From NCBI RefSeq assembly GCF_000614145.1, contig NZ_BAKK01000011.1:1-64000 (forward strand): 64,000 bases of DNA. Reading direction: 5' to 3'. The DNA comes from Bacteroides faecichinchillae JCM 17102 (lineage in GTDB: Bacteria > Bacteroidota > Bacteroidia > Bacteroidales > Bacteroidaceae). The stretch's first letter is position 1. The number at the start of each line of letters is the position of its first letter. The notes under the pieces are model-generated. The model had not been told where the DNA came from. It did no database searches and worked only from the letters and a program-made list of their open reading frames with translations. The position numbers were made by a program, and so were the translations under genes. Of this stretch, positions 1-64,000 are shown piece after piece.

Positions 1-4
1 AGAT

Positions 5-1663
5 ATGAATACAAATATAAACATTCTGAGAGGTCTCTTGCTATTATTATTTTGCAGTTTTAGTTTATTGAGTTACAGCGAAAATGAACTAAAAAATATT
101 ATCTGATTCACTGAATAATCTAATTGATCATGAGCAAGAATTTATAAATCGGAAAGAAGAAAAAATTAAAAAGATTAAACGGAAACTGAAGGATGTCAGT
201 CTATTGGAAGAATATAAAGTCAACTTGCAATTGCACGATGAATACAGGAAATTTAATATTGACTCTGCTGTCCATTATATCAAACGTAACATTAGTATTG
301 CTATCACATTGGGAGAACAAGAGTGGGGAATTGATTCTAGTTTGAAATTGTCTTTGTTATATTCTATGGGGGGATGTATCGGGAAGCAGAGCTCCTTTTG
401 AAAGATATCGATCCTACTCAATTGTCCAAAGAATTGTTATCTGCCTATTATGACGCTTATTATCGTTTCTGGGAGTACTATGCTATTTCGACAACACGTA
501 GTAATCAATATCGTTATCAGAGGGAAATGTACCGTAACCTGTTTTTGAGCAATGCTGACCAGTCTTCTATCAACTATAAGGTTGGGGTTATCAATCGTTC
601 TGTCAAAGATCCGAAAGAGGCAGAAAAACGGTTGCTGGAACTTTTGGCAGCGGAAGAAGAGGGTAGTCCTGATTATGCTATTATTACTTGCGCGCTTGCT
701 ACTTTGAGTGGGCAAAATAACCGTCCGGATTTGGAAAAGAAGTATTATATGCAATCTGCTATAGCCGATATAATGAATGTTACTCGTGAGAATTTCTCGT
801 TGCAGCATTTAGCTGTCATTTATTATAATGATAATGATTTTGCAAAAGCTTTCAAATATACACAAGCTGCTATTGACCAGGCAAGAGCTTCCGGCATACA
901 GTTCCGTGCTACACAAATTAACGAATTCTATTCTGTTATTAGTGCGGCTTATCAGGAAAAAGAAGCTAAGGCTAAGTCAAACCTCATAATATTTCTTACA
1001 CTTATTACCGCTCTTTTTGTCTTTTTAGTTGCATTGGTTGTTTATACATATCGTCAGATTAAAAAGATGAGACAAATAAAAGAAGCACTTTCTATCAGTA
1101 ATACAAAATTGAAGGAACTTAATAATACATTGAATAAAGTGAATGACCAACTTTATTGTAAGAACCATGAACTGCTGGAAACAAACAATGTAAAAGAACA
1201 GTTTATCGCTCAATTCTTTGATCTATGTTCTAATTATATTACTAGAATGGAAGGATACCAGAATTCATTATATAAACTGGCAATTAACCGAAATTATGAG
1301 ATGCTGATCAAAAAACTGAAGTCAACCACAAATATTGATGAAGAATTAAATGCTTTATACAGTCATTTTGATAGTATATTCCTAAATCTATATCCTACAT
1401 TTGTTACAGATTTTAATGCTTTGTTGAAGGAAGATGAACGAATTGTACCGAAAGCCGGAACATTGTTAAATAAAGAACTGCGTATTTATGCTTTAATTCG
1501 TATTGGTATTAACGACGGAGCAAAAATATCTAACTTTTTGCGTTGTTCAACAAGTACAGTTTATAATTACCGTACTAAAATGAGGAATAAAGCGATTGGT
1601 GATAAAGAGAATTTTGAGAACGAAATCTTGAAGATAGGATCTGAAGCTTATATGCCATCTTGA
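5..1663 (+). pseudogene. DUF6377-type membrane regulator-like protein, two frameshifts
   Basis: The gene starts at ATG 5 with a hydrophobic signal peptide (about 27 residues). The frame is lost in the A-run at 91-96, where one extra A leads to TGA at 104-106. It continues in another frame to about 370 and returns to the first frame at the G-run around 367-372, where one G is missing. Removing one A and adding one G restores a single protein of about 550 residues: signal peptide, helical TPR-like repeats, one transmembrane segment encoded near 985-1050, a coiled coil, and a C-terminal domain with a helix-turn-helix-like stretch (CSTSTVYNYRTKMRN). This layout matches the Bacteroidetes DUF6377 family, thought to be regulatory. 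The gene converges on the DUF1080/oxidoreductase operon, so it may regulate it (inference). Because the two shifts cancel and both lie in homopolymers, sequencing error is possible. Confidence 0.75.
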
Positions 1664-1675
1664 CCTTTAAATCTT

Positions 1676-1717
1676 AATCTAGTTCTTAAAAGGAAAATTC
1701 CTCTTAAGAACTAGATT
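1676..1717. terminator. Bidirectional terminator hairpin
   Basis: Perfect 14-bp arms (1676-1689 and 1704-1717) enclose a 14-base loop that itself contains the small dyad AGGA/TCCT. It sits between two convergent genes, as expected of a shared terminator. Confidence 0.75.
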
Positions 1718-1740
1718 TATAGATCTTTTATTGTAGCATT

Positions 1741-2502
1741 TTACATTTTACGAATCCAAATATTGCGGAAACTAATAGGTTCGCTAGGGTCACCATGGCT
1801 TTGCAGCAAGATCGGACCCTCTCCATGTTTTACAACTTTCGGAAATCCAATGTACTCTGTTGTGCCTAAAATGGTTGTATTGTTTTGCAATACTACACCA
1901 TTCTGTATAATAGTAACCTGAGGACGTACTCTGTACGAACCATCTTCTTTAAATACAGGAGCAGTATAAATGATATCATACACATTCCATTCACCCGGTT
2001 TACGCATTGCATTTGCCAACGGAGCTGTTTGTTTATAAATACTTCCAGCTTGTCCGTTTACGTATGTCGAGTTATTGTAGTTGTCCAATATCTGTACTTC
2101 ATACATTCCCTGAAGAAAAACGCCACTATTTCCACGTGCTTGGCCTTCTCCTTGGATTGTTTTAGGAACTCTCCATTCCAAATGCAACTGGAAACTTCCA
2201 AACTTTTCTTTAGTCCGAATATCCCCTTTGCTTTTATCTACAGTGATAACTCCGTCTTTCACTTTCCATTCTGCAGGTCCTCCTTTTGAGTTTTCCCAAG
2301 CAGAAAGGTCTTTACCATCAAATAATATAATAGCATCTGATGGTGCAGTGAAACCACCTCCACGCATTTCTTCTCCCGGAGTGACAACCGGAGGAACTGG
2401 TGAGTAAAACTCAGACATTCCTGGTTTCATTCTTTCTTGAGCAGAAGCATAGTTACATCCAAGAACTGCTAAACCAATTATAGCAACAATTTTATTTTTC
2501 AT
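1741..2502 (-). CDS. Exported DUF1080 (3-keto-disaccharide hydrolase family) protein
   Basis: The protein is 253 residues with a signal peptide ending near ASA-QE. One DUF1080 domain covers about residues 55-253, showing the family landmarks FDGKDLSAWE, GNSGVFLQG, YEVQILDN and a C-terminal FRNIWIRKM. DUF1080 is a concanavalin-like jelly-roll fold acting on 3-keto-glycosides, either cleaving them or hydrating the 2-hydroxy-glycal product. It is the last gene of a four-gene minus-strand operon, 30 bp after a second DUF1080 gene, so the two proteins probably catalyse successive periplasmic steps after oxidation of the sugar at C3. Assigning lyase or hydratase to either paralogue is not possible from sequence alone. 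Confidence 0.85.
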   Translation of the reverse strand: MKNKIVAIIGLAVLGCNYASAQERMKPGMSEFYSPVPPVVTPGEEMRGGGFTAPSDAIILFDGKDLSAWENSKGGPAEWKVKDGVITVDKSKGDIRTKEKFGSFQLHLEWRVPKTIQGEGQARGNSGVFLQGMYEVQILDNYNNSTYVNGQAGSIYKQTAPLANAMRKPGEWNVYDIIYTAPVFKEDGSYRVRPQVTIIQNGVVLQNNTTILGTTEYIGFPKVVKHGEGPILLQSHGDPSEPISFRNIWIRKM

Positions 2503-2532
2503 AATGAATTCTTGTTTTGTAAAATTGGTCTC

Positions 2533-3411
2533 TTAGTCCAGAACTTTTACGCGGATGTTACGATACCAAACGTCGTCTCCATGATCCTGAAGAGCAATAA
2601 AGCCTTCTCTGTTTTGACCACCGCAATTGTTCAACAGATCGAATGCCAAAGGCCATTTTTCTTTGCTAAATTTACTGTTCTGAAGCATTTCAGTCCATTG
2701 TGGAGTCCATAAGTGGTATTCTACTACATTTTCACCATTCTGTCCATGAATAACAGTACCTTTATAAACCATAATTTTAGCTGTGTTCCATTCTCCGTAA
2801 GGTTTAGAGTTCTGAGGAACTGCCGGAATCATATCGTACAAAGATGCTGATTGACGATTGTTATCTTTTCCCAATTTTGCGTCCGGATGGTTGGCATTGT
2901 CTAATACCTGATATTCAGGAGCTGAGATGTAAATCGGTTCAAGTCTGTCATTTCCATTTTCGTCTTTAGAAGTAACTTCTTGTGCTAAATAGAAAATACC
3001 AGAATTACCTCCCTTAGAAACTTTCCATTCAAGTTCCAATTCAAAGTTTTTAAACTTATGGGCAAACATTAGGTCACCACCGTCAGCATCTTGTGCTTCA
3101 CCGCCGCCAGTACCATTGAATTTGATGCATCCATCTTCAATCACCCATTTTCCTGGAACTTTATCTTTGCCATATCCACGCCATCCATTGAATGTCTTTC
3201 CGTCAAAGATTGTTATGTAACCGTCTTTGTCAACAGGAAGAGTCAATGTATCTGTTTCAGCAGCCTGTAAAGCTTTTGAATAAGAAACAGGCATAGTTGT
3301 TGCAGATTCTTCAGTTTGTGTAGCATCGGCTGTCTTTTTATTACCACCTCCACATGCTGCGAATGTTCCTGCAAGTGCCAGGCAAGCTACTGTATAAAAA
3401 TACTTTTTCAT
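2533..3411 (-). CDS. DUF1080 lipoprotein
   Basis: The protein is 292 residues with a lipoprotein signal: hydrophobic segment, lipobox ending FAAC, then GGGNKK, so it is probably anchored on the periplasmic or outer-membrane face. A low-complexity linker of about 25 residues precedes the DUF1080 domain (about residues 65-292), with FDGKTFNGWRGYG, GNSGIFYLAQE, EYQVLDN and DVWYRNIRVKVLD. It is longer than the downstream paralogue because of an insert around SKDENGNDRLEP. It lies between the exported oxidoreductase and the second DUF1080 gene. By family and context it processes 3-keto-glycosides made by the exported oxidoreductase (lyase or hydrolase step). The exact chemistry is inference. Confidence 0.87.
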   Translation of the reverse strand: MKKYFYTVACLALAGTFAACGGGNKKTADATQTEESATTMPVSYSKALQAAETDTLTLPVDKDGYITIFDGKTFNGWRGYGKDKVPGKWVIEDGCIKFNGTGGGEAQDADGGDLMFAHKFKNFELELEWKVSKGGNSGIFYLAQEVTSKDENGNDRLEPIYISAPEYQVLDNANHPDAKLGKDNNRQSASLYDMIPAVPQNSKPYGEWNTAKIMVYKGTVIHGQNGENVVEYHLWTPQWTEMLQNSKFSKEKWPLAFDLLNNCGGQNREGFIALQDHGDDVWYRNIRVKVLD

Positions 3412-3522
3412 AATATAATTATATCTTGAATATGATATTATTTCATAACTACTCAGATAGACAGAATGTCAATCGTTTACCTGAGTAGTTATATTGTTTC
3501 GTTAAACTCTAATAGTTATTGA

Positions 3523-5001
3523 TTAAATTTTAGGCATATCAGGCAATTTCCAGCCATCACGATATGTATGCTTGATCAGTTCAGCAGCAAGCTGTTGTGC
3601 GTTCATTGGTTCAGTCCAGCTCTTGTTAAATGAAGGATGACCGTCATGAATAGTGAAACCATCTTTCGTACAAGTCTTGATTGTTTCATTTTCACCGATG
3701 TTAGTGAAGCGCATATTTTCTCCGTCCCATTCCAATGTCTTGTTCAGGGCTTGCAAACGGATAGCCAATACACCCATAGCAATCATTTCGTTGAATGGAC
3801 CAGCTTCAGAGAAGTCTGATTTAGTCATTACACGGTTAGCTGGACTTTCTTTACAAGCACGTACCCAGTCCATTTCGTGAGAAGTTGTAACACGACGACA
3901 AACTTCCGGAGCTTTAGGTACACGACCTGAAAGTAAGAACGGTTTTTGACCATAGCAACCGCAAATTAATGTATCTTTAGTTCCGTGGAAGATCGTTAAG
4001 CCACCGCCAGGACCCATCAATTCTTTTCCTTGAGGGAAACCTTTCGGACGGTCAGGCATCATACCACCATCATACCAATGAACTTCTACTTCCGGCATTG
4101 CTACTTTAGCCATGTTGTCGCGTGCAGGGAAAATCATTTTTACGTGTTGTGCTTGTGGTGCACATGCATTCAATAATAAAGTAGATGAACCTTCAACACG
4201 AGTCGGATAATTAAGTTTCAAAGCTTTGAATGGTTGATGTAAAATGTGACAAGCCATATCACCTAATGCACCTGTTCCATAATCCCACCATCCACGCCAG
4301 TTCCATGGGTGATAAACTGCATTATACGGGTTCAGTTTAGCAGGTCCGGTAAACAGATCCCAGTTCAATGTGCTAGGAATTTTGTCTTCTTTTTCAGGAG
4401 CATTTAATCCTTGAGGCCAAATAGGACGGTCAGTAGCACATTCTACTTTTGTAACGTCACCAATTTCACCATTCCAGATCCATTCGCACACAAGGTCAGT
4501 ATCTTTAGAAGATGAACCTTGGTTACCCATTTGAGTAACTACTCCTGTAGAAGCAGCCAATTTAGTAAGCAAACGAGATTCATATACAGAGTGTGTCAAT
4601 GGCTTTTGGCAATATACGTGTTTGCCCATTGTCATTGCGTCAGCTGTAATAATAGCATGAGTATGGTCAGCAGTAGCGATGATAACACCATCGATAGATT
4701 TGCCCATTTCATCGTACATTTTACGATAGTCATAGTATTTTTTAGCTTTTGGGAACTCATCAAATACGCCTTTAGCATATTTCCAGTCTACGTCACAGAG
4801 TCCAATAATGTTTTCTGTACCTTTTACTGCATTGATGTTAGCGTGTCCCATACCACCGATACCAACGGCAACAAGATTCATTTTGTCGGATGGGGAAGTG
4901 TATCCATGACTCTTACCCAAAATAGTGCTAGGAGCAATTGTTATACCTGCAAGTGCAGCAGCTCCTGTCTTCAGAAAGTCTCTTCTTGAAATGTTTGACA
5001 T
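3523..5001 (-). CDS. Exported (Tat) Gfo/Idh/MocA oxidoreductase
   Basis: The protein is 492 residues. The N-terminus carries a twin-arginine signal (SRRDFLKTGAAALAG), so it is exported folded with its cofactor. A Rossmann motif (GIGGMGHANI) follows at about residues 47-56. The usual EKP catalytic motif appears as CQKPLTHS, and the conserved C-terminal-domain histidine region is MACHILH. The family uses tightly bound NAD(P) to oxidise sugars. Together with the two exported DUF1080 proteins, the likely role is oxidation of glycosides at C3 in the periplasm. The cytoplasmic paralogue immediately upstream could reduce the released keto-sugar. The substrate cannot be read from sequence. Confidence 0.88.
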   Translation of the reverse strand: MSNISRRDFLKTGAAALAGITIAPSTILGKSHGYTSPSDKMNLVAVGIGGMGHANINAVKGTENIIGLCDVDWKYAKGVFDEFPKAKKYYDYRKMYDEMGKSIDGVIIATADHTHAIITADAMTMGKHVYCQKPLTHSVYESRLLTKLAASTGVVTQMGNQGSSSKDTDLVCEWIWNGEIGDVTKVECATDRPIWPQGLNAPEKEDKIPSTLNWDLFTGPAKLNPYNAVYHPWNWRGWWDYGTGALGDMACHILHQPFKALKLNYPTRVEGSSTLLLNACAPQAQHVKMIFPARDNMAKVAMPEVEVHWYDGGMMPDRPKGFPQGKELMGPGGGLTIFHGTKDTLICGCYGQKPFLLSGRVPKAPEVCRRVTTSHEMDWVRACKESPANRVMTKSDFSEAGPFNEMIAMGVLAIRLQALNKTLEWDGENMRFTNIGENETIKTCTKDGFTIHDGHPSFNKSWTEPMNAQQLAAELIKHTYRDGWKLPDMPKI

Positions 5002-5036
5002 GATTTTCTACATTTAAAGTTGTTTATAAATATAAA

Positions 5037-6116
5037 TTAGCGATTGTTTCTTAGTAGTCCATAACCGTTTTTCATTGTGCGTCTTCTTTCGCGAATCTGT
5101 TCAAGTGTGTCCAGAGTACCGATAGCGGGTAATTCATGTGATTTAGCATCCCGTAAGAATTTCCATGCATATTCGGATGCGATAGCAGAATCGCGTAAAG
5201 TAGGAAGTTGAGGTGATAGTTTACCTTGTTCGATACTGTCAGCGAACAAGTCACACATCACATCTATATTTTTTCCGCCGAATGGTTTTTCTATCCGGAG
5301 TGTTTTGTTAACTCCATGTAAATCAACGACAGCAGTTTTAAAATCGTGAGTCATTCGAACGATACCTTTCGTTCCGATAAGATCGACATAAGAATTGTGT
5401 GTCTGATCTTTTGAGAGCTGGCCATATACAAATCCTTGTGTAATATCGAAAACGATACCATTTTCAAAGGTTCCGTGGCATTGTACCCACCATGGCTCTT
5501 TGTAGCTCCACATATCAATGGCTTGTGCATGCCAGGTTTTGTAGTTACTGCCGGCATACCAGTGTGCTATATCAACATAATGCATTCCACAATCATGGAA
5601 TGAAGGGCCTTCATATTCATGTCCTTCTCCCGGTGCAAGTCCTGGAGTCATGTGGCAGATTCTGATGATTGCCAATTCACCCAGCTCACCTTCTTCAATG
5701 AATTGTTTCATTTGGTGGTGATACCATGAATTGTGAAGATATAAATTAACGGTAGAAAGTACATTTGACTGTTCAGTCATTCTTACGACGTCCCATTCTC
5801 TTTCTACAGTATCAGCAATTGGCTTTTCAGATATGATATGTTTCCCATATTGAATAGCTTTTTCTATTTGTTCTTTTCGGAAGTTTGCCAACGTGCAAAG
5901 TGCTACTACTTGTACACTCTCATCTTTAAATACTAATAACTCATCAGCTACTACTTGTGATTCAGGAGAAAGTTTCTTTGCAAGTTTTCTAGCTTCTGGA
6001 TCTACGTCACAGATGTAAGCTACATCCCATCTTCCACTCTTCTGCATTTCTTGCAGGTAGAAGCCTCCCATTCTGCCAAAGCCTATAAGCCCAACTTTAA
6101 TCCGTGTAGTTCCCAT
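5037..6116 (-). CDS. Cytoplasmic Gfo/Idh/MocA oxidoreductase
   Basis: The protein is 359 residues with no signal peptide. The Rossmann motif GLIGFGRMGGFYL lies at residues 9-21 and the catalytic SEKPIADT motif near residue 99. A typical Gfo/Idh/MocA C-terminal domain follows, with a conserved histidine in the FHDCGMHYVDIAHW region. It is the first gene of the minus-strand operon (35 bp upstream of the Tat-exported paralogue) and has a Bacteroides-type promoter upstream. The probable role is NAD(P)-dependent reduction of a 3-keto-sugar taken up after periplasmic cleavage, or redox recycling. This is inferred from operon context. Confidence 0.87.
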   Translation of the reverse strand: MGTTRIKVGLIGFGRMGGFYLQEMQKSGRWDVAYICDVDPEARKLAKKLSPESQVVADELLVFKDESVQVVALCTLANFRKEQIEKAIQYGKHIISEKPIADTVEREWDVVRMTEQSNVLSTVNLYLHNSWYHHQMKQFIEEGELGELAIIRICHMTPGLAPGEGHEYEGPSFHDCGMHYVDIAHWYAGSNYKTWHAQAIDMWSYKEPWWVQCHGTFENGIVFDITQGFVYGQLSKDQTHNSYVDLIGTKGIVRMTHDFKTAVVDLHGVNKTLRIEKPFGGKNIDVMCDLFADSIEQGKLSPQLPTLRDSAIASEYAWKFLRDAKSHELPAIGTLDTLEQIRERRRTMKNGYGLLRNNR

Positions 6117-6202
6117 AATTTTGATATTTTTCTATGATATGATTTTAAGTTCCTTATTATATTTGCTTCGAAAGCCTTGATGACTTTGAAAGGTTTGCAT
6201 TA

Positions 6203-6210
6203 CAAAAATA
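6203..6210 (-). promoter_or_regulatory. -7 box for the oxidoreductase/DUF1080 operon
   Basis: CAAAAATA on the plus strand reads TATTTTTG on the minus strand, matching the Bacteroides -7 consensus TAnnTTTG. It lies about 87 bp upstream of the ATG at 6116. Confidence 0.45.
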
Positions 6211-6527
6211 ATGGAAACATAGACACTTTATTTTTTATGAATGGGATTATGTAGATACTATAATTATATAAATAACTTATAATCAATATTATAATAAAAA
6301 TAAATGGCTAAAAAATGTAGATTGTTTATAATCAAAAAAATGCTATTTTATCTACTTTTTTGGGATTTACTCTGTTCTCTACGCTAAATATCAAGCTTTA
6401 AAATATGGTTTTTGGGGAAAAGAGAAAGAAACAATATGATATATATTCCCTAATAAAAAAAATCTTTCTTATTGAGCTCATGTTTCATTTCTTGGAATGT
6501 TGAACATAGAATGTTTTGTCAGCAATA

Positions 6528-6560
6528 TTTGGAATAAAGTAGAATATGGTTGTATATTTG
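6528..6560 (+). promoter_or_regulatory. Promoter of the exported glycosidase
   Basis: TTTG at 6528-6531 and TATATTTG at 6553-6560 match the Bacteroides -33 and -7 elements with about 21 bp between them. This places transcription start downstream of the upstream ATG at 6546 and supports ATG 6594 as the real start. Confidence 0.6.
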
Positions 6561-6593
6561 TGGAAATATAGAATATGCAAACATAGATTTAAT

Positions 6594-7571
6594 ATGAAAA
6601 GAAAACTTGTAGTTATACTGCTTTTGGGAATGACAATGATGGTACAGGCACAAGTCGGTCGTATGATGTATGGTGATACTTCGCGAATTGGTATTCCTCA
6701 TTCTAAAGATCCTCATGTAGTAAATTTTAAGGGAAGATATTTGATGTATTATTCGATTCCACCTTTCAAGAACGATCCGCAGTCTGGTTGGAATATCGGT
6801 ATTGCTGAGAGTCATGATCTTATAAATTGGACAAAAGTAGGAGAGATTACTCCGGTTGCTGGTGCCGAATATGAAAAGAAAGGACTGTGTGCCCCTGGCG
6901 CATTGGTTAGAGATGGAGTAGTGCATTTGTTTTATCAGACCTATGGTAATAGAGAAAAGGATGCAATTTGCCATGCTACTTCCGAAGATGGTATCAATTT
7001 TAAGAGGAATCCTACCAATCCTATTTTTCATCCAACTGGTGATTGGAACTGTGGGCGTGCAATTGATGCTGAAGTATGTGAATTCAAAGGGAAATATTAT
7101 CTATATTTTGCATCACGTGATAAAGATTTTAAGGTACAGCTTCAAGGAGTTGCTGTGGCTCCGAAAAATTCCAGTTTTAATCGTGAGGATTGGAAACAGG
7201 CATGTGATGCTCCCATCCTTTATCCGGAGTTGGGTTGGGAAAAGGATTGTATCGAGGGCGCTTCTATTGTAAAAAAAGGAAAGAAACTATTTATGTTTTA
7301 CGCGGGAGCTTATAATAATGCACCTCAACAGATCGGCGTTGCCGAAAGTAAAGATGGAATTCATTGGAAACGAGTGTTTACTGAACCTTTCGTTGCTAAC
7401 GGAAAGCCTGGAGAGTGGAACTCAAGTGAATCCGGTCATCCTCATATATTTCACGACTTGGACGGACGGACTTATTTGTTTTATCAAGGTAACAATGATA
7501 ATGGCAAGACATGGTATATCACCAATGAAGAAGTATTCTGGAGGAAAGGTAAACCATATTTAAAGAGATAA
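6594..7571 (+). CDS. Exported family-43-like glycosidase (five-bladed propeller)
   Basis: I chose ATG 6594 because it begins a clear signal peptide (MKRKLVVILLLGMTMMVQAQ) and lies after the predicted -7 box; an ATG 48 bp upstream would spoil the signal. The mature protein of about 305 residues shows repeated blade motifs of GH43/GH32-like beta-propellers: KDPHVVNFKGRYLMYYS, AESHDLINWTKVGE, CAPGALVRDGVVHLFYQ and ESKDGIHWKRVF. The aspartate in DPHVV is the probable catalytic base position. It lies divergently next to the 3-keto-glycoside-type operon and may feed it with substrate. The family is confident; the linkage specificity is unknown. Confidence 0.8.
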   Translation: MKRKLVVILLLGMTMMVQAQVGRMMYGDTSRIGIPHSKDPHVVNFKGRYLMYYSIPPFKNDPQSGWNIGIAESHDLINWTKVGEITPVAGAEYEKKGLCAPGALVRDGVVHLFYQTYGNREKDAICHATSEDGINFKRNPTNPIFHPTGDWNCGRAIDAEVCEFKGKYYLYFASRDKDFKVQLQGVAVAPKNSSFNREDWKQACDAPILYPELGWEKDCIEGASIVKKGKKLFMFYAGAYNNAPQQIGVAESKDGIHWKRVFTEPFVANGKPGEWNSSESGHPHIFHDLDGRTYLFYQGNNDNGKTWYITNEEVFWRKGKPYLKR

Positions 7572-7639
7572 TTGCTTTTTTCATTCAATTAGATGTAAAG
7601 TTGACAAATAAAGCCTGTGATATCGGCTCACTAAATAAA

Positions 7640-7684
7640 ATTCCCTTCATTCTACTCTGTTATCAGAAGTGAAATGAAGGGAAT
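7640..7684. terminator. Bidirectional terminator
   Basis: Perfect 12-bp arms (7640-7651 and 7673-7684, ATTCCCTTCATT and its complement) with a 21-base loop lie between the convergent glycosidase and cysS genes. Confidence 0.75.
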
Positions 7685-7709
7685 CTTTATGTTATAAATA
7701 TTAAGTCTC

Positions 7710-9191
7710 TTATTTATTCAATCTCCATTCAAAGCCATCCTTTGTATCTTTCACTTCAAAACCAAGTGCGGTTAAGGTATTACGGATTTCGTCAGAAGTA
7801 GCCCAGTCCTTATTTGCTTTTGCTTTCATACGTTGTTCCAGTAACATATCCACTACTTTTCCATAAGCAGCTTCACGACCGTCAGAAGAACCTTTCTCTT
7901 CTTTCAATCCCATAATGTCGAAGCAGAATAAGTGGAAAGTATCTTTTAGCTCTTTCAGGTCTTCGGCGGAGATTGTTGCATTTCCGGCGATAATGTTATT
8001 GATGATGCGTGCCCCTTCAAATAGTTGTGCGATAACGATAGGAGTATTTAAGTCATCATTCATGGCTTCATAACATTTCTCACGGATGTCTTTTACGTTA
8101 ATACCTTCTGAAGTACTCACAGCAGGAGTTATTTTTTTCAATCCTTCTATTGCTTCCATCAAACGTAATAAACCTTTTTCCGAAGCCTGTAATGCTTCGT
8201 TGCTGAAATCGACCGTACTACGATAGTGAGCTTGCAGAATGAAGAAACGGATGGTCATTGGCGTATAAGCCTGTGTCAATAACTTATGAGTACCGTTGAA
8301 GAATTCATCCAGCGTAATAAAGTTACCAAGAGATTTGCCCATCTTCGTTCCGTTGATGGTAATCATATTGTTATGCATCCAGTAGTGAACCATGTCATCT
8401 CCTTGCGAAGCTACAGACTGTGCAATCTCACACTCATGGTGAGGGAAGATCAGATCCATACCTCCTCCGTGGATATCAAAATGCTCGCCTAGATACTTAC
8501 GTCCCATAGCTGTACATTCGGCATGCCATCCGGGAAAACCATCACTCCATGGAGAAGGCCAGCGCATGATATGTTCCGGTTGCGCTTTCTTCCAAAGGGC
8601 GAAGTCGGCAGGATTACGTTTTTCACTTTGTCCGTCGAGGTCGCGGGTAGTATTCAGTACGTCATCTAGGTTACGTCCGGATAATTTTCCGTAATGGTAG
8701 TCTTTATTGTATTTGGCTACATCGAAGTAAACAGAACCTTCACTTTCATAAGCGTAACCTGCATCCAGAATCTTTTGTACAAGCTGAATCTGTTCGATGA
8801 TATGACCCGAAGCGTGTGGCTCAATGCTTGGAGAAAGTACGTTAAGTTCTTCCATTGCTTTATGGTAGCGGTTCAGGTAATACTGAACAACTTCCATCGG
8901 TTCCAATTCTTCCAGACGTGCTTTCTTGGCGATTTTATCTTCTCCCTCATCGGCGTCATGTTCCAGGTGGCCAACATCAGTAATATTGCGTACATAGCGA
9001 ACTTTATATCCTATATGAGTCAAGTAACGGAAGAGTACGTCGAATGTAATAGCAGGGCGTGCATGTCCCAAATGGGCATCGCCATAAACGGTCGGTCCAC
9101 ATACATACATTCCAACGTGTGGAGTATGAAGAGGTACAAACAGTTCTTTTTTTCTATCTAACGTGTTGTAAATGGTTAATTGATGTTCCAT
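7710..9191 (-). CDS. cysS: Cysteinyl-tRNA synthetase
   Basis: The 493-residue protein charges tRNA-Cys with cysteine in the cytoplasm. ATG 9191 (MEHQLTIYN) is preferred over a TTG 33 bp upstream, which overlaps the predicted -7 box at 9222-9229. The class I signature [13 protein letters not shown] is at residues 31-43 (HLGH is the HIGH motif; the first Cys is a zinc ligand). [10 protein letters not shown] and PHHECEIAQ supply the other zinc ligands, and KMGKS at about 283-287 is the KMSKS loop. It is full length and monocistronic, convergent with the glycosidase. Confidence 0.96.
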
Positions 9192-9221
9192 AACATTTTG
9201 ATATTTATTCAATTGGATTTG

Positions 9222-9229
9222 CAAAGTTA
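9222..9229 (-). promoter_or_regulatory. -7 box of cysS
   Basis: CAAAGTTA on the plus strand reads TAACTTTG on the coding strand, a TAnnTTTG match about 31 bp before the chosen start. Confidence 0.5.
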
Positions 9230-9337
9230 GAATAAAATCTGGATATGTAACGTATCTTAAAGATGATTGTTTATCGTTCTTTTATCGTTTATTTATCAGA
9301 AGTCGTTTTTTCTTTTATTGAAACAAACTATTTTCTC

Positions 9338-10144
9338 TTATTGAATGAAGTGATCTATGGCTTCGGCTACTCCGTCTTCCTCATTAGTCAGGGTGATGTA
9401 ATTGGCTACTTTTTTCACCGGTTCTTGTGCATTACCCATTGCGATGCCTAGTCCTGCAAACTTTATCATGGAAAGATCATTATATCCATCGCCTATTGCT
9501 ATTACTTCCTCCTGCTTAAAACCTGCCTCCTTCAATAATACAGCAAGAGACAATGCTTTATCAATACCTTGTGGCACTAATTCGAGGAAATAGGGTTCTG
9601 AACGGAATACATTGATTTTACCTTGCAGCCGGATGCACAACTCCGATTCTAGAGGGATCAGCTTATTTGCATCTCCAACAATAAGGCATTTAGCTACGGG
9701 AAGGGTAATATCTGTAAGGAAATCATTTGTTTCTCGTATAGCCATTTTATTGAGGAAAGCTTCTTTTTGAACATACGTATCTTGAGAGTTCTCGGTTACG
9801 ATTTCTGCACCGTCATACGTCAATATACTGAGATGATGAGTACGGGCACATTCATAAAGCACTGGAACGACCTCGTTTGGCAACACATTTTCGTATATCA
9901 TTTCTTTGGTTTCCCAGTTAATAATTTCTCCGCCGTTGTAGGATAAGATAAATCCTCCGTATTCATCCATACGCAGTTCATTCGCCAATGGCACAATGCC
10001 ATAGGTCGGTCGTCCCGAAGCCAAGACTAGCCGGATACCTTGTTGTTGGATGCGTATCAATGTTTCCCGGTTACGGGGAGTAATTTCTTTTTTGGAATTG
10101 GTGAGCGTTCCGTCAAGGTCAAGTACGATAAGTTTGTATTTCAT
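9338..10144 (-). CDS. Cof-type HAD-IIB phosphatase
   Basis: The protein is 268 residues and belongs to the HAD hydrolase superfamily. Motif I is LDLDGTLTNS (nucleophile D9, acid D11), followed by a threonine/serine motif in LASGRPTYG, a lysine region near ITLPVAKCLIV and motif IV GDGYNDLSM. The type IIB (Cof) cap is inserted between motifs II and III. These are cytoplasmic phosphatases acting on sugar phosphates, FMN or similar small metabolites. Substrate cannot be predicted. It is a single gene with its own promoter box at 10163-10170. Confidence 0.9.
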   Translation of the reverse strand: MKYKLIVLDLDGTLTNSKKEITPRNRETLIRIQQQGIRLVLASGRPTYGIVPLANELRMDEYGGFILSYNGGEIINWETKEMIYENVLPNEVVPVLYECARTHHLSILTYDGAEIVTENSQDTYVQKEAFLNKMAIRETNDFLTDITLPVAKCLIVGDANKLIPLESELCIRLQGKINVFRSEPYFLELVPQGIDKALSLAVLLKEAGFKQEEVIAIGDGYNDLSMIKFAGLGIAMGNAQEPVKKVANYITLTNEEDGVAEAIDHFIQ

Positions 10145-10162
10145 GTAGTGTTATTTTGGGTG

Positions 10163-10170
10163 CAAAGATA
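10163..10170 (-). promoter_or_regulatory. -7 box of the HAD phosphatase gene
   Basis: CAAAGATA, i.e. TATCTTTG on the coding strand, lies 19 bp upstream of ATG 10144. Confidence 0.5.
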
Positions 10171-10333
10171 AAGTAAAAAAGCATTGTTGCAAGGCTGTAT
10201 ATAGAAAGTTACCTGTTTTTCCTGAATCGATTGATTGTGGCTTCCATGGTTGAGGTCCTACTTTTTATACACAGAAAGAGATAAGTTGAGATGTCAGGCG
10301 TGATTGATATAAGTTGATTCCAACTCAAAATAA

Positions 10334-13300
10334 TTAATCCAGTAAATCTGCCCATTGTTCATTAGTAAATGTGGGTAAAGTATCACTATCTGCAATAAAT
10401 GTTTCTGCTAGTTTTCGTTTCTTATCTTGCAGGTGGAGAATCTTTTCTTCGATACTGTTTTGAGTGATGAAACGGTATGCGATTACTTGTTTGTCTTGAC
10501 CAATGCGATGAGCGCGGGCAATGGCTTGTGCTTCGGCAGCCGGGTTCCACCAAGGGTCAATGATAAATACATAGTCTGCTTGGGTAAGGTTAAGTCCAAC
10601 CCCACCAGCTTTCAAGGAAATGAGAAACGCTTGTACATCCTTTTGATCGGTGAAATGGGCAATTTCAGAAGGACGGTTGTTGGTGGAACCTGTCAATAGG
10701 GCGTATTTCCAGTTCCGTTTTTTGAAAGCTTCAGCTATGATTTCCAGATGTCTGACAAAGGAAGAGAAAATCAGTACTTTATGTCCTTCACTTTGTAAGG
10801 TGTCGAAGGTTTCTATGATTTGTTCCACTTTTCCTGATATTCCGGTGAAATCGGGAAAAACGAGTTGAGGATGGCAAGATAACTGGCGGAGACGCAAGAT
10901 TCCGTTCAGTATACTAAAGGAGTGGAATCTGTCTATATGTTGAGGTTGTTGCAACAATATGTTACGCAAACTATTCTTTTCTTGCTCGTAATAATTATGT
11001 TGTTCTTCAGTCATATCACAGAAGATGGTTTCTTCTGTTAGAGGTGGAAGTTCGGGAGCCACCTCTTTTTTACTTCTTCTTAGGATAAAGGGTGAAGTCA
11101 ATTGTTGTAATCGCCCTTCTATTCGCGTGTTTCCTTGACGGATTGGAGTAATAAATTGTTTTTGGAAAACGTTCTCTTCTCCTAATAAATCCGGTTGGAG
11201 GAAACGGAATTGCGCCCATAAATCTTTGAGTGAGTTTTCGATAGGAGTACCGGTAAGGACTAGCCGATGTTTGCTTTGCAACTGTATGGTCGCCCGAAAA
11301 GTAAGCGAATCACTGTTTTTAATATTTTGGCTTTCATCTAGTACAATATATTCAAAACAGTAGGAACGGAGTGTTTCAATGTTGTTTCGCATCATTCCAT
11401 ACGTCGTAAATATCAGATGAAAACGACTGAAAAATCGTTCCGGATGTTCTTTAGGGATGACTGTTGTACTGTTGTATTCAGTCATTGAAAGCGTGGTGAA
11501 GCGTTTCGCTTCCCTGTGCCAGTTGTGAAGTAAAGAAGTCGGTACAACAATGAGAGTTGCCGGCTTTCGGGGCGCCTGTTTCTTTATCGGACGAGGGTCG
11601 GTTACGACTATATTCTTTTCTCTTATTTCGCGCACATCCGGTAACAATTCATCTTCGTTATCGAAGCCGAATAGAGAGAATTGTCCTGTCGGATCACTCG
11701 TTGGTTGCTGTTTCTCAATAGATGTGGATGAGATGGTGGCTATTTCCTGATGAGTTGTATCCGAAGTCAGTGGCTTATAAATATATTGTAATAAGGTTAG
11801 AGTCTGGAGTGTCTTACCGAGTCCCATGTCATCTGCAAGACATCCTCCGAATCCTTGTTCGTTGAGTTGTACCATCCATGAAAACCCTTTTTGCTGGTAA
11901 GGACGTAGCTGCGCTTTGAGCCTTCCGGCACCTGAATGCCTTTGATCTGAATTTTATTAGGAAACCTTTTTAATCCATTTTCGTCTAAGGCCGACTGTAC
12001 AGCACCGATGAATGCATGCTTTAATCGTATTCCTTTTTCTGTTTGATCCCCCATCTCCAACAGATTGCCATATTTGCTGAACCATTCGTCAGGCAAAAGA
12101 AACATCTGTCCGTTAGGCAGTAGAAATTCTTTTTTTTCTTCAAGAATGTGTTTGCGGAAACGTGAAAAAGGGATGCGCATTGTACCGATGACCACAGTGA
12201 TACGTAATTCGAACCAATCCGGGCCATCGTCGCAATTTTGCTCAATTTGGATTTCATCCAGACAATAATGAGTATTCTTTTTATTATTGGTTAATAAGAA
12301 AGAATGTTTCAACATCTCTCTGTTTTGATGAATCCATTCGGTGATTGTTTTTTCGGGACTATCGGGTGATAGCTTGAAATGGACATCACTGATTTGTTGC
12401 AAACCAGCTTGGGTTAGTAACCGTATTGCTCTCTTTTCAGAAGCACCATGCCGTTGAAAAAAGGCGATTTCACCGGATTCTTTACGGTAAACGATTTTCT
12501 TCATTTCATGGGCAAAATCAGGATTAAATGATTGATTGCCGTAAAGGAAACCGAGTTTTAGCAATTGTTCATCGTAAACTGTATCTTCCAAAGTAAGTAC
12601 TGCTTTACAGTTACGCTTCTCTTCAGTGATATCCAGACCATATGTGGCGATATCGTGATAACGTGCTATTGGTATTACAATATTATCAATATACTTTTCA
12701 ATCTGCGATATATCTGCACTAATTGTTCTCTTTTTTGTAAAAGGTAAAATCCGCGTACTTTCAATATGAGGGAAAAAGTATAGTTCCATACCTAATAGTA
12801 AAGCCGAAGGTGAGGAAGTCAGCACAATAACAGGTTTTTGCTCAGTTAAAGAGAAGGATTGTCCTTTGTAAAAGCATTGCAATTCATATCGGAAAGTTTT
12901 TTCGTCAATATGGAAAGTGAAACGACTTTCGACATCATGTGGGTGAACATGGTAAGCGTGGTGGGCATATAATATTTTACTTCCGGGCGGTTTTTGATAA
13001 AAAAGAAGATTGGCTTTTCTGATTAGTTCCAGCATTTCCTGGAGTTTCTTTTCGATGAATGGGCGGATATTGTTCTTGAATCGGTCCCTATCTTCGGACA
13101 ACTTATGAAGGAAACGTGATACTGTTTCTTCTCGCGAGTAAACACCCATTAGGTACTTTTCTGTATAATGTGAAGCGATGTCAATTGCCTCGCGTTCTGC
13201 GTCAGACATACGGGAAACTGCTTCAGGAGAAGCATGGAATGCTTGTTCTATCAGGCACACAGTTTCATTGTCCTGCCTTTCCGCGATGTACGGTATCAAT

Positions 13301-13368
13301 AACACACCGAGTACGGGATGTTCTGATAAAACGATAATAACTTGTCCGATAGTTGTTTTCTGTTTCAT
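10334..13368 (-). pseudogene. SNF2-family DEAD/DEAH helicase, one frameshift
   Basis: Two overlapping reading frames (13368-11797 and 11875-10334) form one gene. After PEGS the first frame drifts. Adding one base at about 11921-11924 (GGC to GGGC in the sense strand) gives EGLKAQLRPYQQKGFSWM and joins the frames into a protein of 1011 residues. The N-terminal half (about 480 residues) is a Bacteroides-type accessory region. The C-terminal half is the SNF2 motor: ADDMGLGKT (Walker A), LDESQNIKNSD (DExx box), LTGTPIENSL and helicase C motifs GGVGLNLTQAD and ARAHRIGQ. These are ATP-driven DNA translocases. A lone indel in an otherwise intact gene suggests sequence error or recent inactivation. 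Confidence 0.85.
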
Positions 13369-13388
13369 TCTCTTTAGGCTTGAATCAA

Positions 13389-13396
13389 CAAAGATA
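13389..13396 (-). promoter_or_regulatory. -7 box of the SNF2 helicase gene
   Basis: CAAAGATA (TATCTTTG on the coding strand) lies 20 bp before ATG 13368 and only 12 bp from the plus-strand box of the divergent mnmA-like gene. Confidence 0.5.
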
Positions 13397-13408
13397 CGGG
13401 AAAATACT

Positions 13409-13416
13409 TAATTTTG
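13409..13416 (+). promoter_or_regulatory. -7 box of the mnmA paralogue
   Basis: TAATTTTG matches TAnnTTTG and ends 4 bp before ATG 13421, implying a nearly leaderless transcript. Confidence 0.45.
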
Positions 13417-13420
13417 CAGC

Positions 13421-14521
13421 ATGATGGAAGAAAACAAACGTGTGCTGTTAGGTATGAGTGGCGGAACAGATAGTTCTGTCGCTGCAATGCGACTGCTGGA
13501 AGCCGGATATGAGGTGACTGGTGTGACCTTTCGTTTTTATGAACTCAATGATTCTACCGAATATTTGGAGGATGCTCGTAGGTTAGCGGAACGTTTGGGA
13601 ATACAGCATATCACTTATGATGTGCGGGAGATATTTCACCAGCAAATTATTGAATATTTTGTTCAGGAATACATGTTGGGGCATACACCTGTCCCCTGTA
13701 CGTTATGTAACAATCTGCTGAAATGGCCATTACTTGCTAAAATTGCCGATGAAATGGGAATTTTTCATATTGCTACCGGACATTATGTTCGTAAGGTTAA
13801 AAAGGAAAATACCTATTATTTAACTTATGCTGCCGACTCGGATAAGGATCAGACTTTCTTTTTATGGGGATTAAAACAAGATATCCTTCAAAGAATGTTG
13901 TTGCCTATGGGAGATATTACTAAAGTTGAGGCAAGGGCTTTTGCAGCTGAACATGGATTCCGAAAAGTAGCGATGAAAAGGGATAGTATAGGTGTTTGTT
14001 TTTGCCCGATGGATTATAGGAGTTTTTTAAAAGAATGGTTAAGAAGAAATGGTAGTCAATCGCAGGATAGAAATGATCATTTCCAGTTTCATAGTTTAAA
14101 ACGTGGAAAGTTTATCGATGAAAAGGGAAATTTTATTGCATGGCACGAGGGTTATCCTTTTTATACGATTGGGCAACGTAGGGGATTGGGAATTCATCTA
14201 AATCGTCCCGTCTTTGTGAAAGAGATTTTTCCGGAAACGAATGAAGTAGTTCTTTCATCTCTTCAGACTTTGGAAAAAACAGAAATGTTTTTAAAGGATT
14301 GGAATATCGTAAATGAGGAACGTTTGTTGAATAACCATGATGTTATTGTGAAAATACGATATCGTAAACAAGAAAACCATTGTACGGTAACCATTACTTC
14401 TGATAATTTATTGTATATTCATCTTCACGAACCACTAGCGGCTGTTGCACCCGGACAAGCTGCTGCATTCTATAAAGATGGATTGTTATTGGGAGGAGGA
14501 ATAATTGTATCTTCTCGCTGA
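13421..14521 (+). CDS. mnmA: tRNA 2-thiouridylase MnmA paralogue
   Basis: The 366-residue protein belongs to the MnmA family, which puts sulfur on U34 of Lys/Glu/Gln tRNAs using ATP and a persulfide relay. The PP-loop [10 protein letters not shown] sits at residues 13-22. Candidate catalytic cysteines lie in VPCTLCNN (C93/C96) and in [10 protein letters not shown] (C193/C195); the C-terminal beta-barrel includes [12 protein letters not shown]. Both cysteine motifs are doubled and depart from the usual DVLCN and GICFIG, so this looks like one of the divergent extra copies Bacteroides carry rather than the canonical enzyme. It is divergent from the SNF2 gene with a very short gap. Confidence 0.85.
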
Positions 14522-14689
14522 TACCATAAAGTTTGTTTTTATAAAATTTATCTGCAACCTACACAAGTTTGCTTATATATTGTTGATATACAATGTGCTA
14601 ATGGTGTGCAAGATGCTGTTGCAGATGTGTGCAGGATCTTTTATCTTGCACTATAATATATCGTTCAGATTCTGGTTATCCGGTTAAAC

Positions 14690-14822
14690 TAAATAATGCT
14701 AATATTCTGTACGTCAGCTATTAAACTTCTGAGTAATAGTCATTAATACTCTATATAATAACTATTGAGATTCTGCATGATAACTATTAATACTTTATAA
14801 TAATAACTATTAATACACGATA
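14690..14822. repeat. 22-bp periodic AT-rich repeat array
   Basis: About six degenerate units begin near 14690, 14712, 14734, 14756, 14778 and 14801, spaced 22 or 23 bp. The best-conserved core is AACTATTAATACT (units at 14778 and 14801). It runs directly into the dyad array at 14856 within the 551-bp gap between convergent mnmA and GH3 genes. Confidence 0.7.
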
Positions 14823-14855
14823 TCCGATCAATTATAATCACTTGTTTCAGCCTAT

Positions 14856-15003
14856 GAAACTAAAAGTTTCAAGTGCTTGAAACCATTGGTTTCCTTATAT
14901 GAAACATTTAGTTTCAAGCCATGAAACAAATAGTTCCAATAGTTGAAACATTTAGTTTCGAAGCTTGAAACTGAAAGTATCATCTATTGGAACTTACTAT
15001 AAC
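14856..15003. repeat. Array of GAAAC-N5-GTTTC dyads, 22-bp period
   Basis: Dyads lie at 14856-14870, 14879-14893, 14901-14915, 14923-14937, 14945-14959 and 14967-14981, with a decayed seventh at 14989-15003. Start-to-start spacing is 23, 22, 22, 22, 22 and 22 bp. The 5-base centres vary (taaaa, cattg, attta, aaata, attta, tgaaa) while the arms stay the same apart from single changes in units 4 and 6. The spacing keeps every dyad on nearly the same DNA face. Confidence 0.85.
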
Positions 15004-15072
15004 TGTGAATATTATTAGTGGTTTGTCTTAATAAGCACAATGGCTCTTTTCGATATATCTTGTTATTAGTTG

Positions 15073-16583
15073 CTATTCGTTATTGAGAGGTAACATTTGC
15101 TCGATATATTCTCGCGTATTACTTAATCGGGGCACTTTATGCTGTCCTCCCAATTTCCCTTTTTGTGCCAACCAATCATGAAACAGTCCCGGACGAGCCG
15201 TGATTACCTCTAAAGGTTGCAAAGCAATATCTTTCCAGCGTTTTGCCTCATAGTCAGAGTTTACTTCTTTCAATGTTGCATCCAAAACAGCAGCGAATTT
15301 TTCTACCGAATCCGGCATTTTAGCAAATTCAATCAACCATTGATGACGACATTTAGCATTCTCATCCATAAAAACCGGAGCTGCTGAATATTCGCTCACT
15401 TGGGCTCCTGTTGCAGCACAAGCCTTAGCTAACCCTTTTTCAGCATTATCAACGATCAATTCTTCTCCAAAAGCATTGATAAAATGTTTAGTCCGTCCTG
15501 TGATGACAAATTTATATGGATTCTTGTTGGTAAACTTCACTGTATCACCAATCATATATCGCCATAAACCGCAGGAAGTAGAAATAACCAATGCATAATT
15601 TTTGTTGAGTTCCACCTCTTCCAGACAATATACACGTGGGTTTTCCTTATCGACGTCTTCCAGTGGAATAAACTCATAGAAAATTCCGTAATCAATCATC
15701 AATAGCATAGCCGGGTCGGAAAGATCGTTTTGTGTACCGAAATATCCTTCAGAAGCATTATATGTTTCTACATAGTGCATTTTCGGTGAGTGAATGACTT
15801 GCTTATATTGTTCGCGATAAGGAGTAAAAGATACTCCGCCATGGAAGAATACCTCCAAGTTAGGCCATACCTCTTCTAATGTCTGTTTTCCTGTTTTCTC
15901 GAGAATACGTTTAATCAGTACTAGCATCCACGAGGGTACACCCGATAAACTGGTCACATTTGCCGGAATTGTACTATTAGCAATCGCTTCAATCTTAGTC
16001 TCCCATTCGCTCATCAATGCGATTTTCTTGCTGGGAACACGAATAAAATTAATCAGCGGATTAACATTTTGAATAAGAATAGCCGACAGATCTCCTACTA
16101 AACTATGATTGGAATTCAAATTTGGGCTGTGGCTACCACCCAAAATCAATCCTTTTCCGGAAAAGAAGTGACTATTCGGTTGATACGGAAATAAAGTGCA
16201 GCAGCATCTTTCCCTCCTCTGTAGTGAATATCCTCCAACGCCTCTTGACTGACAGGAAGAAATTTACTTTTATCATTTGTGGTACCGGATGATTTGGCAA
16301 ACCAACGGATTTCCGAAGGCCAAAGCAGGTTTTGCTCTCCTGCGCGTAAACGTTCTACATACGGTTTGATTTCTTCGTAAGTCTGTATTGGAATACGCTT
16401 TCTGAAATCTTCATAACTGCGGATAGAGGAATAATCATATTTCTTTCCCCATTCTGTTTGAGCAGCTTGGGTTATCAAACGGTTCAGCACCCGGTGCTGT
16501 ATATCGCTAGCTTGAGTAGCGTAAAGATCTATTTGTTTTAAACGGGAGTCGAAAGTTTTACTTATGATTTTTGTAATATTCAT
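15073..16583 (-). pseudogene. GH3-family acyl-adenylase/amido synthetase, one frameshift
   Basis: Two frames (16583-16146 and 16149-15073) belong to one gene. The first ends INRIVTSFPEKD. Adding one A at 16174-16176 gives INRNSHFFSGKGLILGGS and a protein of 503 residues, the usual length of the bacterial GH3 auxin-responsive-promoter family. Recognisable pieces are WFAKSSGTTNDKSKFLP (phosphate-binding loop), EGYFGTQ, YRYMIGDTVKFT-like LWRYMIGDTVKFTN and the C-terminal subdomain with ITGRTKHFINAFGEEL. Such enzymes adenylate carboxylic acids and form amides; substrates in Bacteroides are unknown. The rest of the frame is intact, so the indel may be a read error. Confidence 0.85.
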
Positions 16584-16613
16584 TTCTGCTTTAACATATA
16601 ATGTTTAGTCGTG

Positions 16614-16621
16614 CAAAAGTA
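16614..16621 (-). promoter_or_regulatory. -7 box of the GH3-family gene
   Basis: CAAAAGTA (TACTTTTG on the coding strand) lies about 30 bp before ATG 16583. Confidence 0.45.
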
Positions 16622-16719
16622 ACCTTATTTATCTTTTTTTTCTATCTTTACGACGGAAATAATCGTTAAAATTAACGTGTTTCATATAATTCCCGAATTA
16701 TTGACTAAAAAAAACGACA

Positions 16720-17730
16720 ATGAGAATTGGAATCCTGACTTCTGGAGGAGACTGTCCCGGTATAAATGCTACGATTCGTGGTGTTTGCAAAACAGCAATT
16801 AATTATTATGGAATGGAAGTAATAGGTATTCATAGTGGTTTTCAAGGGCTCCTAACAAAAGATGTAGAGTCTTTTAACGATAAGTCGTTGTCCGGACTGC
16901 TCAATCTCGGCGGAACTATGTTGGGTACTTCTCGTGAAAAACCTTTTAAGAAAGGAGGAGTCGTTTCGGATGTTGATAAACCCGGACTTATTTTACATAA
17001 TATTCAGGAAATGGGCTTGGATTGCGTGGTTTGTATCGGAGGAAATGGAACTCAGAAAACAGCAGCTAAATTTGCAGCTTTGGGCGTAAATATCGTATCT
17101 GTGCCCAAAACAATAGACAACGATATCTGGGGGACGGATATTTCTTTTGGATTCGACTCGGCAGTAAGCATTGCTACCGATGCAATCGACCGTCTGCATT
17201 CTACCGCAAGTTCGCATAAAAGAGTGATGGTAATTGAGGTGATGGGGCATAAAGCCGGATGGATTGCTTTATATTCGGGTATGGCAGGTGGTGGTGATGT
17301 GATTCTGGTGCCTGAAATTCCTTATAATATTAAAACCATTGGAAACACCATTCTGGAAAGATTGAAAAAAGGAAAGCCTTATTCTATTGTTGTGGTGGCG
17401 GAAGGTATTCGGACTGACGGACGTAAACGTGCTGCTGAGTTTATTGCTCAGGAAATAGAATATGAGACAGGCATCGAAACTCGTGAAACTGTACTTGGAT
17501 ATATCCAGCGGGGCGGTTCACCTACTCCTTTTGACCGTAATCTTTCTACCCGGATGGGAGGTCATGCTACGGAACTTATTGCTAATGGGCAATTTGGACG
17601 TATGGTGTCTTTACAGGGGAACGAGATTTCGTCCATTCCTCTTGAAGAAGTGGCAGGCAAACTGAAATTAGTTACTGAGGATCACGATCTGGTGATTCAG
17701 GGTCGTCGCATGGGGATTTGCTTTGGATAG
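16720..17730 (+). CDS. pfkA: 6-phosphofructokinase
   Basis: The 336-residue cytoplasmic enzyme phosphorylates fructose-6-phosphate in glycolysis. GGDCPGINA is at residues 9-17, PKTIDND at 129-135 with the catalytic Asp, and EVMGHKAGWIAL follows. The phosphoryl-donor signature is mixed: GGNG at 107-110 has the glycine typical of ATP enzymes but Asn where E. coli PfkA has Asp, while Lys130 (PKTIDND) is typical of pyrophosphate enzymes. Donor use (ATP or PPi) is therefore uncertain. The 3' end overlaps the convergent rnc gene by 59 bp. Confidence 0.92.
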   Translation: MRIGILTSGGDCPGINATIRGVCKTAINYYGMEVIGIHSGFQGLLTKDVESFNDKSLSGLLNLGGTMLGTSREKPFKKGGVVSDVDKPGLILHNIQEMGLDCVVCIGGNGTQKTAAKFAALGVNIVSVPKTIDNDIWGTDISFGFDSAVSIATDAIDRLHSTASSHKRVMVIEVMGHKAGWIALYSGMAGGGDVILVPEIPYNIKTIGNTILERLKKGKPYSIVVVAEGIRTDGRKRAAEFIAQEIEYETGIETRETVLGYIQRGGSPTPFDRNLSTRMGGHATELIANGQFGRMVSLQGNEISSIPLEEVAGKLKLVTEDHDLVIQGRRMGICFG

Positions 17731-18583
17731 GCTCTGTCAAAGCTTCTTCCGGTAACTTATCTTCTAATTCAGGCGTTTCTATTTCCAGTATTACTTCTGT
17801 TTGTGCTGGCGTAATCCGTAGCGTTTTAGCTTCATTGACGGACGTAATGAAGGCTGTATCTTTCACCTTTCTGATGGCCATATGTGCAGCATTCTGCTGA
17901 GATTCTTTTTTCGAATATCCTGTGCCTGTTCCTGCAGGAAGTCCTTCAATGCGTATCTCAGTTTGGAAAACAGGATTACAGTCGTGATCGAGGAACTGTT
18001 CTATCAACTCAAACGAAACCTCCATTTTATTTTTCTGGCTCCATTCGATGAGTTTCGATTTGAAATTTACTTCTTTGCGCGAGATAATATCCAGATCGAT
18101 ATATCGGTTGATAATTCGTTGCTCCATAAACTGTTTGCAACGTTCATATCCCTGATCCAAGTAAATGGCACCGATAAATGCTTCAAAAGCATTACCGTAC
18201 ATATAACTGTTGTGTGAAGAAGAACGGGTAGAATATTTGATAAGTTTGTCCAGGCCGATTTCTACGGCAAGTTTGTTCAAAGTCTCCCGCTGTACGATTT
18301 TAGAACGTGTATTTGTGAGAAAGCCTTCTCTTTTTCCTTCGAAACGTTTATAGACAATATCTCCTACGATGGCGTCGAGGATGGCGTCACCTAAAAACTC
18401 CAATCGTTCGTTATTCAAAGGTCGCCCTTTTTCCGAACGGAGAGAAGTTGACTTGTGCAAGAGTGCCTGTTCGTAGATATGGATATTATGTGGATAAAAT
18501 CCAAGTATCCGGTAAAAACAAAGATAAGACTCTCTATTCTTACGAAACAAGAGTCTTATCTTATCTATTTTGTTACGTAACAC
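17672..18583 (-). CDS. rnc: Ribonuclease III
   Basis: The 303-residue protein cleaves double-stranded RNA in rRNA and mRNA processing. The signature NERLEFLGDA (about residues 58-67) provides catalytic acidic residues, and GNAFEAFIGAIYLD the second acidic patch. A double-stranded-RNA-binding domain covers about 165-235, ending GYSKKESQQNAAHMAI. The start codon is GTG, 3 bp after the fabF stop, so the genes are probably co-transcribed. An acidic, proline-rich C-terminal tail of about 60 residues extends beyond the family core and overlaps the end of pfkA on the other strand. Confidence 0.95.
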   Translation of the reverse strand: MLRNKIDKIRLLFRKNRESYLCFYRILGFYPHNIHIYEQALLHKSTSLRSEKGRPLNNERLEFLGDAILDAIVGDIVYKRFEGKREGFLTNTRSKIVQRETLNKLAVEIGLDKLIKYSTRSSSHNSYMYGNAFEAFIGAIYLDQGYERCKQFMEQRIINRYIDLDIISRKEVNFKSKLIEWSQKNKMEVSFELIEQFLDHDCNPVFQTEIRIEGLPAGTGTGYSKKESQQNAAHMAIRKVKDTAFITSVNEAKTLRITPAQTEVILEIETPELEDKLPEEALTEPIQSKSPCDDPESPDRDPQ

Positions 18584-18586
18584 GAT

Positions 18587-19849
18587 TTACTCTGCGTATT
18601 TCTTGAAGATAACACATGCATTGTGACCGCCAAATCCGAATGTATTGGACAAGGCAACATTAACTTCGCGTTTCTGAGCTTTGTTGAACGTGAAATTAAG
18701 GTCATAATCGATGTTCTCGTCATTGTCACCTTCTTCATGGTTGATAGTCGGAGGAACGATACCGTTCTTGATAGCAAGGATACTTGCAATAGATTCTACC
18801 GCACCGGCAGCACCCAGCAAGTGGCCTGTCATAGATTTTGTAGAACTGATGTTCAGTTCATAGGCATGATCACCGAACACTTCTTTAATAGCTTTGGCTT
18901 CAGAAATATCACCCACCGGAGTAGATGTTCCGTGTACATTAATGTAATCTACTTCTTTCGGGTCCATTTCTGCATCTTCCAACGCATTTCTCATTACCAG
19001 TTTGGCACCAAGGCCTTCAGGATGAGAAGCTGTCAGGTGATGAGCATCAGCCGACATACCTACACCGGCAATTTCTGCATAGATTTTTGCACCACGAGCT
19101 TTAGCGTGTTCCAGTTCTTCCAGGATCAAGCAACCACCACCTTCGCCCATTACGAAACCATCGCGGCTTGCACTGAACGGGCGTGAAGCTTTCGTTGCAT
19201 CGTCGTTACGAGTTGATAGAGCGTGCATAGCGTTGAAGCCACCTACACCGGCAGGGAAGATAGCCGCTTCGGAACCACCGGATACAATTACGTTTGCTTT
19301 TCCCAGACGAATCAGGTTGAAAGCATCGGCAATGGCATTGGTAGAAGTTGCACATGCTGAACAAGTCGCATAATTAGGACCATGGAAACCATACATAATA
19401 GAAATTTGTCCGGCTGCAATATCCGAGATCATCTTTGGGATGAAGAACGGATTGAATTTCGGACCCATTTCCTGACGGGTGTAGTAGTTGCCTACTTCTT
19501 CTTCAAATGTATGTATACCACCGATACCGGCGCCAAAAATAACACCGATTCTGTTCAGGTCTTCTTTTTCAGTGTCAAGACCGGAATCTTCAACAGCTTC
19601 TTTGGCAACAGCAATGGCATACTGCGTATACAGATCCATCTTTCTTGCCTCTTTGCGGTCGATATATTTCGTCACCTCGAAGTTTTTTACTTCGCATGCG
19701 AATTGAGTCTTGAACAGCGACGCATCAAAATGAGTAATAGGCCCTGCTCCACTAACCCCGTTCACAAGGTTTTCCCAGAATTCGGAAACGTTATTGCCAA
19801 CGGGAGTAATGGCGCCAAGACCTGTTACTACCACTCTTTTTAATTCCAT
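18587..19849 (-). CDS. fabF: 3-oxoacyl-ACP synthase II
   Basis: The 420-residue condensing enzyme elongates acyl-ACP with malonyl-ACP in fatty-acid synthesis. The nucleophile lies in CSACATSTNA (C166). The two active-site histidines lie in NVHGTSTPVGD and KSMTGHLLGAAGA, and the C-terminal glycine loop is NTFGFGGHNAC. Length and motifs are typical. It is 18 bp downstream of acpP and 3 bp upstream of rnc, forming the conserved acpP-fabF-rnc operon. Confidence 0.97.
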   Translation of the reverse strand: MELKRVVVTGLGAITPVGNNVSEFWENLVNGVSGAGPITHFDASLFKTQFACEVKNFEVTKYIDRKEARKMDLYTQYAIAVAKEAVEDSGLDTEKEDLNRIGVIFGAGIGGIHTFEEEVGNYYTRQEMGPKFNPFFIPKMISDIAAGQISIMYGFHGPNYATCSACATSTNAIADAFNLIRLGKANVIVSGGSEAAIFPAGVGGFNAMHALSTRNDDATKASRPFSASRDGFVMGEGGGCLILEELEHAKARGAKIYAEIAGVGMSADAHHLTASHPEGLGAKLVMRNALEDAEMDPKEVDYINVHGTSTPVGDISEAKAIKEVFGDHAYELNISSTKSMTGHLLGAAGAVESIASILAIKNGIVPPTINHEEGDNDENIDYDLNFTFNKAQKREVNVALSNTFGFGGHNACVIFKKYAE

Positions 19850-19867
19850 ATTGATGAAATCGGATGA

Positions 19868-20104
19868 TTACTTAGCGTGTTCTTCGATATAAGATACAGC
19901 ATCACCTACAGTACCAATTTTTTCAGCTTGGTCATCAGGAATAGAGATACCGAATTCTTTTTCGAATTCCATGATAAGTTCTACAGTGTCAAGAGAATCT
20001 GCTCCCAGATCGTTAGTAAAGCTTGCTTCGTTAGTAACTTCGGACTCTTCTACGCCTAATTTATCAACGATAATCCCTTTTACTCTTGATGCAATTTCAG
20101 ACAT
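19868..20104 (-). CDS. acpP: Acyl carrier protein
   Basis: The 78-residue acidic protein carries fatty-acyl intermediates. [12 protein letters not shown] contains the phosphopantetheine attachment serine at residue 37. It is the first gene of the acpP-fabF-rnc operon and divergent from purN. Confidence 0.97.
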
Positions 20105-20253
20105 AACTTTAAGTTTTTAATTAATAATTAGTTTTATTTCTTTAAATTTGCGGTGCAAAGGAATGAATATTTATCGTTTTGCGCAAATATTTGATTAAAT
20201 AAATGCAGGGTTTTGCACATTTTTCACTGTTTTGTGCATAGAAATCGTGAGTT

Positions 20254-20823
20254 ATGAGGAAAAATATCGCTATTTTCGCTTCCGGTTCCGGCACAAATGC
20301 TGAGAATATAATCCGGTATTTCCAAAAAAATAATTCCATTCGGGTATCACTTGTACTTTCCAATAATAGTGATGCTTATGTTGTGGAGCGTGCATATCGT
20401 TTAGGAGTATCTTGTAGTGTGTTTACTAAGGAAGATTGGACAGCCGGAGATGAAATTCTGGCTGTATTGCAGGAAGCGCATATTGATTTTATAGTGCTCG
20501 CCGGTTTCCTTGTTCGCGTGCCTGACTTGCTTTTGCATGCTTATCCTAATAAAATTATAAATATACATCCAGCTCTTTTGCCTAAGTTTGGCGGAAAGGG
20601 AATGTATGGTGATCGTGTTCATGAAGCAGTGGTAGCTGCGGGTGAAAAAGAAACTGGTATTACTATACATTATATTAATGAACATTATGATGAGGGAAGT
20701 ATTATTTTTCAAGCTACTTGCCCTGTGCTACCGGATGACTCTCCCGAAAGCGTGGCAAAGAAAGTGCACGTTTTGGAATATGAGCATTTTCCTCTTGTGA
20801 TAGAAAGACTCTTGTTGGAATAA
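20254..20823 (+). CDS. purN: Phosphoribosylglycinamide formyltransferase
   Basis: The 189-residue enzyme transfers the formyl group from 10-formyl-tetrahydrofolate to GAR in purine synthesis. The N-terminal FASGSGTNAENI binds substrate phosphate. Catalytic residues are N103 and H105 (NIHPALLPKF) and D146 (HYDEGSI). Length is typical. It is divergent from acpP, separated by 149 bp, and followed by a repeat-bearing gap. Confidence 0.95.
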   Translation: MRKNIAIFASGSGTNAENIIRYFQKNNSIRVSLVLSNNSDAYVVERAYRLGVSCSVFTKEDWTAGDEILAVLQEAHIDFIVLAGFLVRVPDLLLHAYPNKIINIHPALLPKFGGKGMYGDRVHEAVVAAGEKETGITIHYINEHYDEGSIIFQATCPVLPDDSPESVAKKVHVLEYEHFPLVIERLLLE

Positions 20824-20894
20824 GTAACTATTTTGAGTTAGAGCTGTGCTGGATTTGTAATGGGTTGATTGTCAATTTAATAAAGGAGGATGCT

Positions 20895-20982
20895 TTTCCT
20901 TTAAAAGAAACGAAGTGTTTCTCGGTGTGCGACGGGTCGTTTCTCGGTGTGCGACGGGTCGTTGCTTTTAAAGAAACGTTTC
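20895..20982. repeat. 22-bp tandem repeat with GAAAC/GTTTC dyads
   Basis: A 22-bp unit beginning GTTTCTCGGTGTGCG occurs twice without change (20917-20938 and 20939-20960). It is flanked by related A-rich segments (CTTTAAAAGAAACG before, CTTTTAAAGAAACG after). The left junction forms GAAAC-gaagt-GTTTC (20907-20921) and the right end the gapless dyad GAAACGTTTC (20973-20982). It sits in the 206-bp gap between convergent purN and pdxB. Confidence 0.85.
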
Positions 20983-21029
20983 CAATATTTATAGAGTAAG
21001 ATACGTTTGTAAGTAAAATGGATTGAAAA

Positions 21030-22076
21030 TTAAGGCGTAATACTTATTGTGTAAGCTTTTTCTTCTCTTCTTAAAGGATAATCACCTCGTAAAGTCTCAA
21101 ATTGTTCCGGTTGTTTTTTTAGTCGTTGACTGTCTTCAATCGGATTATAGATTTGAAGTAAGGCATCCTCATGAGTCTTTGCATATATGTATGAAGTAAC
21201 AGGTGTCGGCGGAGTGATCTCATAATCGGCTTCGATATGAAAGAATCTGCATATTGAATCCAGGGACATCCTTGTTGCATTCGCTTTTCCATCTGCCGAA
21301 TAACCTGCAATATGCGGGGTACCTATTAATACTTTATCTAATAATACCCGATTAATTTCCGGTTCATGTTCCCATACATCAATGACTGCATCCGAAATAG
21401 AATGATTTTTCAGTGCTTTCAATAGCGCATTCGTTTCTATAACTTCCCCACGGGATGTATTTATGATAACAGGTTTCCGTTTTAGTAAACGAAAAAATGT
21501 ATCATCAGCCAAATGAAATGTTTTATACTTACCTTCTTTATATAAAGGTACATGAAAAGTGATAATATCAGATTCCTCAGCGATCTTTTGTAGAGAAGTA
21601 AAAGAGGTGCTTTCTTCTTTTTCTTCCCTTGGTAGATCATTGAGTAGGACCCGCATACCAAAATCTTTGGCTACTTTGGCTACTTTATTTCCTACATTTC
21701 CTACTCCTACGATGCCGATAGTCAGGTCGCTTAGCTTTTTATGCAGTTGAGATTGTACGATCAAGAGAGCCGATTGTATATATTGTGCTACTGAAGCAGA
21801 ATTACATCCCGGTGCATTGGTCCATTCAATACCCGCCTGTTTGCAAAATACGGTATCGATATGGTCGAATCCAATTGTTGCTGTTGCGATAAATTTAACC
21901 TGACTACCTTCTAGTAACTCTCGGTTGCAATGTGTGCGGGTACGAATGATAAGAGCGTCAGCGTCTCTTACAAGTTCCGGAGTGAAGTCTTTTCCTGGTA
22001 CGTAAATCACTTTATCTGCTATTTTCTCAACAGCTTCTTTTATATAAGGAATCTTGTTATCTACAATAATTTTCAT
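21030..22076 (-). CDS. pdxB: Erythronate-4-phosphate dehydrogenase
   Basis: The 348-residue NAD-dependent D-2-hydroxyacid dehydrogenase acts in the second step of pyridoxal-phosphate synthesis. ATG 22076 (MKIIVDNKIPYI) is used rather than a TTG two codons upstream. Rossmann motif GIVGVGNVGNKVA; catalytic Arg in INTSRGEVIET, Glu in DVWEHEPE, His in GTPHIAGYS. The C-terminal part fits the PdxB-specific domain. It has its own promoter box (22100-22107) and is divergent from the surface-glycan operon. Confidence 0.93.
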   Translation of the reverse strand: MKIIVDNKIPYIKEAVEKIADKVIYVPGKDFTPELVRDADALIIRTRTHCNRELLEGSQVKFIATATIGFDHIDTVFCKQAGIEWTNAPGCNSASVAQYIQSALLIVQSQLHKKLSDLTIGIVGVGNVGNKVAKVAKDFGMRVLLNDLPREEKEESTSFTSLQKIAEESDIITFHVPLYKEGKYKTFHLADDTFFRLLKRKPVIINTSRGEVIETNALLKALKNHSISDAVIDVWEHEPEINRVLLDKVLIGTPHIAGYSADGKANATRMSLDSICRFFHIEADYEITPPTPVTSYIYAKTHEDALLQIYNPIEDSQRLKKQPEQFETLRGDYPLRREEKAYTISITP

Positions 22077-22099
22077 ATACAATTTAGCTTTTAGTTGAA

Positions 22100-22107
22100 C
22101 AAAGATA
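22100..22107 (-). promoter_or_regulatory. -7 box of pdxB
   Basis: CAAAGATA (TATCTTTG on the coding strand) lies 24 bp before ATG 22076. Confidence 0.5.
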
Positions 22108-22130
22108 GGAAATAAAAAAGTAAAAAACGG

Positions 22131-22161
22131 TTGCTCGTCTGAAAAATATTACATAGCTTTG
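22131..22161 (+). promoter_or_regulatory. Promoter of the DUF4254-GT9-GT90-kinase operon
   Basis: TTG at 22131-22133 and TAGCTTTG at 22154-22161 fit the Bacteroides -33/-7 pair with 20 bp spacing. The first start codon follows 32 bp later. Confidence 0.55.
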
Positions 22162-22193
22162 TCCTATTATATACCTATTAGTATCTTAAGATT

Positions 22194-22798
22194 ATGACAT
22201 TTAGTAACCTTTGCAATGATATTTTCTGGAAATCGACTAACGATTATCATGTAACAGATAGTGTGGATGCTCCGATGAACAATCCTTACGAATTGAAGTC
22301 TATCGAATATTATCTATATTTGAAGAATTGGATTGATGCGGTACAATGGCATTTTGAAGATATTATTCGTGATCCTCAAATTGATCCGGTAGAAGCTTTG
22401 GCACTGAAACGAAGGATTGATAAATCTAATCAGGACGTACGGATTTAGTAGAGTTGATAGATAGCTATTTCTTGGACAGGTATAAAGGTGTAACACCTCT
22501 GGAGAATGCTACAATTAACACAGAAAGTCCTGCGTGGGCAATTGACCGTCTTTCTATTCTTGCATTGAAAATTTATCACATGCAACAGGAAGTGGAACGT
22601 ACTGACACTACGGAAGAACATCGTGCACAATGTCGTACTAAATTAAATATTCTTCTTGAACAGAAGAAAGATCTTTCTTCTGCTATCGACCAGTTGCTGG
22701 GGGATATTGAGGGCGGAAGAAAATATATGAAAGTATATAAACAGATGAAGATGTATAACGACCCGGCATTGAACCCGGTGCTTTATGCTAAGAAATAA
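22194..22798 (+). pseudogene. DUF4254 protein, one frameshift
   Basis: Two frames (22194-22448 and 22454-22798) form one gene. The first ends KSNQDVRI. Adding one C at about 22433 (GAC GTA to GAC CGT) gives NQDRTDLVELIDSYFLD and a protein of 201 residues, the normal size of DUF4254 proteins. These small, mostly helical proteins of unknown function often precede heptosyltransferase-like genes in Bacteroidetes, and here the GT9 gene follows 3 bp later. It is the leader gene of the surface-glycan operon. A single C deletion in a CC pair may be a read error. Confidence 0.8.
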
Positions 22799-22801
22799 CG
22801 A

Positions 22802-23833
22802 ATGGCGCATATTCTGATTATCCGTTTTTCTGCTCTTGGTGATGTAGCAATGACCATTCCGGTGATTCATTCGCTAGCCACACAGTACCCACAACACGAC
22901 ATAACTGTGTTGAGTCGTGCGGTATGGCAACCTCTTTTTGAAGGATTACCGTCGAATGTCAGTTTTGTTGGTGCCGATTTGACCGGTAAACATAAAGGAA
23001 TATGGGGATTAAATTCACTTTATTCTCAATTGAAAAGGTTGCATATTGATTATGTGGCGGATTTTCATCATGTATTGCGTTCCAAGTATTTGTGTTTAAG
23101 ATTTTGGTTGGCTAATATTCCTGTTGCTTTTATTAGGAAGGGGAGGGCAGGAAAGAGAAAATTGGTTCGCCGTCATCATAAAGTTTTAGAGAATCAAAAG
23201 AGTTCTTTTCGTCGGTATGCTGATGTATTGGAGGAATTAGGTTTTCCGGTATTGTTAAATTTCTCTTCTATTTATGGAGAGGGAAAGGGTGATTTCTCGG
23301 AAATTGAACCGGTTACAGGACCAAAAGGAAATCATAAATGGATTGGAATTGCTCCTTTTGCCAAACATCTTGGAAAGATCTATCCGATTGAGTTGCAGGA
23401 ACAGGTTGTAGCCCATTTTGCTGCCAATCCGGATGTTCAGGTTTTCTTGTTCGGAGGTGGCAAGAATGAGCAGGAAATTTTTGATTCTTGGACAGCCAAA
23501 TATCCTTCTGTGGTTTCTATGATCGGTAAATTGAATATGCGTACGGAATTAAATCTGATGAGTCATCTGGACGTAATGCTTTCAATGGATTCGGCTAATA
23601 TGCATTTGGCTTCGTTGGTAAATATCCCAGTTGTTTCTATCTGGGGAGCTACCCATCCGTATGCCGGCTTTATGGGTTGGAAACAGTTGCCTGTCAATAC
23701 AGTGCAGCTTGATTTGTCTTGTCGCCCTTGTTCTGTATATGGTCAGAAACCATGTTGGCGAGGTGATTATGCTTGTCTGAGGGAGATAAAACCGGAACAA
23801 GTGATTGCTAAGATTGAAGGAATCATTCACTAG
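22802..23833 (+). CDS. GT9 heptosyltransferase-like glycosyltransferase
   Basis: The 343-residue protein starts IIRFSALGDVAMTIPVIHSL, the N-terminal nucleotide-sugar pocket signature of glycosyltransferase family 9 (ADP-heptose:LPS heptosyltransferases). The C-terminal half shows SMDSANMHLASLVNIPVV and IWGATHPYAG, the family donor-binding motif. It probably adds a core sugar to lipid A or LOS at the inner membrane. It follows DUF4254 by 3 bp and precedes a GT90 and an LPS-kinase gene, a core-assembly operon. Sugar identity is unknown. Confidence 0.88.
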   Translation: MAHILIIRFSALGDVAMTIPVIHSLATQYPQHDITVLSRAVWQPLFEGLPSNVSFVGADLTGKHKGIWGLNSLYSQLKRLHIDYVADFHHVLRSKYLCLRFWLANIPVAFIRKGRAGKRKLVRRHHKVLENQKSSFRRYADVLEELGFPVLLNFSSIYGEGKGDFSEIEPVTGPKGNHKWIGIAPFAKHLGKIYPIELQEQVVAHFAANPDVQVFLFGGGKNEQEIFDSWTAKYPSVVSMIGKLNMRTELNLMSHLDVMLSMDSANMHLASLVNIPVVSIWGATHPYAGFMGWKQLPVNTVQLDLSCRPCSVYGQKPCWRGDYACLREIKPEQVIAKIEGIIH

Positions 23834-23861
23834 AAAAATACCCCCAATATACTGAAGTGAG

Positions 23862-24842
23862 ATGAAGAATAAACTTTTATATAAATTGCGTAGTGGAAAG
23901 AATCCCAAAATTATTTATTATTCGGTAAATGTTTGGAGGCTTTTGATGCCAAAGGTTCTGTTTCGGATGCGTTTGTATAAGAGACTCGCTTCTTTATCTT
24001 GTAGGAAAGACAAAGAATATATCGAGAAACGTGTAGATTATTATAATAAACTGTCAGGTATTGTTCAATTACCTTTATCTGCTCCTCATCTTGCAGAGCA
24101 TAAAATGGGTGGTCAGAAAGTTTATTTCTTCGATACCTATCAATATACCCGTTGGTTTCCGGATTCGTATCGATGGGGCTTTTGTCCGGGTGATGTAACT
24201 CACGTTCCAGAATATCCTTCTATTGTGAAGAGTCGTCCATTGACCGAGAACAATGAGAATTCAGTTGTGATGAAGTTGGATAAGGTCCGCCATTTTATAT
24301 TTGTAAATGATAAGAAACCATTTACAGCTAAGAAAGATAAGCTTATTTTCCGTGGAAAGGTGAAAGGCAAGGCATCACGTAGAGCTTTTATGGAGATGTA
24401 TTTCCATCACCCAATGTGCGATTTGGGAGATGTAAGTAAGAATACGACGGATCCTCAGGAATGGCAAACTGAGAAAAAAACGATAAGGGAACATTTGGAT
24501 TATAAATTCATTTTAGCGCTTGAAGGAAATGATGTAGCTAGTAATCTGAAATGGATCATGTCTTCTAATTCGATTGCTGTTATGCCACGTCCCACTTGTG
24601 AGACATGGTTTATGGAAGGTACGTTAATACCGAATTATCATTATATTGAAATAAAACCGGATTTCTCGGACTTGGAATTACGTTTATGTTATTATATTGA
24701 ACATATTGATGAAGCACAACAAATAATAAAGCATGCTAATGAATATGTTTCACAGTTTAAGGATAAAAGTCGAGAAGATTTAATATCTTTGTTGGTGTTA
24801 AATAAATATTTTAAGGCAACGGGGCAAAAGCTTGCACCATGA
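23862..24842 (+). CDS. GT90-family (CAP10/LpsA-like) glycosyltransferase
   Basis: The 326-residue protein matches the GT90 family: FPDSYRWGFCPGDVTHVPEYP, KLIFRGKVKGKASRRAF, and the C-terminal block YKFILALEGNDVASNLKWIM followed by MPRPTCETWF. GT90 enzymes include LpsA-like LPS glycosyltransferases and cap xylosyl- or glucosyltransferases. It is the third gene of the plus-strand LOS operon, 28 bp after the GT9 gene. It presumably adds a pentose or hexose to the LOS core; specificity is not readable. Confidence 0.87.
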   Translation: MKNKLLYKLRSGKNPKIIYYSVNVWRLLMPKVLFRMRLYKRLASLSCRKDKEYIEKRVDYYNKLSGIVQLPLSAPHLAEHKMGGQKVYFFDTYQYTRWFPDSYRWGFCPGDVTHVPEYPSIVKSRPLTENNENSVVMKLDKVRHFIFVNDKKPFTAKKDKLIFRGKVKGKASRRAFMEMYFHHPMCDLGDVSKNTTDPQEWQTEKKTIREHLDYKFILALEGNDVASNLKWIMSSNSIAVMPRPTCETWFMEGTLIPNYHYIEIKPDFSDLELRLCYYIEHIDEAQQIIKHANEYVSQFKDKSREDLISLLVLNKYFKATGQKLAP

Positions 24843-24885
24843 AAGGATGATTGAAAAAACAATATATTTGAGTTAAAAGAGAAGT

Positions 24886-25797
24886 ATGAGAACAACTATT
24901 AATCCGAAATACGAATACCTTCAGGAACAAATCGAACATATTCCCGAGCTTTTTGAAGAAAGAGGCGAGGTAATATACGAAGCTCGTAATGTCTTGAGGA
25001 GAGCATTTATCGGTGATGTAGAAGTAGTTGTTAAGAGTTTTATGCGGCCTCATATCATCAATCGCGTTGCTTATTCTTTTTTTCGTAAGTCAAAAGCGGT
25101 TCGTTCTTATATTTATTCTACAGAAATTATAAATTATGGGTTTTGTAGTCCTGAACCGGTTGCTGTGATTGAACAGTACCACTTGGGACTTCTGACTAAT
25201 AGTTATTATATTTGCCGGTATGATGATGGTGAGACAGTACGTAGTTTGATGAGTGGTACTGTTGCCGGTAATGAAGAAAAGTTAAAAGCTTTCGCTCATT
25301 ATACAGTCGATTTGCATCGTGCCGGGATTCTTCATTTAGATTATTCTCCCGGTAACATTCTGATACATTCAACTGAGGAGGGTTATTCCTTCTCATTAGT
25401 CGATGTGAATAGAATGTGCCTGGTGTCACAGGTAGATTGTGAAACTGTTGCTGAAAATTTGCGTCGTCTATGTAACTCTCGTGAAGTATTGAACTATATT
25501 GTAGGTGAATATGCGTCTATTCTTGGTTGGGATGTGAAGAAAATGCAAGAACGTGCCACTTGGTACAGTGACCGATTCTTTGCCGATTTTACATTCCGTC
25601 GTGCTGCGAAAAAGATTCATGGGCGACATATTCCGAGTATAATTTTATATTTTAAGGCCTTCCGTAGATTACGTAAATTATTAGGAGAGTCATCTCCTTT
25701 ATATCATTGGTTATATAAAAAAGAGAAGCAAATGTATCACACTTACTTCTCTCAATATGACTATCGCCATGTCTTTTCTCCCGAATATGCTGATTGA
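24886..25797 (+). CDS. LPS core (InaA/WaaP-like) kinase
   Basis: The 303-residue protein has a kinase-like fold of the LPS-core kinase group. The catalytic loop is LHRAGILHLDYSPGNILIH (HxDxxxxN) and the metal aspartate is in SLVDVNRM. VVVKSFMRP holds the probable ATP-binding lysine. Members phosphorylate Kdo or heptose in the LPS core at the cytoplasmic face. It ends the operon with DUF4254, GT9 and GT90 and converges on a GT25 gene only 9 bp away. Confidence 0.86.
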   Translation: MRTTINPKYEYLQEQIEHIPELFEERGEVIYEARNVLRRAFIGDVEVVVKSFMRPHIINRVAYSFFRKSKAVRSYIYSTEIINYGFCSPEPVAVIEQYHLGLLTNSYYICRYDDGETVRSLMSGTVAGNEEKLKAFAHYTVDLHRAGILHLDYSPGNILIHSTEEGYSFSLVDVNRMCLVSQVDCETVAENLRRLCNSREVLNYIVGEYASILGWDVKKMQERATWYSDRFFADFTFRRAAKKIHGRHIPSIILYFKAFRRLRKLLGESSPLYHWLYKKEKQMYHTYFSQYDYRHVFSPEYAD

Positions 25798-25806
25798 TCC
25801 GGGTTA

Positions 25807-26550
25807 TTATCTTAGAAAATAAAGCAGTTGTTTATATGTTAATTTAAACTTCCAAGAAGCCCATATACAGAATTCTTTTTTGGAAGAAATAGATGAATGG
25901 AATTTTCCCGTGAAACTTCCTTGAGATGCAATTGTAGGCTGACACCAGTAATATGGAAAATTAACTTCCTTAATCAGTAGAGAATGTAATAAATCAATAG
26001 GTCTTTCGCATTTATTCTTTGCTACATAATTCATTATCTGTTCTGCTGCACCGCGGCTGATGTAGTATGCTCCAGTCATTCTATCTTTATCTCCTTTGTA
26101 CAAATATTGTCCTTTGACTCTCTGGCTTCTGGGTATGAATCTTAGTCTACTGTTTTCAAAAGAAATAAAAATGTCCTTGATTGGCATATTATCAAATTCT
26201 CTCATACATTGATTGAATATTGGAGTGAATTTCTTGTCCAAGATACAGTCGTCTTCCAATATTAGAGCTCCTTTCAGGTTGTTCTTTAGGATATATTCGT
26301 ATGCAAGAAAGTGTTTATAGCAACATGAAGTCTTGGCTGTACCCCCATACATGTTTTCTTTACCTTCATTCTTAAAGTATTTCTGCAGAACTTCCGTTGT
26401 AATATCTTTGATATCTCCATCCAAAATATACTCAAAGGGAATATGTAATTCACCCAACATCTTTTCAATATGTTTGGCTCTTTCTTCGTAACCTTGTTTT
26501 ACGTGTAAAACAAGAACTTTTTCGGTAATAACGGAAGATTGATTTGTCAT
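25807..26550 (-). CDS. GT25-family LPS glycosyltransferase
   Basis: The 247-residue protein matches LPS glycosyltransferase family 25: VLHVKQGYEERAKHIEKML, SCCYKHFLAYEYIL and the acidic donor motif ALILEDDCIL. It ends with MTGAYYISRGAAEQIM, also typical. GT25 enzymes include LOS galactosyltransferases such as LgtB/LgtE. Its start overlaps the stop of the upstream GT4 gene by 4 bp (ATGA), so the two are translationally coupled. Confidence 0.87.
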   Translation of the reverse strand: MTNQSSVITEKVLVLHVKQGYEERAKHIEKMLGELHIPFEYILDGDIKDITTEVLQKYFKNEGKENMYGGTAKTSCCYKHFLAYEYILKNNLKGALILEDDCILDKKFTPIFNQCMREFDNMPIKDIFISFENSRLRFIPRSQRVKGQYLYKGDKDRMTGAYYISRGAAEQIMNYVAKNKCERPIDLLHSLLIKEVNFPYYWCQPTIASQGSFTGKFHSSISSKKEFCIWASWKFKLTYKQLLYFLR

Positions 26551-27683
26551 AGCTTACACGTTTTTTCGTATATGTTCATAATTAATTTCGCTTGTTCCTG
26601 GTCAGAAAATCGTTTCACAAATTGCTTTCCATTTTCCACCATTTTCTGCCTAAGGCTGTTATCATTTAATATTCTATTAAATGCAACTCCAATTTCTTCT
26701 ACACTATCCGGATTTATATAGAGAGAGTCCGGTCCTCCTGCTTCTTCCAGACAGGATCCTTTGGCTGCTACTACCGGTGTACCGGAATATAATGCTTCTA
26801 TAATTGGTATCCCAAAACCTTCAAAGTAAGAAGGATAAGTGAATATCTCAGCACATTGATAGAAAACTGGCAGATCGTTGAATGGTATATTATTAAAGAT
26901 ATGTACTCTTTTCGTTAAATGATGATCATTCACAAACTGTTCTATCTTTTTTGTATATGGAGTGCGCTTCCCTACAATTACGAGATGAATGTCTTCAGAT
27001 AATTGCAGTAATGCTTGTACAGCTAATAAAGAATTCTTACGATCTTCAATACTTCCTACATTTAGTATAAATCGCGCTGGCAATCGGTACTTATTACGTA
27101 TCTCTTTTTTGATTTCTTCGCTGACTGTTTGTTCAAATATGGGATCGCAACCTTGGTATACTACTTCTATTTTAGAAGCAGGTATTCGAAAATAGTCCAT
27201 AATGTCCCTCTTTGTACATTCGCTGATTGCGATAATACGGTCGGCATTCTCGCAAGCTTTTCGAAATTTATAGGTATATATCTTTCTGTCTATAAAATGA
27301 TAATACTGAGGAAATCTTAGAAAAATTAGATCATGTATAGTGACAATGCTTTTTATAGGGCTTTTATGAATATTCAAGGGAAGTTCATTGCTGAGTCCAT
27401 GAAATAAATCAATCTTTTCTTCTTCCAGTTGTTTTGTTATTCCTTTGATACGCCAGATTGAACTTAGTTTCTTCCAAAAGGTTCCTTTAGGGTAAATGAT
27501 GCTTAGCTGGCGGAATTGTTCGGTCAGTTTTTCTAATCTTTTATTATCACGCTTTTTCGGTGCATATAAAAGATAACGATTATCTGGGTAGAAACGACAA
27601 AGAATCTCCGCAATATAACGGCTGTAATTACCTAATCCGGTATAATTTTGTACTGCACGTTTTCCGTCAAAGCCAATTCTCAT
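26547..27683 (-). CDS. GT4-family glycosyltransferase
   Basis: The 378-residue GT-B enzyme has N-terminal GLGNYSRYIAEIL and a C-terminal donor domain with FILNVGSIEDRKN and YPSYFEGFGIPIIEALYSGTPVV, in which the E(x)7E pair of GT4 retaining transferases is visible. Cytoplasmic, using nucleotide-sugar donors. It is followed by GT25 with an ATGA overlap and lies 36 bp downstream of the licD-like gene, near the 3' end of a long minus-strand run starting at 31142. Confidence 0.9.
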   Translation of the reverse strand: MRIGFDGKRAVQNYTGLGNYSRYIAEILCRFYPDNRYLLYAPKKRDNKRLEKLTEQFRQLSIIYPKGTFWKKLSSIWRIKGITKQLEEEKIDLFHGLSNELPLNIHKSPIKSIVTIHDLIFLRFPQYYHFIDRKIYTYKFRKACENADRIIAISECTKRDIMDYFRIPASKIEVVYQGCDPIFEQTVSEEIKKEIRNKYRLPARFILNVGSIEDRKNSLLAVQALLQLSEDIHLVIVGKRTPYTKKIEQFVNDHHLTKRVHIFNNIPFNDLPVFYQCAEIFTYPSYFEGFGIPIIEALYSGTPVVAAKGSCLEEAGGPDSLYINPDSVEEIGVAFNRILNDNSLRQKMVENGKQFVKRFSDQEQAKLIMNIYEKTCKL

Positions 27684-27719
27684 CTTATTTGTTTTCTCTT
27701 AGTATTGTCATTTATATAT

Positions 27720-28532
27720 TTAGACATGAAATTCACGATAAGGTTTATTCAAGTCCAAATAATGAAAATTATGTTGTCTCTGTCCATTTTGTTTGGGGAT
27801 AGTCATATAATCCCCGTATTTTTGTGTCAGATAGGTGTCATATTCTTGTACTCCCCATACCTCTTCTTCCTCAAAAGATATGGGAGTAGGGTTTCCCAGA
27901 ATCTCTTTGGACATAATACCTCTCATGCCATCGTCATAATCACAAACTAGAGCACTCTGGTCAAAGTCATATCGGGTCATTACTTTTTTTATAGATTCCT
28001 GCAGACCTGTTGGGGTAAACAGCTTTCTACACAATAAAGGTATCCATGAACTTGGTCCTTTGCCATGTTTGTATGGATCACGATGGATGAGGTATAATGC
28101 ACGTTTGTAAAATTCATATTTTGCAAAATGTATTCTTTGTTGAAGATGACTTTCTGGTACTCCATCCAGAGGAAAAACATCCAGGTAGATACCTCCCAGA
28201 TATTTAAGGTGCATACGTTCTATCAACGTAGTATTGGCATCTTGAATCTTAGCAAAAGGCAAAGGATATTCTTTATCATTTTCTGCACACACTGCTTCGT
28301 ATGGTTCAGGTAGCCATTTATGGGAATTTGCCATTAACAGATCATAATCTGCCCGGGGCATTCCGATGTCCAAGTCATCGTCCCATGGGATAAAACCCTT
28401 GTGACGAACGGCTCCCAGCATAGTACCTGCCATGATATAATAGCGCAAATGATGTTCTTTACATACCTTGTCGATAGCAAGTAATATCTTTAAGATACGG
28501 AGTTGTAAAGGACGTATGTCATAAGTTGCCAT
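27720..28532 (-). CDS. LicD-family phosphotransferase
   Basis: The 270-residue protein shows the LicD signature: LLAIDKVCKEHHLRYYIMAGTMLGAVRHKG then FIPWDDDLDIGMPRADYDL, with the metal-binding DDDLD. LicD enzymes transfer phosphocholine or a related group from a CDP-linked donor to surface sugars. It sits 20 bp downstream of a nucleotidyltransferase gene and a HisC-like gene, a set that could make the activated donor. The transferred group here is unknown; phosphoethanolamine is one candidate. Confidence 0.88.
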   Translation of the reverse strand: MATYDIRPLQLRILKILLAIDKVCKEHHLRYYIMAGTMLGAVRHKGFIPWDDDLDIGMPRADYDLLMANSHKWLPEPYEAVCAENDKEYPLPFAKIQDANTTLIERMHLKYLGGIYLDVFPLDGVPESHLQQRIHFAKYEFYKRALYLIHRDPYKHGKGPSSWIPLLCRKLFTPTGLQESIKKVMTRYDFDQSALVCDYDDGMRGIMSKEILGNPTPISFEEEEVWGVQEYDTYLTQKYGDYMTIPKQNGQRQHNFHYLDLNKPYREFHV

Positions 28533-28552
28533 GAGAGTCTTTCATTTTTAAG

Positions 28553-29284
28553 TTAGTATAGTTCGGCAGGAATTGATTTCTTTGCTTGTTCAAAATCTTC
28601 TATCGTGTCCAATTCTGCCGAGAAAAACTGGGTGGTATCCAATACATAAAAACAGTGTCCTTGTGGAATCAGTCTTTCAAAAGCGCGTTCATAGAAAATA
28701 TTATCCAATCCCTCTTTTTCAATCATAACTTCAAGTTCACGGAATAAAGCTTCGGTGTATAATGCGGATATCTTTTCTATACCAATAGATTCGCCTATTG
28801 CATCTGTAATGGAGCATACTTTGCTTATCTCTTTCACCTTTTGCTCGCTATCTACAATCACTTTAATTTCTTCTGCACTTAACTCGTGACAGTTGAGTGC
28901 TAAGATATTTTCTTTATCAGATTTAAGCAAGTTGGTTACAATCTGTGAGTCGAAAATAATATCGCTGTCTAATAAAAGGATGTTCTCTTTATCTACATAA
29001 GGTCGGGTGAGCCACAACGAATAAATATTATTCGTTGATGCATATTGCTCATTGTAGATAAAGGTTATTTTTTGTTGTGGATAGTGCGTTTCTAGGAAAT
29101 CTACAATTTGTTGCTGTCTATATCCAGTGACGACAACGAATTCATTAAAACCATTTTGAATCAATGCATCAAATGCCCGTTCCAATAAGCATCTTTCTCC
29201 TATCTTTAGAAGGCATTTAGGGGTTGTATCAGTCAGTGGACGTAAGCGTGAAGCTATCCCTGCGGCTAGTATAACAGCTTTCAT
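28553..29284 (-). CDS. LicC-like sugar/choline-phosphate nucleotidyltransferase
   Basis: The 243-residue protein starts MKAVILAAGIASRLRPLT and TPKCLLKIGERCLLERA, the NTP-transferase signature. LLLDSDIIFD holds the metal aspartates. Size and the neighbouring licD-like gene point to a LicC-type cytidylyltransferase making a CDP-activated amino-alcohol phosphate. A sugar-1-phosphate nucleotidyltransferase is also possible. The start overlaps the stop of the HisC-like gene (ATGA), indicating tight coupling. Confidence 0.82.
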   Translation of the reverse strand: MKAVILAAGIASRLRPLTDTTPKCLLKIGERCLLERAFDALIQNGFNEFVVVTGYRQQQIVDFLETHYPQQKITFIYNEQYASTNNIYSLWLTRPYVDKENILLLDSDIIFDSQIVTNLLKSDKENILALNCHELSAEEIKVIVDSEQKVKEISKVCSITDAIGESIGIEKISALYTEALFRELEVMIEKEGLDNIFYERAFERLIPQGHCFYVLDTTQFFSAELDTIEDFEQAKKSIPAELY

Positions 29285-30330
29285 TTAGAGGCAATTTTTT
29301 TAATTGTATCAATAACTATCCGGTTCTGTTCCGGGCGACCAAATGTGATTCTCAGATGTGTATTAATGTCCGGTTCATTCATGAATTTCACTTTATAGCT
29401 CTGTTCGCTGAACGCTGCTTGTAGAGCCTCTTTTAGTTCTATAGGATATTTGATTAGGATGAAATTGGCAACAGACTTATACACTTTAAATCCTGGAAGT
29501 ACACCAATCTCATTTTCGTATTTGGTACGATCTTCATTCATTAATTGGGCAATATTCCGGTAGTGTGCATCAGATTTTAACGCAGCAATGGCAATGTCTT
29601 CTGATATCCGATTGTATCCCAAATATTTATTACTGTATTTGCTAAATCGGCTTAGTTCCTTGCTCATGAATCCGAATCCCATCCTCAATCCCGGCAGTCC
29701 ATAGAATTTGGATAAAGTTCTTGAAATAATCATGTTAGGATATTTGTCGATTAAAGTCTTTATATAGGAGGTATCGGTTGAGACAAATGAAGCATATGCT
29801 TCATCAATCAGAACTGTAGTAGTAGAGGGTACGTGTGCCAATAATTCATTCAGTTCATCAGGAGTAAGCCCGTTGCCTGTTGGATTGTTGGGAGAAGCCA
29901 AAAGCAATATCTTCGGATGTTCCTTCTGTATCATCTCTTTTAATGCTACGAAATCATATTTAAATGTATTTCCTTCCTCGTAAAGCGGGTATTGTAGCGT
30001 ACGTCCATTCACTTCGTCGGCGATAGATTTATAATACCACCAAGAAAACTTAGGAATAAGCATTGTCTTATTGCCAACTTCTTCTGTGAGAAAATAATGG
30101 ACTGCTTGTTTTAATATATCCTCTCCTCCGTATCCTAGCAAAACTTGTGTTTCATCGATATCATATAGTTCTGATAGGTAAACAGAAAGTATACTTTTTT
30201 TCCCTTCATCATAAATCCGGGTATAAAAACATAGTTTATTTATATCGAAATTTCTTAATGCTTCTACTACTTCTTTTGATGGTTCGTAATTAAATTCATT
30301 CCGATCTAGAAAATTCAAATCCTTTTTCAT
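29281..30330 (-). CDS. HisC-like PLP aminotransferase/decarboxylase
   Basis: The 349-residue fold-type I PLP enzyme contains LLASPNNPTGNGL, TVLIDEAYASF and ISRTLSKFYGLPGLRMGF with the Schiff-base lysine. By sequence it resembles histidinol-phosphate aminotransferase and the related CobD-type phosphothreonine/phosphoserine decarboxylases. It is not in a his operon: it lies between a GT2 gene and the LicC-like/LicD-like pair, coupled by ATGA. A role making an amino-alcohol phosphate for CDP activation is therefore plausible (inference). The reaction cannot be decided from motifs. Confidence 0.8.
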   Translation of the reverse strand: MKKDLNFLDRNEFNYEPSKEVVEALRNFDINKLCFYTRIYDEGKKSILSVYLSELYDIDETQVLLGYGGEDILKQAVHYFLTEEVGNKTMLIPKFSWWYYKSIADEVNGRTLQYPLYEEGNTFKYDFVALKEMIQKEHPKILLLASPNNPTGNGLTPDELNELLAHVPSTTTVLIDEAYASFVSTDTSYIKTLIDKYPNMIISRTLSKFYGLPGLRMGFGFMSKELSRFSKYSNKYLGYNRISEDIAIAALKSDAHYRNIAQLMNEDRTKYENEIGVLPGFKVYKSVANFILIKYPIELKEALQAAFSEQSYKVKFMNEPDINTHLRITFGRPEQNRIVIDTIKKIASK

Positions 30331-30332
30331 AT

Positions 30333-31142
30333 TTAGTTTTGTATGATTCCTTTGTCACACCAAGTTGATTTCTTGGCTTTTGTCTCATTCATAATATTAC
30401 GGTTGCTATTGAGATTATCCGTTCCGTGTAATTCGTGATGGAGGTGGAACACGATTCCTGCAAATTTGATTGTGCGTTTGCGTACTCCACTGTTAATAAG
30501 CCGACATACTAGTTCGTGGTCTTCACTTCCCCAGCCGGTAATCTCTTCATTATATCCGTTAATTCTCAGCAAGTCTTCTCTCCAAAACGCCATATTACAT
30601 CCTCTGGAGTAAGATATGTCCCTTTGCCTATATCTTTGCAACAGTGGACTTAGCCAAGGCAGGTGTATTCCGTTGATTGTATTCTTCGTGCCTTTGTCAT
30701 GGATAGAAATAATATAGTTTTTTTCGGCTAACATTTTCTTTGTCAGAGCTTCCTTAATAAGTACTCGGCTACCGGTTACGAAGCTACCTTTTTGGGCAAA
30801 ATAAATATGATCCTTCACAAAATCCTTGTGCAAAACAATGTCTCCATCTATTTGTATGATATACTCTTTGGATGCTTTTGCTATTGCCCTATTGCGGATG
30901 GATGCTAATCTGAATCCTAAATCTTCATGCCAGACATGAATGATAGGAACTACGGAAGAAACAGCTAATTGATGAATTAGTTTTCTTGTGTCTTCCTTTG
31001 AACCATCATCGGCAATGATAATTTCGTCAGGAAGAACAGATTGACGTAGCACGCTCTTAACGCATAATTCTAATGCGTCGCTTCTATTATAAGTTGATAT
31101 AATTAGCGATGTCGTTATATTGCTCACCGTCGGTTTGTTCAT
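30333..31142 (-). CDS. GT2-family glycosyltransferase
   Basis: The 269-residue GT-A enzyme has LIISTYNRSDALELCVKSVL, DEIIIADDGS and the QIDGDIVL metal motif, followed by GWGSEDHELVCRL, a C-terminal motif of glycosyltransferase-2 galactosyl-type members. It is the first gene of the minus-strand run down to 25807 and a near-duplicate in layout of the GT2 at 32318-33130 (shared DEIIIADDGS-like and QIDGDI motifs), suggesting paralogy. Confidence 0.9.
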   Translation of the reverse strand: MNKPTVSNITTSLIISTYNRSDALELCVKSVLRQSVLPDEIIIADDGSKEDTRKLIHQLAVSSVVPIIHVWHEDLGFRLASIRNRAIAKASKEYIIQIDGDIVLHKDFVKDHIYFAQKGSFVTGSRVLIKEALTKKMLAEKNYIISIHDKGTKNTINGIHLPWLSPLLQRYRQRDISYSRGCNMAFWREDLLRINGYNEEITGWGSEDHELVCRLINSGVRKRTIKFAGIVFHLHHELHGTDNLNSNRNIMNETKAKKSTWCDKGIIQN

Positions 31143-31286
31143 AAATTAATTACTAAGTTAGTTAAATAGCTAAGGGGGTTATCTTAAAATCCTACAAATG
31201 TAGGTATTTTATTTGGTTGTAACAAGTGTAAAAGGCTTTTTTGCTAAATAATAGGGAGTTAGCATTCTTTCTAAAAATAATATCTT

Positions 31287-31294
31287 TATCTTTG
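31287..31294 (+). promoter_or_regulatory. -7 box of the GT2 gene at 31340
   Basis: TATCTTTG matches TAnnTTTG and lies 45 bp upstream of ATG 31340. Confidence 0.5.
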
Positions 31295-31339
31295 TACGTA
31301 ATTTTATAATAATAATACAAACTAATCATACGTTTTGTA

Positions 31340-32323
31340 ATGGAAAATCGTCAAGTAGAGGTTAGCGTGATCATTCCTAATTATAATTATGCCCGTTTTT
31401 TGCGGCAACGTATTGAATCGGTACTATCTCAGACATATACAAATTTTGAGATCATATTATTGGATGATGCGTCGACGGATGATAGTGTTTCCATCTTAAA
31501 TGATTATAGGGATAATAAGCATGTAAGCCATGTCGAAATAAATACCAAAAACACCGGAAGCCCTTTTATGCAATGGAAAAAAGGAATTCGGATGGCTCGT
31601 GGTAAATATATCTGGATAGCTGAAAGTGATGATGCTGCCGAACCCATATTCTTGGAAAAGGCCGTTGCGGCATTAAATCAATATCCTGAAGCTTCTTTTT
31701 GCTTTATAGGTGCGCATTGTATAAACGAATTCGGAAAGCCTATCTGTAAAGACTTTGATAAATGGACTTCCAAGCAGTTGCGTCATTCTTCGAGAATGGC
31801 AGTATTTGAGGGAACGGATTATATTGAACATAATCTTTATTGGCGCAATTATATTTATAATGCAAGTGGAGCTGTTTTCCAGAAATCATGTTTTGAACAG
31901 ATAAAAGGAAGTCCTTGTTTTACTATGCGCTATTGTGGCGATTGGCTTTTTTGGATTGAGATGGCTCGTCAAGGGATGGTCATAGAAATCTATGATAAGC
32001 TGAACTTTTTTCGTATTCATTCGAGTAGTACCATAGCGAATGCAAATGTGTTGGGGCAAGGTGTAAAGGAAGCAATGCAAATAGTAAGTGAAACGGAGAA
32101 ACAGCTTCCATTGATGCCAAAATGTAAGAAAAGAATAATACATGGCTCTTTTTATAAAGAAATAAAAAGAATGCGTGTTTCTGCGAATATACGTGAAGAA
32201 CTTTTAGTCAGTTATCGGGAATTGTTACAAGGAAGTCAATTGGATTACTATATTGAGCGGTTTTATAAACTAATGGCTCCTTGTCTGCCCGGATTGCTAA
32301 CGCGTATTCGCGACAGATTATAA
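31340..32323 (+). CDS. GT2-family glycosyltransferase
   Basis: The 327-residue GT-A enzyme has VSVIIPNYNYARFLRQRIESVL, ILLDDASTDDS and GKYIWIAESDDAA, typical of family 2. The central CGDWLFWIEMARQG resembles acceptor-side residues of LOS/capsule GT2s. It stands alone on the plus strand and its 3' end overlaps the convergent GT2 gene by 6 bp. Confidence 0.9.
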   Translation: MENRQVEVSVIIPNYNYARFLRQRIESVLSQTYTNFEIILLDDASTDDSVSILNDYRDNKHVSHVEINTKNTGSPFMQWKKGIRMARGKYIWIAESDDAAEPIFLEKAVAALNQYPEASFCFIGAHCINEFGKPICKDFDKWTSKQLRHSSRMAVFEGTDYIEHNLYWRNYIYNASGAVFQKSCFEQIKGSPCFTMRYCGDWLFWIEMARQGMVIEIYDKLNFFRIHSSSTIANANVLGQGVKEAMQIVSETEKQLPLMPKCKKRIIHGSFYKEIKRMRVSANIREELLVSYRELLQGSQLDYYIERFYKLMAPCLPGLLTRIRDRL

Positions 32324-33130
32324 AGGAGTAATCTTGCTTGTAATACCTTCGTTTGTCCAAGTCGTTTTCTCTTGTATAATTCTTTGCAAGATTATGCAGT
32401 GTGATGGTTCTTGTGTGCGTGGTAATTGTTTATGATAAATATGGTAAGCAATGGCTGAGAATTTTATAATTTTTTTGCTAATGCCGTTATTCACAAGCCG
32501 CCAACTTAATTCTTCATCTTCGTGTCCCCATCCTTGTAGCAGACTATTGTATCCATTTACAGCTAAAAGATCTTTTCTCCAAAAAGACATATTGCATCCT
32601 TTTACTTTTTTGCCCGATTGTTCCTTACGAGTGCATAAGGAAGCGATAGATAGAGGGAGTCGTAACGCATTCGGCATTTGTTTGGCAATGAGCTTTATTT
32701 TATGATTAAAGGATATTTTCTTTTTAGCAAGAATATCGGTACTCATGGAGGCACTTAAATTAGCACGTGTTCCTCTGATAAAGCATCCTTCTTCCATAGC
32801 ATTCAAATGATCCTCTATGAAATGCTTGTCTACTATGATATCTCCGTCAATCTGAATAATGTAATCATATCTTGCCTTTTGAATGGCTTTGTTTAGAATG
32901 ATTGCCTTACGGAATCCATTGTCTTCGTGCCACATATGGAATACTGGAATAGAGGTCTGCGAGGCAAATTTTTGAATTACAGTTTCTGTTCTTTTATCAG
33001 AACCGTCATCGGCAATAATAATTTCAGATGGTAATATCGTTTGATGCGAGATACTATGCAAGCTAAGTTCTAGTGCTTCAGGCCAATTGTAAGTGGAGAT
33101 AATAAATGATATAGCGATTCCTTTATCCAT
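32318..33130 (-). CDS. GT2-family glycosyltransferase (paralogue)
   Basis: The 270-residue GT2 enzyme has SFIISTYNWPEALELSLHSI, EIIIADDGSDKR, YIIQIDGDIIVDKHF and GWGHEDEELSWRL. It parallels the 30333-31142 protein motif by motif, including the CNMSFWRKDLLAVNGYN block, so the two probably arose by duplication within the cluster. It is convergent with the GT2 at 31340. Confidence 0.9.
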   Translation of the reverse strand: MDKGIAISFIISTYNWPEALELSLHSISHQTILPSEIIIADDGSDKRTETVIQKFASQTSIPVFHMWHEDNGFRKAIILNKAIQKARYDYIIQIDGDIIVDKHFIEDHLNAMEEGCFIRGTRANLSASMSTDILAKKKISFNHKIKLIAKQMPNALRLPLSIASLCTRKEQSGKKVKGCNMSFWRKDLLAVNGYNSLLQGWGHEDEELSWRLVNNGISKKIIKFSAIAYHIYHKQLPRTQEPSHCIILQRIIQEKTTWTNEGITSKITPL

Positions 33131-34464
33131 TGTTTAGTTGTTGTTTTGAAGTATATTCTTTCGATACAATATTCGTGATTTTTTTGGATTTGTGCAAATT
33201 CTATATAAGGTTTTTCTTTTTTTTATAATTATCCGTATTTACTAAGCACTTGTTCAAATTTGATTTAAATAACTGATTAAGAAGTTTCCGGATTGTTTCA
33301 TTCAGGATATCCTGAATGATAATATAAACAAGGATTTACTCTGTATTTCATTGTGCATGACTATTCTTCCTGGTATTTCACTCTAAGTTTTAGTACTACA
33401 AGGGGGCTAACACTGTAATATTCCAATGTAAAGAAGATACTTGTATAAAGAAAATAGTATATTTGTTAATATTATTGGGTGGATGTCTTGAACAGTGTTA
33501 AGTTTCGCTTAAGTCTTCGTCACTTTTACCAACATTTTTTCCATATATAGATGGAAACTGTCTCAAAGTAAGATGTATTTCCTCATGAATTAACTAAATA
33601 AATTTGTATTTCGAAGTGTTAATAGAATAGATCATTATTATGAGACAGGATATCATCCAGGAGGTATAGAGGGTTATAAATACTACGGTCAAGTATTAGG
33701 ATATGTATAGACTGAACCAGTTGCGAACTCTATTCCTTTATATCGAGTTTGGAATGGTATAGATCATCTTTATACAGTTGCATTTGGTCCTACTTATGGC
33801 GGTGGTCAATGGAAATATGAAGGAATAGCATACGTTCTCCCTTTGTCTAATTAATTAGGATAAAAGTGTTTTTATGTAAATATAGAATTTAAAGAAGCTA
33901 TCATATTTAATGAGTGAGACTTTAAAAAATGGTGATAAGTTTACTGTTACATATAATCAATGGGTATAATATAATAATGGCGCTTTTGGTATAATTGCTT
34001 TTCTTAATACAGTAGTTTTTAAATATTTTATTAATATTTATATACAGTAATCGATGCAAATTTAAAGCCTTCCTTTCGTAGAATTTTAGTTCTATTTGGT
34101 ACCAAAGTCTTCCGCACCACTCGAGAAACTCTCCCACATCACTAGGGTAATTCTTCCATATTTTTTAATACTTCTAGTACATCTTTTGCAAGTATTAATT
34201 TTTAATATATGCTATGCGCAATTAATATTGTGGATTCTTGATATTTACGTGTTTAACCACTATGGTAAGATACAGATATTATCAATTAAATTTGTTTTAG
34301 CATTTAAATCTCTATTATCATCTAATCTCTTGGATATTTTATTTTAATCAGAAAGTGAGATGATGTGACATATAAAATAAAAAAAATGCTTATTTTTACA
34401 TCCAATACATTTGAAACGATAGTTTAGGATAAGATAATAATTTGAATTGTAATTGTTCAATAAT
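33131..34464. other. 1.3-kb AT-rich gap with gene debris
   Basis: Apart from the DUF5648-like remnant (33594-33854), I see no supportable gene. A 19-codon frame after ATG 33910 (MSETLKNGDKFTVTYNQWV) may be more debris. Base use is very AT-rich, consistent with an insertion/deletion hot spot in the glycan cluster. Confidence 0.5.
33594..33854 (+). pseudogene. DUF5648-like repeat protein remnant
   Basis: The frame 33594-33854 reads IDHYYETGYHPGGIEGYKYY and, after a TAG at 33708-33710, PLYRVWNGIDHLYT and WKYEGIAYVLP. These are the hallmarks of DUF5648 repeats (YR-y-n ... DHlYT ... GW.YEGIa), found in exported proteins. No start codon or signal peptide remains and there is an internal stop, so this is a fragment of a larger gene. 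Without the TAG about 86 residues would be readable. Confidence 0.6.
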
Positions 34465-35547
34465 ATGATTAACAAAAGAGTCATAGCATTTTATTTGCCA
34501 CAGTATCATCCATTTTCGGAAAATAATGAATGGTGGGGAAAAGGATTTACGGAATGGAGAAATGTTGTTAAGGCTAAACCTCTTTATCGAGGACACTATC
34601 AACCACATTTGCCCGCGGACTTAGGTTTTTATGATTTACGAGTTCCTGAGGTTCGTGAGCAGCAAGCAGAAATGGCAAAAACATATGGAATTAGTGGATT
34701 CTGTTATTATCATTACTGGTTCAATGGACATCAGTTAATGCAAAGACCTTTAAAGGAAGTCCTATCTTCAGGTAAGCCCGATTTTCCATTTATGCTTTGT
34801 TGGGCTAATGAAAATTGGACTCGTGCATGGGACGGGGGAAGTCGGAATGTTTTGATTGCTCAAAATTATTCAAAAGAAGATGATCGGGCGCATATTCGTT
34901 ATTTATTGAGTAATGTGTTTAATGATTCTCGTTATATTAAGGTAGATGGCAAACCTGTTTTTTTAATCTATCGCTCGATGCTTTTTCCAAATATGAAAGA
35001 AACTATAAAGATTTGGAGGGAGGAGGCTATTCATAGTGGCATTGAATTGTATTTGTGTCGTGTTGAAACGGTCGACTGTTATGGAGAAGAGTATTTACGG
35101 GATGGATTTGATGCTGCTATAGAGTTTCAACCTTTTACCCACCAGTTGGATGCTTTTCAGAAGAAGAGTAATCCATTGCGAAAGTTTGCTTATAATTTGA
35201 ATCGTCATCTGTTTAATCGGTGCAAGAAGAGGATAGTAGACTACTCAGAATATGTAAATTATGTATCTAAAATACCATTCCCAGATTATAAAATGTATCC
35301 TGGAGTAACTCCTATGTGGGACAATACTTCTCGGAGGAAAAAAAAGATGTTTATTATGGATGGGAGCACTCCAGAAAAGTACGGTGAATGGCTTCATTCG
35401 GTAGTAGATAAATTTGTTCCTTTCAGTAAAGATGAGAATTTTATTTTTATTAATGCATGGAATGAATGGGCGGAAGGGAATCATCTAGAGCCTGATTTAA
35501 AATGGGGATTAAAGTATCTAGAAGAAACTCGAAAGGCTTTGAGATGA
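34465..35547 (+). CDS. WbsX-type (GH99-like) glycan protein
   Basis: The 360-residue protein begins KRVIAFYLPQYHPFSENNEW and WWGKGFTEWRNV, then shows GISGFCYYHYWF, CWANENWTRAWDG and INAWNEWAEGNHLEPD, the diagnostic blocks of the WbsX family (glycoside-hydrolase-99-like fold) common in O-antigen and capsule clusters. ATG 34465 is chosen over a TTG 12 bp upstream. Proposed roles are glycan transfer or trimming; activity is not established. It is convergent with the GT2-GT4 gene. Confidence 0.9.
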   Translation: MINKRVIAFYLPQYHPFSENNEWWGKGFTEWRNVVKAKPLYRGHYQPHLPADLGFYDLRVPEVREQQAEMAKTYGISGFCYYHYWFNGHQLMQRPLKEVLSSGKPDFPFMLCWANENWTRAWDGGSRNVLIAQNYSKEDDRAHIRYLLSNVFNDSRYIKVDGKPVFLIYRSMLFPNMKETIKIWREEAIHSGIELYLCRVETVDCYGEEYLRDGFDAAIEFQPFTHQLDAFQKKSNPLRKFAYNLNRHLFNRCKKRIVDYSEYVNYVSKIPFPDYKMYPGVTPMWDNTSRRKKKMFIMDGSTPEKYGEWLHSVVDKFVPFSKDENFIFINAWNEWAEGNHLEPDLKWGLKYLEETRKALR

Positions 35548-35564
35548 ATTTTTTCAAAAATCTT

Positions 35565-37902
35565 TTATTTCCATATCCAGCGGCAAGGATTTATGTATAA
35601 AAATCGATACCATATGAATTTTAAAAGAATTTTATTTCGCCATTTACTGTCAGTATAAGTGTTACGATAATCTTGCACTTCTTTAAAAGCTTGTTTAAGA
35701 GAAATCGGATTTTTAATATTGTTCTTTACAAGTTTATATTCTTTCTCTTCCATCATCTGTTTTATTTTTAACGGATGGAGTTCTCTACTTTTTTTGTAAA
35801 ATTCTAATTTTGATTGTATTTCATTTGGGTCAAGATGTGAAATGGGAAATCTACTTATTAATTTATTGTATAAATCTGCATATTCATTTGCCATGTCTTT
35901 TGTGGACTTCATTCCCTTCAGATAGTGCTTGATATTTTCAATTTTCTTTTTATATTCTTCTGAATGGTCAGATTTGATAGCTCGAATGAGTTTAAAAATA
36001 TCTTTTGACGTGCTGTTTATTGGTAAGATCCATCCGGCATCAATGGCTTTTACTCGTTCTGCAATTGCTCCTAAATCAAATGTAATTACAGGAATCTCAG
36101 AAATTAGGCTCTCTGATAGGGTGTATGAGTATGTCTCGGGCCACATAGACATTAAACAGATTAATTTAATATCATTTTCTAATAATAAGTTAGGTAGATC
36201 TTTTTGCATATAAGGACCATGAAAGATATAATTTCGTGTGCTAATATTATATCTTTTATTTCCAGCCATTCCAAAAAGATGAATTGTTATATCTGATTTT
36301 TGCGCTTCCAAAATAACTCCTTCCAAATATTTCAATCCTTTCTCCTCTGAGATTCCGCCAATGAAAGCGATATTGAATCTCTTCTGAATCTTTTTATTGG
36401 AGTAATTATAGTCCTTTTTTTTATCTATTTTATCATATCCATGTCCAATAACGTCTATTTCTATATCTTTGTATATATTCAGTATTATTTTCTTAGTACT
36501 AAAAGAAGGGACGATAATCTTTTGGGCTATTTGAAGACTTTTGTAGAATTCTTTTCTCCATAATGGAATGAAATTGACATTTTGTCTGAAATTCTGTGAA
36601 ATGCATGAACTACATCCTTTGGAATTAGTATAATCACATAAAAAAGTCTCTTTATTGAATAACTTTATAGAAGGACATAATGAGTAGAAATCATGTAACG
36701 TATATATAATAGAGATATTTTTCTCTTCCGCTACCTGAAAGATATCTAAATACATATTTTTCAGATGGTGAATATGTATCAAGTCTATCCTTAAAACTGA
36801 TAAAAGTTTTTCAATATCTTTTTTGAAAGCGTCATTGTAAAGGTTTAATGTCGTATATGGAGAATATGTTTGTGATAATATGTTCGTTATCTTGTCGGAT
36901 GAGAAGTAAGAGCTTACATAATATTTGAATTCATCAATAGAATAATAGACTATATGGAAATTGAATTCATCTCGCATATTTTCTATCAGGTCATATATGT
37001 GCAATGTTGTACCACCAATATTTTTTTCTTTTATTGTTTTGAATTCATGTATAATAATCAATATGTTCTTTTTAGAATACAGTTCAACTCCATAACGAAC
37101 ATTCTGTTGTATTTCTAAAATCGGATTTTGTTGTACGAAAGATTCTGTGTTCGCGAAGCACGAAGGATATTTTTCTTTTAATATTTGTAGGTGGGAATTT
37201 ATTAATTCGTTTTTTTCTTGTGAGAATGACTGACTCCCTTTGTGGTAAATATAGGTATTGTCGCATAGCAAGTGTCTGTATCCACCTTGTAAGCATCGAT
37301 AAGAAAAGTCATTTTCTTCACCATAGCCTTTCCCAAATGTTTTTTCATCGAAAAAAACCAATATCGTCTATTGCTTCGCGCTTAATGTACATACAGAATC
37401 CATGTGCTGTAGGAATTTCCGGAAACAAGTTCATACTACATTTTTCAACGATTTCAGCATATTCATCTACAGTTATATTGGGAGGCAATACGTTTTCTGA
37501 TAAGAAATCAGGTACAGATGCTAAAGTTGCATTGTTAGACAATGGGGTAACTGTTGCTACTGCTGATTTGCTATATGCACAATTCTGTATTTTAAGAAGC
37601 CAATTTTTTGTAACTTCTGTGTCGCTATTTAATAAAATAACATCATGTTGTGAATATTGCATACCAATATTCACTGTACCGACAAAACCTCGATTCTCTT
37701 TGTTATCTATTAATTTGATATTTAGAGCCTTATTGTTTTCTATAAAAGAATTCAATAAAGGCAAGATTCTTTTGTCCGTGCTTTTGTCATTGATAAGCAA
37801 TAAGGTATGTTTGGTAAGATCTGTATACTCTACCACCGTTTCAATACATTTCTTGACAAAATCAAACGCATTATAAATAGGTACTACAATATCGACATCC
37901 AT
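35565..37902 (-). pseudogene. GT2-GT4 fused glycosyltransferase, one frameshift
   Basis: The start is ATG 37902 (MDVDIVVPIYNAFDFVKK): the ATG at 38028 lies upstream of the promoter box at 37958-37965. The GT2 domain (DIVVPIYN, LLNSDTEV, AHGFCMYIKREAI) breaks in a run of seven As at 37351-37357 (Ts in the sense strand). Removing one restores IGFFDEKTFGKGYGEENDFS and a 778-residue protein. The C-terminal half is a GT4-type GT-B domain: YTLHDFYSLCPSI, FNIAFIGGISEEKGLKYL and PETYSYTLSESLISEIPV. Two-domain GT2-GT4 proteins usually extend repeated surface glycans. The T-run could be a read error or a phase-variable switch. Confidence 0.85.
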
Positions 37903-37957
37903 AGTTAAGATATATTTAAAGTGAAGTCTTACTACATTTAGAGTGAGCATAACGAGA

Positions 37958-37965
37958 CAAAGGTA
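37958..37965 (-). promoter_or_regulatory. -7 box of the GT2-GT4 gene
   Basis: CAAAGGTA (TACCTTTG on the coding strand) lies 55 bp upstream of ATG 37902 and downstream of the longer frame's ATG at 38028, which argues for the shorter protein. Confidence 0.55.
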
Positions 37966-38016
37966 TGAAGAAAAAATAGAAGTGCCAAAGATTGATATAA
38001 ATCTAATGGATTTTCT

Positions 38017-38024
38017 TATCTTTG
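38017..38024 (+). promoter_or_regulatory. -7 box of the GT2 gene at 38096
   Basis: TATCTTTG matches TAnnTTTG, divergent from the box at 37958-37965. Confidence 0.5.
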
Positions 38025-38095
38025 TCATTAACTTTTTAGCTTTCTGTGAATTATAGGCTCTATTTTGTTAAGTATTATATAACTCATTATTGAAG

Positions 38096-39076
38096 ATGGA
38101 AGATGTTAAAAGTCAATATAGTGTAAGTGTTATTATTCCAGTCCATAATACAGCTCCATATCTGAAACGTTGTGTAGAATCAGTGCGTAATCAACTTTTG
38201 AAAGATATTGAGATTATTCTGGTTGATAATAAGTCGGAAGATGCATCGCCTGCTATGTGCGATGAATATGCTAGGATAGATTCTCGCATAAAAGTGCTTC
38301 ACCTTTCGGAAGCTGGGCTTTCTATCGCTAGAAATGCAGGTATTAAAGTTGCAACGGCCCCATATGTAGGCTTTGTAGATAGTGATGACTATATTGATGA
38401 AAGAATGTATCAGGATTTACTATATGGCATGGAAACTTATCATGCAGATGTGTCCTATTGTAATTTTTGTTATGAGCATGAAGATGGACGAATAGAGCAT
38501 ATTTATCCAAATTCAGGGAATATGGTTGGACGTATTTCGAAAGAAGTTGTAGAAGATATTATATCTGAAAAGATTAGTAGCTCTTCATGCACGAAACTGT
38601 TTAAAAAGGATTTATTTGACTTTTTATTATTTCCTGAGGGAGTTTTCTGGGAAGATCATGCTATGATATATCAATTGATAGCACAGTGTAATAAAGTGGT
38701 ATGGATTGATCGGGATTATTATTTTTATCTCCAAAGAGAAGGAAGTATTTGTCATACTGTTGATAAGGTTAAGCAATATCATTTTTTCTTAGCTGAATAT
38801 CCAAGATTGGCATTCATAAAGAAAAATGATTTGTTTGTAGGAGAAGAAAGAGCAAGAGTTGTTCGTCAGATTGTACAAACTTGTTTTTGTCGTTTTACTG
38901 ATTTTATGAAAGACGCCAAACTGATTAAGGATAAGGAAGAAATTAAGGATATGCGAACTAAAATGAAACTGTGGCTTGATTTCTCTTCTGATGAAATAGA
39001 TCGATGGGTCTATAGGCGTGTAAGGAAGATCACATATATGTGGTTGATTTACTATTGGAAGCACTACCGCAAATGA
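38096..39076 (+). CDS. GT2-family glycosyltransferase
   Basis: The 326-residue GT-A enzyme has VSVIIPVHNTAPYLKRCVES, EIILVDNKSEDASP and VGFVDSDDYIDERMYQDL (metal-binding DSDD), the standard family 2 set. SSSCTKLFKKDLF and FPEGVFWEDHAMIYQLI mark the subgroup common in Bacteroides capsule clusters. ATG 38096 is chosen over a TTG two codons upstream. A strong terminator hairpin follows. Confidence 0.92.
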   Translation: MEDVKSQYSVSVIIPVHNTAPYLKRCVESVRNQLLKDIEIILVDNKSEDASPAMCDEYARIDSRIKVLHLSEAGLSIARNAGIKVATAPYVGFVDSDDYIDERMYQDLLYGMETYHADVSYCNFCYEHEDGRIEHIYPNSGNMVGRISKEVVEDIISEKISSSSCTKLFKKDLFDFLLFPEGVFWEDHAMIYQLIAQCNKVVWIDRDYYFYLQREGSICHTVDKVKQYHFFLAEYPRLAFIKKNDLFVGEERARVVRQIVQTCFCRFTDFMKDAKLIKDKEEIKDMRTKMKLWLDFSSDEIDRWVYRRVRKITYMWLIYYWKHYRK

Positions 39077-39116
39077 TATATAGCCGTTTTTGAATGTGAA
39101 TATTCCGGTAAAGTAT

Positions 39117-39158
39117 AAAATGCTATAGCCTTCCTGCTAGGAATTGCTATAGCATTTT
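39117..39158 (+). terminator. Rho-independent terminator
   Basis: Arms AAAATGCTATAGC (39117-39129) and its complement (39146-39158) form a perfect 13-bp stem with a 16-base loop. A T-tract continues to 39160 and beyond. Confidence 0.85.
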
Positions 39159-39204
39159 TTATTTTGTTTCCTCTTTAAAAGCTCTAATTTGGAGAGAGGG
39201 TATA

Positions 39205-40158
39205 TCAATTAAATAGAGTTCGTATTTTAAATTTGATATATCTAATAGGGAATAAGCGCACTTTTTTCCGCATACGGTCTGTTACATAATTAAGATCTAT
39301 GATTTTTGCGTAATGTCTAGCTTTCTTATAATTTCCTTTACGTATGTAGGTGTCGTAATAATGATAATAGGACGCATTTACCGCTTCCCAATATTCTTTT
39401 GATGGAACTATATCAAATTTTTTAATATAAAATGTTGTTATATCAATAACAGACAAAGCGAATCTTTCCCGTTTCTGTAAGTCTTGTGAATGACTGGCGG
39501 ATTCAGGTAAATCCCGATATACAGTGGTAGCTTCCGGGAAAAATTTTATTTTATAATGATATGCTATCCATAGCCACATCGGGTAATCTCCCATTAGCCA
39601 ATTATGTTTCTCTGGTTTAATATCATTTGTATACTCCATCAGGACGTTTGTACGTATACAGGTTGTTAAGGTTGGGATACGATTGATAATTAGTAAGTCA
39701 TTGAAATCATTAAACTCACGGCCAATTAAATTATCCTCCATTTTGCATTTACTTTGGTTGTACACATTACTACGGGTATAGACCATGGCATACTCAGGAT
39801 GATTCTCTAAGAAATCTATTTGCTTTTGAAGTTTGAGAGGATCAATCCAATAGTCGTCTCCTTCACATAATGCTATATATTTTCCTTTGGCTTTCGGATA
39901 GCAGAAAGAGGCGAGTATTGTTCTAATTCCTTTTGAATATTGATTCTTTTCTTGTAAAATAGGTTTGATGATGTCAGGATAAATGGCTACGTATTCACGA
40001 ATGATTTCTTGTGTTTTATCTGTAGATGCATCATCATGAACTAATACTTCAAAATGAAAGTTGGTTTTCTGTATCATAAAACCATCTAAACACTGCCTGA
40101 TAAAATTCTCATGGTTGTATGTCAGGCAACAAATTGTGACTGTAATTGAGTTGTCCAT
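39205..40158 (-). CDS. GT2-family glycosyltransferase
   Basis: The 317-residue GT2 enzyme has VTICCLTYNHENFIRQCLDG, EVLVHDDASTDKTQE and GKYIALCEGDDYWIDPLKL (metal motif). The layout with FLENHPEYAMVYTR is common in LPS and capsule glycosyltransferases. Its start abuts the epimerase stop (1-bp overlap). It is the last gene of the minus-strand run that begins at 43920. Confidence 0.92.
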   Translation of the reverse strand: MDNSITVTICCLTYNHENFIRQCLDGFMIQKTNFHFEVLVHDDASTDKTQEIIREYVAIYPDIIKPILQEKNQYSKGIRTILASFCYPKAKGKYIALCEGDDYWIDPLKLQKQIDFLENHPEYAMVYTRSNVYNQSKCKMEDNLIGREFNDFNDLLIINRIPTLTTCIRTNVLMEYTNDIKPEKHNWLMGDYPMWLWIAYHYKIKFFPEATTVYRDLPESASHSQDLQKRERFALSVIDITTFYIKKFDIVPSKEYWEAVNASYYHYYDTYIRKGNYKKARHYAKIIDLNYVTDRMRKKVRLFPIRYIKFKIRTLFN

Positions 40159-41153
40159 TAAGCTAATCTTAGTTCTGCAAAACGATTAATCTCCATTTCT
40201 TGCTTATAGTCTTCAAATAATTTATGGCAATTGTACAGAGGTACATAACCTAATTCCTCTTTGGCATTACTAATATCCATTAAAAAACCACCTCCACATA
40301 TTTTGTCGGGTCGGTAAATAACCGGAGAAGGATGAGAACTAGGAGAAAAGACATCAATAATAGTGAAAATTTGTTCTTCTATTGTGATAGGTATTCCTGT
40401 ACCTACATTGTAAAATCCTGTTTCCTGTTGGACTTCAACTGCTTTACATAACATTTGGCTAAAATCATAAACATGCACCATGTCTTTTGCGTAATGTGGG
40501 TCCCCCCATATTTCTAATGGTTCTCCGTTTTGAGCTTTTTCTATCATTTGGTATATAGGTCGTTTTGTCTTTATTCCGTTAGGATAATAGTATGGATAAG
40601 GACTATAATTATATATGGTTGGAAGTCGGAATATGAATTTTTTCAAACCAAATTCCTGATAATAGTGCTTTAATAATTCTAGCATGGTATTTTTAGCTAT
40701 AACATAAATGGCATGGTCGCCTGTATAGCTAAAATTAGGAGTAATATCTGGTTTGAGAATAACGTCATGTGGGTATAAAGAGACATCAAAAACTGTTTGT
40801 GTATAGAGAATACGGTCTACATGATTTTTACGACAATATTCCAATACATTAAATCCCCCTGTTATTATAGAGTCTATATACTTTTTAGGTTCATAAGTGT
40901 TCATATAAGAGGGTATTTGAGCAGACAAAAGCATCACTGCGAATACATTCTCTGTCGGTAATTGCTCAAAATCAGAGGCTTTTGTCAAATCAATGGAATA
41001 ATACTCAATACCACGTTTGGTGAAGAAATCCGTTTTGCGACGACCGGAAGCAATCACTTCATACTCATCCTTATTAAAATATTCTAGTGCATATTTCAAT
41101 AAATAAGAACCTACATTTCCAGTAGCGCCAAAAATAATTATTTTCTTTTTCAT
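40158..41153 (-). CDS. NAD-dependent sugar epimerase/dehydratase family protein
   Basis: The 331-residue short-chain-dehydrogenase-type protein has the NAD motif GATGNVGSYLL near residue 8. Conserved features include LRLPTIYNYSPY-like FRLPTIYNYSPYPYYYP and NVGTGIPITIEEQI. The catalytic pair is less typical: the YxxxK motif appears as YVIAK. ATG 41153 (MKKKIIIFG) is used, not the TTG 33 bp upstream. It likely makes an NDP-sugar for the neighbouring GT2. Product unknown. Confidence 0.83.
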   Translation of the reverse strand: MKKKIIIFGATGNVGSYLLKYALEYFNKDEYEVIASGRRKTDFFTKRGIEYYSIDLTKASDFEQLPTENVFAVMLLSAQIPSYMNTYEPKKYIDSIITGGFNVLEYCRKNHVDRILYTQTVFDVSLYPHDVILKPDITPNFSYTGDHAIYVIAKNTMLELLKHYYQEFGLKKFIFRLPTIYNYSPYPYYYPNGIKTKRPIYQMIEKAQNGEPLEIWGDPHYAKDMVHVYDFSQMLCKAVEVQQETGFYNVGTGIPITIEEQIFTIIDVFSPSSHPSPVIYRPDKICGGGFLMDISNAKEELGYVPLYNCHKLFEDYKQEMEINRFAELRLA

Positions 41154-41166
41154 AACAGTAAGTTTA

Positions 41167-42113
41167 TTATTCCAATATATGGTCAATTATATAATTCATT
41201 TCTTTTTCTTTGTATCGTTGGTCAATAGGGATAGGGTAGAGCCTTTCTGTGAACTCAGTCTCAATATCTTGTGCAGTAGTCCATTCAAAGACGCATTGCC
41301 AGTATTTAGGGATAAAAATCTTCTGAGATATCAGACTATGTCTAAGATTCACTTTATCATTCCAAAAAGGGTATGCCATTGGGACATCATCTGTGTCGGA
41401 AATGTTGAATTTTATTTTATTCAAGTTGTTCAAATGATGAGATAATATCATATAATTTTCTCGTCTTCTTTGAATTATTTGCTGATAATCTAAAGCCTTT
41501 AATATGTGCTCACTAAGGATAGACATACTATGTATTTCCATATTAGAGAAAGCACACTCGCTTTCTTTATAATCATTATAATACATTTCGGCAGTATGAA
41601 CTAGTCTTCCTACTAAGTGTTTTGTGTGTAAATTCGGGACATACGGTGGGAATTTCTTGTCTAATGGATAATCTGTATATAGATATGCTCCGTCTGGTAC
41701 TCCAAAAAATTTGCGTGCTGAATAAAAAGTGTCGGTATGCTTTACAGGAGAGGAAAAAAAGGCTTGGGCATTATCTACAATCAGATTTTTGTATTGTTTG
41801 GATAATGATAGGACAGTATTTTGCTTTAATCCAAAATAATTTGTATATAAGAGAGCTTCATCTTTATCCAAGACTTTATCAAATATAGGTTCCAACATTT
41901 CATTGATATGATAGAAATTATATTCAACACCTAATTTTTTATAGGCTCTAATAATACATCGCAGGTATAATATGGAATATTTATTTTTTTGTATTTTCTT
42001 GCAAGCAGTATATATTCCAAGCATTGGCGAGCTGTACTTAGCTTTATAGCATTTTTATGATAATGCTCACCTTCCCGAAACTCCAGTTCGAAATATCCTC
42101 CTATAGGTTTCAT
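41167..42113 (-). pseudogene. DegT-like PLP-fold sugar aminotransferase, one frameshift
   Basis: Two frames (42113-41931 and 42024-41167) form one gene. The first ends DVLLEPIKN. Adding an A at the run 41935-41940 (T-run on the plus strand) gives DVLLEPIKKLGVEYNFYH and a 315-residue protein. LIVDNAQAFF and YSARKFFGVPDGAYLYTD correspond to the PLP-binding Asp and the Schiff-base Lys of DegT/DnrJ/EryC1/StrS enzymes. It is shorter than the usual 370 residues. It sits between WbqC (ATGA overlap) and the epimerase, in a sugar-modification cassette. Confidence 0.78.
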
Positions 42114-42802
42114 CTTAGAACAAATGAATCAAGTAATAGATTAACGTTTTGTTTTGAATTATTCATCAAAACATCAATGATTGACAGTCCTGGAACAAAG
42201 TCCTTGTTATGCATTTGGGTATACGGTTGTATTATTGTTTCGATGAAACTTAAAGTGATGTTATGTTCTTTGAATTCTTTTTTACTATATAACTCTTGTC
42301 CTCCAATGGCATTATAGTAAGTGTCTGCTCCTAATATATTGCAAATATTCAATACTTTGTCTTTTCCCTTTAACGTGTTATCTTTTTGTATGTTTGATGA
42401 CATAATGATTTCCGTATCTATTGATAAATAACCAAGTATCTCGCGAAAGCTATTAGCTATAAAAAGTGGCAATTGTTTGTTGGGAAATGATATTATTTTT
42501 TCCATTAATGCCATTGTTTCTTCAAAATTGCTTGATTTAGAATAGTTTATATGGAGCGTTTTCATTAATTTTTTAAAATCATCTCCAATTTCTATTTCAT
42601 TAAATAACTTATTAGGACTCGCACCTTTTAATACGATAGTGAACATTTGCTTTTCACCATTTATTAATAGATTATTTCGGCTGACCCATCCCCCTTTTAT
42701 ATAATTAACATCATCGTATACCACATATTTATCAACTGATTTTATTAATTGAAAGTAACCAATGTAAGGCATAAAGTAAGGTTGCATGATTCCTACGGTC
42801 AT
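42110..42802 (-). CDS. WbqC family protein
   Basis: The 230-residue protein begins GIMQPYFMPYIGYFQLIK and YDDVNYIKGGWVSRNN, the WbqC family signature. WbqC-like proteins recur in O-antigen clusters and have been linked with N-acylation or amino-sugar decoration, but without proven chemistry. It lies between two DegT-like genes; its stop overlaps the next gene (ATGA), so the gene set is translationally coupled. Confidence 0.9.
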   Translation of the reverse strand: MTVGIMQPYFMPYIGYFQLIKSVDKYVVYDDVNYIKGGWVSRNNLLINGEKQMFTIVLKGASPNKLFNEIEIGDDFKKLMKTLHINYSKSSNFEETMALMEKIISFPNKQLPLFIANSFREILGYLSIDTEIIMSSNIQKDNTLKGKDKVLNICNILGADTYYNAIGGQELYSKKEFKEHNITLSFIETIIQPYTQMHNKDFVPGLSIIDVLMNNSKQNVNLLLDSFVLR

Positions 42803-42807
42803 ATTTT

Positions 42808-43920
42808 TTACTTTTTAATGATTACAGATATAATTTTTTCTATATTTTCTGGTGTTAATGCATGATGCATCGGCAAACAAATAACTTTATTAGCCATTTG
42901 AGTGGCGATAGGTAAGTTCTCCGGTCGTGCCGATTCTAGTCCTCTATAAGTAGAAAATGTACTGATGAGAGGATAGAAGTATCGTCTTCCCCATACATTT
43001 TGCTCTTTCATTTTAAAATAAAGTTCATCTCGTGTCATCCCATATTTTTCTTCGTCTACGAAAATTGGAAAGTAGGAATAGTTATGGCGTACATTGGGCA
43101 TATCATCGAAGAAAGTTATACCAGTTATGTCTTGTAATGCTGTACGGTATTTGATAGCGACTTGATGACGAGCTTCAATTGCCTGGTCGACTGATTTTAG
43201 GTTGAGTAAACCGAATGCTGCACGTACCTCGTCCATTTTACTATTAATTCCCGGAGCGACAACTTCTGTTTCATTGGCAAAACCAAAGTTTTTCAAATAA
43301 TCAATGCGTTTCTTCGTTTGTTCGTCATGTACGATCAATGCTCCTCCTTCTAAGGTATTATAGACTTTAGTTGCATGGAAACTTAAAGTAGACATATCTC
43401 CTGTCTTTAATATACTTTCCCCATTAACTTCGACGCCAAAGGCGTGGGCTGCATCATAAATAACTTTTAAACCATATTTATCTGCTATTTCTTGAATTCT
43501 TTCTGTATCACATGGCTTTCCATATACATGCACAGGCATAATAGCTGTTGTTCGTGGAGTGATGGCCGCTTCTATTTTTTCCGGATTAAGGTTACAGGTA
43601 TTGGGATCTATATCTACAAAAACAGGTTTGATGCCGTTCCACCAGAGAGAATGAGTCGTTGCAACGAAACTGAAAGGAGTAGTAATCACTTCACCGGTTA
43701 TACGCAATGCTTGTAAAGCTGTGATTAGAGGTAAAGTTCCGTTGGTAAATAAACAAAGATAAGGTACTTTTAGATAAGTAGCCAATTCTGTTTCAAGCTT
43801 TTTATGGAAACTACCGTTATTGGTTAGTATTTTACTTTCCCAGATTTCTTTTAAGGATGATGTGAAGTCATCTAGAGATGGTAATAAGGGGGAAGTTACA
43901 TATATGGGTTTATCATTCAT
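42808..43920 (-). CDS. DegT/DnrJ/EryC1/StrS aminotransferase
   Basis: The 370-residue fold-type I PLP enzyme makes an amino sugar on an NDP-sugar. VIYDAAHAFGVEVNG holds the PLP-binding Asp, and LSFHATKVYNTLEGGAL the Schiff-base Lys. FGFANETEVVAPGINSKMDEVRAAFGLL is typical of VioA/FdtB-type enzymes. It is the first gene of the minus-strand cassette (aminotransferase, WbqC, DegT-like, epimerase, GT2). The promoter box is at 43961-43968. Confidence 0.92.
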   Translation of the reverse strand: MNDKPIYVTSPLLPSLDDFTSSLKEIWESKILTNNGSFHKKLETELATYLKVPYLCLFTNGTLPLITALQALRITGEVITTPFSFVATTHSLWWNGIKPVFVDIDPNTCNLNPEKIEAAITPRTTAIMPVHVYGKPCDTERIQEIADKYGLKVIYDAAHAFGVEVNGESILKTGDMSTLSFHATKVYNTLEGGALIVHDEQTKKRIDYLKNFGFANETEVVAPGINSKMDEVRAAFGLLNLKSVDQAIEARHQVAIKYRTALQDITGITFFDDMPNVRHNYSYFPIFVDEEKYGMTRDELYFKMKEQNVWGRRYFYPLISTFSTYRGLESARPENLPIATQMANKVICLPMHHALTPENIEKIISVIIKK

Positions 43921-43960
43921 CTTTTATCTTTATTTATTCTATTCTTTAAGATGTAATGGA

Positions 43961-43968
43961 CAAAGATA
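43961..43968 (-). promoter_or_regulatory. -7 box of the aminotransferase-WbqC cassette
   Basis: CAAAGATA (TATCTTTG on the coding strand) lies about 40 bp before ATG 43920. Confidence 0.5.
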
Positions 43969-44043
43969 AATAGATTATAAAAGCTATCAAAACATATTAT
44001 GTAACTTTAGTAACTATTTTTTTCTTATGATTGGTTGATTGTG

Positions 44044-44051
44044 TATCTTTG
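44044..44051 (+). promoter_or_regulatory. -7 box of the GT14-like gene
   Basis: TATCTTTG matches TAnnTTTG and lies 39 bp before ATG 44091, excluding an upstream in-frame start at 44031. Confidence 0.55.
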
Positions 44052-44090
44052 TACAGTTTAATTTTATCATTAATTTCAAAAATTAAGGTC

Positions 44091-44966
44091 ATGCGACATG
44101 CTTTTTTACTGATTGCTCACAATGAATTTCAATTGTTGAAGGTACTGCTTTCTATGCTTGATGATAAAAGAAATGATATTTTTTTGCATATCGATAAAAA
44201 AGTGGATATAAAGTCACTAGATAAGGATTTATTTATACTGAAGCATGCCCGTCTTTTCTTACTGGAACATCGCCTCGATGTCAGATGGGGAGATATTAGT
44301 GTGGTAAAGGTTGAGATGTTAATGTTTGAAACGGCCAGAATGAAAGGTCCCTATGATTATTATCATTTATTGTCAGGAGTGGATTTACCCATAAAATCTC
44401 AGGATTATATCCATGAATTTTTTGAAAAGAATAAGGGGTATGAGTTTGTTGCTTACTCTCAAGGCGAGGCAAATCTGAAGGATCTTGAATGGAAAATGTC
44501 CAACTATCATTTATTTACTAGATATTATAAGATACCTCCTCGTTTTCGAAAAAAGTAGAAACGTTTTCGACAAAAGTTCCTGAATTTGCAGAAGAAGTAT
44601 CATTACTGTCGTCCTTATGAAATCGATTTTAAAAAAGGTTCGAACTGGGTTAGTATATCTAATGATTTGGTGACAATTTTACTGGAAAAGAAGAAATTTA
44701 TTTTAAAGCGTTTTAAGTATGTTTGTTGTGGTGATGAGATTTTTCTTCATTCCATTTTGTGGAATTCTCCCTTACGAGATAAAATATACAGAGTGAATCG
44801 AGATGCCGGTAATGGGATTCGTGCGATAGACTGGACTAGGGGAGACCCTTATGTGTGGAAAAAGGAAGATTTGTCATTGCTGCTTGAATCCGACGATTTA
44901 TTTGCTAGAAAATTTAGTTCTGATGATATGGAGATTGTGATGAAAGTGAAGGAACTGTTTTCTTGA
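44091..44966 (+). pseudogene. GT14-like (core-2/I-branching) transferase, in-frame TAG
   Basis: The 291-codon frame starts MRHAFLLIAHNEFQLLK (ATG 44091, after the promoter box) and reads DDKRNDIFLHIDKKVD and DYYHLLSGVDLPIKSQDYI, the core-2/I-branching beta-1,6-GlcNAc transferase motif set. A TAG at 44556-44558 after PPRFRKK interrupts it. The same frame continues KRFRQKFLNLQKKYHYC and ends with WTRGDPYVWKKEDLSLLL, also typical. This is a nonsense change, not a frameshift. If real, the LOS glycan would lack this sugar. Confidence 0.8.
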
Positions 44967-45030
44967 ATATTACCTTATGAGTTTTTAGAGAATGAGAAGC
45001 CGCTAATAAATATATGAATTTTGAAATAAA

Positions 45031-45937
45031 ATGAAGACAGAACAATTTCAAGGGCTTAAATTGCTATTTGTATTATCTATTGTTTTTATGCATGCCGGAA
45101 TGCCAATTCTGGGTGAAGGGGCAGATTTATGTTCTTTCTTTTTTGTAATTTCCGGCTTCTTCTATAAAGGAGAAACTTGCGTGAGATATCGAGATTATAT
45201 GTGGAACAAGATTTCTTCCATGTTGCCTTTGCAGTGGCTGTCTGTCATACTTGCTGTCGTCGTTCTTCATTTATCTGTACACTGGGATATAATACCCCAT
45301 TTGTTATTGTTGCAATCGTATATACCGGAAAAAGGCTTTGAGTTTTTTAATTATAATGGTGTTGCTTGGTTCTTATCTTCTTTGATGTTTTGTTACGCTT
45401 TAAGTCCGGTAGTCTATAAAGTGATATTGAAAATAAAAGATAAAAAGCTCTTTTTGATATTACTGTTTTTTATAATTTGGGCTTTATGTAAATTTGTTAG
45501 TGGAGAGTACGCTACCTGGTTCATATATGTTTCACCTGTTTTTAGATTGGTAGAGTATAGCATAGGTGTCACATTGAGGCAGATTGCAAATAATAGTAAT
45601 AGGATTTTCGTGAAGAATATATATGCTAATATTATTATAATTTGTGTTTATCTTTTGTTTTTAAGGTATCGTGTGTTTGGAAATACTTCAGCCATTTTAC
45701 ATTCGCTTTTTTATTTTTTATTTCTACCTGAATGTTGAAACTTGTTTAACCAGACTTTTCTCGTTGAAAGCCATTGTTTTTTTAGCTAAGTACTGTATTT
45801 ATATTTATATGCTTCATTGTATCTTCTTGTCTTTATATTCTCATTGCGGGATATTGAAAGTACCTTTGGCTATACTCAGTGCTTTGTGTTTTGGAATGGT
45901 TTATGAGTATATTTATAATAAGGTACGTTGCCGGTAA
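45031..45937 (+). pseudogene. Acyltransferase-3 family membrane protein, one frameshift
   Basis: Two frames (45031-45738 and 45671-45937) join if one T is removed from the T-runs at about 45709-45721, giving about 301 residues. The protein has many membrane segments and starts QFQGLKLLFVLSIVFMHAGM, the conserved histidine-bearing first helix of acyltransferase family 3 (O-acetyltransferases of surface glycans). It is the last gene before the MsbA-like exporter. Exact shift position is ambiguous because the region is nearly all T. O-acetylation of LOS is inferred. Confidence 0.75.
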
Positions 45938-46286
45938 AAAAAGGTATTAGTTGCCTTTGTTTAGGTAGGGAACACTGAATAAACTGAAAAATCCAGCTAT
46001 ATAGCGAAAATGTGTAGGGGCGACTATTCTGAGTCTTTTGAATGAAAATCTGATGTTTTGCTTTTCTGAATACACTACTTCTGGGGAACTATATCTATCT
46101 ATACTAGATGGTTTGGTCAAGATGTGTCCAGAATACTATTGGGTGGCAATATTTCCCAGTTACAAGAACAAATAGTATTTTTAATTCCTCTTTTTCGATA
46201 ATTGATATTAATAATTGTGGGAAACTTTCATCTATTAAGTGGTTTTTGTTGTATCTTTGCGACCTTAACTCATTTAATTATCAATA
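45938..46286. other. 349-bp gap before the ABC exporter
   Basis: No supportable gene. A short open stretch around 46026-46173 has no start site or recognised family. The msbA-like promoter box is at 46252-46259. Confidence 0.45.
46252..46259 (+). promoter_or_regulatory. -7 box of the MsbA-like gene
   Basis: TATCTTTG matches TAnnTTTG, 27 bp upstream of ATG 46287. Confidence 0.55.
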
Positions 46287-48122
46287 ATGAAGGAATTTCT
46301 ACAATTAATGCGACGCTTTTTGTGGCCCTATAAAAGGTTCATTGGATGGGCTGTCGTGCTGAACATCTTGTCTGCTGTCTTTAATGTGTTCTCATTTTCT
46401 TTGTTGATTCCAATCTTGAATATCTTATTCAAAACTGAAGAAAATCCAGAAGTCTATCACTATATGGAGTGGGGGACGGACAAGTTTGACGTAGTATTGA
46501 AAAATAACTTTTATTATTATGTAACGGATATGATTCAGGCTGGAGGACCTGGGCAAGTGTTGTTATTGTTAGGAATTGGATTAACAGTGATGACATTGTT
46601 GAAAACAGCCTGTTATTTTGCATCATCGGCAGTAATGATTCCGTTGCGTACAGGTGTGGTTCGTGATATTCGTATTACAGTTTATGCCAAAGTAATGCGT
46701 CTTCCATTAAGCTTCTTTTCCGAAGAGAGAAAGGGAGATATTATTGCGCGTATGAGTGGTGATGTTGGTGAGGTGGAGAACTCTATTACCAGTTCATTGG
46801 ATATGCTGTTGAAGAATCCCATCATGATTCTTATTTATTTCACTACACTAATTATATTAAGTTGGCAACTGACTCTCTTCACGATATTGGTATTGCCCGG
46901 AATGGGATGGCTGATGGGTAAAGTGGGTAGGAAGCTGAAACGCCAGTCATTGGAAGCGCAATCGAAATGGAGTGATTCGATGTCCCAATTGGAGGAAACT
47001 TTAGGTGGTTTACGTATAATCAAAGCATTTATTGCAGAAGATCGTATGATTAATCGTTTTACGAAATGCAGTAACGAACTACGTGATGCTTCCAACAGAG
47101 TGGCTATGCGTCAAGTATTGGCACATCCGTTGAGTGAGTTTTTGGGGACGATTTTAATTGTGGCTGTACTGTGGTTCGGTGGATCGTTGATCTTATCTGA
47201 AGGTTCTACATTGAGTGCTTCCAAGTTTATCTATTATATGGTAATCTTATATAGCGTTATCAATCCGTTGAAAGATTTTGCTAAAGCCGGATATAATATT
47301 CCAAAGGGGTTAGCTTCAATGGAACGCGTGGATAAGATTCTAAAAGCTGAGAATAATATCAAAGAGATCGCTAATCCTAAACCCTTGAAAGGATTGAATG
47401 ATAGGATTGAATTTAAAGATATCTCGTTTAGCTATGATGGTAAGAGGGAAGTCCTGAAACACGTTAATTTAACGGTGCCTAAGGGACAAACGATTGCGCT
47501 GGTTGGACAATCCGGTTCCGGAAAGTCTACGTTGGTAGATCTGTTACCCCGTTACCATGACGTGCAAGAAGGAACGATTACTATTGATGGTACAAGTATT
47601 AAAGACGTTCGTATTGCGGATTTGCGTACTTTGATTGGCAATGTGAATCAAGAGGCCATTTTGTTTAACGATACCTTCTTTAATAACATCGCTTTCGGGG
47701 TGGAAAATGCCACGATGGAACAAGTAGTAGAAGCTGCTAAAATAGCGAATGCACATGATTTTATTATGGAGAAACCAGAAGGATATAATACCAATATTGG
47801 CGATCGTGGTGGAAAACTATCCGGTGGTCAGCGGCAACGTATTAGTATTGCACGTGCTATATTGAAGAATCCACCTATTCTGATTTTGGATGAAGCGACT
47901 TCTGCTCTTGATACAGAGTCCGAACGTCTGGTGCAAGAAGCGTTAGAACGACTGATGAAAACACGTACTACAATTGCGATCGCTCACCGTCTATCAACTA
48001 TTAAGAATGCAGATGAAATTTGTGTACTCTATGAAGGGGAGATTGTAGAGCGTGGTAGACATGAAGAGTTGATCGAATTAGACGGTTATTATAAGAGACT
48101 GCACGATATGCAGCAACTATAA
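46287..48122 (+). CDS. MsbA-like ABC exporter (fused membrane and ATPase domains)
   Basis: The 611-residue half-transporter has an N-terminal six-helix domain (about residues 1-330) and a C-terminal ATPase. Walker A is GQSGSGKST, the signature LSGGQRQRIS, Walker B ILILDEATSALD, and the H-loop IAIAHRLST. The likely role is flipping lipid A-core or LOS across the inner membrane, judging by its position at the end of the glycan cluster. Other lipid or drug export cannot be excluded. Convergent with the RNase H gene (2-bp gap). Confidence 0.9.
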   Translation: MKEFLQLMRRFLWPYKRFIGWAVVLNILSAVFNVFSFSLLIPILNILFKTEENPEVYHYMEWGTDKFDVVLKNNFYYYVTDMIQAGGPGQVLLLLGIGLTVMTLLKTACYFASSAVMIPLRTGVVRDIRITVYAKVMRLPLSFFSEERKGDIIARMSGDVGEVENSITSSLDMLLKNPIMILIYFTTLIILSWQLTLFTILVLPGMGWLMGKVGRKLKRQSLEAQSKWSDSMSQLEETLGGLRIIKAFIAEDRMINRFTKCSNELRDASNRVAMRQVLAHPLSEFLGTILIVAVLWFGGSLILSEGSTLSASKFIYYMVILYSVINPLKDFAKAGYNIPKGLASMERVDKILKAENNIKEIANPKPLKGLNDRIEFKDISFSYDGKREVLKHVNLTVPKGQTIALVGQSGSGKSTLVDLLPRYHDVQEGTITIDGTSIKDVRIADLRTLIGNVNQEAILFNDTFFNNIAFGVENATMEQVVEAAKIANAHDFIMEKPEGYNTNIGDRGGKLSGGQRQRISIARAILKNPPILILDEATSALDTESERLVQEALERLMKTRTTIAIAHRLSTIKNADEICVLYEGEIVERGRHEELIELDGYYKRLHDMQQL

Positions 48123-48124
48123 TT

Positions 48125-48760
48125 TTATTTTCGGCCAAAGTCTGCGGGAATTTCTCCCCATTCTTTGGTCTCCCATTTCATAATACGGGTAGTGTAAGTG
48201 TTTTCTTTAAGCCACTTTTCTGCCCGTTCTATCAATAGGAACAATTGTTCAGTTTCTTCTGTTCGGGGAAGTTTGGTTTTACATTTCTTCTGTCGTACCC
48301 AACTGATAGCATTTACGCTATCACTATAAATTGGCATATCAAATCCTTTTTGTTTTAATAAAGCCAGACCGTGTACGATTGCTAGAAATTCACCTATATT
48401 ATTAGTTCCTTTCATTGGGCCAAAGTGAAAAATTTCCTGTCTGCTTGCTATGTGTACTCCACGATATTCCATAGGGCCAGGATTACCACTGCAAGCTGCA
48501 TCAACAGCTAAGCTATTATCGATTACTGCAGCAGGTAAAATCTCTGGATTTTTCTTTTCGTTTTCAGATTTTTTCTTGGCATTCTTTCCGATATAAACGT
48601 ATGGTGATGTTGCTATGGCATGTTCTGCCTCTTCTCTAGTATCAAATGATTTGTATTTTGCACCATCATACCCTTTTATTTGAAGCTGACATTCTGTCCA
48701 GGATGTATAAATCCCGGGTGTAACGCCTTCCCATACTACATAGTATTTCTGCTTACCCAT
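48125..48760 (-). CDS. RNase HI with N-terminal viroplasmin domain
   Basis: The 211-residue protein (ATG 48760, MGKQKYYVVWEG; an upstream ATG at 48787 is possible) has an N-terminal caulimovirus-viroplasmin-like domain (about 1-50), which in eukaryotic-type RNase H1 binds RNA/DNA hybrids. The linker is Lys/Glu-rich. The RNase H catalytic core runs from about 80 to the end. Catalytic acidic residues are in LAVDAACSGNPG, NNIGEFLAIVHG, IYSDSVNAISWV and the final EIPADFGRK. It removes RNA from DNA hybrids. Confidence 0.92.
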   Translation of the reverse strand: MGKQKYYVVWEGVTPGIYTSWTECQLQIKGYDGAKYKSFDTREEAEHAIATSPYVYIGKNAKKKSENEKKNPEILPAAVIDNSLAVDAACSGNPGPMEYRGVHIASRQEIFHFGPMKGTNNIGEFLAIVHGLALLKQKGFDMPIYSDSVNAISWVRQKKCKTKLPRTEETEQLFLLIERAEKWLKENTYTTRIMKWETKEWGEIPADFGRK

Positions 48761-48803
48761 AGATAATAATTGATCAATTCTGCACATTATTTCTGCGAAG
48801 GTA

Positions 48804-48811
48804 CAAATATA
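48804..48811 (-). promoter_or_regulatory. -7 box of the RNase H gene
   Basis: CAAATATA (TATATTTG on the coding strand) lies 17 bp before ATG 48787 and 44 bp before ATG 48760, making the later start the better fit to a normal leader. Confidence 0.45.
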
Positions 48812-48903
48812 TTCTAAAATCGAACAAGTTGTAGAAGATACTTGTTATAAAAAGACAATAGTTTATGAATATCAGAATAAACCATATAAAGAAAGGAGCT
48901 ATA

Positions 48904-49506
48904 ATGGAAAGAACTTTTGGCGAAGCCGTGAAACATCGTCGGACTTACTATTCAATCACCAACCAATCACCTATTTCGGATGAAGAAATAGAGTGTATCG
49001 TTAATACAGCAGTACGAAATGTACCATCTGCTTTTAATTCTCAGACTACTCGCGTAGTACTATTGTTAGGTGAGTCGCATAAGAAATTATGGCAAATAGT
49101 AAAAGATACATTGAAGAAGATTGTACCGGAGGAAGCTTTTGTGAAAACGGAAGAGAAAATAGACCATTCGTTTGCTTGCGGATATGGCACAGTACTTTTC
49201 TTTGAAGATCAACTCATTGTAAAAGAGCTACAGAAGGCTTTTCCTGCTTATCAGGATAAATTCCCGGAATGGTCATTCCAGACTTCAGGGATGCATCAAT
49301 TTGTTATCTGGACAATGCTCGAAGATGTTGGTTTGGGAGTATCCTTGCAACATTATAATCCGTTGATTGATGATGAAGTACGACGTACTTGGCATTTACC
49401 GGAACATTGGCATTTGATTGCGGAAATGCCATTCGGAACTCCTGTTCAAGGACCGGGTGAAAAAGAATATTTGCCATTGGAAGACCGGGTGAAGATTTTT
49501 AGATAA
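48904..49506 (+). CDS. Nitroreductase-family FMN enzyme
   Basis: The 200-residue protein has EAVKHRRTYYSI and VPSAFNSQTTRVVLL (FMN-binding region), SFQTSGMHQFVIWTMLEDVGLGVSLQHYNPLI and ends EMPFGTPVQGPGEKEY, the pattern of the small nitroreductase/FMN-dependent oxidoreductase subgroup. ATG 48904 follows a good ribosome-binding site (AAAGGAG, 8 bp away), better than the ATG 39 bp upstream. Substrate unknown. Single gene, divergent from RNase H. Confidence 0.9.
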   Translation: MERTFGEAVKHRRTYYSITNQSPISDEEIECIVNTAVRNVPSAFNSQTTRVVLLLGESHKKLWQIVKDTLKKIVPEEAFVKTEEKIDHSFACGYGTVLFFEDQLIVKELQKAFPAYQDKFPEWSFQTSGMHQFVIWTMLEDVGLGVSLQHYNPLIDDEVRRTWHLPEHWHLIAEMPFGTPVQGPGEKEYLPLEDRVKIFR

Positions 49507-49555
49507 ATATCTAAGAAATTGAGGTATTAAATGCTAGAAGGGTGTCAGGACTAAA

Positions 49556-49606
49556 ATCTGTTATCATTTCGCTTCGTCATTCTTCGCTTCGTACTGGATA
49601 ACAGAT
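49556..49606 (+). repeat. Inverted repeat after the nitroreductase gene
   Basis: Arms ATCTGTTATC (49556-49565) and GATAACAGAT (49597-49606) are perfect over 10 bp. The loop holds TTCGCTTCGT twice. There is no T-tract, so it is a weak terminator candidate. Confidence 0.5.
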
Positions 49607-49790
49607 AAATTTGATTTATAATATAGTATAATATCAACTAATTATAGTATAGTACTTATCTTTATATTTCAGTTAAATAGTTGCGTGTATAATTGCGTAA
49701 TCTCCTATATATAAAAGACAATAAACCGTTTGCTTGGTTGTTTTGAAGCTTCAGTTAATATCTTTTTGAGAGGATAAAGTATCGTTTTAC

Positions 49791-49878
49791 GTACATGCTC
49801 CCATGGTTCCATGTACGTGATCCTTTGGGCTTTCGTACATCATCCGAATGGTTCACGTACGTGAAACGAGAATATATT
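49791..49878. repeat. 22-bp periodic GTAC array
   Basis: GTAC occurs at 49791, 49813, 49835 and 49857, exactly 22 bp apart. The units share GTAC followed by [AG]T, then TCC and TGG at fixed offsets in three of them. The second and fourth sites sit in larger dyads (ATGTACGTG and CACGTACGTG). Confidence 0.85.
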
Positions 49879-49911
49879 CCTTGCGAAAGACACTAGTCGA
49901 GCCTTGTCTGT

Positions 49912-50073
49912 ATGTTAAGGTTAGCAGTATTTGTTCTACTCTATGCCTTATCGGTTGAGGTAGCATTTCTAGCAATTTATAAAAAAACAAGTAATGTAAT
50001 GGTTGCACATTATGGTTTTATGAGCAAACCCGATGTGAATGGAGTGGCAAACTCTCAACTTGACGTCTTTTAA
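49912..50073 (+). CDS. Possible 53-residue membrane peptide
   Basis: Frame from ATG 49912 to TAA 50073. The first 23 residues are hydrophobic (MLRLAVFVLLYALSVEVAFL), followed by a basic stretch and a polar tail. No ribosome-binding site or promoter box is evident and no family is recognised. It may be chance in an AT-rich gap. Confidence 0.25.
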   Translation: MLRLAVFVLLYALSVEVAFLAIYKKTSNVMVAHYGFMSKPDVNGVANSQLDVF

Positions 50074-50164
50074 ATTGTATCTTATGACTCGGGAAATAAT
50101 TATAGAATTATGTGTTTATGTGCTGGATATTAGATTGTTAACCGATTAAATAGCAAGATAAAAG

Positions 50165-50208
50165 TGACAATAGAGATGTCTTGAACTTTTATTGTCACTC
50201 TATTGTCA
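50165..50208. repeat. TGACAATAGAG inverted repeat
   Basis: Perfect 11-bp arms (50165-50175 and 50198-50208). Further copies of TGACAA lie at 50271-50286, so the core recurs at least three times in this gap. Confidence 0.5.
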
Positions 50209-50557
50209 TCTATTTATTATCATCAAATTGTTATTGATTATCAGAGGTTTAATGCCGGAAAGTGACAAATGACAATAAATAACCACTTTTTTTCTCTAAG
50301 CTCCAGAACTCAAATTTTTGGTTTTCATTCGTTTCGCGTTTTTGTTCGAGATATAAATTAATTGTTCTAAGTATGAGGCGTAAGTTTGTTTATCTTATAC
50401 AACCGAAGAGTAATACACTCTATTTATAGACAAGTATCTATATAATCACTATATATTGAATAATAAAAAATAGCGAAAAGTGAGGCATAGCAAAGTCAAA
50501 TCTTGTATCTCAGTTGAGAATTATTCATTATTCATTATCCATTATCCATTAAATGAT

Positions 50558-50565
50558 TAATTTTG
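50558..50565 (+). promoter_or_regulatory. -7 box of aroK
   Basis: TAATTTTG matches TAnnTTTG, 19 bp before ATG 50585. Confidence 0.5.
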
Positions 50566-50584
50566 TGAGCAAAATTAGTCATTT

Positions 50585-51112
50585 ATGGTTCGTATATTCC
50601 TGACCGGTTATATGGGTGCCGGTAAAACAACCTTAGGTAAAGCATTTGCCCGTAAGCTCAATATACCATTCATTGATTTGGATTGGTATATTGAAGAACG
50701 TTTTCATAAAACTGTAGGAGAGTTGTTCATAGAACGTGGTGAAGCTGGTTTCCGGGAGTTAGAAAGAAATATGCTTCATGAGGTAGCCGAGTTTGAGAAT
50801 GTGGTTATTTCTACAGGAGGAGGTGCTCCTTGTTTTTTTGATAACATGGAGTTTATGAATCGAGCAGGAAAGACTGTTTTTCTGGATGTTCATCCGGATA
50901 TTCTTTTTCGTCGTTTGCGTATTGCCAAACAACAACGTCCTATTCTTCAAGGAAAACAGGATGATGAACTGAAAGCGTTTATTATTCAGGCGCTTGAAAG
51001 AAGGTCCTCATTTTATACACAAGCTCAGTATATTTTCAATGCTGAAGAATTGGAAGATCGTCACCAAATTGAAGCTTCGGTGAAACGTTTGCAGGAATTG
51101 CTGGGATTATAG
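50585..51112 (+). CDS. aroK: Shikimate kinase
   Basis: The 175-residue enzyme phosphorylates shikimate in aromatic amino-acid synthesis. Walker A is GYMGAGKTTLG (8-18). DLDWYIEER provides the shikimate-binding Asp, and ISTGGGAPC the glycine-rich motif. Length and motifs are standard. It sits just after the 1.1-kb repeat-bearing gap and upstream of the Sel1-repeat gene. Confidence 0.95.
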   Translation: MVRIFLTGYMGAGKTTLGKAFARKLNIPFIDLDWYIEERFHKTVGELFIERGEAGFRELERNMLHEVAEFENVVISTGGGAPCFFDNMEFMNRAGKTVFLDVHPDILFRRLRIAKQQRPILQGKQDDELKAFIIQALERRSSFYTQAQYIFNAEELEDRHQIEASVKRLQELLGL

Positions 51113-51270
51113 ACTATAAGGGGATAACTAAGAACTATTTTGGGTTGTCCATGTCCTTTTTGGGTTCTCTTTTTTTGTTCATTCAGTCAATATTAGTAAA
51201 TTGCACTCGCAATACGGCTTCATTGCTCGTTGTATGTTATTACTAACAAAGTGAGATAAAACTAATAATC

Positions 51271-53766
51271 ATGAGAACTTTACAAGAGAGATTCGAGGAA
51301 CTATCCGATCGGATAAAAATATCCGGGAAACCTGCGGCAGAATGGTTTCCTAAATATACAACTACTTCTTTGTTGAATGCTGAAAATTGGTGGGAAGCAC
51401 TTGCCGTATGTGAGTATGCGCTAGATACCAAGGAGGATGAGAAACTGACTGAACATTTTTTTGAACTCATATTCAGTGCGTTCGATTGTAATGTAGAAGT
51501 TGACTTGAATGAGGAAGAATATGCTTTCTGGTGGGGGAAAGTGATGCAGGTGTGTGACCGGGTAGCAGAGTTTAGCGGAGCGGGATGGGCGCAGAAAGGT
51601 GCTCAGTATTCCGAAGCTCGTTATGGGGTACGTGATATGAAATATCTTTTTCCATATTATGAGAAAGCAGCTGCAATGGGTTGGGCGGAAGCGGAGGCTA
51701 CCGTTGCTTATTGGTTTTATATGGGATTTTATTGCGATCAAGATCAGAAAGAGGGCGAACGTCGTTTTGCTGCTCTTTCTTCTCCCGAGGCTATCTACTG
51801 GGGAAAATATTATCATGCTTTTATAGAAGAATTTACCGGAAATAAGGAAAAGGCTTTGGATATGCGTCAGGAATTGCTTGGCGAACTCCCGGAAGGACAT
51901 CGTTTGCGTGCGCATATATATGCTGCTTTGGGCGATATGCTCGATCGGGAAGAAGGGAATGTGGCAGAAGAAGCTGCTTACTTCGAGAAGTCTTTGGAAA
52001 TAGTTCCTAATTTATATTCACTTAAAAACTTGGCAACCCTTTATTTCCGCTATCCAGAGCTTGGTAAGCCGAAAGAGTTAGCTTTTGAATTGTGGGAGAA
52101 AGCCTGGCATGCAGGTGTATGGTCTGCTGCTAATTTCCTGGGGTTTAATTATCAGGAAGAGGAGTGGCTGGATATGCCTAAAGCTATTGAGTGGCTGGAA
52201 AAAGGGATGCTTTATGGTGAGTCTTATAGCGCATACGAGTTAGCCTTGATTTATCTTTATAATGATGACTATAAGAACGTTGAACGTGGATTAATGTGCA
52301 TGGAACGCTGTGTGGAGGATAATTATGTTGAGGGGTACGAGGGGCTTGCTAATGTTTATTTCAAAGGAGAACTGGTAAAACAAGATATTGCTCGTGCCAG
52401 TCAGTTATTGGAAAAAGCAGTGGCTTTGGGTTCTGGAAATGCAGCATATCGGCTTGGCTGGATGTATGAGCATGGATTCTTATCAGAAGAACCCGATTAT
52501 ATGAAAGCGATGACTAGTTATGAAAAGGCAGCTTCATTAGGGAATGCGGACGGGTATTGTCGTGCGGCACTTTATTTAGCTAATGGATATGCCGGTGTAA
52601 AAGATGCAGAGAAATCGAAGGAGTATTATGAAAAAGCAGCTGAGATGGGTGCTTGTTTTGCGTTGGTAGAACTTGCTTTTTTATATGAGAACGGTGACGG
52701 AGTAGAGAAAGATTATAAGAAAGCTTTTGAACTACTTCATAAAGCAGCTCAGGATGAATATCCTTATGCAATGTATCGAATCGGCCTTTATATGGAAAAA
52801 GGGGTTGTCAGTGAACCCCAGTTGGAGGAAGCCTTCAACTGGTATCAGAAAGCCGCGGAAGCTGGTGATGTGGACGCTATTTTTGCTTTGGGACGTTGCT
52901 ATAAGAATGGTTTTGGTATTGACGAAAATATGGACAAAGCGTTGGAATGGTTTGCCAAAGGAGCAGAAAGAGAAGAGCCTCGTTGTCTTACAGAGTTAGG
53001 AATGGCTTATGAGAATGGTAGTGGCGTGGAAGAGAATCCTAACAAGGCGGTAGAATATATGAAGCAAGCAGCTGATATGGACTATGGTTATGCCCAATTT
53101 AAGATGGGAGATTATTTTCTCTTTGGTTACGGGCCATGTCTGGAAGATAATAAGCAAGCAGTAGAATGGTATGAAAAAGCTATTGCTAATGAAATACCTT
53201 TGGCTATGATTCGTATGGGTGAATACTATTTGTATGATTACGATAAACTGAATGAATCGGAAAAAGCTTTTGGCTATTTCAAAAAAGCTGCAGAATATGA
53301 ATGGTATAGTGAAGGTATAGGTATCTGTTATGAGATGGGAATCGGTGTAGAAGATAATGAGGCAGAAGCCTTTAAGTATTATACACTTGCTGCAAATAAT
53401 GGCAATGTTACGAGTATGTATCGTACCGGACTTTGCTATTACAATGGAGTAGGTGTAAAAGAGAATTATACAGAAGCTTACCGTTGGTTTAACGATGCAG
53501 TTGGAAATGAAAGTATACCTGCAACTTATTATTTGGGTAAAATGATGATGTATGGTGAGGGATGTACTCCTGATCCTGTTACGGGTATTCAATGGCTGCA
53601 AAAAGCAGCAGAAAATGGCAGTGATAAAGCGCAGTTTGAATTGGGCAATGCCTATCTGATGGGAAATGGTGTGGAAGAAAATGATGGGATTGCGATGGAA
53701 TGGTTTGAGAAAGCTGCAGAGAATGGCAACGAGAAAGCGCTGAAAATCACAGGAAGAAGAAAATAA
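51271..53766 (+). CDS. Large Sel1-repeat protein
   Basis: The 831-residue protein has no signal peptide or membrane segment. From about residue 130 onward it consists largely of Sel1-like repeats, a TPR subgroup with pattern A..LG..Y..G.GV..d...A..w..kAA..G...A; clear copies are AMTSYEKAASLGNADGYC, AFELLHKAAQDEYPYAMYRI and GIQWLQKAAENGSDKAQFEL. Such solenoids serve as protein-binding scaffolds. It is 8 bp upstream of the Hsp90-like gene, so the scaffold and the ATPase are almost certainly co-expressed. Partner and role unknown. Confidence 0.9.
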   Translation: MRTLQERFEELSDRIKISGKPAAEWFPKYTTTSLLNAENWWEALAVCEYALDTKEDEKLTEHFFELIFSAFDCNVEVDLNEEEYAFWWGKVMQVCDRVAEFSGAGWAQKGAQYSEARYGVRDMKYLFPYYEKAAAMGWAEAEATVAYWFYMGFYCDQDQKEGERRFAALSSPEAIYWGKYYHAFIEEFTGNKEKALDMRQELLGELPEGHRLRAHIYAALGDMLDREEGNVAEEAAYFEKSLEIVPNLYSLKNLATLYFRYPELGKPKELAFELWEKAWHAGVWSAANFLGFNYQEEEWLDMPKAIEWLEKGMLYGESYSAYELALIYLYNDDYKNVERGLMCMERCVEDNYVEGYEGLANVYFKGELVKQDIARASQLLEKAVALGSGNAAYRLGWMYEHGFLSEEPDYMKAMTSYEKAASLGNADGYCRAALYLANGYAGVKDAEKSKEYYEKAAEMGACFALVELAFLYENGDGVEKDYKKAFELLHKAAQDEYPYAMYRIGLYMEKGVVSEPQLEEAFNWYQKAAEAGDVDAIFALGRCYKNGFGIDENMDKALEWFAKGAEREEPRCLTELGMAYENGSGVEENPNKAVEYMKQAADMDYGYAQFKMGDYFLFGYGPCLEDNKQAVEWYEKAIANEIPLAMIRMGEYYLYDYDKLNESEKAFGYFKKAAEYEWYSEGIGICYEMGIGVEDNEAEAFKYYTLAANNGNVTSMYRTGLCYYNGVGVKENYTEAYRWFNDAVGNESIPATYYLGKMMMYGEGCTPDPVTGIQWLQKAAENGSDKAQFELGNAYLMGNGVEENDGIAMEWFEKAAENGNEKALKITGRRK

Positions 53767-53774
53767 CGAAAAGA

Positions 53775-55541
53775 ATGGAGAAGGAAGATAATAATCTGTT
53801 TCAGGTCAATCTTAAAGGAATGATTGCCCTGTTGTCGGAACACATTTATAGTAATCCAAATACATTTGTCCGCGAGCTGCTACAAAATTGTGTGGATGCT
53901 ATCAAGGTGTTACGTAATATCGACGAGGGTTATAATGGTCGTATTGATGTATTTCTCAATGAAGACGGAACTACCGTGTTTCAAGATAATGGCATCGGAC
54001 TAAAAGAAGAAGAGGTTTATCGTTTCCTTACTGTGATTGGTGAAAGCTCGAAACGGGATACACCTGATGCAGATGATTTTATTGGGAGATTTGGTATTGG
54101 TTTGCTATCATGCTTTGTTGTAACAAACGAAATTAAAGTAGAGAGCCAATCGGCTATGGGCGGACAACCTGTCTGTTGGTGTGGTAAGGTAGACGGTACA
54201 TATCAGATGACTTTTCCTGATGAAGAATTAGCCATAGGATCACGTGTCATTTTACATCCGAAAAATGAATGGACTCACCTCTTTGATTATGAAAGTTTTA
54301 AGAAGATATTAACCAATTATGGTGAAATATTGCCTTATCCTATTTATTTGCATCATCAGGGAGAGGAAGAATTGATAAATACGCCATGCCCGATATGGTT
54401 GAATCCGAAAGTAACTCGTAAAGAACTGCTTGATCATGGTGCAAAAGTCTTTCACTCATCTGCTTTAGATGTGTTTCGTATACATACTGAAAGCGGGAAA
54501 GTGGATGGAGTATTATATGTCTTACCTTTTCGAACTCAGTTTTCCGTACGCAATTCTCATAAAGTATATCTAAAGCGAATGTTATTGAGCGAAGATGACT
54601 GTAATCTTCTTCCATCATGGGCATTCTTCATTCGTTGTCTAGTTAATGCAGATGGTCTATTGTCTACAGCGTCAAGAGAATCTTTTGTGAGCAATGACTT
54701 ATTGAAAGATGCCCGGAAGGAGATTGGAATAGCTATTAAAGATTATTTGCGTGGATTGATTCAAAATGACCGTCCTATGTTTAATAAGATGCTGGAAGTT
54801 CATCATTTCCATATTAAAGCAATTGCGTCGGAAGATAATGAAATGCTTCGTTTGTTTATGGATTATCTTCCTTTTGAGACGAATAGGGGAATGCGTAGCT
54901 TTGGAAATATCCGTTCGGTAAATAATGTGATCTGCTATACACGAAATTTGGAAGATTTCCGGCAGGTGCGACGAATAGCAGGAGCACAAGGATGGCTGGT
55001 TGTAAATGCAGCTTATACTTTTGATGAAACTTTACTGAAAAAATATGTTCGTCTAAATCCGGAACTAACATTGGATGAGATTTCTCCTTCTCGTTTATTG
55101 GAACAGTTTGGTGAGGTAGCACCGAATAAAGAATATCGGTCATTCGAAGCTAAGGCAAATGAATTGTTGAAACGCTTTGGCTGTATCTGTTGCTTGAAAC
55201 ATTTCACTCCCGTAGATACTCCGGTTATATTTGTTGCCGAAGAGAAAGAAAGTACAACTAAATCTGCTAACAACCCTCTGATGGCTGTTTTAGGCACTGT
55301 TAATTCGGGAAAACAGCTTCCACCGACTTTAACCTTTAATGCTGATAATGAGATGGTGCAGACATTGTTGAAAATACAGGATGATAATAAGCTGTTCCAG
55401 CATGTAGTACATATATTATATGTGCAATCGCTCCTTCAAGGTAAATATACAGTGAACAGTGAGGAAATGGAACTTTTTAACCATTCGCTATGTGAACTGA
55501 TGACTGCAAAAATGAATGATTTTATAAACTTTTTGAATTAA
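53775..55541 (+). CDS. Hsp90-like GHKL ATPase (divergent)
   Basis: The 588-residue protein has an N-terminal Hsp90-type ATP-binding fold: SEHIYSNPNTFVRELLQNCVDA-type motif with E34, N38 and D41, DNGIGL at 71-76 and GRFGIGLLSCF at about 104-114. It ends without a MEEVD tail and is shorter than canonical HtpG (about 625-685). It is therefore classed with the Hsp90-family proteins of unknown client rather than as htpG itself. It lies between the Sel1-repeat gene and a helical-repeat gene with gaps of 8 and 7 bp, so the likely unit is an Hsp90-like motor plus two repeat scaffolds. Function is unassigned. Confidence 0.9.
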   Translation: MEKEDNNLFQVNLKGMIALLSEHIYSNPNTFVRELLQNCVDAIKVLRNIDEGYNGRIDVFLNEDGTTVFQDNGIGLKEEEVYRFLTVIGESSKRDTPDADDFIGRFGIGLLSCFVVTNEIKVESQSAMGGQPVCWCGKVDGTYQMTFPDEELAIGSRVILHPKNEWTHLFDYESFKKILTNYGEILPYPIYLHHQGEEELINTPCPIWLNPKVTRKELLDHGAKVFHSSALDVFRIHTESGKVDGVLYVLPFRTQFSVRNSHKVYLKRMLLSEDDCNLLPSWAFFIRCLVNADGLLSTASRESFVSNDLLKDARKEIGIAIKDYLRGLIQNDRPMFNKMLEVHHFHIKAIASEDNEMLRLFMDYLPFETNRGMRSFGNIRSVNNVICYTRNLEDFRQVRRIAGAQGWLVVNAAYTFDETLLKKYVRLNPELTLDEISPSRLLEQFGEVAPNKEYRSFEAKANELLKRFGCICCLKHFTPVDTPVIFVAEEKESTTKSANNPLMAVLGTVNSGKQLPPTLTFNADNEMVQTLLKIQDDNKLFQHVVHILYVQSLLQGKYTVNSEEMELFNHSLCELMTAKMNDFINFLN

Positions 55542-55548
55542 ATGACCG

Positions 55549-56619
55549 ATGAGATATACACTTGAAATACAGAAATTGTTGTTGCAGACACAAAACCAAA
55601 ATTTACATCCGCGTGAGAAAGCTAGTTTGCTGAAGGAAGCCATTCGGATTGCCGATGAGAATGAAGATGTGTCATGGGCAGTAGAAATGCGTTTGGATTT
55701 GATTTACGAGTTGAATCTCCTTTCTGCTGACGCAGAAGAAATTGCTGTTTTTTCGAAGATACTGGATGATTATGAGAGTCATAAAGATCAGATAAATGAG
55801 GATGATCTGCTTTGGAAATATAAATGGATCTGGGCTTGTACATTTGACTTGCCGGATATCCCTATGGAGCAGATAAAAGCAGTAGGAGCAGATTATAAGA
55901 CTCGCATTCAAAGAAATGGTTATTCATTACGGAGTTATTATCACCGGTGGTCAGTGGAATATACCCGAATGCGTCAATATGATCTGGCTAAAGAATATAT
56001 AGATAAAATGTTGGCAGAAAAGATAGATGATCAGTCTTGTGAGGCTTGTGAATTGAACTTCATGTTGGACTATTATCTTGAGACGGGACAGTTTGATGAG
56101 GCTTATAATCGGGCACAACCATTGATAAGCAAACAGACATCCTGTTATGAAGCCAATTTGCGCGCATACCTGAAACTAGCTTATTATGCACAAAAAGCAG
56201 GAAAACCAGAGATTGCTGCCGATATGTGTACGCGTGCTGAAGAAGGATTGGTTGGCCGAGAGAAGGATGAATATATGTTACTTTATCTGGGTTTGTTTAT
56301 TGCCTATTACTTCATGATAGATTCCAAAAGAGGATGGGAATACGCCGAACGTTGTATTGGTTGGAGTTTGCAAACCAATCAATTGAAGAAATATCGGTTT
56401 TCGTGTGATATGGTAGAAGCCTTAAAATACGAATCTCGTCCGCAAGTTAGCTTGAATCTACCAGAAGAGTTTCCATTGTATTGCCCGGAAGGGGTGTATA
56501 ATGTGAAAGAATTGAGGGATTATTTTTATAGTCAGGCTGAAGATTTAGCACTCCGGTATGATGCCCGTAATGCAAACAATGGATATATGGACCGATTGAA
56601 AGAAATAATATTCAATTAA
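55549..56619 (+). CDS. Helical-repeat (TPR-like) hypothetical protein
   Basis: The 356-residue soluble protein has no named domain that I recognise. Its composition (A/E/L/Y-rich, repeated helix pairs such as YDLAKEYIDKMLAEK and GQFDEAYNRAQPLISK) suggests TPR-like solenoids. It follows the Hsp90-like gene by 7 bp and ends before the speA promoter, completing a three-gene operon. A co-chaperone or client adaptor role is inferred from context only. Confidence 0.75.
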   Translation: MRYTLEIQKLLLQTQNQNLHPREKASLLKEAIRIADENEDVSWAVEMRLDLIYELNLLSADAEEIAVFSKILDDYESHKDQINEDDLLWKYKWIWACTFDLPDIPMEQIKAVGADYKTRIQRNGYSLRSYYHRWSVEYTRMRQYDLAKEYIDKMLAEKIDDQSCEACELNFMLDYYLETGQFDEAYNRAQPLISKQTSCYEANLRAYLKLAYYAQKAGKPEIAADMCTRAEEGLVGREKDEYMLLYLGLFIAYYFMIDSKRGWEYAERCIGWSLQTNQLKKYRFSCDMVEALKYESRPQVSLNLPEEFPLYCPEGVYNVKELRDYFYSQAEDLALRYDARNANNGYMDRLKEIIFN

Positions 56620-56642
56620 TTGGCAACCTGTAGATAAATCTG

Positions 56643-56650
56643 TATTTTTG
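56643..56650 (+). promoter_or_regulatory. -7 box of speA
   Basis: TATTTTTG matches TAnnTTTG and lies 39 bp before ATG 56690; the TTG 42 bp upstream of that ATG falls inside this box. Confidence 0.5.
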
Positions 56651-56689
56651 TCGACTAATTATTTACTAAAAACACTGAATAACAGAAAA

Positions 56690-58582
56690 ATGAGAAAGTG
56701 GCGTATTGAAGATTCTGAAGAACTCTACAACATTACAGGTTGGGGTACCTCGTACTTTAGTATTAATGACAATGGTCATGTCGTTGTTACACCGCGTAAA
56801 GATGGAGTGGCCGTCGATCTGAAAGAATTGGTCGATGAACTGCAGTTGCGTGATGTAACCACCCCTATGCTGGTGCGTTTTCCGGATATATTGGACAACC
56901 GTATTGAAAAGATGTCTTCCTGCTTTAAACAAGCAGCAGAAGAATACGGTTATAAAGCCGAGAACTTTATTATCTATCCGATTAAAGTAAATCAGATGCG
57001 CCCCGTGGTAGAGGAAATCATTAGTCACGGTAAGAAATTCAATCTCGGATTGGAAGCTGGTTCTAAGCCGGAACTACATGCTGTAATTGCTGTTAATACG
57101 GATTCTGACTCATTGATTGTTTGCAACGGTTATAAAGACGAGAGCTATATTGAGTTAGCTTTACTTGCTCAGAAGATGGGAAAACGAATCTTCTTGGTGG
57201 TGGAGAAAATGAATGAATTAAAGTTGATTGCTAAGATGGCGAAACAGCTGAATGTTCAACCCAATATAGGCATTCGTATTAAACTGGCTTCTTCCGGCAG
57301 TGGAAAATGGGAAGAATCCGGAGGGGATGCCAGCAAATTCGGATTAACTTCCAGTGAGCTTCTTGAAGCACTCGACTATATGGAAAGTAAAGGACTGAAA
57401 GATTGTCTTAAACTGATTCATTTTCATATTGGTAGCCAGATCACTAAGATTCGTCGTATCAAAACTGCTTTACGTGAAGCATCTCAATTCTATGTACAAC
57501 TTCATGCAATGGGCTTTAAGGTAGAATTTGTGGATATTGGCGGTGGACTTGGAGTTGATTATGATGGCACTCGTTCTTCTGATAACGGTGGTAGTGTAAA
57601 TTATTCCATTCAGGAATATGTGAATGACTCTATTTCTACCTTGGTAGATGTCAGCGATAAAAATGGTATCCCACATCCGAATATAATTACTGAGAGTGGA
57701 CGCGCATTGACTGCTCATCACTCTGTGCTTATCTTTGAGGTGTTGGAAACTGCCACTTTACCTGAATGGGACGATGAAGAAGTGATTACTGAAGATGCTC
57801 ATGAATTGGTGCAAGAATTGTATAGCATCTGGGATACATTGAATCAAAATAAAATGTTGGAAGCATGGCATGACGCTCAGCAAATTCGAGAGGAAGCACT
57901 TGACTTGTTCAGTCATGGAATTGTGGATCTAAAAACACGTGCGCAAATTGAACGTTTGTATTGGTCCATTACACGAGAGATCAACCAGATTGCCGAAGGT
58001 TTAAAACATGCACCCGACGAATTTCGTGGATTGTCTAAGTTGTTGGCTGATAAATATTTCTGTAACTTCTCCTTGTTCCAGTCACTTCCTGACTCTTGGG
58101 CAATTGATCAGATATTCCCGATCATGCCGATTCAGCGGTTGGATGAGAAACCGGATCGCTCGGCTACATTGCAAGATATAACTTGTGACTCTGATGGTAA
58201 GATCGCTAATTTTATTTCTACCCGGAATGTGGCGCATTATATGCCGGTTCATAGTCTGAAGAAGTCGGAGCCTTATTATGTTGCTGTTTTTTTAGTCGGA
58301 GCTTATCAGGAGATTTTGGGAGATATGCACAATTTGTTTGGTGATACGAATGCAGTGCATGTTTCTGTGAATGAAAAGGGATATAATATCGAACAGATAA
58401 TTGATGGAGAAACTGTGGCAGAAGTTTTGGACTATGTACAATATAATCCGAAGAAGTTGGTTCGTACTCTTGAAACATGGGTTACAAAATCAGTAAAAGA
58501 AGGACGAATTTCTTTGGAAGAGGGAAAAGAGTTTCTTTCTAATTATCGTTCGGGACTTTATGGTTATACTTATTTGGAATAG
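56690..58582 (+). CDS. speA: Biosynthetic arginine decarboxylase
   Basis: The 630-residue fold-type III PLP enzyme converts arginine to agmatine for polyamine synthesis. ATG 56690 (MRKWRIEDSEELYN) is selected because the earlier TTG overlaps the promoter. IYPIKVNQMRPVVEEI contains the Schiff-base lysine, LIHFHIGSQITKI and VDIGGGLGVDYDG the PLP-phosphate region, NIITESGRALTAHHS the conserved C-terminal-side motif. Length matches SpeA. argB follows 12 bp later. Confidence 0.95.
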   Translation: MRKWRIEDSEELYNITGWGTSYFSINDNGHVVVTPRKDGVAVDLKELVDELQLRDVTTPMLVRFPDILDNRIEKMSSCFKQAAEEYGYKAENFIIYPIKVNQMRPVVEEIISHGKKFNLGLEAGSKPELHAVIAVNTDSDSLIVCNGYKDESYIELALLAQKMGKRIFLVVEKMNELKLIAKMAKQLNVQPNIGIRIKLASSGSGKWEESGGDASKFGLTSSELLEALDYMESKGLKDCLKLIHFHIGSQITKIRRIKTALREASQFYVQLHAMGFKVEFVDIGGGLGVDYDGTRSSDNGGSVNYSIQEYVNDSISTLVDVSDKNGIPHPNIITESGRALTAHHSVLIFEVLETATLPEWDDEEVITEDAHELVQELYSIWDTLNQNKMLEAWHDAQQIREEALDLFSHGIVDLKTRAQIERLYWSITREINQIAEGLKHAPDEFRGLSKLLADKYFCNFSLFQSLPDSWAIDQIFPIMPIQRLDEKPDRSATLQDITCDSDGKIANFISTRNVAHYMPVHSLKKSEPYYVAVFLVGAYQEILGDMHNLFGDTNAVHVSVNEKGYNIEQIIDGETVAEVLDYVQYNPKKLVRTLETWVTKSVKEGRISLEEGKEFLSNYRSGLYGYTYLE

Positions 58583-58594
58583 GGATAATAGAAA

Positions 58595-59368
58595 ATGAGA
58601 GAAAAACTAACAATCATTAAAGTGGGTGGCAAAATTGTAGAGGAGGAAGCCACCCTTCGTCAGTTGTTGGACGATTTTGTCGGCGTTGAGGGGCACAAAG
58701 TATTGGTTCATGGTGGAGGACGTTCGGCTACGAAGATTGCCACGCTACTGGGAATTGAGAGTAAAATGGTAAATGGTCGCCGAATCACAGATGAGGAAAC
58801 ACTCAAAGTGGTGACAATGGTATATGGCGGATTGGTAAATAAGAATATTGTAGCAGGTCTGCAAGCTCGTGGTGTCAATGCTCTTGGATTGACCGGAGCG
58901 GATATGAACGTGATCCGTTCGGTAAAACGTCCCATAAAAGATGTTGATTATGGCTTTGTGGGCGACGTTGAGAAGGTAGATGCTTCTTTATTATCAGATT
59001 TAATTCATAAGGGGGTAGTTCCTGTGATGGCACCACTAACGCATGATGGTCAAGGTAATATGTTGAATACCAATGCAGACACGATTGCCGGAGAAACAGC
59101 TAAATCCTTATCAACTTTGTTTGATGTGACATTGGTTTATTGTTTTGAGAAAAAAGGAGTGCTGCGTGACGAGAATGATGATGATAGTGTGATTCCACAG
59201 ATTACTCGTGGAGAATTTGAACAATACGTTGCTGATGGGGTTATCCAAGGTGGTATGATTCCTAAGTTAGAGAACTCTTTTGAGGCAATTAATGCAGGGG
59301 TGTCAGAAGTGATAATCACCTTAGCATCAGCGATTAGTGAAAACGGAGGAACCAGGATCAAAAAATAA
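58595..59368 (+). CDS. argB: Acetylglutamate kinase
   Basis: The 257-residue enzyme phosphorylates N-acetylglutamate (or, in Bacteroides, probably N-succinylglutamate) in arginine synthesis. KVGGKIVEEEATLRQLL carries the N-terminal lysine/glycine motif, LVHGGGRSATKIA the substrate loop, and VNALGLTGADMNVIRS and NTNADTIAGETAK the ATP and acyl sites. It is co-transcribed after speA, joining arginine supply to polyamine synthesis. Confidence 0.94.
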   Translation: MREKLTIIKVGGKIVEEEATLRQLLDDFVGVEGHKVLVHGGGRSATKIATLLGIESKMVNGRRITDEETLKVVTMVYGGLVNKNIVAGLQARGVNALGLTGADMNVIRSVKRPIKDVDYGFVGDVEKVDASLLSDLIHKGVVPVMAPLTHDGQGNMLNTNADTIAGETAKSLSTLFDVTLVYCFEKKGVLRDENDDDSVIPQITRGEFEQYVADGVIQGGMIPKLENSFEAINAGVSEVIITLASAISENGGTRIKK

Positions 59369-59429
59369 TTCAAAAAAAAGTAGTGGGTGACTGTAACTTT
59401 TCGAATCCTAGCCCGTCATTATTATAGAG

Positions 59430-59939
59430 ATGCAAGAAATCAGCTTCCGAAACGATATTTTGCCGTTGAAGGATAAACTCTTTCGATTGGCTCTCAGAAT
59501 AACTCTGGATAGGGCAGAAGCCGAAGATATCGTTCAGGACACCATGATAAGAGTGTGGAACAAGCGTGATGAGTGGTCTCAGTTTGAATCGGTTGAAGCC
59601 TATTGCCTGATAGTGGCAAAGAACTTGGCAATAGACCGTAGTCAAAAGAGAGAAGCTCAGAATGTTGGACTCACCCCGGAGATGGAGGAAGAACCTGATG
59701 CAAACGGTCCGTATGATCAGTTGGTTCATGATGAGAAAATGAACATTATAAATCGACTGGTAAACGAACTTCCCGAAAAACAGCGGCTTATCATGCAACT
59801 GAGGGATATTGAAGGTGAAAGCTATAAAAAAATAGCAATCTTACTGAATCTGACTGAAGAACAGGTAAAAGTAAACCTTTTCAGAGCCAGACAAAAGGTA
59901 AAACAAAGATATTTAGAAATTGACGAATATGGATTATAA
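59430..59939 (+). CDS. ECF-type RNA polymerase sigma factor
   Basis: The 169-residue sigma-70 family protein has region 2 with RAEDIVQDTMIRVW and region 4 with YKKIAILLNLTEEQVKVNLFRARQKV (helix-turn-helix). These direct RNA polymerase to stress or surface-function promoters. The next gene overlaps its 3' end by 11 bp and encodes a small one-membrane-span protein, the usual place of an anti-sigma factor. Target promoters unknown; the DUF2807 gene downstream is a candidate. Confidence 0.93.
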   Translation: MQEISFRNDILPLKDKLFRLALRITLDRAEAEDIVQDTMIRVWNKRDEWSQFESVEAYCLIVAKNLAIDRSQKREAQNVGLTPEMEEEPDANGPYDQLVHDEKMNIINRLVNELPEKQRLIMQLRDIEGESYKKIAILLNLTEEQVKVNLFRARQKVKQRYLEIDEYGL

Positions 59940-60405
59940 GAATATAGAACAGCTTTTAGAGCGATATTGGCAATGCGAAACTTCCTTAGAAGAAGAATCT
60001 CAATTGCGTGACTTCTTTTCAAAAGGAGAAGTTCCTGCTCATTTGCTTCGCTATAAGAACTTGTTTGTTTATCAGCAGGTTCAGCAGGAAGAAGGGCTGG
60101 GCGAAGACTTTGATGCACGTATTCTGTCACAAGTGGAAACTCCGGTAGTGAAGGCTAAACGCTTGACGTTAGTTAGTCGTTTTGTTCCACTATTTAAGGC
60201 TGCTGCTGTGGTTGCAATCATTCTTTCTTTAGGAAATGTGGCACAGCATTCATTCTCCGGTGATGATGGTAGAGTGTTGGCAACGGATACCATTGGTAAA
60301 CAAGTAACTGCTCCTTCAGTCGCATTTTCAAATGATGCGAAAGCAGATCAGGTATTGGCTGATAGCCTTGCTAAGATCAATAAGGTGAAAGTTATGCAAG
60401 AATAG
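59929..60405 (+). CDS. Small membrane protein, probable anti-sigma partner
   Basis: The 158-residue protein (ATG 59929, within the end of the sigma gene) has an N-terminal helical part (LLERYWQCETSLEEESQLRD), a transmembrane segment at about residues 81-100 (LFKAAAVVAIILSLGNVA) and a polar C-terminus on the far side. It lacks an obvious zinc anti-sigma motif. Overlap with the ECF gene and topology suggest it regulates the sigma factor. A terminator hairpin follows at 60526. Confidence 0.7.
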   Translation: MDYKNIEQLLERYWQCETSLEEESQLRDFFSKGEVPAHLLRYKNLFVYQQVQQEEGLGEDFDARILSQVETPVVKAKRLTLVSRFVPLFKAAAVVAIILSLGNVAQHSFSGDDGRVLATDTIGKQVTAPSVAFSNDAKADQVLADSLAKINKVKVMQE

Positions 60406-60525
60406 ACATTTTCATTTGCTTTAACATATAATATAGTTAGTGTGCTTAATTAAAACAAAAACGAAAGCGAAACTGTGAAGTTTTCAATTCTCTCAAATTT
60501 TTATAATAAAACTAACTAAATAAAT

Positions 60526-60555
60526 GGGCTACCGCGTGATGCAGTAGCCCTTTTT
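60526..60555. terminator. Terminator between sigma operon and DUF2807
   Basis: GGGCTAC (60526-60532) pairs with GTAGCCC (60544-60550) and is followed by TTTTT. It can serve the plus-strand sigma operon, and it lies at the convergent end of the DUF2807 gene. Confidence 0.8.
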
Positions 60556-60567
60556 AGTTTCATGTTC

Positions 60568-61353
60568 TTAGTCGAGCTTATGTAGCTTTTTCTGAGGACC
60601 GTTTACTTCTTGTGGGTTACCTTTGTAGGAAAGGCTACCTCCACCGGTAAACTGTGCGGATAGTTTTTCACTTACATTGCAACTTATATCTCCAGAACCA
60701 GTGACACTTGATGATACATCCTTGGCTTGTAGTTCTAAAGCGTTTATATTTCCTGAACCAACAATCCTGAAGTCTGCATTATCAGTTTTGCCGTTAAATA
60801 GTATGTTTCCTGAACCCGTTATATGAGCGGAACATATTTGGCTTTGAATCTGTTGAAACCTGATATCACCGGATCCATTAATAAAGATTGCCGTTTTCTG
60901 ACAGACAATTTTCTGTCCTTGTATGTTTCCGGAGCCATTGATATTTACTTCTACATTTTTTTTCGTTTGTATGCCATTGGTAAGCTGTATATTTCCCGAA
61001 CCATTGATTTCCATACTATTCAGCTCGGGGGAAGAAACTCTGATTTCTAATGTTCCCCTATCTCTTATATTGATATTATTGGGATACTTTATAAATAAGG
61101 TGTTATTATCAACATAGATTTTCAGTATTGAGATTATATTGTCAGAACCGTAAATTTCGAAATGGGTATTTGCATCTTGTTGATAGATAATATCTGCACT
61201 CCCCGACAGCTTAATTGCGTTAAACGGACTGATTTCTACATCTTTTGTTATGTAGTTACCACTACCTGTTATGTATTGACCTTGTGAACAGGAGATTGAT
61301 ATGAATACTAAAAACATACCGGTTAATACTGTTGTTAATGTACTTACTTTCAT
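60568..61353 (-). CDS. Exported DUF2807 (head GIN domain) protein
   Basis: The 261-residue protein has a hydrophobic export signal (about 24 residues, ending near SISCSQG, possibly lipid-anchored). DUF2807 follows as a right-handed beta-helix-like repeat with many GSGN/GSGD turns (INGSGNIQ, INGSGDIRF, ITGSGNILF, VTGSGDISC). Such putative auto-transporter adhesin-like domains are widespread in Bacteroidetes cell surfaces; binding partner unknown. The promoter box is about 124 bp upstream (61477-61484). Confidence 0.87.
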   Translation of the reverse strand: MKVSTLTTVLTGMFLVFISISCSQGQYITGSGNYITKDVEISPFNAIKLSGSADIIYQQDANTHFEIYGSDNIISILKIYVDNNTLFIKYPNNINIRDRGTLEIRVSSPELNSMEINGSGNIQLTNGIQTKKNVEVNINGSGNIQGQKIVCQKTAIFINGSGDIRFQQIQSQICSAHITGSGNILFNGKTDNADFRIVGSGNINALELQAKDVSSSVTGSGDISCNVSEKLSAQFTGGGSLSYKGNPQEVNGPQKKLHKLD

Positions 61354-61476
61354 AATAATGATTTTGATGTTATATTATTAAGACGGTTCATACTTCAATA
61401 AAGTTGCATTTTAGATAAAGTTTTTTAGATGGAAAATAAATGGTTAATAGTCATTAGAACTACCCCATAATAATTA

Positions 61477-61484
61477 CAAAGATA
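61477..61484 (-). promoter_or_regulatory. -7 box of the DUF2807 gene
   Basis: CAAAGATA (TATCTTTG on the coding strand), giving a leader of about 120 bases. Confidence 0.45.
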
Positions 61485-61697
61485 AATGTTTGGGTCTTTT
61501 CATAGAATATATGGCCTTTGTCTATTTTCAGAATGTTGGACGTACTTAGATTGGTTAGTATGTGTATTGGTAAGATTGTCTTTCAATTCGTTTGCTTAGT
61601 TCTTCACCGAAGAGAATGAATGAAAGGTCTGTTTATGGTGTTTTTTTAAGGATGGAGACTTTCGAGAGCTTTTTTATCAACTCCCATTTTTATTTGT

Positions 61698-61705
61698 TAT
61701 TTTTG
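61698..61705 (+). promoter_or_regulatory. -7 box of the YgjP-type protease gene
   Basis: TATTTTTG matches TAnnTTTG, 19 bp before ATG 61725. Confidence 0.5.
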
Positions 61706-61724
61706 CATCGTTGTTCAGAGATTT

Positions 61725-62426
61725 ATGATGGAGACGATTATAGAAGATGATGAATTGGGTGTCTTAGTGATACGTGCTAATCCACGTGCTAGAAGCTTGG
61801 TGTTCCGTACAAAAAGTGATGCTATTTATGTTTCGGTTCCTCCCGGTACGGCAATAAAGGAAGTCAAACATGCCATTGAAAACTTACGCAGCAAACTGTG
61901 GGTCTCTCGCCAAAAGTTAAAGCGTCTGTTAATAGATTTAAATTATCGTATCGATGCCGAGTATTTCAAACTCTCTTTGATTACTGGTGAGAAAGAACAG
62001 TTTATGGCTAATTCTAAACTAGGATTTATGCAGATTGTTTGTCCACCGCAAGCAGTTTTTGCAGATGAAGGGTTGCAGAATTGGTTGCGCAAAGTGATTG
62101 AAGAATCATTAAGAAAAAACGCGAAAGTAATTCTTCCTTCTCGTTTAGAGCATTTATCTAAACAAAGCGGCTTGCCTTATAAGAGTGTGAAGATAAACTC
62201 AAGCCAAGGGCGATGGGGAAGTTGCTCGGCACGAAAGGATATTAATCTGTCATACTATCTAGTTTTATTGCCTTCTCATTTGATTGATTATGTGCTTTTG
62301 CATGAATTGTGTCATACACGTGAAATGAACCATAGCGAACGTTTCTGGGAATTACTGAATCGATTTACTAATGGTAATGCAATGGCTTTGAGGAATGAAC
62401 TTAGAGGATATCGGACATGTATATAA
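61725..62426 (+). CDS. YgjP/DUF45-type zinc metallopeptidase
   Basis: The 233-residue protein carries the WLM/YgjP-like zinc motif LLHELCHTREMNHSERFWELL: H193, E194, H197 and the third ligand H203. VKINSSQGRWGSCSARKDI is the conserved upstream strand of the family. These cytoplasmic proteins are M48-related peptidases of unknown substrate. Start: tandem ATGs at 61725 and 61728; the first is used. Confidence 0.9.
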   Translation: MMETIIEDDELGVLVIRANPRARSLVFRTKSDAIYVSVPPGTAIKEVKHAIENLRSKLWVSRQKLKRLLIDLNYRIDAEYFKLSLITGEKEQFMANSKLGFMQIVCPPQAVFADEGLQNWLRKVIEESLRKNAKVILPSRLEHLSKQSGLPYKSVKINSSQGRWGSCSARKDINLSYYLVLLPSHLIDYVLLHELCHTREMNHSERFWELLNRFTNGNAMALRNELRGYRTCI

Positions 62427-62560
62427 ATACTCAAACGCAGTAGCTACAGGTCATTCATCAGAATGAAACCACGAGAAGAATATAGGGATAGAAATTAGAC
62501 ATAACTCAATGAATGACAAATATTTGTATTAGCTTTGTGATTAAATAGATATAAGAACGT

Positions 62561-63129
62561 ATGAAGTGCTCATAAAGCATTTACTAAAACGAACCTAGGG
62601 GGAGTTAAATACCTTACAGGAGCTTATTAAGCGCCATGTGTCGTGGTGCGATATGATTATATTACTATGGTAGTTATGCCCGTGGCGGTTGTGTTTTATG
62701 GGATGAGAAAATTGAGTTTGGTGTACATACCTCATACCAGAGCGACTTAGATATTATGGTGATTATTTCAAAGCCAAACGTAAAACATGTAGAAGATAGA
62801 CTGAGAGATAAAGTTACGCCCAAATATCACAATGCTTTTGCACATCGTCGTCACGCTTCTCCCCAATTTATTGTAGAGAATGCTGGTACACTTAATAAAG
62901 CCCTCGAACTAGTCAGTATTCAAGAGAATTGGCAGTAGTATTTCCTTTGAATACCGATTTTGAAAAGCGATGTTTTGCTTTGCTTTATCGTGCATAGATT
63001 GAGACCCGTTACAACAAAGGTTTTGTTGTAAACAAAGAGGAATACTCTTATATGCTTGAACGAATCGAAATACTCAAAAAGATAACATTCCGTATTTGTA
63101 CTGAAAAAATAGACTCATATGATGAGTGA
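62561..63129 (+). pseudogene. Decayed nucleotidyltransferase-HEPN gene
   Basis: Pieces of one frame can be read: IKHLLKRT, a TAG, GELNTLQELIKRHVSWCDMI; then, after a shift, GSYARGGCVLWDEKIEFG and SDLDIMVII (nucleotidyltransferase GSxARG...SDxD motif); and later TDFEKRCFALLYRA, a TAG, then ETRYNKGFVVNKEEYSYML, the C-terminal HEPN helix. The span is about 190 codons against roughly 300 expected, so about 90-100 codons between the two domains are missing, with the junction near 62908-62918. It is a genuine decayed NT-HEPN (MNT/HEPN-like) gene, not a mere indel. Confidence 0.75.
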
Positions 63130-63204
63130 ATAGCACAGGAAGAAGCTTAGCTAATCTGAGTTTTGATATACATATATATTGATCGTGTGAATCCATTCCT
63201 ATCT

Positions 63205-63600
63205 TTATTTAGATAATTGCTTAATTCCATCTTCCTCTTTCTCAAATCGATAAGTACCTCCATTTTCACTAAGATCGAATATTGAAACCAGTTCTGTTTG
63301 ATTGTCTACAATCATCAAAGCACTTTGTTCGGTAAAACGGTCCACTTCAACTGTATAAGGCTCGTCCGTTATTGATTTGCATGATATTAAACTATCATTG
63401 ATAAACAAAGAAATAGAATCACCCGCGAATCCTTTCACTAAGCTGATTGAATAAGTTTCAATGAAATGACGTTCACCCTCTTTCTTTTGTTGGAGTCTCA
63501 TACTCATATAAATGAAGATAACAACGACAAAGATGACAGCAAAAGCCAAGATCCCGTTACCTATCATAAATTGCTTATTAGTGTTTAAATGATGTGCCAT
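63205..63600 (-). CDS. Small single-pass membrane protein
   Basis: The 131-residue protein has a cytoplasmic 16-residue N-terminus, a transmembrane segment at about residues 17-34 (LAFAVIFVVVIFIYMSM), and a soluble domain that probably faces the periplasm, rich in beta-forming residues (ISLVKGFAGDSISLFIND). No family is recognised. It is divergent from rimP, 172 bp away. Confidence 0.7.
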   Translation of the reverse strand: MAHHLNTNKQFMIGNGILAFAVIFVVVIFIYMSMRLQQKKEGERHFIETYSISLVKGFAGDSISLFINDSLISCKSITDEPYTVEVDRFTEQSALMIVDNQTELVSIFDLSENGGTYRFEKEEDGIKQLSK

Positions 63601-63698
63601 AACTGCTGTTTTTTATAATTGCGGCGTAAAGATACGAAGTTCGTATAGTTAATTCATACTTTTTTTCTTTAATGTTTTGTAGTCGAACATATTATTTA

Positions 63699-63706
63699 TA
63701 TCTTTG
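63699..63706 (+). promoter_or_regulatory. -7 box of the rimP operon
   Basis: TATCTTTG matches TAnnTTTG, 66 bp upstream of ATG 63773, leaving room for the hairpin at 63723-63754 in the leader. Confidence 0.5.
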
Positions 63707-63722
63707 CAACCGGAAACGGATG

Positions 63723-63754
63723 AAAGGTGGAGGGGCAATTAAGCTCCTTTTTTT
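63723..63754 (+). terminator. Terminator-like hairpin in the rimP leader
   Basis: GGAG (63729-63732) pairs with CTCC (63744-63747), possibly extended by AAAGG against the following T-run. Seven Ts follow at once (63748-63754). It lies between promoter and start codon, so it could act as an attenuator. Confidence 0.4.
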
Positions 63755-63772
63755 GTTCTTAATAGCGAATAA

Positions 63773-64000
63773 ATGATAGAAAAGAAAACTGTTTGTCAGA
63801 TTGTTGATGAGTGGCTGAAAGGAAAAGACTACTTTTTAGTAGAGGTAACTGTAAGCCTGATGACAAGATCGTGGTCGAAATCGACCATGCAGAAGGTGTT
63901 TGGATTGAAGATTGTGTAGAGCTTAGCCGCTTTATCGAATCGAAACTGAACCGTGAAGAGGAAGATTATGAACTGGAAGTAGGTTCAGCCGGTATCGGAC
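63773..64000 (+). pseudogene. rimP: Ribosome maturation factor RimP, partial, one frameshift
   Basis: The frame MIEKKTVCQIVDEWLKGKDY then FLVEVTVS breaks at a CC pair (63856-63857). Adding one C restores PDDKIVVEIDHAEGVWIE and CVELSRFIESKLNREEEDYE, then ELEVGSAGIG to the window end. This is the N-terminal half of RimP, which helps mature the 30S subunit; nusA and infB are expected downstream. The shift in such a conserved gene most likely reflects a sequence error, since loss would impair ribosome assembly. Confidence 0.8.

Follow-up and report, generated by a model that had tools for sequence, protein, structure and literature searches.

The array of 22-bp dyads between mnmA and a GH3-family gene of Bacteroides faecichinchillae JCM 17102 is one of many dispersed copies of a composite sequence, and related copies stand beside genes for a BT4734-type primase fused to a VapE-type helicase. 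Probably the feature derives from a BT4734-VapE primase-helicase element as a MITE-like form that has no gene, and in it the array would be an iteron-like cis site. The window in which it was found is the whole stretch of DNA analyzed, 64,000 nucleotides long; coordinates of its features are given in Table 1.

Table 1. Features in and around the array gap of the window.
Feature	Position	Strand	Description
mnmA	13421-14521	+	5' neighbor of the array gap
Module B	14544-14660	+	inverted short words ATCTGCAACC / GTGTGCAAGATGCTGTTGCAGAT / ATCTTGCACT; outer limits approximate
Module C	14690-14816	.	AT-rich 22-bp array, ATAACTATTAATAC type; TRF period 22 at 14742-14816, lag-22 identity 0.62
Module A	14844-14971	.	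GAAAC array: 12 alternating half-sites GTTTC-N7/8-GAAAC-N5; chain parser
Module A, decayed end	14977-14993	.	GTATC 14977-14981 and GGAAC 14989-14993, in register
GH3-family gene, OlsH model	15073-16583	-	two frames; each piece scores below the OlsH model cut-off
Possible further relic	20907-20963	.	exact dyad, then the 22-bp unit GTTTCTCGGTGTGCGACGGGTC in 2.1 perfect copies

The two genes flanking the gap, mnmA and the GH3-family/OlsH gene, are convergent. Between them, the original prediction had placed six GAAAC-N5-GTTTC dyads and a decayed seventh. We found GAAAC at all six starts (14856, 14879, 14901, 14923, 14945 and 14967); the dyad is exact at 14856, 14879, 14901 and 14945, while the right arm carries a mismatch at 14923 (GTTCC) and at 14967 (GTATC). 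The seventh unit is indeed there, as a lone GGAAC at 14989, and one more in-register half-site, the GTTTC at 14844, had been overlooked. The same decayed units are present in L151 and L165 as well. Since the gap from GAAAC to GTTTC is 5 nt and that from GTTTC to GAAAC is 7 or 8 nt, half-sites follow one another every ~11 bp and the array has a period of 22-23 bp. As a DNA-level array of helically phased half-sites, it agrees with the proposal that all dyads present one face. The AT-rich stretch at 14690-14822, which was said to keep the same period, does so (best lag 22, 62% identity over 66 positions), as does the stretch at 14840-15003 (best lag 22, 67%); TRF agrees in both cases.

The window has five exact dyads (the fifth is at 20907) compared to 0.10 expected, and none of 100 shuffles reached five. 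For the chain of 12 half-sites, none of 60 dinucleotide shuffles of the whole window gave even 4 half-sites (3 exact). CRISPR arrays have repeats of ~23-50 bp separated by unique spacers of similar length and lie near cas genes. Here, the half-sites have 5 bp, and the centers, of 5 or 7-8 nt, recur across loci and genomes; as had been argued, this is no CRISPR layout. The repeat at 20907-20963, located between convergent ORFs, includes the recurrent spacer word TCGGTGT in its 22-bp unit and is possibly a second relic of the array family. Two observations concern the neighboring genes. The OlsH/GH3 gene is broken by a frameshift or an assembly error into a frame at 15073-16149, which matches model positions 160-504, and an overlapping one at 16146-16583, which matches positions 25-131. 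At 10334-13368, two minus-strand ORFs (513 and 523 aa) overlap; judged by eye, they are two halves of a single SNF2-type protein in different frames.

The original prediction regarded the array as a cooperatively bound operator or a nucleoid-protein site. As a stand-alone operator of the mnmA/GH3 gap it does not hold up, as the array is one of many dispersed copies and a part of a composite; a single operator for mnmA or OlsH is thereby ruled out. The suggested genome-wide search for GAAACN5GTTTC found 46 dyads in the own genome compared to 12 in the reversed control, with 37 of the 46 clustered, and the chains parsed around them made 17 arrays. The three-half-site pattern GAAACN5GTTTCN7GAAAC occurred 24 times in forward orientation in the own genome and never in the control. 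It was present in 16 of 61 genomes (own included), with counts within the same genus ranging from high to zero; the reversed control of this search was not zero in every genome, with 3 and 4 versus 11 and 12 matches in genome G015 and single matches in G002, G016 and G033. Among the 35 genomes reached via named loci, 23 had the pattern and it was absent from both B. fragilis genomes and from P. vulgatus. Forward counts, each with a control of 0, were 54 in B. cellulosilyticus and in B. sp. 519, 45 in B. xylanisolvens, 41 in B. faecis and in B. bouchesdurhonensis, and 40 in B. faecalis. A DNA search of a plasmid collection gave no match.

The same spacer words turned up at different loci and in different species, in both orientations; for example, among 360 seven-base spacers AAGGCAT/ATGCCTT was seen 41 times and ACACCGA/TCGGTGT 20 times. 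We also observed two identical arrays in B. faecalis (L166 and L167, at 239 and 320 kb of contig C1), the flanks of which both match one own-genome locus (L016) over ~2 kb, probably a segmental duplication. With respect to neighboring ORFs, the solitary arrays were in convergent, tandem and divergent gaps in 25, 51 and 10 cases, versus 2, 21 and 15 in control gaps; 86 of 100 arrays could be classed, the six gene-linked ones, those inside ORFs and those not flanked by ORFs on the two sides being omitted. This preference for convergent and avoidance of divergent gaps fits tolerated insertion and a host role alike. A regular chromosomal spacing, as a nucleoid or segregation signal might have, was tried and rejected: for 20 sites on the largest B. 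bouchesdurhonensis contig the coefficient of variation of the gaps was 0.71 compared to 0.94 for random placement, and 9.7% of random sets were as even or more so, which is unconvincing.

The array is not the whole of the repeated unit. When alignments of 60-600 columns were considered, array neighborhoods aligned over ~500-600 bp in eight copies of B. faecis and seven copies of B. sp. 519. The aligned composite consists of array A and module B, made of short words in both orientations, together with the AT-rich 22-bp array C in B. faecis; the copies of B. sp. 519 are bounded by inverted repeats, most of them starting CTCCTCCCAGAAG. In the window, the order is B (inverted words), C (AT-rich array), A (GAAAC array). 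Module C is present in L039 and L040 and absent as a block from L038/L151. Positions 14544-14700 are 76.5% identical over 162 columns to a second own-genome copy, L017, also with a GAAAC array. The B word CTATCACCTATCACC, with at most one mismatch, had 19 sites in the own genome and none in the control; where inspected, it was followed by a GAAAC-type array, by a different 22-bp array of TATATAAACG type, or by neither. Several copies that differ in their flanks share a sharp outer end of this module B, CTCCTCCTAACAAAAAACATC.

Some other repeats were noticed on the way. Long near-perfect palindromes lie in or beside decayed arrays in L040 (the gap after mnmA; for example, around GTTTCATAGTGTGAAAC), in L017 at 1873-2388 and in L037 near ~409. 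Other short-period repeats (CGTTCATCGTTTATC; CATATATATTCACCATACATGAC; GTCAGCTAACC) occupy the gap after mnmA in L048 and L049 (B. fragilis), L051 (B. pyogenes) and L055, and perhaps are analogous elements with other words.

One copy of B with its array, on contig C143, adjoins a BT4734-VapE gene that is split over two ORFs and followed by an inverted B. Genes of this kind encode a protein of ~700 aa in which a BT4734-type primase is joined to a VapE-type helicase. With its gene, the element reads B, 22-bp dyad array, gene, inverted B' and spans ~2.7 kb in the measured copy. Domains PF08800, PF05272 and DUF3874 were found in all five proteins checked, and the PADLOC PrimPol model matched four of four with values from 2.6e-34 to 1.4e-38. 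A family search with PF08800 gave 50 matches, of which 13 were from the own genome and 37 from four other genomes. Upstream of 23 PF08800 genes, direct reading found a 22-bp palindromic array before most; the words were varied, namely GAAAC, CACGTACGTGAACC, TACACCCGGGTGTA, GGCACANTTGTGCC and TATATAAACG.

For counting, we took a match of at least 135 bits as a high-scoring BT4734 gene, and a best lag of 21-23 bp with a score of at least 0.58 as an array. This one test placed an array before 23 of the 34 high-scoring genes, 1 of the 25 low-scoring genes and 11 of 340 control ORFs, with some of the 34 genes orthologous and hence not independent; among the controls, the top lag was 21-23 in 50 of 340 at any score, and the 11 that pass both limits are candidate arrays. 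The scored loci were 29 of 30 fetched from 50 matches (L355, at a contig end, was omitted) and 30 fetched from 33 matches. In the first five genomes, 18 of 23 genes of at least 135 bits had the array and none of six below. In nine further genomes, chosen afterwards, it was found at 5 of 11 high-scoring genes, with other words and in two cases in P. vulgatus, and at 1 of 19 low-scoring genes, in B. fragilis. The share therefore went from 18/23 to 5/11 in fresh genomes, and by this test 11 of the 34 high-scoring genes are without an array. Twenty regions picked after the upstream reading, leaving out four seen to have no array (L352, L354, L356 and L358), had a best lag of 21-23 bp in all 20 and a score of at least 0.58 in 18; as these were selected after inspection, 23/34 versus 1/25 is the fairer figure.

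In the 20 picked regions, an inverted B' was seen by eye 3' of the gene in 15, with a remnant in L367; it was not seen in L365 (a contig end), L369, L372, L376 and L378. On descriptive averages, the upstream region and B' had 35.5 8-mers in common within an element (17 elements) compared to 15.2 between elements (266 pairs). At the level of ORF lists, the 20 regions showed no satellite gene set in common. In a protein search of plasmids and phages, the best-matching place of a record had less than 60% identity for 59 of 60 plasmid and 260 of 262 phage records. A B. finegoldii record labeled as a plasmid (H1/L417), with metabolic gene annotation, has a 22-bp array of another word upstream of the gene; an unannotated faecal fragment labeled Bacteriophage sp. 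(L418) has a GAAAC array ~620 bp upstream of it. IMG/VR gave three loci, one of which (L419) showed no array in the 550 bp scanned. Two further observations were made around these elements. A protein of ~145 aa with a CFN..C motif is encoded just outside L361, L368, L375, L378 and L164, its 3' end towards the element; the L375 copy had no match in NCBIfam. In L369, a serine-recombinase-like ORF (judged by eye; 4077-5840 in reverse-complement coordinates) begins at the point of truncation of the BT4734-VapE gene, as might be seen after the insertion of another element.

How do the gene-less copies relate to these? The gap between mnmA and OlsH in the window has neither a primase-helicase ORF nor a B', so that the window copy is a derivative and not a complete element. 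It still has the 22-bp dyad array with module B beside it, and its B is kin to that of a gene-bearing own copy: positions 14600-14651 are 90.6% identical over 53 columns to the inverted B' on contig C125, which lies 3' of the BT4734-VapE gene there (E 7e-17, from the pairwise comparison of 485 with 165 bases). The locus on contig C142 offers a direct comparison. Its order in the own genome is array, gene (two ORFs), B', small gene; at the orthologous locus, B. faecalis has array and gene, and B. bouchesdurhonensis goes from the array to the small gene with no BT4734-VapE gene, retaining the outer end of B', in flanks 93.6-97.6% identical across species. Gene-bearing and gene-less forms therefore share one locus, the gene being present in two species and missing in one, and loss rather than gain is suggested because the outer B' end remains. 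The own copies on C142 and C143, each split over two ORFs, may be dead. L398 has the form B-array-B', while the own orthologous locus, L304, is without B'.

We recognized no target-site duplication at the examined copies, and so mobility of the element is inferred from copy number and distribution. No circular, extrachromosomal or excised form was seen. For the gene-bearing TATCACC element, both close relatives keep it, so that they offer no empty site. In L400, the left end is sharp (CCTCCTCCTAAC) and lies within sequence that, in two relatives, runs on as uninterrupted coding DNA and reads by eye like a sensor kinase; its right side is unrelated sequence, and this is thus no clean insertion.

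The evolution of the half-sites bears on what the array does. When the same gap was compared across species, B. bouchesdurhonensis and B. faecalis were found to keep the array at the orthologous place, with arm differences at 0 of 60 positions in each and spacer differences at 9 and 12 of 68. The array is therefore not missing elsewhere, an outcome that the original prediction had named as a refutation. Over 15 orthologous pairs, 18 of 556 arm, 105 of 605 spacer and 580 of 7,990 flank positions differed, consistent with the earlier remark that arms are conserved while centers vary. The arms were more conserved than the flanks (p 1.4e-4), with some ascertainment, as loci were chosen by exact GAAAC matches and the arm counts partly favor own-genome arms; the spacers diverged more than the flanks (odds ratio 2.7). 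These are 15 of 17 pairs, L028/L178 being dropped for lack of a parsed chain and L017/L158 having no array columns, and the flanks are partly coding. The commonest half-site change was GGAAC (57 of 771 in five pooled genomes, B. sp. 519 excluded), which appeared on either arm with the partner unmatched; GGAAC was seen 35 and 22 times on the two arms, yet the double change GTTCC/GGAAC occurred in one dyad. A DNA half-site G(A/G)AAC is expected to vary in this way. AAAAC is frequent in B. sp. 519, where matched GTTTT/AAAAC arms are seen in 13 dyads; these could come from a DNA site, a base-paired stem or homogenized units. Taken together, slow arms, fast spacers and uncompensated GGAAC favor a protein-binding DNA site.

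A transcribed hairpin array, acting as a terminator or 3' UTR element, would suit the over-representation of convergent positions and the matched arms of B. sp. 519, which are an exception to the general want of compensatory arm changes. The statement that 5-bp stems are too weak for RNA hairpins was too simple, since the whole array folds at -40.4 kcal/mol on the plus and -49.1 on the minus strand (z -6.6 and -9.0). Alternating arms alone, however, give such a fold. Re-ordering the spacer words left the predicted hairpin no weaker (mean z -0.11 in 92 of 100 arrays, those with fewer than three N5 words being dropped), and no Rfam family matched 13000-17000 at gathering score. With GGAAC arms uncompensated and word order irrelevant, we rejected the RNA hairpin array and regard it as very improbable.

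Unit number shifts by multiples of ~22 bp between orthologues, as would be expected of a selfish tandem repeat maintained by slippage and conversion with no bound protein. The fast spacers agree with such a neutral minisatellite, and so does an intra-array block that is inverted between species, with breakpoints at half-sites (L033 4044-4149 versus L163 1982-2153); site-specific recombination or template switching would give the same inversion. Arms evolving more slowly than the surrounding DNA are not explained in this way, nor is the recurrence of a 22-bp period with unrelated words upstream of one gene family, and we hold a neutral origin to be improbable.

Which protein would read the sites was approached by comparing words with proteins. 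The array word does not track the protein tree (GAAAC occurs in four separate branches); words were assigned by eye and the short frames L363 and L378 left out. For example, the L362 and L373 proteins are 89% identical and have different array words, with the B word alike by eye. Over 14 elements, three near-identical orthologues being dropped, Mantel tests of protein identity gave r 0.38 with B' sharing (1 of 2,000 permutations) and r 0.24 with array sharing (39 of 2,000). As the protein correlates more with B' than with the array, B is the better candidate for the primase-helicase's own site, and A may be the site of a partner or host factor. We also noted that, in L359, L364, L370 and L372, an HU-family-like gene and the BT4734-VapE gene diverge from an array region lying between them; the HU-family-like gene of L359 is above and that of L372 below the TIGR01201 cut-off, the other two being assigned by likeness. 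An HU-family protein could be the array-binding partner.

These data also speak to a reading in which the arrays are host sites, with a Bacteroides nucleoid or regulatory protein on phased GRAAC half-sites in 3' and convergent gaps, and the elements merely carrying them or inserting beside them. A nucleoid-protein site is possible. Solitary arrays far outnumber gene-linked ones: a search with one query protein found the gene within 1.5 kb of 6 of 100 parsed GAAAC arrays, and near none of the 12 arrays of B. cellulosilyticus or the 18 of B. bouchesdurhonensis. Their arms are conserved with no gene nearby, the array word varies in part independently of the protein, some BT4734-VapE genes have a divergent HU-family gene upstream, and the gap orientations agree as well. 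Yet the B modules that accompany the arrays match those around the gene, and a fixed host site leaves unexplained the quite different 22-bp words that other subfamilies, and Phocaeicola too, have ahead of the gene. We judge the host-site reading unlikely, though it keeps real weight beside the derivative of a primase-helicase element that we prefer.

Several known systems resemble the element in part. MITEs are dispersed, short, non-coding intergenic copies, and the arrays are of this kind, with 17 in the own genome and 2 of 100 parsed arrays inside an ORF of at least 110 aa; inverted ends were seen in the B. sp. 519 copies and L398, with no B' seen in the window copy, and the gene-bearing relative encodes a primase-helicase where the parent of a MITE would encode a transposase. 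REP/BIME units of enterobacteria are dispersed palindromes at gene 3' ends and between convergent genes; they are alike in dispersal and position and, by their general description, differ in unit length and sequence. BrickBuilt, a minisatellite-bearing MITE of Porphyromonas gingivalis with 19 copies (PMC4596501), belongs to the same bacterial order and is likewise dispersed and intergenic, with a tandem 23-nt repeat of varying unit number between a leader and a tail. Its consensus, AGAYCATARTATCCTCTCRTRTG, has no dyad half-sites, its terminal repeats are of IS5 type (GAGACC), and the passages of PMC4596501 drawn on here mention no primase-helicase; the ends of the present copies begin CTCCTCC and the related gene is BT4734-VapE. 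As neither the published unit nor the IS5-type ends were found, we rejected identity with BrickBuilt.

The iteron origins of R6K and pPS10 have 22-bp iterons with phase-dependent cooperative Rep binding (PMC4980987). The gene-bearing relatives (23/34) share with the iterons described there tandem sites of 22 bp, within the 17-22 bp of such repeats, on one helical face beside an initiator-type gene, and by this analogy the array of the gene-less window copy may be an iteron-like replication site. Unlike iterons, the arrays are chromosomal, each unit is a dyad, words differ by subfamily and most copies are gene-less. In the P4 ori/crr and the SaPI origin, short inverted words surround AT-rich DNA, and the word is protein-specific. 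Both P4 and SaPI are phage-satellite replicons with a helicase and a primase, which in P4 are combined in a single replication protein (PMC7145576). A primase-helicase with inverted words around AT-rich DNA is a likeness that fits module B; the lack of an apparent satellite gene set is a difference. BT4734-like proteins are archaeo-eukaryotic primases and VirE/VapE is a predicted mobile-element helicase (PF08800, PF05272; PMC5862659). The gene of the gene-bearing form belongs to this BT4734-like/VapE family, for which the passages of PMC5862659 consulted describe no arrays, inverted modules or gene-less copies. In open-licence literature, judged from listings, no article was recognizable as being on these arrays, which does not imply absence from print.

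Under the preferred reading, the parent would be a chromosomal, recurrent gene for a BT4734-type (archaeo-eukaryotic) primase and VapE-type helicase with its flanking modules, and the window copy would have kept B, C and A, having no gene or B'. The primase-helicase itself would read B; the exchangeable word of A would be read by a partner or host protein. Protein would assemble cooperatively on the arrays on a single DNA face, most likely for the start or regulation of element replication by the primase-helicase, and dispersal would go by copying, with the gene occasionally lost. A wider proposal, which we put forward tentatively and think possible at best, is a chromosomal mobile element of Bacteroidaceae that lacks a transposase or integrase and consists of a lone primase-helicase gene, inverted modules and a 22-bp replication-type array. 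It would seed gene-less "orphan origins", with rapid word change acting as a lineage-specific addressing code and half-sites under selection.

We know of no established role for the BT4734/VapE genes scattered through these genomes. By tying the arrays to them, the genes gain a cis element and the repeats gain a likely parent, and a testable case arises of a replicase-based element that leaves origin-like copies. The words could act as element-specific tags in strain comparison. If the arrays bind protein, tens of clustered sites could shape local chromosome structure, expression and replication.
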